From Umbelopsis ramanniana AG (Eukaryota; Mucoromycota; Umbelopsidomycetes; Umbelopsidales; Umbelopsidaceae), in contig NW_026252099.1 in NCBI RefSeq assembly GCF_025399195.1, positions 248,001-312,000 of the forward strand: DNA of 64,000 nucleotides. The letters run 5' to 3'. Shown here one piece after another: positions 1 through 64,000 of this stretch. A program made the position numbers and the translations under genes. Each line of letters starts with the position of its first letter. The stretch's first letter is position 1. Below the pieces are notes generated by a model. It was not told the DNA's origin, did not search any database, and saw nothing but the letters and a program-made list of their open reading frames with translations.

Positions 1-447
1 AAAGTCTTAATTCGAACTTATGGTTTTTCAAGTTGTACTAATGAAGGGTTTCTTACAACGTTACCGCTTGCTCCACATCTATGGAGTCTTATACATAGAT
101 TCAATGTGGGTATGTGTAGGATATAGAGACGCAAAAAAGCCAGGAGGTCGGAGTGCGCCTGTTGCAAGAAGGAGGTTGAGCGTCATGTTTCGTTGGTTGC
201 AGATGGTTCCCCCGTTACATGCTCTGCCGAAGCGTTGATCCATTCACGCCTTTGATCTGCTTGCAAAAATTTGGGCGTAAAAAGCTTTGTTCCTTGAAAC
301 GTGCAAATGTGATGGACGTCTCCAAAGGGATCAATAGCCAACAGACAGTATAGGGAGCCACCCTCCTCAAATTCTATCTTTCGTCTTTCTTGTTCTCTTT
401 AATACATATCCACCCTTCTGTTTCTCATTCATAAAAACGAATAATAA
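1..447. other. 5' flank of the cyclin gene, no gene seen
   Basis: No open frame here shows a recognisable domain or splices into the downstream cyclin. The last 90 bases are pyrimidine-rich (CTTTCTTGTTCTCTTT) and lead directly to the cyclin start codon, which suits a fungal core promoter and leader. A gene cut by the window edge cannot be excluded. Confidence 0.4.
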
Positions 448-1586
448 ATGAGTGCCTTAGCTCTTGCGTCCATGGAACAACTCGTTAAACAGCCCATCAA
501 CTCTAAAATCACACGTATGGAAAAACCCCCCTCTCTCATCTTTGACTGTTGTTATACATCGGTAGGATTACAGCTAATTTTTGTCGAACTATTTAGTCCT
601 CGTGGTCGACAAGTTGCGGGAGGCAATTCGATGTTCAAATCAACGTTTAGAAGATTCTTTCACACGGCGGCGGGCATCACCGTTATATGAAGTTCTCAAA
701 TCCATCAATGCGCCATACGTGCCACCTCTGAGTGTCTTCATAAAAGACTTGGTCCGTCGATCCAATGTCAGCACAGGAACAGTCATAGTATCATTAGTAT
801 ATATTGACAGGCTCCAAAAGAAACTACCTGAAGCTACACAAGGTGAGAGATACCCCCTCAAACCCCTAATTGCGGCTGCGTTTTCCAGGGAATATTTTTT
901 TTTTTGGATCACGGCTACTTCTACGCACTTAAACACCCATGATTTTCATTCTATTTCTAACTCCAACGTCTCTGGATATTTTCTTCTGGTTTAAAATTTG
1001 TTAGGTATTCACTGTGCATGTCATCGTGTATTCCTGGCTGCGTTAATTCTGTCCGCAAAGACGTTGAACGACTCGTCCCCTAAAAATCGACACTGGGCGC
1101 GATACGCGAATTGTTTCCCCTTGGCTGAAGTGAACCTGATGGAGCGACAGTTATTTCTATTATTGGTGAGTCCGAATCCTACCTATCCAGCCTTAATAGA
1201 TTTACATTGTGCATCAACCAAACAACCAGGTCGTTTAAGTTTTTCCAACCAAGTAACACTGTAATGTTATTATACAGGATTACGATTTATCGGTTTCCGA
1301 AAACGATCTTCTTGAAGTGTGCATGCCACTGATTGACTTACCCATACCAACGACGTCGGTCATTCCCGAATACGCTTTACCAAAGCCTGTCAATTACGAC
1401 GAAACCAAATTTATCGACTGTTATCTTGGCGAAAGCATGGATGCAGCGAATGACAGCGCTTACAGTTCAGATTCGGAAATAACTTCTAGTCACAGTTTAC
1501 TTGCGGATTTGGAGTTGATCCCAACTAACAAAAACCAATTATCTCACGGCGAGGTAGCGGTCGAGCAATGGGACGCAATATGGTGA
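448..1586 (+). CDS. PCL1/2-type (Pho85-class) G1/S cyclin
   Basis: Spliced model: exons 448-514, 597-842, 1005-1165 and 1278-1586, giving 260 aa with all phases consistent. The central part (residues ~60-165) is a cyclin box: a helix ending in SPLYEVLKSINAP, then VSTGTVIVSLVYIDRLQ, then CHRVFLAALILSAKTLND and HWARYANCFPLAEVNLMER. This last block is the hallmark of the PCL1/PCL2/PAS1 subgroup, which activates Pho85-like CDKs in G1, morphogenesis and septation. The C-terminal ~90 residues after DYDLSVSENDL are acidic and Ser-rich and look disordered. Exon 1 is short and its start (the first ATG after a pyrimidine-rich leader) is the least certain part. The subgroup call rests on the cyclin box alone; the exact Pho85 cyclin cannot be named. 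Confidence 0.8.
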
Positions 1587-2110
1587 ATCCAAAGCAAATT
1601 ATTCCATGCATTTGATATATTATTTGATTAAGAACAACGCATTATTTTTATTTTATACTTTTTTTTTTGGCTACTTGTCTGTTTATGTAATACCACTGTC
1701 TTGGTCTGCTGACAAGAAGATAATAAAGTTGTTAGACAGAAACCCTCCATTTTCGATGTTGTAGGTATCAAAATAAGAACACACAGTATAACGAATTGTA
1801 TGCAATGTTTGGGCGATGCTTTTAATCTGGTAATGTTCTTGTTTTTTCTCTTTGTGAATGAATGATGCATTGAAAGCTGATGGAAAATGTAGGATGGGGT
1901 ATACCCTCTACAAACGAAATGATTTTGATCATGGAACCAAAACATCTCTTCTAGTATGAGAATTGTGCAACAACTGCAAATGTGAAACCTAAAAACCATG
2001 GAATGCCATGGAATTTTATGTAAGAAGATGAAATGTTCCTTTCAGTTTCCCCCAAATATAGTTGGTTCCTGGATCAGTCTATCATGCTTTCCCATGACAA
2101 GCTTCGTTTT
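1587..2110. other. convergent intergenic region
   Basis: This is the 3' region between the cyclin (+) and the zinc-finger gene (-). It holds short A/T runs and AATAAA-like strings (for example AATAAAG near 1721) that could serve polyadenylation. No coding signal was found. Confidence 0.4.
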
Positions 2111-3271
2111 TCATTCCGTTGCTGTGGTTGAGCTCATATATGCGTAATATTGGGTAAATTCTGCGGAATGGGTGTTTTTACAGGTCATGACACAAGGTAC
2201 AGGGCGGTATTCCGGGTATGAATAGCCAGCAAAGAACGGAGATGGAAGGGAGGATGCAACAGGACTGCAACTGGCGTCACCGTCTTGTTCGCTACTTGTT
2301 GATGAAGTACGTCGAACTTTGGCAGCCGTGGCATGTTCCAAACGAGTATGCCTTGCCAACAGCATCTTTTTTGTAAAGCTAATAAACGCGGAAGAACCCC
2401 AATATGGTTTAAGGTCTAGGATTGCCCAATATAATCAATGTAAGATGAGAGGACAAACAAACCTTTTGCCACAACCTTCGTATTGGCAAGCATAAGGACG
2501 TTTCCCAGTATGTATACGTCTAAAGTGTAGGTTTCATCCACATATGTTAGAACGCCTTACCACGCTGAGTTACTCATATGTGACTTACCGATGTCTAGCT
2601 AGGGAACTACTATCGCTGAACCTTTTATTGCAATCTGGGTGCTCGCATGTATGTGGTCGTTCTCCAGTATGTGTACGCATATGGACGGTAAGGGCTGATC
2701 TCTGTCAAATTTAGGCGCGAGGAACAGGAGGATAGGGAAGGGAGAATTAGCTCAAAAATATTCTATTCAGATAATGGTGATTGTTGCAATTTCAAGCGCT
2801 CAATACCCCCAATGGTGTAGAATAACGCATATAGCTTAGATTGCACGCTTACCTGAATAAAACGTTTTCTGCAAGCAGGGAAAGTGCAAACGAATGGCCT
2901 TTAAGGAGCGAACACAAGGTAAATAACAGAATGACCAATTCAGTAAAACACTCCTTTTTCTTTGCATAGGCTGTTATTTCGAGAAATGATGTGGCTCCTT
3001 CTACAGGCACAGACATTTTGTCTATGAAATATAAAAAGAAATAAAAATTGGCGTCTTACCGATCGTTGATATGTATGCGATAGTGCCTCTCAAGGTCAGA
3101 TCTACGCCCTAATGAAAAAATTACGTTGGATGAGAAGTCATTGATCATCATGGAAGATCATGAGATTGTGAATATCATACCGAATGACTTCCCGCATGAA
3201 TTCCAATTACAAGTGAACAATCCTCTTTGTGATTGCTGTGGTGACGGGGAAACCAATTCTGAAATATCCAT
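2111..3271 (-). CDS. four-finger C2H2 zinc-finger transcription factor
   Basis: Spliced model on the minus strand: exons 3271-3181, 3108-3060, 2898-2853, 2701-2589, 2519-2463 and 2378-2111, giving 207 aa in frame. Each finger is split by introns, so no single open frame shows the gene. Four tandem C2H2 fingers follow a 15-residue N-terminus ([15 protein letters not shown]). They contain [12 protein letters not shown] with H-x3-[13 protein letters not shown] ending [16 protein letters not shown] ending RRIH, and [12 protein letters not shown] ending TRLEH, joined by TGERPH/TGKRPY linkers. The [11 protein letters not shown] / IQRSALTVH / [13 protein letters not shown] series is a conserved fungal arrangement known from DNA-binding regulators. 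The start is the first ATG after an in-frame stop. The C-terminal ~65 residues are Ser/Thr-rich and unconserved. Target genes cannot be inferred. Confidence 0.82.
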
Positions 3272-5013
3272 GATGAATGCTTATTTGTGTGAGGTGAAAG
3301 CAGTGAAGTGTCTGTGCGAGTGTTGTCTGGGAAGAAAAAGAAGATGAAAGAAATTTTTTTTTTGGGGCATTTTAGTTGTGATGCGTGCATTTATATATAG
3401 TTTATAAAATTCGAAATTACAGTTTGAGGTATAGCACGCCAGTAGATCTTGATTGTGAGACTCCAAACTCGGTTAAACAGAGGAAAAAGCAAAAGAAAAG
3501 AATTGGGGTGTTCCGACAGCCGAAGCTTATAAAATAACAAAGGCAAAGCGTGCATGGCAATGTAAAGCAGGGCAGAGCATGGCATTGGGTGGGTGAGCCC
3601 ATTATGTCCGATACAATGTCGCACCGACGTGGGCAAATGAGGTAACATCCGCATGAACTGGCCACATCTTATACACACGCACGCCCACCCACCCACCCTT
3701 TCTACGCAACTCTCCCCCAAACCCTCGATTCAACCCATAGCCACATTATTTTGACATGCTTACACATGATGTGTCTGATGGTCACCGAAAAACAAACTTT
3801 GTTCGGCGACGAATGTAACGCAACCGTCATGGATGTTTACATGCAACGACAAACCAGGATCTTTCCGTGTAGATCCTGAAACGCATGAAACAGAGATGAC
3901 ATGATGTCTGTTCGGGTTCCTCACCATATTGACATACGTGTAAATTACCATGGTCTAGTTCCACATTTCCAACCATCTTTAACCTTAACATGCTTTGTCC
4001 TTAGCTCATTGATTGTCCAACGCCTATGTACGCGGCCAGACTCACCCACTAGCCTATTGTACGGTGTAAACTAAAGGAAAATATTTTTCGAGAGCGGATG
4101 TCCGCGCTATAACGGTCACCGCCCGTCAGACGCTATGCCAAGTATATTGATCCAATGATACCTGTGGCGAACCGGGTTAAAGCTCATAACCAAGTTTCTG
4201 TCACCAAACGTAGTGACAATAGTAAATGGCAATGCTTCACCCAGCATAGCGATATGGGGCTGAGCTAATTTCGGGACCCCAGTGGACTTATTATTCCCAT
4301 CCTTTGTCCGTGCCCAAGGTTAAAGATCTCTATAGGCGGCCGTGCTTAACCTCTTCACCAATCTTCCTTTTTTTTTTTTTTGGTGGGAGAGATGTTATCA
4401 TGCTTACTTAGAACATGGAAGATAAGCCGATTCTTTGCCATTTTCTAAGCATGTTATAGCAGGTTTGAAAGATACAAATCGCAGTCTTACTGAACCACAA
4501 GCTTCCTAACACGGTCATTAGTGAGATACCATGCCGGTACATTTGCGTCGGCATATTGTTGCTGAACTAACGGATTGGATCCATTCTATCATAACGATAC
4601 GACGTGGAAGCATTTTTTCAAAACAATAGCACCACATTGTGTAAACAACTTTCATTTTTTTTTTCTCTAATAACTTTCGAAATATTTTGTGAAAGTGAGT
4701 GGTGTCCCTTAAATAATGGCGAAGACGTTCTGACAAGGAACGACTGCAAGCGTAAATCGAAGCCTGGTTACAAGCCAAATAAAACTCGTTTGTGATTGGC
4801 CGATTCAATAGGTCGCAATTTTTGGCTTGGGTCGCCCCCCAGCTCAGGCACCAAAGCTGCAACCAGCAAGCCTTAGATTTCTTTGATTTCAGAACACTTT
4901 GTCGTATAAGCAGGTATACTTCTTACGCTCATGTTGATTACTTTAACATCTATTGGTCAACAATGCTCAAATCCGATTCACTTGGTTTTAATTTTAGAGG
5001 CAGTTACTCCCAA
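3272..5013. other. 1.7-kb divergent intergenic region
   Basis: This region separates the zinc-finger gene (-) and PAC1 (+), so it should hold both promoters. Several ORFs of 60-115 codons exist on the minus strand, but none has a motif or splices sensibly. I looked for tRNA B-box and 5S rRNA patterns and saw none. It is the longest gene-free stretch in the window. Confidence 0.4.
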
Positions 5014-7207
5014 ATGAGTACAATCCTTTCTGATCGTCAGAGGGACGAGTTGTAAGTCGTCATCCGCTTACCTGTTTCATTCATGTCTAAAATGGGGAAC
5101 ACGGCACTGTGTTATGAAAGCGATGCGATCCAGCAGGAGCATGCTGTATATACCTGGCGATTCATATACATCGAATTCAAATGCGCATCCATCTACACAT
5201 TGCATTCGCTGGAAATTCATCAGAAGTGTCCACCTCATATCAACTAGAGAGCCCACAAACCGATGTGCCTGTGGATATGTTGCTGATGGCTTCCTATTAT
5301 CAACATATCGGCCGTGGTTCATTTCATGTAGCAATCCTTTCCAACTCGCCTTACCGATAGTTTGTACTCGACACGCATATTTCAACCCAACCAACACCTT
5401 ATCTCCAGGGAAAAAAAATAAACCTAAACTGAAGGGAAGTAGGGTAAAAGTACATATATTAACCGCACATTCTGTTACATTATAGACATAAAGCCATCTT
5501 AGATTATCTCAGCGCCAGTGGATTCCATGATTCGTTCACAGCACTAAAAGCAGAGTCACTGAATGACGATTTTGTGCCTGATCCCAAGCAAAAATACGCC
5601 GGCCTATTAGAAAAGAAATGGACTTCAGTCATTCGGTTGCAGAAAAAGGTGGGGAGATGGATTTTTTTTTCTTTGGCTTATCCTCAAATCGCGAGCGAGT
5701 AAGATGAGTTAACCCATCTATGGCTCTTCTTCTGACATAGATTATGGAACTTGAGAGCAAAACATCTCAAATGCAAGAAGAACTAAACAATGCACCTGTA
5801 CGTAAAGCCACAAGCTCGGTCGATTGGATACCCCGCCCGCCAGAAAGACAAACGCTCACCGGTCATCGTAACCCTGTAACGCGAGTTGCATTCCACCCTG
5901 TATATCAAATTCTCGCAACAGCTTCAGAAGATACCTCAATCAAAATATGGGATTATGAGACGGGTGAATTTGAGCGCACATTGAAAGGTCATACAAAGGC
6001 TGTCCAAGACTTGGCGTTCGATGCAAAGGGCAACATACTAGGTAAATAGATGTGTGGGCTATTTCTCTTTTTCTCCAAACAGATCAAGTCTCACTTATCC
6101 CATGGTATCCCTATATATACAGTTTCCTGTTCGGCTGATCTGACAATCAAGGTTTGGGACCTCAACAATGAGTACAACTGCATCAAGACCTTGTATGGAC
6201 ATGATCATAGTGTATCATCTGTCGCTTTCTTACCATCAGGAGACATTATTGTGTCCGCTTCCAGAGACAAAACCATTAAACTTTGGGATGTTGCATCTGG
6301 GTAAGTACAAAACCTTATACTGCATTTCAGACGTTGGCCAAGGGGGCAACCTAACGTGACAATTGCATTGCAATGCATGTTTTAGATATTGTGTCAAAAC
6401 ATTTACCGGGCATCTGGAGTGGGTTCGTTCTGTCCAGCCTAGCGATGATGGTCGATTATTAGTGACATCGTCAAATGATCAGGTAAGCCTTTTGTTGTCT
6501 CTCTGTTTTTTCCATCTAGGACTGCGAAAGTTTTGATAATAATTGCCCATTGTTAGACGTCTCGTCTTTGGGATGCATCTACGGGAGAAACTAAAATGGA
6601 ATTCCGAGGTCACGATCATGTTGTGGAATGTGCAATATTTGTTCCTGTCAACGCCTATCCATATGTTCGTGAGCTGATCAATGATACAGTAAGTTATTTA
6701 TTTATTTATTTTTGGGGGGGGGAGGAGGGTTTTCGATCGACTTGTACGTAAGCAATATCTCGGAACGACAAGGGAAGTCAGTTCCACTAACCACACAATC
6801 TAGTCCAAGGCTGGAAAAGAACAGCCGATGGCAGGTCAATACGTCGTTACGGGTTCTCGAGACAAGACTATCAAGCTTTGGGACGCTAGCGGCCAACTGT
6901 TACATACCATGATAGGTCACGATAATTGGGTACGCGGACTTGTGGTGCATCCCAGTGGCAAGTTCTTGTTGTCGGCATCAGATGACAAGACCATAAAAAT
7001 CTGGGATCTCAAAACTGGTCGCTGTATGAAGACTATAGAGGCACACTCACATTTTGTGACATGCATATCGTAAGCATCACTGTGTTCATGACTTATGTTA
7101 CATTGAACATAAATATTAATGTATCAATTTGCAGATATTGCCATTCAAGTCCCGTTGTTGCCACAGGAAGCGTTGATCAAACTGTCAAGATATGGCAGTG
7201 CCGATGA
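5014..7207 (+). CDS. PAC1: LIS1/PAC1/NudF dynein regulator (LisH + WD40)
   Basis: Exons 5014-5051, 5486-5648, 5741-6041, 6123-6300, 6386-6482, 6557-6688, 6804-7069 and 7135-7207 give 415 aa with every phase consistent. The N-terminus ([20 protein letters not shown]) is a LisH dimerisation motif, followed by a coiled coil ([18 protein letters not shown]). Seven WD40 blades then run from [19 protein letters not shown] to [10 protein letters not shown] at the stop; six are easily read from their GH...WD spacing. LIS1 homologues bind the dynein motor and NudE and are needed for nuclear migration and hyphal growth. The length matches the family (about 400-450 aa). The 434-nt first intron is unusually long for this window. 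Confidence 0.96.
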
Positions 7208-7845
7208 AGAGCAAAACTTTTTTGCAGAGAAAAAACTAAACAGAAAACAAAACAAATAATAACATACGATACGCAAAGCCAACAAAACCAAACCACAGTG
7301 TATGGCGAAATGCTCATGGGATACTTGCTCTGGCAAAATTGTGTCTGTGAACCACTTCTTTTTTCTTTTTCATTTTTCTTTTCTGTTGCATTAAAGTAGG
7401 TCACTTCATATTCCTTCTACCTATGAGCCAGAGAACATCCTACTGACGCGTTTTAGATTATTTCCCACTTTCTTTTCTCCCCCACATATTCTTATCTATG
7501 TTGTTGTTCTTCTTTTTTCTTCTTCTCTGGATTTCCAATTGAGCTATGTGTCTGTATCCTGTTGTGCATGTTGCAATAACTATCTGGTAATGTCGTAAGG
7601 AAAGCATCGAGATGTAGTAATAAGAACGATTCCACATGAAACATATCTTTAGCCCAACCGAGGCTGTTTTCATTTGCCTTGAGAGTTATGGCCATCCTAA
7701 TGGTGGCCCATCTTTTCCACGTGGAGCTGACTGAGTCTATTTCAAACATTACTTTAGACGTTTTCGCACTCAACCCCTTCCCAAGACATTCCGCGACACA
7801 CACCATACTGAGCGGCACAGACATTCCTGTCACAATCAACTCATC
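7208..7845. other. intergenic between PAC1 and hydrolase
   Basis: 3' region of PAC1 and promoter of the hydrolase. T/C-rich tracts occur around 7340-7390 and 7480-7530. Minus-strand ORFs of 60-115 codons here are low-complexity and are not supported as genes. Confidence 0.4.
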
Positions 7846-9200
7846 ATGGCAACCGATACCGTTTTTGAATCTATGACCGGGGATGTTGATAACATTCCCA
7901 GAAAAATGCCGGAATTACACTGGCAACATCCATACAAGCAAGGGTTTGCAACAGTGGCTCAGGGTCGAAGCCAGGAACCGGTCAACTTGTATTACGAAAT
8001 GCACGGCAACGGCCCTAGAAAGGTGCTTTTCATAATGGGTTGGTTTACATTTCATAATCTTTCTATCTGCTGTATGGCTTATAAGCTAATAGAGAGAAAA
8101 TGAACATCCCACAGGCTTGAATACACCATGCCAAGCGTGGGATTATCAAACCAGTGAACTGGCTCCAACTGGCGAGAGTACTATCGTTACATTTGATGCT
8201 CGTGGTGTAGGATGGACAGGTATGTACGCCATTGTAAAGGTTATTTACCCAGGGGGTCTCAAGTCTTAGCTTTCTTTCGGTAGACGGTAGCTGGGATTCT
8301 TACAACACCACGGAGTGGGCCAAAGATGTGCTAGAGTTGTTGGACCATTTGGGATGGGCATCCGAGGTGCACGCAGTTGGCTATTCTGCAGGTGGACAAG
8401 TGCTACAACAGATGCTGTTACTGTCACCGCAACGATTTAAATCGATCGCACTTGTTTCAACCACGGCCGGTGGTACTCGACCCTTTACCGGCGCATACAC
8501 ATTGATCAGCAATTTGTTCGTGTCCGATCCGCACGAACAGCTTCGTCGCCTTATGAAAATCAATTATACCAAAGTACAGTATGCGTATCAAATGGGCCTT
8601 GCAATATGACGAAGCGACTGACATATATCGAGCTTTTAGTCTTGGTTGGATCAGCGACCGGACGATGACAGCAGCGTCGATACCAATTTTGAAAAGGTCT
8701 TCAAGGTATCGTGAGTCTCACGCGAATGTAAACACTACCATCGATGTTGCGTTCTAACCAACCTTTTTAAAACAATAACATACGATGTCCTAAAGAAACA
8801 ACTTGAACGAAATACACGAAATCGACCGCAGCAGGTCGGCGGCATGGTCAGCCAAGCCATTGCCTCGATGAGACATTGGGTCACTGCTTCCGATCTGGCT
8901 AAAATTCGATCGTACGGAATTCCCACTTTGGTTGCAACAAGTAAGAGCCTCTCTTTGTTTATGTGAGTGGACTGGGCATATCTGTGCACAAATCTCACGC
9001 TCACTGCGCAATATTTAGATACTTGGGACAACTTTGTACACACTTCCCATAGCTTTTATCTTCGAGACCACCTGCAGCCGGATGTGTTCATGGTGTTTGA
9101 AGATACCGGTCATGTCATTCCTACTGCCAAATACAAAGAGTTCAATAGCGCGCTCGTGCAACTTTGGACCAAAGCAGATTCATCTAGCAATGATCAATAA
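7846..9200 (+). CDS. alpha/beta-hydrolase fold protein
   Basis: Exons 7846-8038, 8115-8219, 8284-8573, 8640-8705, 8796-8940 and 9019-9200 give 326 aa. The core elements are an oxyanion-hole strand (VLFIMGLNTPCQAWDYQ), a strand ending TFDARGVGWTDG, the nucleophile elbow VGYSAGGQ (serine in GYSAG) and a late His in EDTGHVIP. The segment ATNTWDNFVH sits where the catalytic acid is expected. These support a serine hydrolase of the esterase/lipase/epoxide-hydrolase superfamily. The substrate cannot be told from sequence. The small exon 4 encodes a lid-like SWLDQRPDDD segment and was placed from its splice signals and frame. There is no clear signal peptide or membrane anchor, so a cytosolic enzyme is likely. 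Confidence 0.85.
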
Positions 9201-9388
9201 AACATGGCATAGAACTCAATGATGCTTATCCATTGTAGCACACTGTAACATCATCTCCCGCACCCAACCTGAGAATCAAAGAAGTACAATATACAACCAG
9301 TCTGGAATGTATTTATTCTGTAATTACAGCAGCGAGTTTTAAATCTAATGAGATAGGACTAGTAATGATGGAGGAAAAGGATGAAGGT

Positions 9389-11939
9389 TTACTGTCTTTG
9401 ACAGGGGAGTTCGGGAACTTGACCGATCTTCTTGAAGTGCTGGATGAGATCCTTGGCAACATTGGCAGTGTTTTCGGGGGTGATCTTGAACTTGGCATAG
9501 ACATCCTTGATAGGCTGTATAGTAAAAAAAAGCAAATAGTTAACATCACTAGAATATTCTACGAGACTGACAATCCTTTCCTTTTTCAACTTACGCCAGA
9601 TGCACCGAAAGTGGTCATGCCAACTTGGGCATGAGAGTACTGTTGCCAACCGAAGACGGTAAGAGCTTCAACAGAGACGACAGGAGTGTTCTGGGGGAAG
9701 ACAGAGAGCTTGTATTCGTGGGATTGCTCATCGAAGAGGTCAGTGATGGGCATAGAGACGGTTTGGACCTTAAGACCCTCCTTCTCCAAAAGCTTGGCAG
9801 CATCAACAGCGATGGCGACTTCGGAACCAGTAGCAGCCAAGACAACATCGGGCTTCTGCTCAGCGTGAAGAACGTAACCACCCTTGCGGACAGCCTCAAT
9901 GTTAGAACCTTCAAGTTGGGGAAGGTTTTGACGGGAGAGAGCAATGACGGAAGGACGGTGGTCGTTCTCCAAAGCGACAAGGTAACAACCAGAGGTCTCG
10001 TTACCATCAGCGGGTCTCATGGTATAGATGTTAGGGGTAGCACGGACCAAAGCGAGGGTCTCAATAGGCTGATGGGTGGGACCGTCCTCACCAAGACCGA
10101 TGGAATCGTGGGTCATGACATAGATGACGCGAAGGTGAGAAACAGCAGACAAACGAGTAGCTCCCCAACCGTAGGTCAAGAAGTTCAAGAAGGTACCACC
10201 GAAGGGAATGAGACCTTGGTAGGCAGCAATACCGTTCATGATAGCAAACATAGCGTGTTCACGGACACCATAACGGACATAGCGACCATCGTATTGACCA
10301 AGACCAGTGGAAGGATGTTGGAAATCGACAGCCTTCTTCCATCGGGTCAAGTTGGAGCCAGTCAAATCAGCAGATCCACCAATGAGTTCGGGAACAACAT
10401 CAGAGAGAGCGGTCAAGACAGTCTCAGACAACTTGCGAGTGGCAACAGCGGGGTCAGAAGGAGTGAAACGGGGAAGAGCCTTCTCCCAACCTTCGGGAAG
10501 CTTGCCAGCAAGACGACGCTTGAGCTCAGCAGCCTCAGTGGGGAATTCCTTCTGGTACTTGGCAACAAGCTCGTTCCATTCAGCTTCAACCTTGGCGTTC
10601 TCTTCAGCACGCTTAGCCCAGAAGTCATAGACTTGCTGGGGAACAACGTACTTCTCATCGGGGTTGAAACCGAACTTTTGCTTGACGTTTTTGATATCGT
10701 CAGCTACAATCAAGGTAAGCTTAGTCATGAAACACTGCATGACAGGCAAACGCATTACAAAGACACTTACCGGAAAGGGGAGAACCGTGAACCTTCTCTT
10801 CACCTTGGTGCTGAGAACCATAACCTGAAAATATATCCTTGTTAGCAAGATACAGATTTTTGAACTCCATAACCTGTTTATATACTTACCAATGGTGGTT
10901 CTAATCTTGATGAGAGTGGGCTTCTCAGTTTCAGCCTTGGCTTGCTCAACAGCCTTAGCAATGGCTTCAAAGTCGTTGTCACCATCAGCGACAACTAGAA
11001 CTTGCCAGCCGTAAGACTCGAAACGCTTCTGAACGTCCTCAGTGAAGGAGACAGCAGTGTCACCATCGATGGTAATCTTGTTGTCGTCGTACAAGGCAAT
11101 AAGCTTTCCGAGCTTCCAGTGACTGTCAAAAGAATATGAAACGGAAAAAAGCGGTTATTAGTCAGTCTTGACTAAACATTCTATCGGTACAGTAATACAT
11201 ACCCAGCAAGAGACACGGCTTCAGCCGCGACACCCTCCTGGAGACAACCATCACCAAGGATAACATAGGTATCGTTGTTGAAGATTTCGAAACCAGGCTT
11301 GTTGAAGGTAGCTCCGAGTTGAGCTTGAGCAAGGGCAAGACCAACAGCGTTGGAGACACCTTGACCAAGAGGACCAGTGGTAACTTCAATACCTTCAGTC
11401 CAGCCACGTTCAGGGTGACCAGGGGTCCTAAAAACAGATAATATGCTTGGTCAGAAATCTGCTCCGACCCAAGTTTTTGACCCAAATTGAAACGTCATTC
11501 AAATGCACGTTTTCACAGCCAACTAAAAATTATAGGAAGGCATGCATCTATTGTCTCAACCCGATCTCCCAATCTACTTACTTGCTATCGATGGCACGGA
11601 ACTTCTTGAGGTCATCCATGGTGACATCAAAACCAAGAAGATGGAGCATAATGTACTGAAGAGCACAAGCGTGACCGTTGGAGAGAACGAAACGATCACG
11701 GTTAGCCCAGTGAGGGTTCTTGGGGTTGACCTTGATGAACTTGGAGAACAAGGTCTGGGCCATGGGAGCACAACCCATAGGAGCACCTATAAACACCATA
11801 CTCATCAGCGTCTATAACGCGTTCAGTCATGATCAAAATCAATCTACTTACCAGGGTGACCAGAGTTAGCACCATGGACAACATCGGCGGCGAGGGTACG
11901 GATGGTGTTGACGGCAGTAGCCTCGACAGTATTAACCAT
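9389..11939 (-). CDS. TKL1: transketolase
   Basis: Exons 11939-11852, 11786-11582, 11427-11203, 11122-10890, 10824-10771, 10703-9595 and 9514-9389 give 679 aa, the usual transketolase length. It transfers two-carbon ketol units in the non-oxidative pentose phosphate pathway using thiamine diphosphate and Mg2+. Visible motifs include the N-terminal [20 protein letters not shown] substrate-binding loop, the [13 protein letters not shown] thiamine-diphosphate segment, [10 protein letters not shown], the [11 protein letters not shown] transketolase signature, and [18 protein letters not shown] near the active site. Codon use is strongly biased toward C-ending codons, as in EF-1alpha here, so expression is probably high. 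Only one copy lies in the window and nothing in the context adds to its function. A 406-codon ORF on the opposite strand is a shadow of this biased codon use. Confidence 0.97.
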
Positions 11940-12352
11940 TTTTATTGCGTTAAAAGGGGTTGAAAGGATGAAAAGCTGTAAAGAGGTTAAACGCAACCTT
12001 TTGAAATTGAATGGGACTGTTTTTTAAATTTCTGGTACCTGCCTTCCTTTTTTTTGGGGGATGAGATGTTGACTCGGGCCATTACTCGACTGCTGATTGG
12101 CTGTACCATCATATATTCCGTCGATGCTTTCAACTTGCACCGCTTTGAATACATTGAACCATGACATATTTTATCTAATGTGATTGTAAAATACAAGTCT
12201 ACACTGCTATTCCATCATTTGAACATCTTGTATGTGTCAAATAACAAAGCTGTGCATCGATCCAGTAAAATGTAACATGTTGTCGGGTAATTTCCCCTGT
12301 TGGGGCAAAGTGCCATATTAAGATTCAAAGCTCAGCATAACACCGATAGATG
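11940..12352. other. transketolase promoter and PP2A-A 3' region
   Basis: The transketolase gene is transcribed leftward from here. The leader next to its ATG contains a run of GGTTGAAAGGATGAAAAGC on the plus strand. No coding feature was found. Confidence 0.35.
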
Positions 12353-15300
12353 TTATCGCTCATAATCTGCTGGAGAATCTTCTGGAGGCCAGAAAAAATG
12401 AGAAATGAAGTAGAAAAAAAAAAAAGCTAGCATAGATAAAATTTTTATTACAAAGCTAATCATCGCCAAAGTTGCTGATCCATTTTCTTTGAGAAATTGA
12501 TGTTTAAACAAAACGAAAGCGAAAAAAAAGAAAGAACACAATGCTAGAAGGGACACAAATCAAAATGTATCAAACAAAATAACTCCATCAGAGTGATGGC
12601 TTTTGACCTTTCGCTAAACGAAAAAAAATGGGCGGGGTAAAATATATGGTTAACATAACGCTGTCCTGAAAAATCCATAAAGCACGTCATGTAACTCACC
12701 ATCTAGCAAAGCTCTGCTGGCAAAGAATCGCACATCCCCATCCTTGTCATTAGTAAGTTTTTGTAGCGAAGGTACCACAGTACTTTCGATAAGATCAGCA
12801 GTATTGGCATCCTGTTTCAATGATGGAGTGAGAGTTTCAAGAGCCTTTGCCACATTGAAACGTATATTTGGTATAGGGTCCTCAGAGAGACTGATGACCG
12901 TAGGCAACACATAGTCCTTAATGATGCTAGGTGAAAGAGCATCCGTCATTGTCTAAGGGATAAGGTTTAGGTATGGTTGAAAGTCCCGGGCTTTCTAACA
13001 CAATCACTTACAGTCAAGGTGAAAATGGTTGTCATTCTGTACAGATAATTTTCATTGTCAGCCATTTTGATGATCTGCGTAATGACAGTATCCTTTGCCC
13101 ATTCTGCTCCAAATACTTCTGTCAACTTCTTCAAGTTGATAGTGGCTGCCTCTCGAATTGAGTAGACAGCGTCGCCGAGCCACGACATACAAAGGTTGAG
13201 CAACTTTTCGTCAAAGAACTCTACACCAAGCGGCGAGGCCAGCAGAGGAATATATTCAATTATAGCGAGACGCACACGCCACTGTCTGTCTTCAGCGAGT
13301 TCGGTAATGGCTGGTAGCAGGGATTGTGAAAGAAGGTCGATTCCGATGACTACAAAAATCACCAAGCGGTCGGTAAGCATGGGTTATTATGTATCTTGAC
13401 GGATCAACGTTACAACTGACCTTTGTTGATTTGCTCCAAATTAGCAATGACATTCAATCTAACATCAGGGAATTCGTCCTTCAGCAACTGCAAAAATAGA
13501 GGAAGCAAATGTTCGATAGTACTAAAACGAAAAGGGTAAGTACTCGGTGTGTTGTCAACCCATGGCCAAAAATAGGCACGTACTCTTCCTTTCCAAGAAT
13601 TGGCGAGAGGCCGCTGATATGTAGAGCAAGAGCAGCTCTGACGTGTTGGTTACCGTCCTCTACCAACTCACGAATGCAAGGTAAGAAGCTTTCCAAAATG
13701 GTCTGCTTGTCTGCGAACTTGGCAAAACCTATCATGGCGACATGTGTTAGAAGAACCATTCTCCACCTATACATACCATCCAAAATGCTTCCTTCTTACC
13801 AGGAACCTCTCCTGCGGCAGCAGTTCTGACTTCTCCCTCGCTATCCTTCAACAAATCAACAAAGGTTGAAACCAACTCTGCACGAACAGTGTCTTCTCCG
13901 ATGGCGTCGCAAACCTGTAACCATTCCGGAAATTGCTTAGAAAAAACTAGAAAAAATGTTATTTTTCTTGTGCATTAGCCAGTTATATTTACCTCTACGA
14001 ACTTTGAAGCCACCATATAGCGGACTCTCCATGCCTTGTCACGAGCAAGAGACTTGAGTGGCTCCAACAAAGTTTCGCGATTCTTTTGCGCATCAAATCG
14101 GTTTGCAATGGCGATGAGAATTTCAATAGTCAATAGTCGAACAGAGTCTTGGTCATCACTTGCGAGCTCGTTAAACAGCGAAAGAACGAATGTTTCTAAA
14201 TGTTCCTCCGATACAACACTGGAAAGTGTCTAATAACGACAACATCATACTGGTTATTCGTCAAAGCTCCCAAAACTATTTTTCACATGGTCAGTATCAA
14301 ATTACCTCTAGGGCCTTGGTAGTTGATCTTCTGACCATTGGCGTCTCGTCGTGTACAAGTTGAGCAAACATGCTGTCGGTTATAAATCAGTTTAGCAAAC
14401 CACGATGCATGAAATTTTTTGGTTTTGGTCATAGTACATACTTTCTCCATTCTTCTTGCTTTTGGGCATCAAAAGCGCTATAACAAACTGCAAATAAGCC
14501 AGCTGCTGAAGCACGGCTTGTGAACCATTCACCTTGAGCAAGGCGCTTGACAAGAGGTGCGAAATCATTATTTCGTTGGCTATCTTCCATTTGAGTAGCA
14601 ATTTGTCTCAAGGAGCTGACAGCCTAGAGGAAAATGCCATATCAAAACATTAGGTCATGCGTGTCATCTCTCACGAAAGTTGTCGTAGTCTCTAACCTTA
14701 TCTCTAACTGTCGCGTCTTCGATAGCAGCTAAACTCTCCAAAGGTACTAAAAGGCGAGGCAGATACTCTGAGCCACCCAAGTAAGGGCTAAGGTTGGGCA
14801 ATTCTTCCGCTAAAGCGAGCAAGACTTCATCTTCATCATCGATCGAGTCTGAATTTGAGAGTATTATATGCCCATAGTAAGATAGCGGGAAGAGGAAAAT
14901 AAAATGATAACAGAATTAGTTTGAAACGATAAGAAAACGTTAATGATATGGCAAAATATCATGTATATAGGAGCATCCATGCTTTCAATATATAAGGTGA
15001 AAAAAAGCCGGCGAAACTTCCGGATGCCGATTGATTCTCAAGCGAAAATCATGACGATTCGAATCAAGGGAAGTGGGGGAGGGGGCATAGGAAGGGAATG
15101 ACAATGCATAAGAAACAACAAGACTCACCATCCAAGAAAGGGATCAATTCGTCTCTTGCTCTTTCAGGACCAAGGGCCGCGGCAATAACAGTCAACTTTT
15201 TGCAGGCATTGACTCGATATTGCACATCGTCGTGCTTAAGCTGGTCAATCAGCGCGGCTACCGACGAAAGGTCATCGTCATCGTTCTGGTCGACTTCGGA

Positions 15301-15396
15301 AACATCCATGGCAGTGGAATCGGGTACTGGAGATCTATCCTCCTCCATATATTCTGTAGGAGTCATTGGGGTTGAGTCCACTTCCATTTGTTGCAT
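12353..15396 (-). CDS. TPD3: PP2A scaffold subunit A (HEAT repeats)
   Basis: Exons 15396-15129, 14848-14697, 14623-14442, 14372-14306, 14229-13993, 13914-13800, 13728-13584, 13521-13421, 13349-13012, 12952-12700 and 12381-12353 give 628 aa. The protein is a chain of HEAT repeats matching the family, for example [26 protein letters not shown] and [12 protein letters not shown]-like helices ([14 protein letters not shown]). It scaffolds the PP2A catalytic and B subunits. The N-terminal ~35 residues before the first HEAT repeat are acidic and Ser/Pro-rich. The 3' end is uncertain. A GTGAGTT donor after RALLD, spliced to a 29-nt last exon (EDSPADYER), gives the listed end. Without that 318-nt intron the frame would stop at 12650 after [16 protein letters not shown]. 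The body is certain; only the last ~10-16 residues are in doubt. Confidence 0.9.
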
Positions 15397-15900
15397 TGTA
15401 TTGGACAAAGAGTGGCGCTGACGCTAAAGAGTTGGATGATGTGTGTGAATCACGCCCTGCGCAAAATGGAAAGCAGTCCCTATCCCAACCCTACCCAGCC
15501 AATTTTTTTTTATAAGCATGGGCCTCGATTTCTTACAGCTTGGGCGGTTTGAGGAATGATCGGCCTGCTATGGGCTTTATACGCTAAGAATGCAAGCACT
15601 GATAGCTGCTTCTCTTTTCCCATCATTTTGTTGTTATTTTGGCAGCAAAAGACGCTTACATCGTATATGGTATATGCTGCGTCCGTCATCGAAAACCCTA
15701 TGTTTGACGTACATAAAAATTTTGGTCTGCACCCTTTTTCAGCTGAAACCCGACAGCTCTTTGGTGCACTGGCATCGAAACAAAATCAATATACCATCTG
15801 CAACCAACGCATGAAAGTTGACCTTATTCTACTACAGCTTGGTATTGTTGCTCGACGCCTTAGCTGCCTTCTCACTTCCGTTTAGCGCTGTCACTTTACA
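15397..15900. other. bidirectional promoter region (TPD3 / AGC kinase)
   Basis: 504 bp between two divergently transcribed start codons. It contains a T-run near 15505 and no convincing ORF. Confidence 0.4.
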
Positions 15901-17491
<1,591 letters not shown>

Positions 17492-17927
17492 TATGGGCTA
17501 CAATGTCAGGGTTATCAGTAGAGGTAATTCCAATACGCACTGTGTTCAAGCCCAGGAAACTTTTTATCACTTGGTTCGGTGATAAAAAAAGTAATATGAT
17601 CTAGAATGTAAATAAGTCATTATTCAATTTCAATTAGCAAATATGAAACTTCTTGTTTTCGAGTACATTGCACTATCAAAAATAAATATTTATCTCTTTA
17701 GTACAATTGACTTTACGATAATAGATATTTTTCTTTTTCAGCTCTGTATTGGTGAATGTACTCTCGTATCGGCAATATTGATCTAAGCTTTAGGCTGCGG
17801 TGAAGAATCACCTGATTAAAATCACGTGAACTAGTGGCTTGGCAAATTATTTTTTTTCGTTGGAAAGAATAAGTGAGTCAATCGCTGCGGCGCCAAAGTC
17901 GATCTTTCTGTAACTTTTTAATCTACC
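17492..17927. other. EF-1alpha promoter region
   Basis: 436 bp upstream of EF-1alpha and downstream of the kinase. It includes CACGTG at about 17823 (an E-box-like palindrome) and T-rich blocks. The leader CGATCTTTCTGTAACTTTTT is pyrimidine-rich, as in highly expressed fungal genes. Confidence 0.45.
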
Positions 17928-19458
<1,531 letters not shown>

Positions 19459-19698
19459 GCTCATTCGCCACCACCAACAACCACTTAAAAAAATAGCACA
19501 TCAAAGCCATTTCACCCAATCCTTAGTTTTAATGAACTGTTGCCCTGTCTAGAGTATTGTGATTTAGCACTTGTGCTGTTTGTTTCAAATACAATTGTTC
19601 TATTACATCAAACATATTTGACTTTTATAATGCAATAGGGGAATTAATAGACGTGAAGGATAAAGTGTGGTATGATCAAAAGGCTAACGAGGTTTCAT

Positions 19699-20506
19699 CT
19701 AGAGGGCGAGCAGTGAGACGAGCATCGCCCCACATACCGCCAAAAGACCCGGTGCTAAGTGCTGGCCATCGCTGCTAGACAAGAAACTTGACGGCTGTGC
19801 TACGCTTTCACCGTTAACGCTATTGCCGCCGCCAGATGTAGGAGAAAACAAGTTGGATGTCGTGATGTTGGGAGCTTGTGGGTTGATTTTGACCGTAATG
19901 ACAGTATTGGTTTGCTGTAACTTATCTGTGAATATAACCTTTTTCCAGCACAACTGGGTCAATACCATTTCCACATGCTTCTATCTATTGCACAAATGTA
20001 ACTCACATCATAAATACCCGCTGGGACATCTTTTGGAATGGGAAACTAACATGCATTTGATGTGAGTTCTATGTGACAGTGGCGTGATATGTTTGCATGA
20101 AGTACGCTATAATGCTTACATTGATAGCCTTCTCGTAGAATGAGAGATTGTCTCTGCCTTTGCTCAATTTTCCAGACTGTGACACATCAGCGTTGGCAGT
20201 GACGACAAAGTTGGTAACATTTAGCTGATTAGAAGCGTTTGGGATGATGGAGACGGCCAATTGCAGAGCTACATTGATTGTGAGCAATTGTATAATATAA
20301 CGATGTCACCTTCATGGGTACTTACTTTGTGATGCCGCGATACTGCTAGAGAAAGAGTATACAACGGGTAATATTTGACCTGCAACATAGATAGAGTTGG
20401 GTAGTGGTGAAAGGATGTCAAAGGTCCCAGAAATGGATGTCACTGCGCCGTAAGCGGTTGTAGCCAAGACCAGCACTACAGAAACCTGACGAAGAATATT
20501 GTACAT
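19699..20506 (-). CDS. GPI-anchored secreted protein with Kre9/Knh1-like domain
   Basis: Exons 20506-20326, 20268-20120, 20045-20007 and 19938-19699 give 202 aa. The protein starts with a signal peptide (MYNILRQVSVVLVLATTAYG) and continues with ISGTFDILSPLPNSIYVAGQILPVVY, typical of the N-terminal Ser-Thr-rich/Kre9-Knh1 fold of fungal cell-wall proteins. It ends with a Ser-rich stretch and a hydrophobic tail (HLAPGLLAVCGAMLVSLLAL) after SSDG, a good GPI attachment signal. In-frame Met codons further upstream would spoil the signal peptide, so the Met at 20506 was chosen. A TATAAAT lies near 20580, about 70 nt upstream. The role in wall assembly is inferred from the fold and anchor. Confidence 0.8.
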
Positions 20507-21700
20507 TATGACTACCAGAATGTTGAAGTTAATGCAAGAGGAAAGAGTTGTGTTTTTGATAGAAGTCGAATGCATTTATAAGATTTCAGTTTTGACCCTG
20601 TGCGAATCGAAGTCATGAAATTCATAGGAGACATTCCAGCAATCTGCTTTTTCCAATTTGGCAGCAAACAATCAAACGCCAAATCGCCAAAGAAGAACAT
20701 GCCAGTTATATCTATATTCCATGTAGATTTTGAATCTGTAAAGCATGATTACCGCTATCTGCTGAGCCTTCCACTGCAAGTTAGTATCTCATTGTAGGCT
20801 TGAACTTTGCTAAATAAGTACCAGAATAAACTAAATGTCCAAGGAAACCTTCATTAAACTTGCACTTTGTACCTTCCTTGTATGTCTTTTATGATAGTAT
20901 AAACCGGCTACTATTAATATTGAAGATCACATCGCTTTTTTCCATGTGAAAAGCAATTTACAGAGTCTTACATGACCTTCGTTCTAAATAAAATCTACTG
21001 TGGCTGTAGCCAAGTAAGCATCACAACCAAATCCTTTGTAGGTTCTGACGCTTCATCTGTGCTCCAGCAAAAAGGCTATTTCTATTTTTTTTTATTTTTT
21101 ATAAATCTTATACATCTGCGCATATCTTTTCTTAAACAGCATGTCTGTAAGGTCACTGTGACAAAGTCCGGTGTATAATGTCGATTATGAACCAACTTTC
21201 TTCAAAAATCCTTTTAGCAATTGCCTATATCATAGCCATACTATATAACGTTACGGGCTATTGTATGATACGGCAGAGATGAGGTTTCAACGCGTGAAAG
21301 TGCCATCAGGTATTTAGCCTTGGAAGGCTTCACTCGCCTCCTAGCGGTAGAAAAGTAACGAGGTCTTCATTGCAGCTTTAGAAGTTGTGAGCTCAAATGA
21401 CTAGAAAGATAATTAATTTGCCTAACATTGGATCGAAATGGAACAGGAAATGTTCTGGAGAAAGTTATGACTGCAAGTTGAGACGCATTCGGTCTGAGTG
21501 CTATAGCCTGCAAAAGAGAGGGTTGAAAGGATTCAAATTGTCAACCAGAGTTTTGAAGGTCCGCCCAGCGATATTTAATTTTTGTAAAGTGGATGTTTGT
21601 TACCCCCTCTTTTTCATTGGCCATCTTTTAAGTAAGGAAGCCATCCATCCATCCATCGACATACCAATCCATTCATCTAACTCGCTTGTTACATTATAGC
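20507..21700. other. 1.2-kb divergent intergenic region
   Basis: It separates the GPI protein (-) and ribosomal protein uS9 (+). Short ORFs occur but have no motifs. A CATC/CCAT repeat (CCATCCATCCATCC) lies near 21641 in the uS9 leader region. No RNA gene pattern was recognised. Confidence 0.4.
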
Positions 21701-22565
21701 ATGGAGTCAGTACAGACATTCGGAAGAAAGGTGCGTTTCTTGATTATCAACACACATAATCTAGCCATTACAACATGCAGGGCAATCGAATCCAGATTGC
21801 CTTACCTAGTGAACGCAATTATCAATACTACCTATGTGAACGACACTACTATATTTTACTACATACTCGACTTCGCTATTCCACAACATATATTGCAACA
21901 CGATCGACACTTTTATCAAAATTCAGTGCAATGGGTGGAATTATAGGAAACATTGGGACGGAATTAGCTAACATTTACCGTTATTACTTTTTTCTCTCTT
22001 CAGAAAACCGCTACTGCCGTCGCTCACTGCAAGCGCGGAAAGGGTCTTATCCGTGTTAACGGTTCCCCTCTTGACCTCCTCGAACCTGAGATCATGAAAT
22101 TCAAGGTCTATGAAGTCGTCCTTCTCCTCGGCCAAGAGCGTTTCAGCAACATTGACGTCCGCATTCGCGTCAACGGTGGTGGTGCGTATTTTTTTTTTTC
22201 AAAGGAAAACCCAGTGCGTGCCGACAAGGCGGTAAAAGTACCATTGAATGCTAATCCAGCCATCTGAATCACAGGTCACGTCTCCCAGATCTACGCTATC
22301 CGTCAAGCTCTTGCCAAGGCTGTCGTTGCCTTCAACCAGAAGTTCGTCGATGAAGCCTCCAAGAAGGAAATCAAGGAAATCCTCGTTCAATTCGACCGTA
22401 CTCTCCTTGTTGCCGATCCCCGTCGCTGCGAACCCAAGAAGGTATGTTATCAGTTAAAAGCATGGATATCAGGTCATAGCGACAATGTCACTCATTTGCC
22501 TTTCTTTTTTTTTCTAGTTCGGAGGTCCCGGTGCCCGTGCTCGTTACCAAAAGTCTTACCGTTAA
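21701..22565 (+). CDS. RPS16: 40S ribosomal protein uS9 (RPS16)
   Basis: Exons 21701-21730, 22004-22181, 22275-22441 and 22518-22565 give 140 aa, the usual length. [20 protein letters not shown], then [30 protein letters not shown], and the basic C-terminus [15 protein letters not shown] are diagnostic. The final Arg reaches into the decoding centre in the family. Exon 1 is only 30 nt and the first intron (273 nt) is long for this window. I checked that intron for C/D snoRNA boxes and found none. Confidence 0.97.
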
Positions 22566-23437
22566 GCGGTACCTTTATTGGATGGATTTTTTTTTCCAAA
22601 ACTTGGCTCTTATAATTGTTTGATATGACTCAATAGAACAAGTCGTGTCTTGAAAATCATATTGGACTGTCAATGTATGCGTGTGTAATGTGTGGGTTGG
22701 GTGTGTAGGCCAGGTGGCGGGAATGCAATGACATATTGCTAAGGTACACCAGTTGCTGGTAATAGGAGAGGTCCAAGGGCGGGTGGAGAGGGGTTGTGAG
22801 GGAGGTCAATCAATTATAACCATGGTGTAACGAGCGGTCAATTTTACTCCCTTTGCACTCCGTAACCATGTTGTCTCCACACCATGTAGGATGTAGCGCC
22901 AACTTGCCAATGAAATCTAAATCAATTCAACCACCTTGCTTATATCGCTTTCCGTGGGGCTCTTCAAGCTTTACGTCGCTAGATTGTATATAGACAATGG
23001 ATGTGTTAAAAAGAAGTTGTGGCATGATATACGTGCGAAGCTCTCACACGTGGGTCTCCTTTGAGATATAATCTACTCCCATTATGTTACTAGCTCATTG
23101 TCAGTGATAGTGATAACCCAGTCCATTTACCCACTCTCCCTAGTACACCTATTTAGATTCAATGGCCCCTTCGGATCCGGTTTTTCTGTAGTCGACTGAC
23201 AAAATATTGCCTAGTATACCCTCCTCATGTGAAAAATCAGTGTTTCTATTTTGTCCATTCTGTCAAAAGTTCCCTCTTCTCCTCCCTCTTATATCCGTAA
23301 ACTTCACGCTTTCTCCAATTCCTTTCATCGTCCAACTGGATCTCTGCAACAGATCTATTTATGATCGCCTTGTTCTACATTAATACGATTTGTGCACACC
23401 GGGACACGTCAATTGAAAACCATCTGAACAGCCGCGT
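22566..23437. other. intergenic between RPS16 and membrane protein
   Basis: 872 bp holding the RPS16 3' end and the promoter of the next gene. There is a GT-rich stretch (GTGTGTAATGTGTGGGTTGGGTGTG) near 22680 and CACGTGGG near 23047. No coding evidence was seen. Confidence 0.35.
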
Positions 23438-24531
23438 ATGCGAGTGGTGTTATTAGCAGTCGCGTACCTTATGCTCTGCGATGGCGTAACTTGTCGATGT
23501 AAGGTCGTCTTTCCGCCGATAAATGATTTTCATGAGAAGTTTTTTTTAATATATTATTAGCCCTAGCACATGAACGATCCCTACATCGTAGACATGAGCT
23601 TCATCGTAAACATAGTCATATAAACGATGTAGTGGACACAACAACTACACCATCAATGGAGCCATCCTCTACCAACCCTATCGACCCTGACTCAACTTCA
23701 AGTGATGCTTACGACATCATGATTGCACAAATTATCTCACAACTTTACTCCAACTATACCTCAGACATGACACCTTTAAACGTAACTGCACAGCCAGATA
23801 CTCTTCCGTTTGAGAACTCAACCTTAGTCTCAGAGTTAGCAAATTCTACACAAACTTCAACTCACACAAAGACAGCAAGCCACCATCATACGCCTCATAA
23901 CACTGCTACGCGTCGACCTTCCAAGCATGCAGTTGAACATCATTCGGCAACGAACACCATATCCACGCTTGCTGAGCAAGAAACGGATTGGCCAGATAGA
24001 CAATCGGCCCATCCCCATAAATCACACAAACCACCAGACACTAAGAAAGACGACGATGACGATGACGATGACGATGGCGATGACGACGACGAGGACGACA
24101 GCAGCGATGATGGCAGTAACATAGCAGTAGCGCATATTATTACCCCATCTGTTACAGTCTCAGCAAGACCTAGCGTGACGGCCAATTTGGAGAGCCCTAC
24201 CAGTACACAGGCGGAAAGCGAAGCTGTCCGAGCAGAAAGAGCCAACAAGATCATAGGTATTGTCGTTGGGCTTGGTTGTGTTGTGATCGGCGCTGCTGGA
24301 CTTGCTGGAATCATCATAATCCGTAAACGAGAGAAAGCAAGACAAATCGTGCTGGACGACCCAGATGTACAAACCCGCTGGCGACCACAATCCTTTCTCG
24401 CTGTCGTTACTACCGCTGTCACTCGTGCTCAACAAAGTTGCCATAGGGAAAACAGTATCAAAAGCAATGGGTCCTCTGAAAGTAAATATGGACAGGGGCA
24501 AACAAGGCCACAAAGTCCCATTGCTGTATGA
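23438..24531 (+). CDS. single-pass plasma-membrane-type protein with acidic tract
   Basis: Exons 23438-23498 and 23561-24531 give 343 aa. The short first exon encodes a clear signal peptide (MRVVLLAVAYLMLCDGVTCR). It is missed if only the long open frame is considered, which has no ATG at its start. The ectodomain is Ser/Thr-rich with several NxS/T sites and a His-rich patch. It then carries a mainly aspartate tract at residues ~183-203. One transmembrane helix (KIIGIVVGLGCVVIGAAGLA, residues ~247-274) is followed by basic residues (RKREKAR) and a ~55-residue cytosolic tail. This layout resembles fungal wall-stress sensors of the Mid2/Wsc type, but no family-specific domain is seen, so the role is unassigned. 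Confidence 0.75.
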
Positions 24532-24794
24532 TATAAAGCCCTTAGAAAAACTTTGAGCGTGTTTCAGTAAATTTCGTTAGTCAATACATTGTTCCAAGTT
24601 CATTTTCCCTTCAGTGTATCAGTTATGTTTTATCTAGCGACGCTCTTTTTATTGTTTAGAAACATAAAGAAGCGTGTTAGATGAAGGAGATATTAATATT
24701 CATTCCAATAAAACACTGGCAATCAAGTCTATTCCAACACACGCCTCACTGGGGTCGATCTAGCTGGCTGTACGGCGGTTATAACTTCAATACA

Positions 24795-27043
24795 TTATGC
24801 TTGAGAAGTGAAAAGGGGAACAAGCGCTTTTTTGGTGACCTTGCCCATAGCATTCTTGGGAAGCTCGTCCATGGTCTTCAAAAGGGTAGGCACCTTGTAG
24901 AAGGCGATCTTGGGTTTGAGAGTAGCTCTCATAGTTTGCAGATCAAGTTCCTGTCATTTGTGATTAGTTGCTATCCTATATTAACTATCAATTGGGTATT
25001 TTTTTTTAACTCACTTTGTCAGTATTCATCACTACAACAGCAGCAACTTTTTGTCCCCATTCTTCATCTTCTACTCCGACAACCGCCACGTCTTGTATGC
25101 CCAAGTCGGCTGACAGCATTTCCCTTTCAATTTCCAAGGCACTGACCTTGTATCCGCCAGTCTGTTCCCCAAATTCTAATTAGATAGTGTGCCCCTTGAG
25201 AGGTAATTAAGGTTCGCACTTACTTTGATAATGTCTACACTACTTCGACCCATAATGGAAAAGTAACCCTTGGCACCGTGACGAATGCCAATATCACCAG
25301 ACTTGTACCTATAGAGAGGGGTGAGCACAGGATCCACAATACAAAAAAAAAAAAAAAAGCCACATCGTTCATCTTGACGTACCAGCCATCTTCTGTAAAT
25401 TCCTTAGTGGTTGCCTCTGGGCGATTGTAATAGCCCATGAAAACATTGGGCCCCTTGACTTGGATAGCGCCAGGAACTTCCCGCTCGTCGGTGACATCCA
25501 TATCAAATTTACCCGAGCCCTCAATAGACTCGGCCATTAGACGTACTTGCACTTTGGGCAGTGGAAGTCCCACGGTTCCTTCTACACGTTCATTAATTTC
25601 GTAAGGTTGGCTGAGTGCCATACCAAATTCGCTTGTACCGTATCGCTCCAATAACACCTGATGTGAGATGGTTTCCCATTTAGCTCGAACAGGTGTAGGT
25701 AGAGATGCTGATCCAGACACCATAAGACGGAATTTCGCACAAGCCGCGGTTGCAGCGACTTGATCTGACTCTGATAGCCCGGTGGTATAGTGCTTGATCA
25801 GCTTGGCTAGAAAGGGGAAATAAAAAAAATAAAAAGCGTCAAGGTCATGAACAATGACGTCGGATGTACCCTATCAAAACATCTCATTTTGACTTACAGT
25901 AAATAGTGGGGACAGCCATAAAGACGTTGATGCTATCGCCTTCTTGACCACTAATCCAGCGTTGCCACACAGCATTGTTATCAAACTTTTCCAGAATTTC
26001 CACAGTGGCACCCGCAAACAATGGGCATTGCAGGGCATTGATGATACCATGGACATGGTGGAGTGGAAGTACGTGCAGAATTCGGTCACTGGACTTCCAT
26101 CTCCAAGCCTGCACGAGCCCTTCTGTTTGCACCGTAATAGCCTCATGTGAGGACACAACTCCCTTTGGTTTACCTGTCACAAGTTCAATATCAATATGGC
26201 TATCGACATATTAGCATTCATCTGTACCTACCAGTGGTGCCACTAGTAAAGATGATCAAGGCAGGTCTAGTGATCTCCATGTCAAACAGCTCCGGAATAG
26301 CCTTTTCTTGTACATCCATATCAGAATCTCCGAACACCTGAAGGTCGATTTTCACCGTTTTAGCAACATTTCCCATCACAGCCTCGTATTTGGGATGAGC
26401 CAAAATGAGTGAAGCTTCCGAGTCCGTCACACTGTACAGGAGTTCATGCTCAGGATGTGCCGTACCTTATGAGGTCAATTAGTAACACACATTGTCAACG
26501 TAAAAACAATTTTCCAGTGCAACTCACAAAGTGGAACGGCAACGCCTCCAGCTGCCCAAATAGCCCATTGCCACACTACGTATTGGTAGCCACTGTTCGT
26601 GCAGGTTAACATCATGTCAAAAAGTATCATAGGCTTCATTCGCCTTACCTTGGGCAGATGAACGCAATGCGTTCACCGTTCAGGTCACTTGTGAATTGAA
26701 AGTACGGTTTTAATACTTGTTTTGGGAAAAGCATTGAAGGTAGCGGCGACCGTCTGTCCAGAATACTCACTTTCGTCCATTTAAGATCTTGTTTCGAAAT
26801 ATCGCGACGGCTGACACTAAGTCTCCATAGGAGTAGCTTTTAGAGGTTCTAACGTCAACCACGGCGGGGTGGCTTTGGTCTAGCTGCTGAGCGTGACGAA
26901 CGGCTTGTTCGAATAGGGGAAGCTTTGGTAGAGCTTTATTGGTTCAATACGAGAAGGTACGATATATAAGTATAAATATAAGCAATGTCTAACAAAGTCA
27001 TTGGGTGCTTCTAGTGCAGGACATTACCAAGTTTTGTGGACAT
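24795..27043 (-). CDS. acyl-CoA synthetase, ACSF3/malonate-CoA ligase-like
   Basis: Exons 27043-27028, 26933-26771, 26687-26649, 26592-26528, 26465-26232, 26173-25898, 25806-25383, 25308-25224, 25161-25015 and 24950-24795 give 534 aa. The AMP-binding fold is complete: P-loop [32 protein letters not shown], the adenylate motif [16 protein letters not shown], the hinge region [11 protein letters not shown]...[21 protein letters not shown], and the C-terminal catalytic Lys in [12 protein letters not shown]. The pattern [14 protein letters not shown] is characteristic of ACSF3, which activates malonate (or methylmalonate) to feed mitochondrial fatty-acid synthesis. The N-terminus ([20 protein letters not shown]) is not a strong mitochondrial presequence, so location is uncertain. 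The window also holds a mitochondrial ketoacyl synthase, a possible pathway partner. Confidence 0.88.
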
Positions 27044-27139
27044 TGGGGGGAATTGGATTACAAGTTGAATTGAAACAGCAGTGCCTCCCCCCGTTCAAAT
27101 ACTCTCGGCGGGGGGCTAATTCGGTTAGGCATATAGCCG

Positions 27140-30100
27140 TTAATTCATTCGGGCCTTTAACGACCGTAAAGTAAAATCGTCTATTTCAGTGTTGCCGGCT
27201 GGCAACTGTGTGTGGTCTCGGTTTGTAGTAGCTACCGAAGGATTAATTTGTCCGTTGCCTGTAGGTGGAGTCACACTAACGAGTGTTCCACTGCTGCCGG
27301 TAGAGTCTATTTTCAGGATGCTCACCAATTTGGATATGAGCATTTCAATTTCGTTCTCATTTGCTTTGGTTTCATCTTTCAGCAACTTTCGGAGCACATC
27401 CTCGGTAGGTGCTCCGCTTTCACAACTTTGAACCGTAGTCTCAAGGTCACTTAGATTGTATTTGGTGACGCCTTGCGAATTGAGACATACATAAAGCGAC
27501 TCGATATTGATCTTGGGTTTGATATTAACAGGTTGCTTCTGCGACTGGATGTGGGTCGAGATTTTGCGAACTATGGGCGATGAATAATGGACATAAGTGT
27601 TAAAAAATTCCAGTAAGGATGCTTTGCTGATCGTTCGTAGTTCCACTACATCTTCGTCAACTGTATTTAAATTCATACATTAGAACTGCAATATTTCGTA
27701 ATTGCGGCAAATTGGCCAGAGCACTTACCTTGTCCAAAGTCATATGTGCCATACTGAATCTCAGACCAGTATCGGATACCTTCTTGTCCCAAATTCTTAT
27801 CCTTTTCCAGTTTGTCAGCAATGAGAGAGTTCACTTGTGCCTGGTATTCTTTTTCAGAGAGGTTTTCAATAATGGTTTTCAACGAGTCAAGGAATTCCTC
27901 AATGCGATTTTCCAAGTAAATTGTGTCTTTCTCGCTTTGAATAATAAAACGCAGGCCCATATTTGCAATTTGTTTGCGTATTCCGCTGAAAACCAGGTAA
28001 CCTAGCTGTTCCTTGGTTCGAAGCTGATCAAAGCAAGGTTCTTGCATAATCTGAGCTACCAAGCTGAGTCGAGCTCTAGATGGAATGTCGGTTGCTTCGC
28101 AAATTTGTATAAAGTATTCGATTGCAGAATTAACATTGCTCTCATCCATTAATTTACTAGTAAAAACGTATCGACTGCCTATATATCAACGTTTAGTGGG
28201 GCTGTAACAATATGCTAACATCATGACGTAGAAAGGAAAAGCGGGGCTGGGTTGCATTACCTTCTGGCAGGTTTAGTGTCCGCGGCTGTGACAATTGGCT
28301 GGGTGAAAGAGCGCGAGGTTTGAGTATGCTCTCAATCATGTCAGTCATTCCAATTGCTTCGTTTGCAAAAGCATTTCCATGAACTAGTACTTCTATAAAG
28401 AGATCAGACAATAGAGTTGGATAATAATCCTGAATATCTTGAGACGTAATAGATTCCAGTTCAAGCAATTTCTCTTCTGCCGTCCATAATCGTTCATGGG
28501 TGATATGGGATAGGTAAAATAAAGCGAGCTGATAAGGCGGCTCCAGTGCAAAATTCTTGTAGGATCGGATAAGCTGAAAAAAAACAAAAAAAAAAAAGGC
28601 AACTGAAGTTAACCCAAACGGTACTCTCTGTGTGTGGGAGTCAAGGTGTACAATTACTAACCTGCTCCTTAATAAGCTTGAACCGACTTGGCTCTACCGT
28701 AAAGTTCCTCATTTGCATTAGAACTTTTCTTAGAAGCAAAGGCAACTTTTGATTGTAGCCTCCGATATCAAGCTATGGTAGGTCAAGCACATGAGTCAAC
28801 ATTGGTTCATATTGTTAAACTTGTCAATTACCAATTTGCAAAAGTAAATTCACTTGCCAGTATGCCTCCAGAATGTTCATCAACGTAGTAGAGTAGACCA
28901 GCCACTTCGGCATCATAGGAATACACATTTAATGAATCGACCAGGAGCTCAGTATACAGTTTTGTTTTGACACTGTTGGCTGGTGAAACGTCTGCTGATG
29001 GATTCCTTAATAATATCCACATATTTGTGCGAGGTACCCAAAATGTGTCGTCTTTCTTATGCCACAGTCTTATCGTTGGGGTGTCCTTAATCAGTTCTGG
29101 TTTCTTTTGCTTCGTATCAATTTGGCGTCTGTTTGTTTCAAAAATGGTTGGAATGAATTCATTAATGCCTGGGTAATGAAGTTCTTCGATGGGCGATACC
29201 ATACGAATTGCCTTATTGGATAGCAAAAATGCATTAGGAACGTCCCGCCAGATTGGTGGCTTTGTTACCAGATTTAGATCCCACTTACATCAATGATTGA
29301 CTGCTGCATAGGCATTTCTTCATACTCTGTTTCGTACCACTGTTCTCTTTTTGTAAGTTCAATGCCTTTGGGAGGGTTTCTTGTCGTCAACGTTAAGCGA
29401 AAGGCATTTTCATCTAGCCAAGCCAAATGATCTTGAATTAAACCGGCGTCATACTCTCGTATCAGGCTTGATGCACTAATAACCCATTCTCTTGGATAAT
29501 TTTGATGCATTTGTTCAACCAGCAGAGATGTATATTGTGACGGGGAGAAGTTTTCCCTGAACTTGAAAGAAAGTCGGGCGAGTGACTGCACTTCACGAAA
29601 GATGTTTTCTTGTACACCAGTTCTCTTCAGCATATGAATATACTGAAATACGGTGGCTACCACATCTTCATAATGAGCCAAACCATCCTCAGTCAAATCG
29701 ATGCTCACTTTGAAAAAGTCGAAATTAATGCCACCTTCTACTGGACCAGAACTAAGATAATTTGCCCAACCCTTTTGCTTTAGGTAGCATAAAATGGACC
29801 CTGCGCCTTCATGCCCGATCAGATGAGAGAGGTAGTGTCCAGGCTATTGTGAATACACGTGAGTAAGCATAGAAACAGTTAGGCAGGTCCACAAGGTAAC
29901 ACACTTACTTGAATCCGAAAGTATGGCTGCTGATATGGGAAAGGAAATGTCAAGTCCAGGCACCGATAGTCCTTGACAGGCATGACATACACTTGTTTCT
30001 GAAATGAAATGAAAGACGCGTCAGCAGACATCATGTATTTTTTTTTTTTTTTAGATTCACGATATATGAAGCACCATAGCCCACCATAAGTTCCTTTTCT

Positions 30101-31389
30101 GTCAAGGGATGACCTTCGAATATTGGCGGTTGTATGTTCTTATTCGGTACATGTTGAAATTTATCCAGGACCCACTCGGCAAGTTCATCCAGAGACTCTG
30201 TTCAGACGCGTTAAGACGGGAATGGGTAATCCATTTTTGTTTTTCCATTTATAATTAGAAGGATCTTACCTTTTCCTAACACGCACAATTTCATAATATT
30301 TGATGAATAATAGGTGTCATGGAAGCGCAGTAATTCGTCACGGATATTCACGCCGAGCTTTTCTGGATTGTATTTCAGAGTATGTAGATTACCCGTACCA
30401 AATTTGCTATATGGATGATTGGGGTTTGTTAAACTCTTTTCTAATTCATGTAAGCGCCACCCATCGGTTTGCAAATTTTTCTTGTGCTCTGTAAAGCATT
30501 CGATGAGTCCAAAGGGATTTTTTACGATATGGGTCAACCTGCCTTATCAGCCACATTACCTGAATCAACTGCTTTTAATTCACGCTCAGTACAACTCTCA
30601 CTAAACAGCGGGCTGATGAAGAATTGAGCAAATCGATCAAGCGCTCCTTGTAGGTAATCGGCACCGACTTCGAAATAGAAATTGGTGTGCTCTGAATCCG
30701 TGTAGGCGTTGGAGTGGCCGGTGTGCTCTGAGCAGTACTGAAAGTAGTCGTTCTCTTTGGGATATTTACTGGTACCCATAAACAGCAAGTGCTCACAGAA
30801 ATGAGCCAAGCCCTCTAGATGATCCTATTTGTTTCCAGGCAGAATAAAAAGGAGTTATTATTAACCATGTGCGCTTTGATCACCTGCAGAAATACTGAAA
30901 AAAAAAAAATTGAAACAATCAAATGGGAATCAAACTTAATTCGAAGCACCATGACCGATCGTCCTTTTTTAATTACATTTCTGTCGCTTCATGACAACAC
31001 CCAAGTTGGTTGAACCAGTATGCGGTGCTGCAATTCATCGTTTGACAGAGTTTTCCAACAGATACTTCTTGGTCATTTTTTCCCACCCGCACTATGTATC
31101 TGATACCGACAATGCCGTTCCCCCAAATAGAAAGAAAAAAAAAAAAGACGATATTGAATGCACCAAGGCTATTACTTACAGGATCGCTGAGATTACCAAC
31201 GTGAACATCGAGGGCTGCACTCGCTTTGTCAGTATTGGCATCGTGAATTAATAATGCCTCCAGTTGATTAGGTAAACGTATAAGGCGGTATTGACGGTCA
31301 TCATTATCGGGTATTTCAAATTCATGGGCGGTGAATACGTGGTGAGAGCCATCTAGGGATCTTGACCATCCATCGGTTGTCGAAGGCAT
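27140..31389 (-). CDS. STE23: insulysin/Ste23-type M16 metalloprotease
   Basis: Exons 31389-31180, 30824-30560, 30488-30270, 30197-30085, 29998-29909, 29843-29289, 29211-28858, 28772-28662, 28573-28261, 28178-27729 and 27660-27140 give 1066 aa. The inverted zinc motif HFCEH (H78-x-x-E81-H82) is present, with the distal ligand Glu159 in VDSEHKKN, as in insulin-degrading enzyme. Downstream, [17 protein letters not shown] and [21 protein letters not shown] are conserved family blocks needed for the closed peptidase chamber. Family members clear small peptides, and yeast Ste23 also helps process a-factor. The C-terminal ~90 residues after the conserved fold are extra and Gly/Thr-rich. The intron 28857-28773 has a GC donor (CTG|GCAAGT); the usual GT alternative breaks the conserved frame. 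Exon 7's start at 29211 is the weakest splice call. Confidence 0.93.
28773..28857 (-). other. GC-AG intron in the insulysin gene
   Basis: The donor is ATACTG|GCAAGT and the acceptor is ACCATAG|CTTGATATC. Joining them gives [13 protein letters not shown] in phase 0. The only GT donor nearby (ATTG|GTAATT) would put the next exon out of frame. Confidence 0.75.
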
Positions 31390-32747
31390 AAAGAAATGTA
31401 GAGGAGAAAGAAGGGAGGCGAGGTACAAAAAGCTATTGACGAGAAAATGCTACGCCATTAAATTTCTTGGTATACAGTGACTTTTCTGGAGTTCGATCAC
31501 CGAGCTTAGAATGGCAACATGCATGACTACTTATGACACTAGGCTGGGCATAACCCATCAGGCTGTGGGTGTGGACTCGTCAGCAGTGGACGTTAAGCTG
31601 TCGCATTTCACATGGTGAGCCATCACCCATTTTTTCTAACTGACTCTAACAACTACCGTATGTACACAAACAAACACTAGGCTCGTGAATGCATCTTTTG
31701 CCTAAAATATGACTATCGTGCAAGTCATCATGGGATCTGTCTTTTGCAAGAGGCTGAAGGAAACGGTGGGAGTATAAGAAATATCACTAGTACCGCGCTA
31801 CGCAAAGATTATCTAAAGATCACAGAGGAGATGGGAAACAGAGCTGATCAAAACACAGAAGCTAATTTGTAGGGGTTTGGAAAAAGTGGTCCTTAATCAA
31901 ACAGATACTCTATTCCATCGATAGAAAACCTGTTTGCAACAGAGCTGACTTGGGAAAATGGCTATCTATTGGATAACTTCCCATAGACTCTGACAAAGAA
32001 TTCATATCTTTTGCTCCAATCATCGGGGGAAGAGTGTCAAGCCAAACCATTTTACGAATAGAACCAGCTTATTTCATTCTTATGGTAGCGTCCGTGATAG
32101 TGGTGCCACTGCAGCCATCGCCGTCAGATGGACTCTAAAGTGGCAATAAATTTAAAAAAAGAAAAAAAATCTCATCTTGTGGTCACTACTCTTTTGCCTG
32201 AACCAGCGAGACAAGGAAAAAAAAACTTATTATCGGCGATTCAACGGTCGTCGCAAATATGCCGTTGTGGCCACGCAGCTTTGCTTGGTCCAAACAATAG
32301 CTTGCTTCGTTATACCTAGAACAAAGTTTCCATACTGCAATGCACAGGCATAAATTGCATAGTACCGATTGCGCTTCACGTGTCGATATGCCGAGTGGCA
32401 CGCGTGGACAAATTTCCAACGAACGAACAAGGACCGCTGGTCGTAATCCTTAATGGGGCAAACAGGCACATTTGGAGAGCGCAAGGACAACGAGGTCATA
32501 GTGAAAAGAGTAAATTGGCGTTTGCTAACGACAAGCCTATTTCTAAACAAAGTTTCACATTTTTAAAGAAGAGAAGGTTTGGGGGCTTTATTACGGTAGA
32601 GGGCATATTTCGAGAGACTGATCATTACGTAGAGAGACTGTACAGAGAAAAGAAAAGAAAAATCAAGCAAACAGAGATTTGTAAAGTCATGGAAGCACTT
32701 GACAAAGGCCATATGAAGTGATGCAAATGATTCAAAAAAAATAAAAA
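31390..32747. other. 1.36-kb region, 3' of HAC1-like gene and 5' of insulysin
   Basis: Both flanking genes are on the minus strand, so this holds the insulysin promoter and the HAC1-like 3'UTR. Frames of 63-113 codons (for example 32380-32721 plus) have no motif. A-rich tracts occur near 32150 and 32218. I found no RNA gene. Any 3'UTR element that docks HAC1-type mRNA at IRE1 would lie at the right-hand end. Confidence 0.35.
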
Positions 32748-33776
32748 CTAGGGCAAGTTCAAAAACTCAATTTGCTTTGAGTCTGCTGCAAACGTCTGCT
32801 CGCCGTTCCAGTCTAATAAATCATCTAATCGGATTTCCACATTTTGATCCGGCACTTTAGAGTGCAGTGGTGTCAACAATTGAAGAGTTTCAGGAGGTGA
32901 CAAATGGTCGATTAGAGTATCATCTGAAGACAATGAAAGAGCTGGTGACATAGCAGTGTCGAGGGTAGCGTTATCAACGCAAAGGAAGTCTTGTGCAAAA
33001 GCACTGGATTCTTGCTTAACAGTCTCCGCTGCAGGGAAAGGATCCATACAAAGAGACATACATTTGAATGAAGAACGTTTGCAAAGAGGGATATGAGTGG
33101 TAGTCCATTGGGTGGTGGAATCAATCGTGGTGGTGAGAAGTCTGTACAAGATTGGGTTGTCCATTTGCAAAATGATAGGTTCGATTTCATTCAAACGCAG
33201 TAACTTTGGGGTGTCCTCAACGCGACCCGTGCTGAGTCGCGAAAACCGCCAAGTAAGAATTCAGTGATATTGTTAAACCTGAGTTGATCTTGCACCTGAG
33301 AAAGTTGAGTGACAAACATACGCAGTTGCGCAGAAAGCACCTCATTTTCAGTTTCTACAGTTTGAAGTCGTTTGTTTAATTCTTCATTTTTTTCTTTGAG
33401 TTGTTGATTGTCGTTTTCCAAATTGGAGATATAACGTCGTTTTCTATCTCTGGAGTCTTGAGCGGCTGCTCGATTGCGTAAAATTCTTTTTGCGTTGTAG
33501 TCAGTATATGAAGGCTTAGAGTCGTATACAAAGTATGTGAGGAAAAAATATTCACCTTTCTTTCTGTTTTTGGTCTTTGTCCTCTAGAGTATGCTTTCTC
33601 TTCTTTGGATTGATATGCTCCGAAGGACAGTCGCTAGACGGACTAGCAGCGTTAACAGCTGAAATGTCCTGGCTGTGGACACTGTCTGAAGAAGCATCAC
33701 TAACTTGGTCAGCGGCAAATGAAGCAGCATCAATGAAAGCAGTAGTTGAAACTTGGGGCTTTGTTAAAAGAGACAT
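32748..33776 (-). CDS. HAC1: HAC1/XBP1-like bZIP regulator with IRE1-type intron
   Basis: Proposed mature form: exon 33776-33556, ordinary intron 33555-33486, exon 33485-33232, non-spliceosomal 200-nt intron 33231-33032, exon 33031-32748; 252 aa. Residues ~55-75 are Lys/Arg-rich (NPKKRKHTLEDKDQKQKER) and lead into the basic region RILRNRAAAQDSRDRKRR, close to HAC1/XBP1. A zipper follows (LENDNQQLKEKNEELNKRL). The mature C-terminus is acidic with VEIRLDDLLDWNG, a likely activation domain. Without removal of the 200-nt segment, translation runs to a TGA at 33191 and gives a 171-aa form lacking that domain. The splice returns the frame exactly (GACTCAG|CAGCGG). The ATG at 33776 is the first in frame; upstream the frame is open only from a TTG. 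This gene should drive the unfolded protein response. The orthology call rests on the basic region plus RNA architecture. Confidence 0.82.
33023..33039 (-). promoter_or_regulatory. 3' IRE1-type splice-site hairpin in HAC1-like mRNA
   Basis: On the minus strand a 5-bp stem (UUUCC with GGAGA, one U-G pair) closes the 7-nt loop CUGCAGC. This fits CNG|CNGN fully and, as I recall it, equals the 3' loop of animal XBP1. Cleavage after CUG (33032) restores the reading frame. Confidence 0.8.
33104..33123 (-). promoter_or_regulatory. intronic arm of 20-bp leader-intron duplex
   Basis: Exact reverse complement of 33788-33807, lying between the two splice hairpins. Excision of the intron would remove this arm and free the leader. 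Confidence 0.85.
33221..33241 (-). promoter_or_regulatory. 5' IRE1-type splice-site hairpin in HAC1-like mRNA
   Basis: On the minus strand a 7-bp stem (CGCGACU pairing with GGUCGCG, one U-G pair) closes a 7-nt loop CAGCACG. Cleavage after CAG (position 33232) is the proposed exon boundary. The loop keeps C1 and G3 of the CNG|NNGN consensus but has C rather than G at position 6. Confidence 0.7.
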
Positions 33777-34220
33777 TTTTTCTTGTATGATTCCACCACC
33801 CAATGGAGAATCTTGTATGAACGTAGTCTTCTAAAGAAGAAAACCCCAATGGTGAGGGAAGTTTTTGGACTTTATCAGCATTCGGACCACCAATCAGATA
33901 CGTTCACGTTTTTCTGCCAAGCCATTTTCTTTCCCCCTAACCCAAGCATTGGGGGCTGCGGTAGAGTCGGCCCGTGCTGCTCACAGACCATTTTACCTGC
34001 CATTTTGCATGATACAGTGGAAGGGAAGGACATCGCTCTATACAGCTTGGCCATGAAATTGATTAAAATCTTTGATAGGAAATAATATTTGGTAATATTT
34101 CATCAATGGTAAAGAAGTAAATCTACATATTTTATTCTGCGCTAGCGCTGACAGTTGGTTTTCCTTTTGAATTTAAAATGTTATAGTTAGTCAAGATATG
34201 GCGATATACCAGAGGTTCAA
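33777..34220. other. HAC1-like 5' region
   Basis: Contains the HAC1-like leader (with the pairing arm) and its promoter. A plus-strand frame at 33783-34085 overlaps the leader and has no motif. CCAATGG sequences occur at 33800 and 33849; they may be CCAAT elements, but the first is part of the pairing arm. Confidence 0.4.
33788..33807 (-). promoter_or_regulatory. 5'UTR arm of 20-bp leader-intron duplex
   Basis: The leader RNA UCCAUUGGGUGGUGGAAUCA ends 11 nt before the AUG at 33776. It is perfectly complementary over 20 nt to the mRNA segment encoded at 33104-33123, inside the proposed 200-nt intron. In yeast HAC1 a comparable leader-intron pairing blocks translation until splicing. Confidence 0.85.
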
Positions 34221-34499
34221 TCATAAAACTTGGTTAATCAAACCATTTCCACCCATAGCTGTATCATTTGGCGTCTTGAATATCAAAGATTTTCCCAATT
34301 GATCCATAGACACTGAAAGTGCTCGTAGCTCAAGATCACAGTGCATCAGAACAGAAAGTGCGGTTTCAATCTCCGGTGGTATTGTGTATTGCAAAATATT
34401 CGTCCCAGCTTGAATGGCCATGAAAATGTGAACTTGCCGTTTAGAACGTTGAATGTTAGTGTATCCTATACACTGACTTCGAGAAGTGACTTTCCAAGA
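34221..34499 (-). CDS. possible last exon of an unidentified gene
   Basis: An open stretch after an acceptor (ATATTAG) at 34500 encodes 92 residues beginning SWKVTSRSQCIGYTNIQ and ending GGNGLINQVL, with no recognised domain. It reads like real protein (mixed hydrophobic pattern, IPPEIETALSVLMHCDLEL), but upstream exons could not be assembled. A neighbouring frame at 34686-34500 (GILISPRLFEDTSFM) may be one of them. It could also be a decayed gene. No function is proposed. Confidence 0.25.
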   Translation of the reverse strand, partial: SWKVTSRSQCIGYTNIQRSKRQVHIFMAIQAGTNILQYTIPPEIETALSVLMHCDLELRALSVSMDQLGKSLIFKTPNDTAMGGNGLINQVL

Positions 34500-34867
34500 C
34501 TAATATTTGTGGCATAGCATGTGGCGAAAACTTGCATCCACAACTTTGAGCACGTTTCATGAAAGAGGTATCCTCAAACAATCTTGGACTGATCAATATA
34601 CCTAGAAAAAAGGTTTGATTTACTTTTAGCCAACTTCCGCAGCTATAGCATTGATAAGTTAAAAGCCTCTTATATAAATTAAGCATGCTTCAATACCGAA
34701 CATAAAATCAGTTTTCCAGAAGACAGCCTTTAAATGTTTGTGGTATTTGACATTAGTCTAAATGGAACGAACAAAGTAATGGGGATTCGCCACGTGACTT
34801 TTGCTTGAATAACCTTCTAGGTTTTTTTCCATATTGTGCCATTTGACAAAGTGAGATAGAGGCAAGA

Positions 34868-35847
34868 ATGCTACTGAACGACGACTCAGTGAGCAATGTT
34901 GTTACGGGAACTTCCCTCGCAGGTATGGAAAATATGACTGATGCTGGATTTGTGCATCAGAACTGTAACATTCCCTACTTCATGTATGCTCACCTTCACC
35001 GGCTTGCATCCACAGTGATATTCGGTGCCACTACGGGATCTTCACTTGCAGTTCTACGAAATGCATCTGTTAAGCAATATGCTACATCGACTGCTGTTAA
35101 CTGCGGATTGTTTAGTGTGACCTTTTTCAGTAAGTAACCTTATATTGTATGCTGGGAACTTTTAAGGTACACCACGTAAACTTTTACTAATATGTGTGGC
35201 CATGGCTAACCAGGTATACGCGAGGCCTTTTTAGCTTTCCAAAGGAGCAAGAATCCCCAATTCGGGCTCAAGGATTCGCAAACGCAGGATGCTGATGCTC
35301 TCTTCAGTAGTGCGATGGCAGGTGCAACCACAGGAGGTTTACTCGCTGCTGTAGCTCGTACGTTTCTTTCATACCTTTAGCTGTAATGTTTAGCCGAAAT
35401 CTAACCTTGAATGTCGTGACAGGTGGCCCGAGAGGTTTGATTCCAGGGTTCTTTATGTTTGGTGCGTTTTGTACGACCGGTCAATTGCTATACACTGCTG
35501 GTTATCGTTGGAGGCAGAACATTATTTTGCGTTCGCAAGAAAACGACCAAAAATCGATTGAGTCCCCTATACAAGTATCCACTTCATTACAACGAAACAT
35601 CAACATACCTGCACACTCAACTGTTTACGATGATGACGAAAACTTTAAACGAGACACCGCTCAGGATCGTGAATGGCGAAAAAACGAAGATAAGAAGAGC
35701 TTATGGGATTGGTTTGAAGTACCAAAATGGTCCCCCATACGGAAACTGACAGACGAAGAATATAAGGCGATTTTGGATGCGAAGCTTCGCGAGCTAGAAG
35801 CGGAAATGGAGGATATAGATAGAGAGATGGGCACCACTAGCAAATAA
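34868..35847 (+). CDS. Tim17/Tim22/Tim23-family membrane protein
   Basis: Exons 34868-35129, 35214-35357 and 35423-35847 give 276 aa. Four hydrophobic Gly/Ala-rich segments are visible: ASTVIFGATTGSSLAVL, TAVNCGLFSVTFFS, SAMAGATTGGLLAAVA and GLIPGFFMFGAFCTTGQLLY. The GATTGG-type spacing is typical of the Tim17/22/23 fold of the inner mitochondrial membrane. A ~120-residue hydrophilic, acidic-basic tail with a helix rich in Glu (KLRELEAEMEDIDREM) follows; canonical Tim17 and Tim22 lack such a tail. It is therefore more likely a divergent member than a core translocase. Membrane location is inferred. Confidence 0.72.
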
Positions 35848-36049
35848 AAAATCTTGCCCAGGTCGTTGTACAATAGTAACATTCGTTAGACCCCATGAAT
35901 GCAATTCTGCAAGTAATACAAAGAAAACTTTGATGTTTATCATTACAAACGATCCCGACAGCAGCAACAGGAAAAGAAAAAAGAGCTCGCAAAAAAAAAG
36001 CATTTCATTATTGTGCCATGTATAAACAGTTTTATCCAATATCTTCCAT

Positions 36050-37584
<1,535 letters not shown>

Positions 37585-37754
37585 AGCAGGGTAATTAGAG
37601 TCTGTGAATGTAAAGTGGACCAGGTACTGGCGTGTCTTGAACCAGCAGCATATAACGAAATTGCGTGGAGCGCTCCGGCGTCATGACAAACACAAAATTT
37701 TAATTTACTCAGAAAAAACATTTTACTTCACAATGTGGAGGCAGTTTATTACGT

Positions 37755-38909
37755 TCAAAGCTCAGGCCCTTTCCCGGGTGATCGCTTCTCTAGAACTTTG
37801 TCAATCAGACCAACCGATAAAGCCTCCTCCGATGTCATGAAATAATCTCTTTCCATCATTTTTTCTGTTGCATATACATTAGATTACTTTGTCAGCGAAG
37901 TCATTCATCAAAAAAGTTCCAAAATCGCTTTTCTTACCAATAGTTTCCAATTCTCGGATACCAGTATGCTTTTGATACATCCTATTCAGTCTCTCCCGAA
38001 CTCTGAGTATCTCACGAGCATGGATGGCAATATCTGATGCTTGACCAGATGCTCCGCCTGAAGGTTGGTGAATCATGATGGAAGCATTTGGAAGCGCATA
38101 CCGCTTTCCAGGTTCTCCAGCTGTTAGAAGAAGAGATGCCATTGAACATGCCTGTCCAACACATAGTGTTGTTACAGGAGATTGAATGTACTGTTGAAGT
38201 GCCATGTTGTCAGTACATACGACAGTTACCATCCCAGCCATCCATCAACACAAACCTGCATCTGGTTTGGACAGCGACATTAGTCATGGATAAAACATAT
38301 TATTCTTTTCCCATCAATGTTCACTTACAGTATCGTAAATGGCCATTCCAGCTGTCACACTTCCTCCTGGAGAGTTGATGTATATGTTTATAGGCTTTTC
38401 AGGATTTTCGGCTTCTAGAAACAACAACTGCGCAACAATCACTGAAGCCAGACTGTCATGGATCTATCCAAATGCCAGATATCAGCAACTCAATCTTATA
38501 TTTCTGTTTCATGCTGTTGCCCTTACATTGCCATTGAGACAGATGATACGCTCCTTCAACAAGCGCGAGAAAATATCATATGATCGTTCCCCACGAGCCT
38601 TTACAAGATTGGAGGGTTTAAGTTTGGGGGTGGTGACTATCGGGACGTACGAAGGCTTGCACTTACCGTCTGTTCCACAACAAATGGTATGAGTGCGTCT
38701 GCGTGGGGTGGTTGAGTCCAGGCACTTTGGAAGCCGAAAGGGGTTGCCGAAGCGGCGGTGGAATTGCATCTCGTAGCCTGGTAACAACATGGAAAATCGA
38801 TCAGGTGGGAATGCTTCAAGCCTCAAATGCTTTGCATTCCGCTTACCTTAAACGGCACCTTGGACAATGCCAAGAACCATGGTCTATGACGTGCCAACTG
38901 CGATAACAT
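37755..38909 (-). CDS. CLPP: mitochondrial ClpP peptidase
   Basis: Exons 38909-38847, 38777-38667, 38598-38527, 38463-38329, 38261-38256 (6 nt), 38190-37938 and 37864-37755 give 249 aa. The first ~45 residues ([20 protein letters not shown]...) are a basic amphipathic mitochondrial presequence. The mature part starts at [28 protein letters not shown]. The catalytic triad is visible as Ser145 in [10 protein letters not shown], His170 in MIHQPSGGA and Asp220 in [32 protein letters not shown] needs a 6-nt microexon to supply MQ. ClpP works with ClpX in matrix proteolysis; many ascomycete yeasts have lost it. It shares a 158-bp divergent promoter with the next gene. Confidence 0.94.
38256..38261 (-). 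other. 6-nt microexon of clpP (Met-Gln)
   Basis: The sequence is flanked as AAACCAG|ATGCAG|GTTTGTG, between introns of 67 and 65 nt. Both neighbours are phase 0. The two codons give the MQ of the ClpP block YDTMQ(Y/F)I. Confidence 0.85.
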
Positions 38910-39067
38910 GTTGAACCTGGAGTTGTTGCAGGGCAGGATGCGTGTCCAGCCACTGCATTTGAATGTGACAGCGAAAGTGGGTGGACTCCGCACAAGCAAC
39001 GACAGGAAGCTCAGACAAAAAAAAGTTTCTACAGTGGCCAGCCAAGTCTCTCACATTTATTACAACA

Positions 39068-40046
39068 ATGCCAAAAGAAGTACACAACTCAAAGGTAAAA
39101 TCCCTCATCAGACCGTCACTGCAATAGTGGTTATCAATATTCCATCAGAAGACTTTGATTTAATTCTTCTGATCTCAATCTACAGGCAGCAACCGATGTC
39201 GCGCAGGAGTCTAAGCCCTATCCAACTTCTACGCGAAGACGAGCGAAAAAATTACGAGCCGAGACTACCAAGACTAAAGGAGCCGGAGCTGCCAAAACTG
39301 AGGAAGTTGAGGAAGCTGATGACGAAGAAGTAGAAAAGGCTATCGTTGATGCAGATATATCTGTGGACAATATCAAGCCTATTCAGAAGAAAAAAGGAAC
39401 GGGTAAAAAGACCAAAGTATTTGCTACGCAGGTAAGAACAAGAGGCGGATCATAAAACAGCGAACGAAACGCATAGAATGTATGACAATGTAACATGGCT
39501 AAACGAACGTAATTCTTTTTGGAAATTAGTCTTCGATGCTGAGCCTCATTGATATCGTTGCGGCCAAGGAAGACCAAAAATCACAAGGAAAATTGAAGCG
39601 TAGGGTAAGTTAAATTTCTCAACCTTAATTTTGTGAAATGGAATCACGTCATGATCCCCGGATCTACAACTAACCATTGTCGGTTGAATAGGCCGAAATC
39701 GAAGATAAGGCCGAACAACGTGAGCTGGCCGTCCTCGATGCTCAAGCGAAGAAGCAGAATCAATTGGTAGGTTAAATGTTACTGATATGAATGATGTTGA
39801 ATAATGCAAAAGGCTGATCCAATTACTTGAATTCAGGAATTGGTAAAGGAACAGATAAAGAACAAGCGACGAATACAGAAGCGAGAAAAGAAGCGCACCC
39901 TGAAGCAGCAGAGCTCCACGGCTCAAGAAAAGGTACCACCAATTTCTCACCCAGCTTCTTTTTCTCGTATCACTGTCATCTGACCCATCGTAACCTATTA
40001 TCAGCAGGCATCTTCTAAAAAGAAAAAGGTCGGCTTCGCATTATAA
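39068..40046 (+). CDS. lysine-rich coiled-coil protein, probably nucleolar
   Basis: Exons 39068-39094, 39186-39431, 39530-39604, 39692-39766, 39837-39932 and 40008-40046 give 185 aa; the last acceptor could be 3 nt earlier. The N-terminal half is basic then acidic (RRRAKKLRAETTKTKGAGAA, EEVEEADDEEVEKA). The second half is a charged helix (QRELAVLDAQAKKQNQLELV, NKRRIQKREKKRTLKQQ) with a KKKKVGFAL end. Such composition is common in small ribosome-biogenesis factors; an Slx9- or Loc1-like role is possible but not demonstrated. The ATG at 39068 is chosen because the 9-codon first exon splices in phase. A longer ORF starting at 38908 overlaps the clpP start and is unlikely. Confidence 0.65.
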
Positions 40047-40523
40047 AGCATCCACCGGATCAGTGTACATTAGCATAATCTAGAATTTTATCAAGAAACC
40101 CATTAAAGCAACAGCATACAAATCCGATTTGCCAAGAATGTGGCTCATTACAACCGCCTGTTATTGGATATAAGCCACACTGAATTGAGTAGTGGTCCAA
40201 GCTTGTACATGTCACACAGTTCGCTTCCAGTCATCCCCTCTTTCGTGAAGGGTGAGAAAAGCACACAATCGGAGAATGTTGTCGAACTCACTGATTGAAG
40301 TAGCATGGAAAGATTAAGAAACACAATGTTCAAATGTTGATCCAGGGGCGAGCGAAAGAAACATGGAGAAGCTGATTGTACTTTGCCACTACCCGCAGCA
40401 AGGAGAAATTGGAAAATGACGGGTGGGGCCATCCACGTTTATAGTGTTATTCCGTTTCAAAAAGTATAAAAAGGGCCATGCAAATTTCCTTCTCCTTCCC
40501 ATTTACTCTCAACTTCTTTCAAG
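40047..40523. other. intergenic, promoter of the small Pro-rich gene
   Basis: A strong TATA element (GTATAAAAAGG) sits at 40464-40474, about 50 nt before the start codon at 40524. It is followed by a pyrimidine-rich leader (CCTTCTCCTTCCC). No ORF of note. Confidence 0.5.
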
Positions 40524-40724
40524 ATGCCTGCTAAAGCTGCTCCAAAGGCCATGCCTCCACCACCACCTCCAAGCCCACTATTCAATTACCATTACAACTA
40601 TGCTTATAATTCTCATGGTATCTCTGTCAATATCAATTACAACTGCTCCTACCCGATAGCGATGTCCCCCCCTCCTCCACCTTTGCCAGTCGGTAAAGGG
40701 AAGGGAAAGCCAAAGGGAAAGTAG
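40524..40724 (+). CDS. small proline-rich basic-tailed protein
   Basis: A 66-codon intronless frame. It begins MPAKAAPKAMPPPPPPSP, continues with an Asn/Tyr-rich centre (FNYHYNYAYNSHGISVNINY), then a second Pro run (MSPPPPPLPVG), and ends KGKGKPKGK. There is no signal peptide or known domain. Support for it being real comes from the TATA box and pyrimidine leader at the right distance, the purine-rich start context (TCAAGATGCC), and the ordered composition. The PPPPPP runs could bind SH3 or profilin. An SH3 protein is encoded 0.8 kb downstream, which is suggestive only. I do not recognise a family. Confidence 0.6.
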   Translation: MPAKAAPKAMPPPPPPSPLFNYHYNYAYNSHGISVNINYNCSYPIAMSPPPPPLPVGKGKGKPKGK

Positions 40725-41503
40725 TTCTCGGTCCTTCATGTCCTCCAAGTCTTTCCACTCTGCGCTGTCACCTTATCAAGCCGCCACTTAAATTTATTCA
40801 ACCCTCAAGCATCTCATAACCATAGTAGAATAGTTCAATTGCTTATTTTCTTCTAATTTAAACCTCACTTCGTATATACATCCTAATCATAAAGAATGAT
40901 GAGCACTCATTGTATATAATCCAATCATCCGCCTGAGTTGTCTCCGGAACGGTGTGCTATTCAAAGTTGCGGTGAGGCTTCGTGATCTCGAAGCGTTCTC
41001 AGCCAATCGCTTTGGTGTGATTTGACCTGTCATATGAGGGAGATCATGCTTCCTTTTTCAGTAAGCCATTGGGGTGCGAGCCCATCTAAGTGGTGGCGGC
41101 TAAGCCAGCCTGACCTTGGCATTTTGTTGTGGGCAGTGACTGCATTACGATATGGCATCATGATTTTTAGAGATAAAATTGGTTGTTATCAACTTGGTGT
41201 TCAAAGTCATTCGATATGAAATGTAGGATGCTCCGAGCAGCTTGTATAAAAAATAGAAGGGGAAGGGGGAAATAATAAATGGCGAAAGTTCTGAGAAGCT
41301 GGCAGATACACCTGAGAAATTTGGTTTGTGACAGGGTGCGCGAAGGAAAGACTGACAAGGTCGAGAAGATATTACCCCCAACATATCAAATTACCAGAAT
41401 TGGGACAAAAGATGGATCTTTATTTGACAATGTTTACGCGCACAATGTGATCTTCTCAATCTAATAGCCTCTGAGATACACTTTTTATCTTGGCTTTAAG
41501 CCC
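40725..41503. other. convergent intergenic region
   Basis: 3' ends of the small Pro-rich gene (+) and the SH3 gene (-). Nothing coding was recognised; 60-80-codon frames at 41022-41464 lack motifs. Confidence 0.35.
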
Positions 41504-42621
41504 TTAGAAAATGGAATGGACAAGTTCGCTACCGGCTACAAAGTTTTGAATTAGCCACAAGCACTGTGCCGCGCAATAAGACTTTCTGTTTACTTACCTG
41601 ACATACCAACACCCCAAGCAGCGCCTGAGGCGACTTGTGACCCGAATTTCTTTGCGAACTTTTTGCCCTTACTTTCTTCGGCCGATGATTCGCCTTGAAC
41701 AGGAGCTGCATATACAGCCTGACCTGGTGGCGGAGACGGAGCATAACCTCCAGCAGGTGGGGGCTGGTACATGGCTGGAGGTGGAGGGTAGTTGTAAGGC
41801 AGAGAGCTAGTAGCTGGACTAGCGTAGGGATTAGCTGGAGGAGGAGGAGCTCCGTAGGGTGAACCACTTGGAGGCGGTGGGAACTGATTGTTAGCTTTGG
41901 CTTTGCTGGCTGGATTCCTATTTATGTAATTAATATGAGCGTGATCAACAACTGCAAGTTCGGCATATCTCACACAAGCCCTTACTCAATTTTGACGACA
42001 TGATTTTGGGGGAAAAGGCCAGATTTTCCGTGGAGCTTGCCTCTCCACCAATCGTCATTCACTTTAGTAGAGGCAACGTTAGATTAGCTTTTTATCCATC
42101 AAACCAATGTATGCCAAAAACAGGTCAATACACATACCAAATTCCGTAACTTCGATAATATCGCCTTTTCTAAAGGTGAGGTCCTCGTGATCCTGGCCTT
42201 GGTAGTCATATAATGCTTCTGCAGATGTTAAAGAGTACGCTGGAGGAATAGGTTCCGCTTCCTTTGCTGGCATACCCATGAAAGGAGGCTTTTCCGTATT
42301 ATTGAAGCCATTGTTAGGCAGTGCAGGCTTTGGAATTGGAAATTGCTTCTTCACATCGCTCATTTCGGCTCCAGGTGTGCGTCTGGGTGGGGGAGTTGTT
42401 TTGAAAGAGTTCGGTCGTGGGTTGGGAGGAGGTATATTAGCAGCTGAATTGCGAGGCATGGGCATCTCCGTTCCAGATGTGACGTTTATGCTTCTAGGCA
42501 AAAGTCTTGAGATTTCATCATGAGCTTGGACAGAAAGGTAGTTCTGATCCTTCAAAAAGGACAAGTTTTGTTGAATATTTGACAGTATGTAGTTTGCTAA
42601 GGCACTTTCTTTGTCGCTCAT
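41504..42621 (-). CDS. SH3 protein, Lsb1/Pin3-like actin regulator
   Basis: Exons 42621-42138, 42061-41986, 41917-41598 and 41535-41504 give 303 aa. The N-terminal helix (ALANYILSNIQQNLSFLKDQ...EISRLLP) matches the start of Lsb1/Pin3. After a Pro-rich linker comes one SH3 domain: AEALYDYQGQDHEDLTFRKGDIIEV, then NDDWWRGKLHGKSGLFPQNHV, with the ALYDY, WW and P-x-x-HV ligand-binding residues intact. The tail is rich in Pro, Tyr and Ala and ends with KKFGSQVASGAAWGVGMSAGSELVHSIF. The last 11 codons come from a 32-nt exon chosen because it recreates the conserved G(S/A)-x-(I/L)V-x-SIF end. Homologues bind Las17/WASP and modulate actin patches. Confidence 0.88.
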
Positions 42622-43548
42622 GGCAGTAATTAAACGGGGCAATGCCAAGAAAGAAGAAAAGTAACGCACCAGGGGTTACTGTCAACGGAAATTTGAAACG
42701 GCTACTTTTCCCGGCAGCGCCGACCAGTCAATCGCTGCATGTCTTTTGTTTCATTACCACTGTTTACGTGGTTCTACGCACTCATTTACCTCCAATTTAA
42801 AAGCTTGCGACCTTGCAAAACTTTTTAACGTGAAACTGTAGATGCATATCCTTAGTGATTTATGTTAATAAAGGTCAAAACGCTGAATCGCTCGTTGAGC
42901 ACAACTGGCCATCTCGCAAGCTATTTATAGTACGAGCGCGCTAGAATTGTTATAACCGAAAAACCACTCAACGGTATCTCAACACTAGCAATTCTTTTGT
43001 CAATTCTGTTTGATAATTGGTGTCCCTATTGGCGTACATTTTCAAGCAATTTTTCCTGTCAGTCCAATGTCATTATTGTTTTGGAAGACTTGAATAGAAT
43101 GCAATGTAAATGATACATTTTGATGCGGAATTATAAAGGAAGGTTCAGAAGTATTAATGGCCATAGGGAAAGACAATCAACCGTAATCCGGCAAAACTAC
43201 ACCTATGTGATATTATGGACTTGCAATTGCTTCGAAAATACTTCTAAATGGAAGGCTTTTTCACAGATTTCGCCTGTCATAGAGAGGTTCCCCAACTGTC
43301 TGTATTTTTTTAATGCTAGCCATATCAATAGATAAGTTCTTTGCGTTGACTTATAGACTTTGCGAGGCACTCATAAAAAACAACAATTGTGGTTGACAAA
43401 ACCATACGATATGGCACACTTTGCTTTCCTGGTTTTTGGTCTGGAAACGAAATTGAAATTCCAGTGAAAAGGCAGTCACTCTCGCAACCTCTCTCCATTT
43501 GCCCTTTCTTCCAACAGCTTGTCCACAGCAATTGTAACGTGAATTCAA
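42622..43548. other. divergent intergenic region
   Basis: 927 bp between the SH3 gene (-) and the deubiquitinase gene (+). It is AT-rich with no supported ORF. An upstream exon of the deubiquitinase could lie here because its assigned start context is weak. Confidence 0.35.
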
Positions 43549-46500
43549 ATGCAGGTGGACGACGAAGACGACATCGACATTGGAGGTAGCGAAGAAGTTT
43601 CGATCGAAACAAAGTCAGAGAATGACAATGGAAAGCCACATATCAAGTACGAAAGTGAATCTGATCTCATAAGACTTTTTGAACACAAATGCTTATACAC
43701 TTTTAGTTTCGAGACAGCAGTAGATACCCAAGGTGGACAGAATAATGATCAGTATACTGTACATATAGCAGCAGATTATCAGGAAAGTGGCTGGGAACCA
43801 CATCAGGTATTTTGGCAGTACCAACTTTTCCAACCACGTCCGCGTAGTTGATTAACTCTATTTGCTTCATAGGCGATTGACACGTCAGATATGGATGAAA
43901 AATCAAAGGCACTTATACAACAAATGCTTGCAGAAGAAGAATATTACTTTGGTGCTGGCACAAATAGCTTAGAGCACGGCGATTATGTCGAGCCCAAGCC
44001 GAAGAAACGAAAAGTGCAGAAACGTGATCCGAAAGCGAGCAATGCTGGTGATACGAATTATAAGCCAAAAGCGCAGGACGGTCAAGGTAAGCCACTGAAG
44101 AATCAGTACAATAGCTATAAGGTCGTTTTTCTAATTTTGATGCTGTCGACAGGCAAACACACTATATCGTCAGCGGAGCTACCATCTCACAAAACGCGTT
44201 GGTCGGCCGAAGAGGATGAACAGCTTAGGAGGGCTTTGGTAAGCTTAGATTGCGTGCTACGTTACGTATATGATTTTTTTTTTTTGAATTTATCATGATT
44301 TTACAGGAACAATTTGGCTATGGTAACTGGAAGGCGGTCTCGGAAGCGGTCGGTAGTCGCAACCCTTTACAATGTAAAAATCATGCGCGACATCTCGTCA
44401 ACTCGTCAAAAGTAAGTCAATCGGTTCAAAAAGAGAATATTCTTGATTTTCATGGCTAACCAGGCTCTCAGATCATCCATTCGCCAGAGACAGATGCAAA
44501 GTCTGATTTTATTAAGGGTAGTGAAAGCGTTAAAGCGGTATCTGAGCCCCGTGGGGATGAAGACGAGATTTCAGCACACAATGGTCAAGCAGAAGATCGT
44601 CGTCCGTCGACACACGAAGTTGAAAATGGAAACGGTAATTCTGGAGAAATAGAACTTCATAGCGACCATGCACTTCCAGGAACTGAAGAACCTCTAGATG
44701 CCACCATGGAAGATATTGAAGTGGATATTGACGAGAATGCTTCCACGAAGCCAGAGGCTAATGAAGTATTCAATAGTGAAGGTTCCATGGAAGAAGATAT
44801 CGTTTCTACCACTAGGTATACGTCTGGCATGGATACGATAGGGCCACCTTTGGATTATATAACTCCATTAAAAGATGAAGTGAAAGAGGAAAGCATCTCC
44901 GACACGATACCGAGCAACCCAGTGCAAGAAGGCAATGAAGAAATACTTTCAGAATCGACCGTGATTCTGCCTCCTGACAGTAGTCCAAAAACCACCATTA
45001 CCGAGGAAAGCAAATTTGAAAATCAATCTATAGCGACGACTGAGGACAATGAGAAAGAGAATCATCTCGCAAATAATGAACATCAGAATGATGCGTCTAT
45101 CCTATCTAAAAGCAAAGGGATGACCTTGATATCTGACATTCCGCGGAAAGTCGAGGAAGCTCTTGAAGGAATAGCTGAAGAAGCAGAAGAAGCAGAAGAA
45201 GCAGAAGAGGAGAATGTTGAGCAAGCGTCCCAATCGCCTGACTTGATCTCTGATGAAAAGGTATTTGCCAGCTTATGTCCATTGCATTGCCACTCTTTGA
45301 AAAACATATTAAACACCACACTCGTAGCGATTTGATCCTCATAATGCTAGTGTAGATGAAGTCAATAACAACCGAGAATGGTTTTTAGGTAAACCATCCA
45401 AGACTCCTGAGAGATATCTAAAAATTCGAAACACGATAATTGCATCTTGGAATCGATGTAAACCGCGATATCTTACGAAAACAAGTGCTCGTAACGGTCT
45501 CAAAGATTGTGGCGACGTGAACGCCATTGGTCGTGTGCATACCTACTTAGAGGCCATTGGTGCTATTAATACAAACTGCATCACCAACCCTCCTCGACCA
45601 AAGAGACCAGCCGTAGCACATGTTGAATATTATTCTGATGAAGATGAACAAGGTGTCGGTCAAGTACCTGATTGGGTGATGGAATATGATGGGTATGCAT
45701 CTGTTATAGCCCTTCTATGGAGTGAATGACCAGATCTGATTTACTAAACTGTATTTAATGAATCAGCCCGAGAAAGCGCAAGGTGAGAGACGAGCGCGGT
45801 CGATGGGTGGACCCAAAGGATCTGGAAGGCAGAGTAATAGAGCATGGTGTTCAGATTGAAGAAGGTAATACTTGCCATTCATTGTGGTTTTCCATTCCCT
45901 TCGTTTCTACTTAATGTGATTCTATTCCCTTAAAAGCCAAATCACGCCCGAAACGAACGATAAGACGACCGAAGCATTTAGATGATGATTTCCGTAATGG
46001 CTACGACCCCTTCCGATTGGTGCCTTTAGAGCAGTATGACCAACAACCTCCTTTTCATGTTACGATTGTTAGCGATGCTCTGGTATGATGGTTTACATTC
46101 ATGAAACTTTTTCATTACTCAATCCTAATATTTCAACAGCTTGTCATGGATTTCCATTCGTACCTTGCACACACCGAAATTATCGGCCTACTAGGAGGAA
46201 AATTTAATGCAGATACGAGGCGACTGGAAGTACAATGCACTTTCCCCTGCAAAAGTACTAGCACTGGTATACAGGTAAACTGAGTACACATTTAGTCATC
46301 ACAATGTCATGGTATCATCTCACAAATAGTTTCATTAGTGCGAGATGGATCCGGAATCTGAGATGCGTGCTCGAGAAGTATTTGCTGAAAAAGGCATGGC
46401 TGTTGTTGGCTGGTACCACTCCCATCCCACGTTTGAACCAAATCCAAGCGTAAGAGATATCGAAAACCAGTCATCTTACCAGGTAACTTACTACTCCAGT

Positions 46501-47206
46501 ACTATGCTCGATCGGTTAATAGGAGTCTCACCTCATTGTTCGCTGTTGCAGTCTCTCTTTCGGCATGAAGAGACTGGTCTAGAACCTTTCATTGGAGTGA
46601 TCGTTAGCCCTTATGACCATGCAGCAGATACGAACAAATCCAAGTTCCAATATCTGTCCATTAGTCCGGGTTGGGATGCCTCGGGTTCATTCCGTATGTT
46701 ATCTTTTTTAAAATGCATCTATTGATAAGACAAAAACGCTAACCGTACAGCTAACAGGAATGCCATACGCCTGTGTCACTGAAATACAACAATGTGATCA
46801 ACCTGACAATGATATATACCCGCAGCTACAGGCTCTAGTAGATGAATATTGCGATTATGAGCAGTAAGTAAACTCTTCTCTTAGCTGCAAGTCATTGCTG
46901 TACTCATCATACGTTAATTACAGTCGTGTCAATATGTCTGAACAATTTCCTAAAGACGGTACAAACACCCGCTTAGACAAGCTACTTGAGTCACTTTCTG
47001 GACATCTCGTTCCTGAAATCGATGAATCTATCGAATTTTTAAATCAAGTGCGAAAGCTGGTTGTGGACAAACTTCCACCACCTCCTCCGAAAGGTGGTGA
47101 CCATATGATATCGGGAACAAACGAAGACGCTACGACAAAGGTTCATGACATAAATCCAGTTCAACCCACAGTTACAAATGGTCTTGATAGCCACACCCCG
47201 TCCTAA
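43549..47206 (+). CDS. MYSM1-like histone H2A deubiquitinase (SANT-SWIRM-JAMM)
   Basis: Thirteen exons: 43549-43806, 43873-44086, 44153-44238, 44307-44411, 44472-45260, 45328-45692, 45767-45864, 45937-46082, 46140-46274, 46339-46482, 46552-46693, 46758-46863 and 46924-47206; 956 aa. A SANT/Myb domain (~172-220, [22 protein letters not shown]) precedes a long acidic region with [20 protein letters not shown] domain follows (~490-580, [35 protein letters not shown]). The MPN+/JAMM domain has Glu700 ([10 protein letters not shown]), His759-x-His761, Ser769 and Asp772 in [16 protein letters not shown], so the zinc site is intact. The domain order equals animal MYSM1 (2A-DUB), which removes ubiquitin from H2A. 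Activity is therefore expected. The start codon is less certain than the body. Confidence 0.9.
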
Positions 47207-47603
47207 TATCCATCCTTTATAATATTGAAATTCGCTTCGAAGACGTTATCCCAACACCCTCTCCTGTACCTATGATCAAATTAGTAAAAAGTTGTAAAAT
47301 ATGCACCGCCAAAAACAGTCATTTGTAATCGTATGCAGTTTCTTGAGTTTGTTCGTAAGAACCATTTTACAGAAATGGACCGCACTGTCACATTGTGCAT
47401 TCCTGAAAACATCTCTAGAAAGAGTACGTCTGCATCTCACAAAAATGAAAGCAAAGCATAGCAGATATCACATAATATGAACTTGCAAAAACTGCTTCAC
47501 TGTAATGTAGAACACCCCATATACCCCAGCTATTACAATAAATATCTCATGAACAAAATGCATGCTGTCCTTCTGGGCATGCACTATGGATTTATTACAA
47601 TAT
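47207..47603. other. convergent 3' region
   Basis: 397 bp between the deubiquitinase (+) and the first reductase (-). It contains AATAAATATC near 47539 as a possible poly(A) signal. No gene seen. Confidence 0.4.
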
Positions 47604-48737
47604 TTACAAGTCAAAAACATGTTTAACGCTATCCGAAAACTCAACCAACGATGTTTCGAGGTCCTTGTATTGAATACCTAAAGCCTTGGTAGCCTTGGAG
47701 CCATCAAAAGTTTGATCATGAGGTGGATATTTTCCAGGGGTGCCTTCAGGAATAATTTCCTTGCGTTCTGGATAATGTTTACGCAGAATATCAACAATTT
47801 GTTGAGGATCATAAGTATCTGCCGACAAGATGAAACGTTCGCCACTTGTCTCAGACCCTCTTTCAATAGCACGAACATGTGCCAGAGCGACATCCTCTAC
47901 ATTGACGTAAGGCATTTGGCCGTTGCCAGCTGTCAAATCTACCTTTCCAGTGTAAAACACAGCAATTATGCCAGGGGATCCCGACACCTCCGCAGCTGAC
48001 TTAGGTGCGGGAATGATTCTGCCGATACATACAGCAGGTAAGATTGCATTTATGGTGAATTTTGGAGACTCGTCTTTTTGGAATTTCCACAACGCTTTCT
48101 CGGCTTCGGTTTTGCTTGCTGCATAAGAGATAGAGCCATCTACAGGATCTCCTTTTTTCCAGTGACGAATCTTTTCGTAAGCTCCCTCATTCCAATCTTT
48201 CTCAGTGAAGGTATAGGGATGATCAATATCTCGGCTGGCAACTGAAACAACGCTGGAAGTGATAACGACATGCTTGACATTCTTGCCGTATTTGTGTGCG
48301 GAATGCAAAAGACTGATTGTTCCATTGATAGCTGGATTGACGACATCTCTGATTGGATCTTCAGGGTTAAAAGTCACTGGCGAAGCCGTATGAGCAATAG
48401 CATCAACATCTGGAGTGGATATTATGGAATATCGATTAGCATTTAACGCGAAAACTCCTGGTTAGCGCATCAGTCTTGCATGGGAATAACATTCACCTTT
48501 GACAGCTTCATCAAAAGCTCCTTCTTTTTCCAAGTCTCCAGTGATAAGAATTTTGAACTTATCGCTTCCATAGTCAGCAAAAAGAGTCTGGACAGCATCA
48601 GCTTTAGCTTGGCTTCTAGCAGTTCCAGTCACCCTGTATCCAGCTTTCAACAGCTGGTTTGCAACATGTGTTGCAATAAATCCAGTCACACCAGTAACGA
48701 GAACATGAGATCCCTTTTCAATAGTGTTTGATGGCAT
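47604..48737 (-). CDS. NAD(P)-dependent reductase, tandem copy 1
   Basis: Exons 48737-48497 and 48409-47604 give 348 aa. This is an extended short-chain dehydrogenase related to dihydroflavonol-4-reductase and yeast Gre2. It has the dinucleotide motif VTGVTGFIATHVANQLL, the Ser of the triad in ITSSVVSVAS, and the catalytic Tyr-x3-Lys in YAASKTEAEKAL. The region after residue ~200 would shape the substrate pocket. Substrates of the family are aldehydes and ketones. It is the most diverged of the four copies in its second half (TGNGQMPYVNVEDVAL instead of VTTSxVxxHYVNV). A TATATAAG lies ~80 nt upstream. The single intron falls at the same place in all four copies, after the codon for Lys in EAVKG. 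Confidence 0.92.
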
Positions 48738-49279
48738 ATTTCTTGAGTTATAGTTGATAAGGTTGTATATCCAGCGACTTCTGCTTTCGACGGCATAGAA
48801 AAAAATTAAGTGCCCCTTATATATCTTCTAGTGTGACTACTAAGTGCTTTCGAGAAGATCAATTTGTCAGCTTGGTTATTGGTAAGCCCCCGCATAAGAG
48901 GCAATAACATCTAAAGCAAGGCCTCTGAACCTGTCATTGAACAATTCGAAATATTACTTGTGGATGAATGATGCAGATTTGCTATCAACCGAAATTCTGA
49001 AGCTGTCAAAACGCGTATATCAAATCCTTTATAGGAGTAAGACTTTGTTCATTCAACATACCATCTGAAATAGAGTGTACAGTTACTTCATTTCGATTGC
49101 TTCAGCGGGCAAGACGCTGATGAGCGCAAAGTGTTAAAAATCACGCAAAATAATCACATAATCACGGCTAATTTCATGGCAATGGCTATTAAATTTTTTA
49201 AATTATAAAATTTATTCAGTTTCTTATCGCTTTATCTCACTAAATGATATGGTATAGATCGTCGTAAAGCGTTATATTT
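48738..49279. other. spacer between reductase copies 1 and 2
   Basis: 542 bp, AT-rich, with a TATATAAG (plus-strand reading CTTATATA, 48817-48824) for copy 1. No coding remnant was recognised. Confidence 0.4.
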
Positions 49280-50407
49280 TTAATAAAGCTGTTTGACACT
49301 GTCAATCAACTCGACCAAGCTAGTCTCCAAACTCTTATATTCGATGCCTAGAATTCGGGTAGCTTTGCTGCCATCAATCGATTGAGTGAACTTCGGGTAT
49401 TGGCCGGGGGTACCTTCGACGATAATGTCCTTGCGTTCGGGGTAATGCTTGCGCAGGATATCAACAACCTCTTGAAGAGCATAGCCTCTAGCGATCAAGA
49501 TGAATCGTTCGCCATTTGTTTCAGAGCCCCTTTCAATGGCACGCACATGTGCTAAACCAACGTCCTCGACATTCACATAATGGAGAAAGACGCTGGAAGT
49601 TGTAACATCAGTAGCTTTCCCGCTATAATACACAGTGATCATTGCAGGTGTTCCTGTTATGTCATTAGATGACTTGGGTGTTGGGATAACAGCTCCAAAT
49701 GTGACACCAGGTAAGATAGTATTGATGGTGAACTTTGGAGACACTTCCTTCTGGAATTTCCACAAGGCGCGCTCTGCTGCGACTTTGCTTGCTGCATAGG
49801 CGAAACCGCCGTTGACTGGATCACCCTTCTTCCATTGGCTAACAGTTTCGTACACTTGGTCATTCCAGTTCTCTTCGGTATAGACACGTGGTGATTCATT
49901 TAATGGATCAAGGAGAGTTGCACTGCTTGACGTGACGACGACATGTTTGACGTTCTTGCCATATTTGTGTGCGGATTGTAGGAGGCTGAGTGTTCCATTA
50001 ACAGCAGGATTGATGACGTCTCTGATTGGGTCCTCCGGATTAAAGCTGGTTGGAGAGGCAACGTGGGCAATGGCGTCGACGTCTAAAGTAGAGCATTGAC
50101 GGTCAGTAAGTTTTCAATTTTGTGGAATTTGAATCCAAATAATCGCGAAAGAAAGCGAAAACAAACCTTTAACAGCTTCGTCAAAAGCTCCTTCTTTTTC
50201 TAAGTCTCCAGTGATGACTACTTTGAACTTATCGCTTCCATAGTCCGCAAACAATGCTAGGATGGAATCAGCTTTGGCTTGGCTTCTAGCGGTTCCAGTG
50301 ACGCTATATCCAGCTTTCAAAAACTGGTTTGCAACGTGAGCGGCAATGAATCCAGTTACACCGGTAACTAGAACATTAGAACCTTTTTCAAATGTAACTG
50401 GGGACAT
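49280..50407 (-). CDS. NAD(P)-dependent reductase, tandem copy 2
   Basis: Exons 50407-50167 and 50082-49280 give 347 aa. The motifs match copy 1: VTGVTGFIAAHVANQFL, VVTSSSATLL and YAASKVAAERALWKF. It is closest to copies 3 and 4 in the lid (TDVTTSSVFLHYVNVEDV). The frame is open 83 codons further upstream, but the Met at 50407 aligns with the starts of the other copies (MSPVTFEKGSNVLVTG). No disabling change was seen. Confidence 0.92.
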
Positions 50408-50857
50408 TATGTATGAGCTTTGGGTAGTTTTAATTTCTTCGATTTGTAGGCATACAATGACATTTTTATTCATTTGACGAAATTTAGGGACGGCACGTGA
50501 TTTGCCGTGGTGGTCCTCTTTGTAAGCGTTTTCGAGTCCGTCCATTCGGGAATGTTTATCCAGGCCGAAAAGAACGTTGCATAATTGGCTGAATGGCCAC
50601 TTTAATTTTACTCTTGAAACCAGCTGGCCATGAAATAAGGACATTTCCCATCCGTTCATCCTTTATGCTGAGCTTATCCGATAGCTTCGATCTGGTCGGG
50701 TTGATGACAAACAATTTACCCAGGTACACTAAGCTTTCATTTCTTCTACAAAGGTTGTATAAGGCCAGGAGGTCGTATTATACACGTCAATATGTGTAGA
50801 TTTCTATTGTTGATTTTTTTATTTAGAATTTTTTCTACACTCGAGCTTCTACATAAT
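50408..50857. other. spacer between reductase copies 2 and 3
   Basis: 450 bp including the copy 2 leader. The open frame extending the copy 2 N-terminus (to 50659) has no similarity to the other copies and is treated as leader. Confidence 0.4.
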
Positions 50858-52130
50858 TCACCAAATGACCAAAGTTTTGATCACAATTAGTAAGCTTTTG
50901 CTAGCATACGCAAACCTCTTCAACTCAATAAAGTATGCTTTCACACAAGTCATTACGGTGTCCTTTATCTGAATAAAACATTGACATGGACAACAGTTAT
51001 ATATTATAAATCTTGCACGCGTCGTCAAACATATCAAACATACAGTATAGTCATTTAAATTAGTGTACTCAATGCCTAGTCTTTGAGTAGCCTTACTGCC
51101 ATCAATCAATTGAGTAAGCGTAGGATATTTTCCCGGAGTGCCTTCAACAATAATTTCCCTGCGTTCGGGGTAATGCTTGCGCAGAATATCAACAGTTTCT
51201 TGGAGAGTGAATCCTCTAGCGACTAAGATGAATCGCTCACCATTTGTTTCAGAGCCTTTTTCAATAGCCAGAACATGCGCCAAAGCGACATCTTCGACGT
51301 TCACATAGTGATGAAACACGTTGGAAGTTGTTACGTCAGTTGCTAGACCACTGTAGTAGGCGGTAACATGGGATCTTGTTCCAGTTATGTCTTTAGCGGA
51401 CTTGGGTGTAGAAATAATGGCACCAAAAGTGGTGCCAGGTAAGATAGTGTCGATGGTAAATTTTGGGGAGAATTCCTTCTGGAACTTGAACGAGGCTCGC
51501 TCGGCTGCGACTTTGCTTGCTGCATAAGTCAGAAGACCGTTGACAGGATCTCCTTCCTTCCATTGGCTAACAACTCCTAGTGCCATCTCGTTCCAGTCCT
51601 TTTCAGTGTACACATATGGCGATTGTTCCATTGGATTTATGATGGCAGAGACGCTCGAAGTGACTACGACATGTTTGACGTCCTCGCCGTACTTAAGTAC
51701 GGATTGCAGAAGATTGATTGTTCCCTTAATAGCAGGATTGACGACATCCTTGATCGGGTTTTCAGGATTAAAGTTGGTCGGTGAAGCAACATGAGCAATG
51801 GCATCCACATCTGTAGTAGAACATTGAAACTCGATAAGTAAGAAATCCGGGTGGTAGATCAATATGAAAGAAAATACAAGTTTTACCTTTAACAGCTTCA
51901 TCAAAAGCGCCTTCTTTTTCCAAGTCTCCTGTGATGATAATTTTGAATTTATCACTTCCGTACTTGGCAGGGAAAAATTCATGTAGGGCATCGGCTTTAG
52001 CTTGGCTTCTGACAGTTCCAGTGACTCTGTATCCAGCCTGCAACAACTGGATCGCAACATGAGTTGCAATGAATCCGTTCACACCAGTAACTAGAACATG
52101 AGATCCTTTTTGGAAAGTATTTGAGGACAT
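50858..52130 (-). CDS. NAD(P)-dependent reductase, tandem copy 3, altered C-terminus
   Basis: Exons 52130-51887 and 51810-50858 give 398 aa. The Rossmann motif (VTGVNGFIATHVAIQLL), the VVTSSVSAII serine and YAASKVAAERASFKF are intact, so the catalytic core looks functional. After GIEYTNL the frame departs from its paralogues. Instead of ~15 residues ending in a short helix, it reads on for ~65 residues of Cys- and Ile-rich sequence. In another frame the same DNA reads CMFDMFDDACKIYN then TAA, resembling the paralogues' (V/I)E(L)IDSVKQLY-stop end, so a small indel is likely. Exon 1 has one codon more than copies 1, 2 and 4. A young lesion or a sequencing error are both possible. Confidence 0.82.
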
Positions 52131-53282
52131 TTGGGCTTGAGATTTTCGATAAATGACATTCGTAACTCAGTTTCTGTTTAAATACTCAAGGACCTGTGAA
52201 GCCAGCGAAAACTTAACACTTTAATGTGGTCTCCTGGATATGTACAACGTGGCTACAACGTGCCTTCAAGAGGGTCAACTCGTCAGGTTGACACTGATAA
52301 TGCTCGCGTTGTAAGCAACGGAATTCGTAAGCAGTCGTAAGCAATGGGCAGCGTGAGCAATGGCATCGAGGGCACGGTTTCTGATTTCGTTACTGAACGC
52401 CACGAATTATCGGCTGTTTACTACTTAAAGCAGAGTTGATTTGTAGCGGACTTCTTTGGTCGTCCGGATTTGGTCTTCCAGATCCGGATGGCAGTATCGT
52501 TTTTTGGAAGCAAGATCTAACGAACACCCCCAGTAGAGAGCAATGTTTGACTTTGAATCTATCATAGCTCCAGAATTTGACATCACTAGAATATATCTCA
52601 AATAAAATAAGGACTTTATTTCTTGGCTATTTCCGAGTCGCGCAACATCATAGCTGTAAATAAAGTGCATCACATAATAAGAAGTTGACCAAGTTTAGCG
52701 AGCATGCTTTTGATAGATGACAAGAGGTGATAAGTATTATTAATGGGCAAGGAAAGCAAAGTTCGTAGAAAGTCTTCAGATCGTTCAGCAAGTAAATGGC
52801 TATGTAAGATTTACGTAACAATCTATCCAAATATATTTAGGTTTTCAACGACTTCCGCAACGAGTTTGAACTTCTTTTCGTTACTTCTACAATATTCTTA
52901 CTAAAGGGTTGCAAATGGAAACATAACATCAATATATGATTTTGGTTTGATCTATGATGGGCTTCGAATGACCGCCTCATAGTTTTTGACCACGTATTTG
53001 CTCATATTCGATGTTATATGGGCATTTCTTCCTCACAATGACTTTTCAGCCTAATAAACTATACAAATTTGCGCAAACCATTACGAAAAACTGCAGTTGC
53101 ATCATAGCTCTTCAATGGATAACAAGGGTACTCACTATTTCAAATATAGACTGCCAAACGCTTTAATGAATAGAACATATTTTTCATGTCTCTGCGTGCA
53201 TTTATTGCTACGTTACAGTATATCATATGCCTTTCATTGAGCGAACTTGGAGGCAATGTCCATAGAGCTTGGTTGATTCTAC
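52131..53282. other. spacer between reductase copies 3 and 4
   Basis: 1152 bp, the longest spacer of the array. A short stretch at ~52350-52375 (minus strand reads CTCGATGCCATTGCTCAC, Leu-Asp-Ala-Ile-Ala-His) resembles the DVDAIAH start of the reductase second exon and may be a remnant. A pair of GTCCGGAT and ATCCGGA segments near 52460-52490 could form a hairpin. Nothing else was recognised. Confidence 0.35.
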
Positions 53283-54398
53283 TCAATATAAATGCTTGAT
53301 ACTTTCAACACACTCAATTAAGCTAGGCTCAAAAGTCTTGTATTGGATACCTAGAAGTCGGGCAGTCTTACTGCCATCCAGGGTTTGCTCAAGTGTGGGG
53401 TATTTGCCCGGAGTACCTTCAACAATAATGTCTTTGCGTTCGGGGTAGTGCTTGCGCATAATGTCAACTTTTTCTTGAAGAGCATAGCTTCCACCGACTA
53501 CCATAAATCGTTCACCATTCGTTTCAGAGCCTCTTTCTATGGCACGCACATGTGCTAAAGCGACATCCTGAACGTTCACATAATGGTGGTACACCCAAGC
53601 AGTTGTGACATCCGTTGATTGACCACTATAATACTCAGCAGTCCACATTGGTGATCCTGTCAACTCGTTGGCTGACTTGATCTCGGTAATGACTGCTCCA
53701 AAAGTGGTACCAGGTAAGATGGTGTTGATGGAGAAGTTTGGAGACACGTCTTTCTGGAACTTGAACACGGCTTGCTCAGCTGCGACCTTGCTTGCTGCAT
53801 AAGCAACAGGACCGTTGATAGGTTCGCCTTCCTTCCACTGGCTAACTTCTCCGTAACTAGTCCTATTCCAGTCCTTTTCAGTGTAGTTGTATGACCCTTC
53901 TTCAAACGGGGTTACAGCGGCAGCAACACTTGAAGTGACAACGACATGTTTGACGTTCTTGCCGCACTTGTGCGCGGACTGTAGAAGACTCATAGTTCCA
54001 TTAATAGCCGGGTTGAGGACATCCCTAATCGGGTTCTCAGGATTAAAGGTGACTGGCGATGCAACGTGAGCAATGGCATCAACGTCTGGAAGAAAAAATA
54101 TCACATAAGTATATTGACTTGGACCATGAAGTAGGCGTAAAAGAGAAGTAGATTAACCTTTAACAGCTTCATCAAAAGCTCCTTCTTTTTCTAAGTCTCT
54201 GACGATGATAACTTTGAAATCATCACTTCCGTACTTGTCAGTAAGTGACTGTAGACTCTCAGCCTTAGCTTGATTTCTAACAGTGCCAGTGACTTTATAG
54301 CCAGCTCTCAATAGCTGGTCTGCAACATGAGATGCAATAAATCCATTAACACCGGTTACGAGAACACGGGAGCCTTTTTCAATAGTAGACGAGGTCAT
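53283..54398 (-). CDS. NAD(P)-dependent reductase, tandem copy 4
   Basis: Exons 54398-54158 and 54085-53283 give 347 aa. It has VTGVNGFIASHVADQLL, VVTSSVAAAV and YAASKVAAEQAVFKF with Tyr and Lys of the triad. The donor is GTTAAT, weaker than in the other copies but at the same position. The C-terminus (FEPSLIECVESIKHLY) shows what copy 3 has lost. The four copies share strand, intron position and lengths, so they arose by tandem duplication. Sequence drift differs mainly in the substrate region, which suggests diversified substrates. Confidence 0.92.
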
Positions 54399-54671
54399 TT
54401 TTAGTATGAGCTTTGTCTTTCCAGAAACTACCCGTCATTTTATTAATCAAAAAAATGAGCACGTGGTTACTGCGGCTAGCGTCAACCCTAACCATGCAGC
54501 GGATGATTTTTTGCCAGGCTGTGCATTCTCGGGAAGGATTAAACCGAAGAACGAATACGCGTCTAGAAGTTCTATTTAAAGTCAAGTCGACGGCACTCTG
54601 AGAAGATGGATTGGCAAATATTTTATTCTACATTTGAACTTTTTCCTGATTGAAACTTCTTATTATTGGTA

Positions 54672-55858
54672 CTAATATCCCCAGCTAGTATGATCTTGCT
54701 TCTTCATGTCCACTTCCTCCTTCAGCTGCATTTGAACATATGCAAGCTTATCAAGAAGGGTCTTCATGGCCATTGAAACAACTTCTTCAGGCTGGAGAGA
54801 TCCTACGGTCTAATGACAAACGTTGATATTAGCATATTCCTTTGTTGGTTACACTCCATCACATGCAATACCGTACCTCAGAAGAGAAATAGAACCGGTC
54901 CGGTTTGGCGTTGTAGTCAAATGGTGCATTCGGATCTGGAGGTGCTTCCAGAGCAGCATTTTTACTGAGTGGCCATTCTTTCTTCTCATCTTCTTCGATC
55001 CAGTAATGGGTATGTCTTAGTTTGTTGTATGGATCGTATTCGAATGCTACGCCACTGACAGGACTCCATTTCGCATGCTCCTTTGCCACACCTTTCTTTG
55101 CTATACATTTGATGCTGAGTTCATGGCCTTTTCGAAGCTTTACTATTAAGATACCACTGTCGTTCTTATCTGTGAGGGTATCAAATAAGTCAGCCTTCGC
55201 CATAAAATGGTATAATTTTCTAGACAAAATGTTGCACCTGTTAATACTGGTTGAAATTGTGGGTTCGAGGAAATAAGTTCTCTGCTGGTGACATCTCTGG
55301 TTCGGTCATCTGTACATTTGACGTGAAGAGTAAGCTCGACCGAGCACTCTGAACAATACTGCGAGCATGTGCAATCCTAAACAACGATATTAGAATTGAA
55401 GCTCGACATATCCACGCGAACAATTTCATTGTAAAGAAACATACTCTTGTATATTTTATCCTCTCAACATCCGTGCTTTCAATTGGAATCATTCCAAGAC
55501 GATGTGCGATGAATTCGTCGGCTAAGACTGTGGTGTTCGTCTCAATCTCGACCATGTCAATAGCTGCAAAGGTGCAAAAGCTGTCAGGGTGCATATTGAA
55601 AGGCCAATAGAAAATTGAAGCCAGACTCACCAATAGTAGGGACCTCTGCGATCATCACTCGTCTCAGTGAGTTAGCAACACTGATCAAAAAAGGTGTAGC
55701 ATTCAACAGGCGATTAGTTCAGGTGTAGATTGAAACTGCAGTTTAATCGAAATTGCATACCTCAGATCTGTGTCACTAAGGATAAAAGAAATTTTATCCT
55801 TTTGGAGCTCTCTAATGGTGATGTTGGGGCCACTCAGAGTTCCGTACGCGTTCTCCAT
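54672..55858 (-). CDS. RPB3: RNA polymerase II subunit Rpb3
   Basis: Exons 55858-55761, 55680-55631, 55563-55445, 55376-55238, 55169-54877 and 54809-54672 give 278 aa. [20 protein letters not shown] starts a typical alpha-subunit-like N-terminus. It is followed by [22 protein letters not shown], the HRLGMIPI motif, the zinc-binding [10 protein letters not shown] cluster, and the conserved [20 protein letters not shown] and [13 protein letters not shown]. Rpb3 pairs with Rpb11 to nucleate Pol II assembly. It shares a 164-bp divergent promoter with the ketoacyl synthase gene. Confidence 0.96.
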
Positions 55859-56022
55859 TGTAGTGTAGATCCAGGTGTATGAAGAACCGCAGTGCTAGAA
55901 AGGGTGAATGAGTAATGAAAGTGTTGGAAAGCTTGACACACGTGACCGTGACTGTTTATCTCGCCGTCGTGTAGTTCAAGGAATTTTGAGCATAATAGCA
56001 TAAGCAAGTATAAACTTCAGCA

Positions 56023-57677
56023 ATGAGAAGAGTCGTCGTTACGGGCCTTGGTCTAGTGACTCCATTAGGAACAGGAGTGAAAGCAGTATGGGAAAATATT
56101 ATCAACAGCAAGTGCGGAATTGTGTCCTTGAAGGATCGACCGGGATTCAGTGAACTCCCTGTAAATATCGGAGCTGCTGTCAAAGAAGGTCCACTCAGCG
56201 AAGGTGGCTTTACCGCTTCAGAGTGGTTGGATAGAGGCGACGATAGAACCACAGCGCTATTTACAAGATACGCCATATCATCTGCGAAGCAAGCTCTTCA
56301 GGACGCAGGGTGGTCACCGCAAACTGAAGAGGAAAAAGAGAGAACGGTATGGCTTATGTCATCAAGCACGGCAGCCACAGCCAGAAATCGTATTGACGCA
56401 TCCTTATTTGCAGGGTGTATGTCTAGGATCTGGAATGGGAAGTTTAGATGATTTATACACCACGTCAACGGTGTATTCAACTTCCGTAAGTAAATTGGAC
56501 ATCGATGATGGTATAATTGGCTTCACGGGAGACCTGAACGATATCTATAATAGGGCTACAAGAAAGTCTCACCCATGTTTGTTCCCAAAATTCTGATCAA
56601 TATGGCTGCTGGACATCTGACAATGAAGTTTGGGTTCAAGGTATGAAGTCTGACGAAGCTGAGTAACCTCAGGTTTTCAGATGTTTATATTCTACTTGTG
56701 TAGGGTCCAAACCATGCTGCATCAACCGCCTGTACAACTGGAGCCCATTCCATTGGAGATGCAATGAGATTCATACAGTTTAATGATGCTGATGTTATGA
56801 TAGCGGGCGGCTCTGAAGCCTGTATCCACCCGCTTGCAATTGCAGGATTTTGCAAGTATGTATTTTCTGTGTGAAAGTAGTCAACATACAATTTATACTG
56901 ATCAAGTACGCATTAGAGCAAAATCTCTAGCAGCAACATACAACGAAAATCCTGAAGAATCTTCTCGACCATTTGACAAGGATCGATCAGGCTTTGTAAT
57001 CGGTGAAGGATCTGGTGTCGTTGTCCTAGAGGAATATGAACATGCCAAGAGAAGAGGGGCTAATATTTATGCTGAAATCAAAGGGTACGGGCTCTCAGGC
57101 GATGCTCACCATATGACAGCACCGCCTGAAAATGGACAGGGCGCCGCTTTGGCAATGAAGAGAGCCTTGGGTCATGCAAAGCTAACAGCGGCTGACATTG
57201 ATTATGTGAATGCACACGCTACCAGTACACCACAAGGTAATTAAGCGGACAGTACCACCGTTTGATTGTCAACATGGTGCTAACAATCACCTTTCTAGGT
57301 GACGTTGCCGAAAATAGGGCCATTAAATCCATTTTTGATGGACATTGGGACAATATAAGTGTGTCCTCCACAAAAGGCGCCACTGGACATCTTTTGGGAG
57401 CGGCTGGTGCCGTAGAGGCAATCTTTACGATATTGGCATTGAAGAATGTAAGGTGTCAAAATACTCACGCTCAAAAACTCAATTCTATTCTAATGTTTTA
57501 TTTAAACAGAATGTCCTGCCCCCTACGCTGAACTTGCATGGCTTCAGTAACGATGAGTTTAATCTGAATTATGTACCCCTGGTTGCGCAAGAAGGCAAAG
57601 AAATTAGAGCTGCTTTAACGAATTCGTTTGGTTTCGGTGGTACCAACGCTAGCCTTTGTTTTGCCAAAGTGGAATAA
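56023..57677 (+). CDS. CEM1: mitochondrial beta-ketoacyl-ACP synthase (FabF/Cem1/OXSM)
   Basis: Exons 56023-56346, 56414-56485, 56563-56640, 56704-56855, 56917-57236, 57299-57447 and 57510-57677 give 420 aa. It elongates acyl-ACP in type II mitochondrial fatty-acid synthesis, the source of octanoate for lipoate. The Cys-His-His active site is complete: Cys168 in [14 protein letters not shown], His in [11 protein letters not shown], and His in [23 protein letters not shown] closes the fold. [16 protein letters not shown] begins right at the catalytic domain, so any mitochondrial presequence is minimal or lies in an unseen upstream exon. The ACSF3-like ligase at 25-27 kb may supply malonyl-CoA to the same pathway. 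Confidence 0.94.
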
Positions 57678-57887
57678 AAAGCTTAGTAACAACAATAGTA
57701 GTGCTAGGGTGATATGCTGCAGGAACGTTTGGGTTGAGAATTGCTTGGATATTTCATGACAAAGAAAAAAATCTGTCTTTTGCTTCGACCAAAATTTCCA
57801 CATGACGATTCCCACTTAGTAAGATAAATTAGGAAATTCAAATATAAGGCACAACTACCCCAGCCTGTCTTTAAATTCTACTCCACA

Positions 57888-59499
57888 ATGTCTTCTGGTA
57901 ACAATCGTCAAGCCGATCAGGGTACATCGGCCGTCCGTGAAGGGTATGCAAGTGCAAAGATCCACGGTTCGATTTTCTCATTGCTAATGCAACCTTCATT
58001 CATATTCGCTATGTAAATAGGCATCAAATCGACGTTAAGACGTTAGAAAAATACTTGTCAGAAAAGATACCCGGCTTCAAAGCACCACTTGATGTGAGCC
58101 AGTTCAGCTTCGGTCAGTCTAATCCCACTTACCTGTTAGCGGACGCAAAGTAAGTATACAAGGGTCAATGAATATTGAATCTGCAAGTAAACCAAATCAC
58201 GGCCCGCCGAGCTCAACCTGCATTTTTCTTTAGTAAGAGACAATACGTTTTGCGAAAGAAGCCACCGGGTGCTCTTCTGTCTTCAACTGCTCATGCAGTT
58301 GAAAGAGAATATCGTGTTCTCCATGCTATCGGTACTTCCTCAGATGTTCCGGTACCAGAGGTCTACGTCTTGTGTGAAGATGTCAGCATTATTGGAACCC
58401 CATTCTATGTAAGATTTTTAGTCAGATCGAAATAACGTTTCTCACGCCTTAAAGCATGAAGCCTAATTTGAAAATGATAGGTTATGGAATTTGTCAAAGG
58501 ACGCATTTTCACCGATGTTCGCATGCTATCTATGCCTTTTGAAGAAAGAAGACAATGGTATGGATGGCATTACCATGATCAATTGCCACAGAGGTTATGA
58601 ATGGTATTAACAAACAGTAATTTGATCCTGCAGCTGGTTTTCAGCCATTAGAACCTTAGCAAAGTTGCACAAAGTCGACTATGCAGCGGTTGGATTGAAA
58701 GACTATGGTCGCAACCACGGATTCTACGCAAGACAAATCAAATCATTGAAGAGAGTGTCCGATGCTCAAGCCGCAGTGAAGGATCAAGACACTGGAGAAA
58801 AAGTTCGTGAGCTCCCTAGACTTCAAGAAATGTTAGCTTGGTTTGGTAGAAACCAGGTTCAAGACAAGTCTAGTATTGTTCATGGCGATTATAAGGTGAT
58901 CATAAATAGCCGAGTGATGAACCACATTATGTACAGCGAACTAACAATGCTCCACCCGCTGAATTTCTTCTTGTTACTGAACAGATCGATAACTTGGTAA
59001 TGCAAACTTGTACATAACACAAAATGCCTATTTCGCTCTACTGACTGTTCTCTTCTTTATTCAGATTTTCCACCCTACAGAGCCTCGTGTAATTGGTATC
59101 CTGGACTGGGAACTTTCCACAATTGGTCATCCTTTGTCCGATCTTGCCAATCTTCTGCAGCCATTTTATATACCATCGACGGAAGATGGCGTGTTCGCTG
59201 GATTCAAGGGCTCCAAAGAGGAACTTCCTATTCCACCTGCCGATGAATTGATGAAGGTTTATTGCCAGGAAGCTGGTATCCCATACCCCATCCAAAATTG
59301 GTCATTCTGTGTTGCCTTTGCTTTCTTCCGTGTCGCTGTGATCACCCAGGGTATTGCCGCTCGTGTTGCACGTAAGCAGGCTTCATCCGCTCAAGCTAAA
59401 TTCTACGCTTCACGCTTTGTCCCATTCACGCACCTCGCTCTTGAAATTGTGGACCAAGGAGAGCTTGAACATGTGGCTGGTGATAAGAGCAAATTGTAA
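57888..59499 (+). CDS. ACAD10-type APH phosphotransferase
   Basis: Exons 57888-57943, 58021-58149, 58234-58408, 58481-58557, 58634-58895, 58985-58996 (12 nt) and 59065-59499 give 381 aa. The fold is the aminoglycoside-phosphotransferase/choline-kinase type. It shows [12 protein letters not shown] (nucleotide loop), [10 protein letters not shown] (ATP Lys), the Brenner motif HGDYKIDNLIF with Asp231 and Asn236, and the Mg-binding [16 protein letters not shown]. This version is the kinase domain found fused to acyl-CoA dehydrogenases in animal ACAD10/11, where it phosphorylates 4-hydroxyacyl-CoAs for catabolism. Here it stands alone, as in many fungi and bacteria. There is no organelle signal at the N-terminus ([15 protein letters not shown]). 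Substrate assignment is by family only. Confidence 0.88.
58985..58996 (+). other. 12-nt microexon of the phosphotransferase gene
   Basis: Flanked as CTGAACAG|ATCGATAACTTG|GTAATG. It encodes Ile-Asp-Asn-Leu, including the catalytic Asn of HGDxxxxN, between phase-0 introns of 89 and 68 nt. Confidence 0.85.
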
Positions 59500-59579
59500 T
59501 TGAATGTATCAAAAACTACAGCATAAACTGTGTCCGCCTAGTTTTATTTGCCTACATGTTGTATAAAAGGTCCTCTAAT

Positions 59580-60409
59580 CTACTTGATTTCTTTTAATGC
59601 CATTGCACCAGCTATCAAAGGCATCAGTTCATCAATATTATCTGAAATATTGTTGTCATTTAATTGGTAATACTGAAGGAGAAATGTGTTAGGTGAAGGT
59701 ATATTTTCATTGGTACCAATTTCACATTCATAATCACCTTTCTGATTAATTTGATGTCGCTGAACTCGGGTATACTAGATAGTGGAACAAGTTCACCGTG
59801 GATGTCTGCTTGCATCGCCTTCTCAATCTGAGGGAATACACAATCGATTAGCAATGCTTTAAGTTTCCATAATAGTGGGAGAAAACTATGCACATACATC
59901 TCCGGGATTTCCGCCAATGGCGATGGCAATAAGTGCTGTACTGTCGTCTGACACGCCATACCGCCGCAATGATTGGGAAATCTTCGAAAAAAGTTAATAA
60001 AAATGAAAGATTGATCGAAAAATCGATAACAAGTTCATTCATTCATACATTGTTCGTTGATGAAAAGTCGTAAACAATCTCAGAGTTGATTTTATGTGTT
60101 TTGAGTTTTCCGGTGACTTCTTTGTGTATTGCTTTGTTAATCGCTAGAAGGATTTGAAATGTGTTGACTACCTGGTATGATTATAGTGATTGTGTTAGTC
60201 GATTCTTGTGTTTTCTATGGTGTTCAGCGTAGTTAGTTGGTTCGAGCTGATCAATCACGTACCAAAGAGGCATTCACTAGAGCCCATGCAAGGGAAGCGT
60301 CTTGGTCTAGCAGACGTTGTCGCAGCTCCACAGCGTTTTTGACATTTTTGAAGAGTGAAATATATATCGGCCCTCTTTCAGGGTGTAGTTCTAGCTGAAA
60401 AGATTCCAT
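59580..60409 (-). CDS. CGI121: KEOPS subunit Cgi121/TPRKB
   Basis: Exons 60409-60263, 60171-60049, 59981-59898, 59827-59738 and 59672-59580 give 178 aa, the family length. MESFQLELHPERGPIYISLF starts the domain. The hallmark blocks follow: VNTFQILLAINKAIH, TGKLKTHKINSEIVYDFSSTNNI, SQSLRRYGVSDDSTALIAIAI and a C-terminal IxxLMPLIAGAMALKEIK. Cgi121 binds tRNA and Bud32 in the KEOPS complex, which makes t6A at position 37 of ANN-decoding tRNAs. All exons end in phase 0, which makes the model tidy. It is head-to-head with ARP5, 158 bp apart. Confidence 0.92.
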
Positions 60410-60567
60410 AAATCCTGAGTAATAAGCGTGTGGAGACTTCACGAACTGTTAGGTTTCTGCTCGAAATGATGGAAAAAGGTACAGCAGTCACGCTTGAACG
60501 GTGGAGTTTGACTTCGCTGCGAACCTGAACGTAACGGGGTCTGTATACCTTGCTCTGGCCAGCAATC

Positions 60568-63500
60568 ATGGAAGACGACGACTTTATTGAACAGCCAATT
60601 TATGCTATAAGCGAAAAGACGTCTTCGACCCAGTATTCCCCGTCGACTGATTACCGTTCCAAGTTCAAAGGCTCTTCCACTCCCATTGTAATCGACAACG
60701 GTAAAGTCAAATTCAACTATAACACAGCAAATCAACCATATCCATTGTTATTGACAAAGATCTTGCCGACTTTAGGTTCATATAATTGTAGAGCTGGATG
60801 GGGTTCCGAAAAATCTCCTAGATGTAAGTATCGAAAATCTCAAATTTGGTTTAGCAGCTTGAGTGCCTCTGGCTAACGCGTTTATGTGGATAGTTGTTTT
60901 CGACAACTTGGTTGCAAGATACCGCGACCGTAAAAATAATGTTAGCGTGGTTGCTGTTGGCCCAGAAATATATGCTGATCCGGCTGCAAAGGCGACAGCA
61001 CGATCTCCGTTCGATTCCAACGTTGTTTGTGACATGGAACGTATGGAGCATGTGTTGGACTATATCTTCCTCAACCTAGGTATCGATACGCCCACCATTG
61101 GCCATCCTATTTTGATGACAGAACCAGCGTGCGTTCCCAAGAGTAGCCGAAAAAGTAAGCCTTGCTCGATCAATCATTTCAGATGCGCTGCCGTATCGTC
61201 TAACGTCCAAATGTACTTTGTTAGTGATGACGGAGTTGCTCTTCGAATGCTATTCTGTTCCATCAGTTTCGTACGGTATAGATTCATTATTCAGTTTCTA
61301 TGCTAATCAAGACAAAAAGAATGGAGACGGTATAGTCATCTCTGCTGGCCATACTGCAACGCACATCATTCCTGTCATTGGCGGTAAAGGTGCTTTGGAT
61401 AGAACCAAAAGGTTAGACCTCTATACCAAGTAGATTCTACACGAAAGGGAATCTAACAGTTGAATTAAATTCATAGACTATCTTACGGTGGCACGCAAGC
61501 ATCTGAGTACATGCTGAAACTGATGCAACTCAAGTATCCCACTTTTCCTACAAAAGTCACATCTGCCCAAGCTCAGGTAACTTGCATTTTCAATACTTTA
61601 TTGATTTATGTGATACCACAATCTGACTTTCTTTCTTTCTTTCCCAAAGCAATTGATGCACGAACACATATTTGTCGCCGAGGATTATCAGCAAATTTTG
61701 ACAGATATCGAAAATAGACAACAATTTCAAAAGATAGACCGTATCGTGCAATTCCCCTTCAGCCCACTGGTAAGATTAAGATTGGCAAACGCTAGTGCAA
61801 GGTAATCATGCTAATAAACAGCATCAGGTCGTTGAAACGAAAACTGAAGAGGAACTCGCAAGGCAGGCTGCCAGGAAGGAGGAAAATGCTAAGCGACTTA
61901 GAGAGGCAGCGGCGAAATCACGCTTGGAAAAGGTAGAGATGTCCATAAATGAACTCAAAGAAATATCTACATTAAAGCTAATACCCTTCTTTTTCTAGCT
62001 TGTTCAACGAGAGCAACAGCACGAGGCATTTACAGTTCTAAAGGAAATGAAAGGCACAGTCAAGAAAGTAGAATGGCTTGTAAGTGATGTTCACGTCATC
62101 CACATGCCCGTTGAATACATGTCTTAACGTTTATTATTCCATTAGGCACAGTTGAAGGAATCTGGTTTTGATAATGAGGCGGATTTGGACGCAACTATTA
62201 AAAAGTTGGAAGAGGGCATTCAGCGAGCGAGAAACAAGGAGCTAGGCATCGACGAGAACGATGACAAAGTCAGTAGCTCAACGAATATGCAGCTGTGTTT
62301 CTCTATCATATTGGAACTAACATACACTGCAGGAGCCTCCTACATTCCCTCTATTAGATATTCCTGATGACCAGCTATCTGAAGCAGACAAAAAAGAGAA
62401 AAAGAAGCAGCGCTTATTGAAGGCTGGTTATGATGCTCGACAGAGAGCCAAAAAGGCAAAGGAAGAGGACAAAGCACGTCAGGCAGAAATTGCTCGATTG
62501 GACGAAGAGCGACGTATGAACCACCCTGATGAATGGCTTTCAGATCTCAAGGAAAAACGAAAGGTAACTAGTCGAAAGGTATATATTAGCTTGAAATAGT
62601 GGTGCTAATTGCCTCATTATTGCATAGGCAACAGTTGAGCGGATCAAGACTAAGAAGCGCTTGGCTTCCGAGCTAGCGGACAGACGTAGTCATGCCTCTC
62701 AGCTAAGAATGAGATCCATAGCTAGCTTAGCAAGTGATACACCAGCATCTAAGCGGCGGAAACGTGGAGCTGAAGGTAAGCGCTATTTTACTACCCGCAA
62801 TTGTCAACTACAGATAAGCTGATGCAACATTCATGGTATAGAGGATACGTTCGGTGCGGATGATGAGGACTGGATGGTCTATCGAGAAATTGTAAGTGGG
62901 AAAATAGAGAGTCGGGAATGGGACGATGATAATTTAATACTAACTATAAAATTCGCATTGCAGAATCGCGAAGAAGAGTCTGAAGATGAAGAAGAGGATA
63001 TGGCATCACTCAACCACTACGAGTCACTTTTATTGCAACATGATCCCGACTTTTTGCCTGAGCATGCGTTTGAAGCAGAACAAGATCCAACCAACACTCT
63101 CCTTCACCTACTAAAGCATGGCATGTATCCAAAGTATGACGCACAAGATGTCGGCCAGTCCCATCAGCTACACGTTAACGTAGAGCGGGTGAGAGTACCA
63201 GAGGTTCTATTTCAACCTAGCATCATTGGACTGGATCAAGCTGGCCTGGTAGATAATATCAACGATATTGTTCGAGTATACGATGCCTCACGCAAGCAAA
63301 GCATTGTCAAGGTAAGCATGAGCTGTGACATGCTCATTATAGTTGTACTTCTTACTGACTGGAAGTTTAGAATGTATTCGTCACTGGCGGCTTTGGTCTC
63401 ATGCCTGGACTTGCCCCAAGATTAGAAAAAACTTTCCAAGAAAACTTCAATGTTGGATGGAATATTAGAGTTAAGACAGCTTCTAATCCTACGGAAGATG

Positions 63501-63637
63501 CATGGCGCGGAGCAGCAGAATTCTCAATGAACGATGAATTTTCTAAATTGTCAATAAGCAAGGCTGAATATGAAGAGTATGGTGGAGAATACATCAAAGA
63601 GCATGGCTTAGGAAACGTGTTTCGATCATCGTCATAA
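60568..63637 (+). CDS. ARP5: actin-related protein Arp5 (INO80 complex)
   Basis: Fourteen exons: 60568-60700, 60776-60823, 60894-61154, 61225-61411, 61477-61576, 61650-61769, 61828-61932, 61999-62079, 62146-62268, 62333-62563, 62628-62775, 62842-62891, 62964-63311 and 63371-63637; 733 aa (the seventh may start at 61822). The actin fold is split as in Arp5. STPIVIDNGSYNCRAGWG and DKKNGDGIVISAGHTATHIIPV form the nucleotide site. A ~250-residue Lys/Glu-rich insertion follows (ETKTEEELARQAARKEENAK, KRIKTKKRLASELAD). The fold then closes with NVFVTGGFGLMPGLAPRLE and GAAEFS. The insertion is the Arp5 hallmark that binds Ies6. INO80 slides and edits nucleosomes. The acidic block EESEDEEEDM before the C-terminal lobe is also typical. 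Confidence 0.94.
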
Positions 63638-63706
63638 GAGACATTCATATCATGTTAATAAAATATAATTAAAATAAACCGTAACCAGGGTGTAGTGAAG
63701 AATGAA

Positions 63707-63967
63707 CTATTCGTAGTCAGGCTCTGATTCTGGCTTAACGGCTGGATCAATGCCAATGCTCTTCATCTTAACAGCTATTTCAAACAGGTAGTCATAGCAT
63801 TCGCACATAGTCTTTGCCTTTTCCCATGATTCTAGAATCCGTGAAATATCATTTAGTTTCCTCCATGGTACCAAATAAACAGCAAGTTGGTAGAACTTAC
63901 CGCCCCAAACGTAAACACCGTGTCGTCTAACCAAGACTGCGCACGTGTCTGGATACTTCTCCATAGC
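63707..63967 (-). CDS. MDE1: methylthioribulose-1-phosphate dehydratase, C-terminal part
   Basis: The last two exons are inside the window (63967-63901 and 63831-63707); the rest lies beyond the right edge. They encode [40 protein letters not shown] and [12 protein letters not shown], the conserved end of MtnB/Mde1 with the zinc-ligand His in RRHGVYVWG. The enzyme dehydrates methylthioribulose-1-phosphate in methionine salvage. The ~25 residues after GIDP are a short acidic tail. Confidence 0.9.
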
Positions 63968-64000
63968 CTGTTACACATTGGTTTGTTAGAACGGAGATGG

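Follow-up and report, generated by a model that had tools for sequence, protein, structure and literature searches.

Among the long introns removed by IRE1 is that of HAC1 in Saccharomyces cerevisiae, which measures 252 nt, and 11 bp between this intron and positions -22 to -32 of the leader have been reported to suffice for translational repression (PMC8881652). IRE1 of the same yeast is reported to be specific for CNG^(C/A)NGN, with the caret marking the cut here and throughout, so that G is needed at loop position 6 (PMC8104961). The HAC1 introns of Kluyveromyces lactis and Hansenula polymorpha, at 297 and 177 nt, are predicted to pair with the leader as well (PMC6116095, PMC10608004). Shorter introns are reported for hacA of Aspergillus niger (20 nt), in which an inverted repeat of the leader, together with an alternative start site, is described as blocking translation (PMC6627864), and for metazoan XBP1 (20-26 bases; PMC8881652). 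Here we describe a minus-strand bZIP gene of Umbelopsis ramanniana AG that carries a 200-nt segment (33231-33032) with a potential IRE1-type hairpin at each end. Going by its sequence, we consider it highly likely that this is a HAC1/XBP1 gene and that the segment is an IRE1-type intron doubling as a translational attenuator.

All coordinates refer to the window, the 64,000-nt stretch of DNA that was analysed, and all features of the gene lie on its minus strand. Exon 1 (33556..33776) opens with the AUG at 33776-33774, and its N-terminal frame is kept in the related protein P0001. It is followed, within the bZIP coding region, by intron 1 (33486..33555), an ordinary 70-nt GT-AG spliceosomal intron placed by the frame and by the relatives P0003, P0004, P0025, P0027 and P0029. 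Exon 2 (33232..33485), delimited by frame and by Pfam, holds the remaining bZIP domain up to DS^A, and then come the proposed 200-nt IRE1-type intron (33032..33231), put forward on the basis of the frames, a hairpin scan and an enumeration of possible introns, and exon 3 (32748..33031). The latter encodes an acidic C-terminal tail of 94 aa with its stop TAG at 32750-32748, in a frame that is kept in nine environmental ORFs. The 200-nt segment starts with CACGGG and finishes with TCCCTG; the claim in the original prediction that it has no GT-AG borders is exact to the letter, and GC-AG borders are absent too. Its length is 2 mod 3, in agreement with the offset that had been stated between the bZIP and acidic frames, and the exact joining of these frames on its removal (GAC TCA G^CA GCG GAG) was reproduced on the sequence. 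Read without splicing, the frame gives a protein of 171 aa that ends in FRDSARVALRTPQSYCV at a TGA (33193-33191) inside the segment, while taking out the 200 nt gives a protein of 252 aa with the junction FRDSA^AETVKQESS and an acidic tail ending in IRLDDLLDWNGEQTF. The locus would resemble S. cerevisiae HAC1 in that a long IRE1-type intron with an in-frame stop sits towards the 3' part of the bZIP gene, and in the exchange of tails on splicing. It differs in belonging to the Mucoromycota, not the Saccharomycetes, and in the length of its acidic tail, which is 94 aa in comparison to the 18 aa reported for yeast (PMC5114014).

The bZIP part matches both Pfam bZIP_1 and bZIP_2 (E=1.1e-8 each), and the closest named proteins are those of Umbelopsis vinacea (94% identical in the alignment) and U. 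isabellina. Relatives of the bZIP protein come from Umbelopsis and the Mucorales and include a HacA model from Rhizophagus; Penicillium hacA (P0014) appeared as a weak match of the first protein search (E=2.9e-4). From these matches the gene appears to be a bZIP regulator related to HAC1/hacA, and it would share the bZIP HAC1 family with Aspergillus hacA and HAC1 of other filamentous fungi. Three further matches in the same genome (26, 50 and 34% identity, E from 1e-6 to 3e-5) were considered as HAC1 paralogues and taken to be other bZIP genes. To the 5' side of the gene there is an upstream ORF of 16 codons (33881-33831, MLIKSKNFPHHWGFLL and a stop), which would matter only if transcription begins upstream of it. 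The single Rfam match, SNORD22 at 34040-34111, is sub-threshold (16.9 bits against a gathering score of 50, E=2.4) and was treated as chance.

Both ends of the segment lie in sequences that can form hairpins, as originally described, with each predicted cut after the third base of a 7-nt loop. The 5' hairpin, CGCGACU[CAG^CACG]GGUCGCG (33221..33241), has a 7-bp stem and is predicted to be cut between 33232 and 33231, and the 3' hairpin, UUUCC[CUG^CAGC]GGAGA (33023..33039), has a 5-bp stem and a predicted cut between 33032 and 33031. As had been noted, the 3' loop fits the consensus CNG^CNGN in full and the 5' loop departs from it only at position 6, where it has C; in this the 5' loop is unlike S. 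cerevisiae HAC1. The 3' loop CUG^CAGC is presumably the same as that of metazoan XBP1, a system which combines paired IRE1 hairpins with a frame switch, as predicted for this locus, and which is not known to have a leader-intron attenuator. On both strands of the 64 kb there are four CNGCNGN 7-nt loops on stems of at least 5 bp and three CNGCNHN loops on stems of at least 6 bp, and the two that flank the 200-nt segment, one from each class, share a strand and stand in the correct order. The hairpin pair at the segment ends is more than chance. The 3' hairpin alone has a folding energy of -2.2 kcal/mol, compared with -14.1 for a competing local stem. Whole-message folding varies with the assumed 3' end and was kept out of the main evidence; in such folds the 3' hairpin has a probability of about 0.01 or less, and the outermost three pairs of the 5' stem have probabilities of 0.04-0.15, or of 0.4-1.0 with a shorter 3' end.

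In the comparison of orthologues, for which relatives were read solely via their proteins and codons, both sites are kept at the level of sequence. At the 5' site, 95 proteins were collected, of which 86 have the bZIP motif and 73 of these reach the site; the 13 without it include P0067 (a frame-shifted model), Rhizopus P0011, the Mortierella-type P0088-P0093 and Penicillium hacA P0014. SAR is found at the site in 65 of the 73, and because its codons (TCN GCN, then CGN or AGR) bar G at loop position 6, the deviation is a property of the lineage. The residues flanking SAR mostly covary, with CD..IA in 47 proteins, RD..VA in seven and other combinations in 11 (one of them CD..VA). A two-frame reading in Apophysomyces ossiformis gives TGCGAT TCAGCACGG ATCGCG, with the loop unchanged and one C-G pair replaced by U-A, on the assumption that this species reads DGFCDSARIA as its congener P0037 does. 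In terms of formal HAC1 class, one defining feature, the base at position 6 of the 5' loop, is thus different here, and as far as the sequences indicate this deviation is common to the lineage. The eight proteins without SAR are P0044 and P0085, which carry the spliced junction, and six from Glomus, Rhizophagus or similar (four with SAV and two with SAA). These six (P0077, P0080-P0082, P0084 and P0087) would have G at position 6, and with it the full consensus loop, if theirs is the same site; among them is P0082, a Mucoromycota bZIP relative from Rhizophagus irregularis named HacA by its source, which reads RGSAV at the matching place. The Mortierella-type P0088-P0093, one of which is named Lobosporangium, have GVGFCQ in place of the GFCDSAR of the Mucorales, and any 5' IRE1 site that they possess must therefore have another form.

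At the 3' site, the nine environmental ORFs were retrieved with the frame that crosses from the intron to exon 3, and PFPAAET is invariant in all ten aligned sequences (these nine and the window), with the intron-encoded sequence before it not kept as protein. PFP lies inside the intron and its invariance is therefore not accounted for by the spliced protein. The residues PAA, encoded as CCN GCN GCN, force the loop CNGCNGC, and the adjacent codons give most of the stem.

The strongest feature of the locus, which is absent from the original prediction, is a complement between the leader and the intron. Over 20 nt the leader element (33807-33788) is the exact reverse complement of an intron element (33123-33104), which occupies nt 109-128 of the intron and lies 72 nt from the 3' cut. 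The longest complementary run in 1000 dinucleotide shuffles of the 100-nt leader and the intron was 11, reached three times, and with the coding sequence after splicing the leader shares no complementary run longer than 8. In the 22.8-Mb genome the 18-mer core has two exact copies, both at this gene; with up to three mismatches it has 19 sites (two exact, one with two mismatches and 16 with three), in comparison to seven for a reversed control pattern. The energy of the leader-intron duplex is -55.1 against a shuffle mean of -36.8 (SD 4.6), and since the lowest of the 1000 shuffles lies at -55.5, with at least one equalling the observed value, this is a weaker test than the length of the complement. 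Pairing of leader and intron is predicted at 0.69-0.99 for five assumed 3' ends (32748-32660) and at 0 for two (32640 and 32600), and the leader element also folds on itself, in a local fold that persists after splicing with a mean pairing of 0.72. The complement exceeds the 11-nt minimum set for a yeast-type attenuator and, as in S. cerevisiae HAC1, its leader arm is just 5' of the AUG, at -31 to -12 where the core reported for yeast is at -22 to -32 (PMC8881652), although it is a perfect complement of 20 nt and the yeast core has 11 bp. K. lactis and H. polymorpha HAC1 likewise have long leader-pairing introns, but both are budding yeasts, and K. lactis is reported to pair at -52 to -28 (PMC6116095, PMC10608004). 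The 200-nt intron is most likely also a yeast-type translational attenuator.

Both arms have left traces in relatives. On the intron side these are seen in six of the nine environmental ORFs (P0016-P0019, P0021 and P0023), the remaining three (P0020, P0022 and P0024) beginning too far downstream to show the element. P0018 holds STTQW, which the window reads in the same way from UCC ACC ACC CAA UGG, and P0016, P0017, P0019, P0021 and P0023 begin with MD, which fits the AUGGAY closing the element and comes 22-28 codons ahead of PFP. In the window the AUGGAC of the element and CCUUUC are spaced by 67 nt, while in P0016 and P0017 the distance is made up of whole codons; as 67 nt are not whole codons, the reading frame is not kept between relatives. 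The A. ossiformis model P0067 reads through the intron, which would there be 155 nt and likewise 2 mod 3, and PPPNG, which it has 16 residues ahead of PFPAAE, represents the element read in a different frame. MD and PPPNG are short matches, the sequences of Umbelopsis type are not mutually independent, and P0067 shows the intron side alone. On the leader side, P0004 begins with LGGGIKFI-M, which fits UUG GGU GGU GGA AUH, eight codons before M (nine in the window), and P0003 begins with VESSKNFYK-M, a weak fit to GUG GAA UC in another frame. Pattern scans for the DNA of the relatives gave 55 matches in genome contigs and four in viral contigs, none of which was confirmed.

It is unlikely, in our estimation, that the segment is an IRE1-type intron whose leader complement is due to chance, or is an inverted repeat derived from a repeat, with no effect on translation. 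The leader element does lie within an inverted repeat of its own (33812-33789) that is flanked by direct copies of TCATACAAGA at 33820-33811 and 33790-33781, which could be the mark of a small duplication, and its status as leader is putative, hanging on the transcript start. The failure of the predicted pairing for two of the seven assumed 3' ends, and the sighting of one intron-side trace (P0067) and no more in the Mucorales, would also be in keeping with such an origin. However, chance would have to explain a run of 20 nt where 1000 shuffles gave 11 at most, an element directly before the AUG whose partner is wholly within the intron, the lack of a third copy in the genome and the traces that each arm has left in relatives despite divergence in the rest of their intron.

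The junctions in the relatives bear on how the segment is removed. P0003, P0004 and P0025 are continuous across the position of intron 1, which makes an origin from spliced transcripts probable, and all three end in the unspliced tail, while P0027 and P0029 begin inside intron 1. Two models, P0044 from Mucor lusitanicus and P0085 from Hesseltinella vesiculosa, show the predicted IRE1 junction, CDSA^AEV, and P0033, also from M. lusitanicus, continues unspliced as CDSARIAKKECLIE. An enumeration over the examined stretch, performed on the DNA of the window, gave 36 frame-restoring GT/GC-AG introns, 24 of them GT-AG, and none of the 36 gives the junction DSAAE. Eight models have both the bZIP and the acidic-tail motifs, and six of these (P0002, P0008, P0011, P0034, P0040 and P0067, from the Umbelopsidales and Mucorales) reach the acidic tail via other junctions or read-through and are probably mis-annotated.

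We regard it as improbable that the segment is bridged instead by a 176-nt spliceosomal GT-AG intron (33204-33029, ending in CCCTGCAG^CG), in which case the switch, if any, would be ordinary regulated splicing. Such an intron brings the frames together as ALRTPQ^TETVK, a junction of this kind occurs in P0002, the model from U. isabellina (ALRIPQLSAT^SETAK), and CCUUUCCCUGCAG, which is conserved, would act as a polypyrimidine tract with its AG acceptor, an alternative reason for keeping the PFP-A part. Against this, the probable transcript-derived sequences P0003, P0004 and P0025 have lost intron 1 and still have the unspliced tail, which in P0004 starts as that of P0002 does. The 176-nt intron would moreover take out the intron element too, and it leaves unaccounted for the 5' hairpin, the invariant A-E-T past the acceptor and the DSA^AE of P0044 and P0085. 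The 47-nt GT-AG intron (33278-33232) named in the original prediction as the alternative does restore the frame, as one of the 24 GT-AG options rather than the sole one, and leaves the 200-nt segment open and coding in the acidic frame, but it is scarcely credible, as it deletes FNNITEFLLGGFRDSA, which is kept in frame in Umbelopsis-type relatives and partly in the Mucorales, the intron-coded peptide is not kept, and the 67-nt spacing against whole codons in P0016 and P0017 implies that no frame is.

An IRE1-type intron calls for its enzymes, and a locus for an IRE1-type RNase is present in the genome, with the prokaryotic controls silent. A kinase adjoins it, and among proteins of solved structure its best match is yeast IRE1 (E=3.7e-85; 1.1e-21 for the RNase part); Pfam gave no match on the candidate luminal IRE1 ORFs. 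A Trl1-type RNA-ligase domain is also present (L021, G000 C22:202887-203686), and RtcB was not found in a genome search that detected nine of 14 controls. The Trl1 kinase and CPD domains had no Pfam match in the genome, in a search that detected no control either, and in the ligase gene L021 these parts are possibly split or divergent. IRE1 and an RNA ligase, which a HAC1 system requires, thus occur in the same genome. Together with the relatives and the two Mucorales models that share the junction, they back the HAC1/XBP1-like identity of the gene and the long IRE1-type intron that had been proposed for it, and the earlier interpretation is supported overall.

With the 200-nt segment as an IRE1-type intron and attenuator, the gene would be regulated as follows. 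In the unstressed cell the spliceosome would take out intron 1 and the 200-nt intron would be retained, its nt 109-128 forming a 20-nt duplex with the leader segment that lies 12-31 nt ahead of the AUG and so hindering ribosome scanning, and any leaky product would be the 171-aa bZIP protein, which lacks the acidic tail. When ER stress sets in, IRE1 would cut both loops and the Trl1-type ligase would join the exons; splicing would take away the pairing partner of the leader and shift the frame, giving the 252-aa activator. The steps of cleavage, ligation, translation block and stress induction are ones that we infer, and a mode of working like that of yeast HAC1 is well supported.

Titles and abstracts among the matches listed in the open-access literature contain no description of a HAC1 intron in the Mucoromycota. 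We see evenly balanced prospects for a wider evolutionary reading, in which a long self-attenuating HAC1 intron goes back at least to the common ancestor that the Umbelopsidales share with the Mucorales, the leader-intron block either is an old device of fungi that disappeared where introns were reduced to about 20 nt or was invented twice, and the 5' loop code of the lineage has shifted to CNG^CNCG, a shift that implies a co-adapted IRE1. The 20-nt leader-intron complement in the Mucoromycota, with its trace in the Mucorales, makes the choice between ancestral and repeated origin directly testable. A 5' loop that occurs naturally throughout the lineage and departs from the accepted motif at a base that S. 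cerevisiae IRE1 is reported to require (PMC8104961) may be useful to IRE1 biochemists, and several public gene models of this HAC1-like regulator appear to be truncated or joined elsewhere. Overall, a soil mould only distantly related to baker's yeast seems to silence its protein-folding stress regulator much as yeast does.
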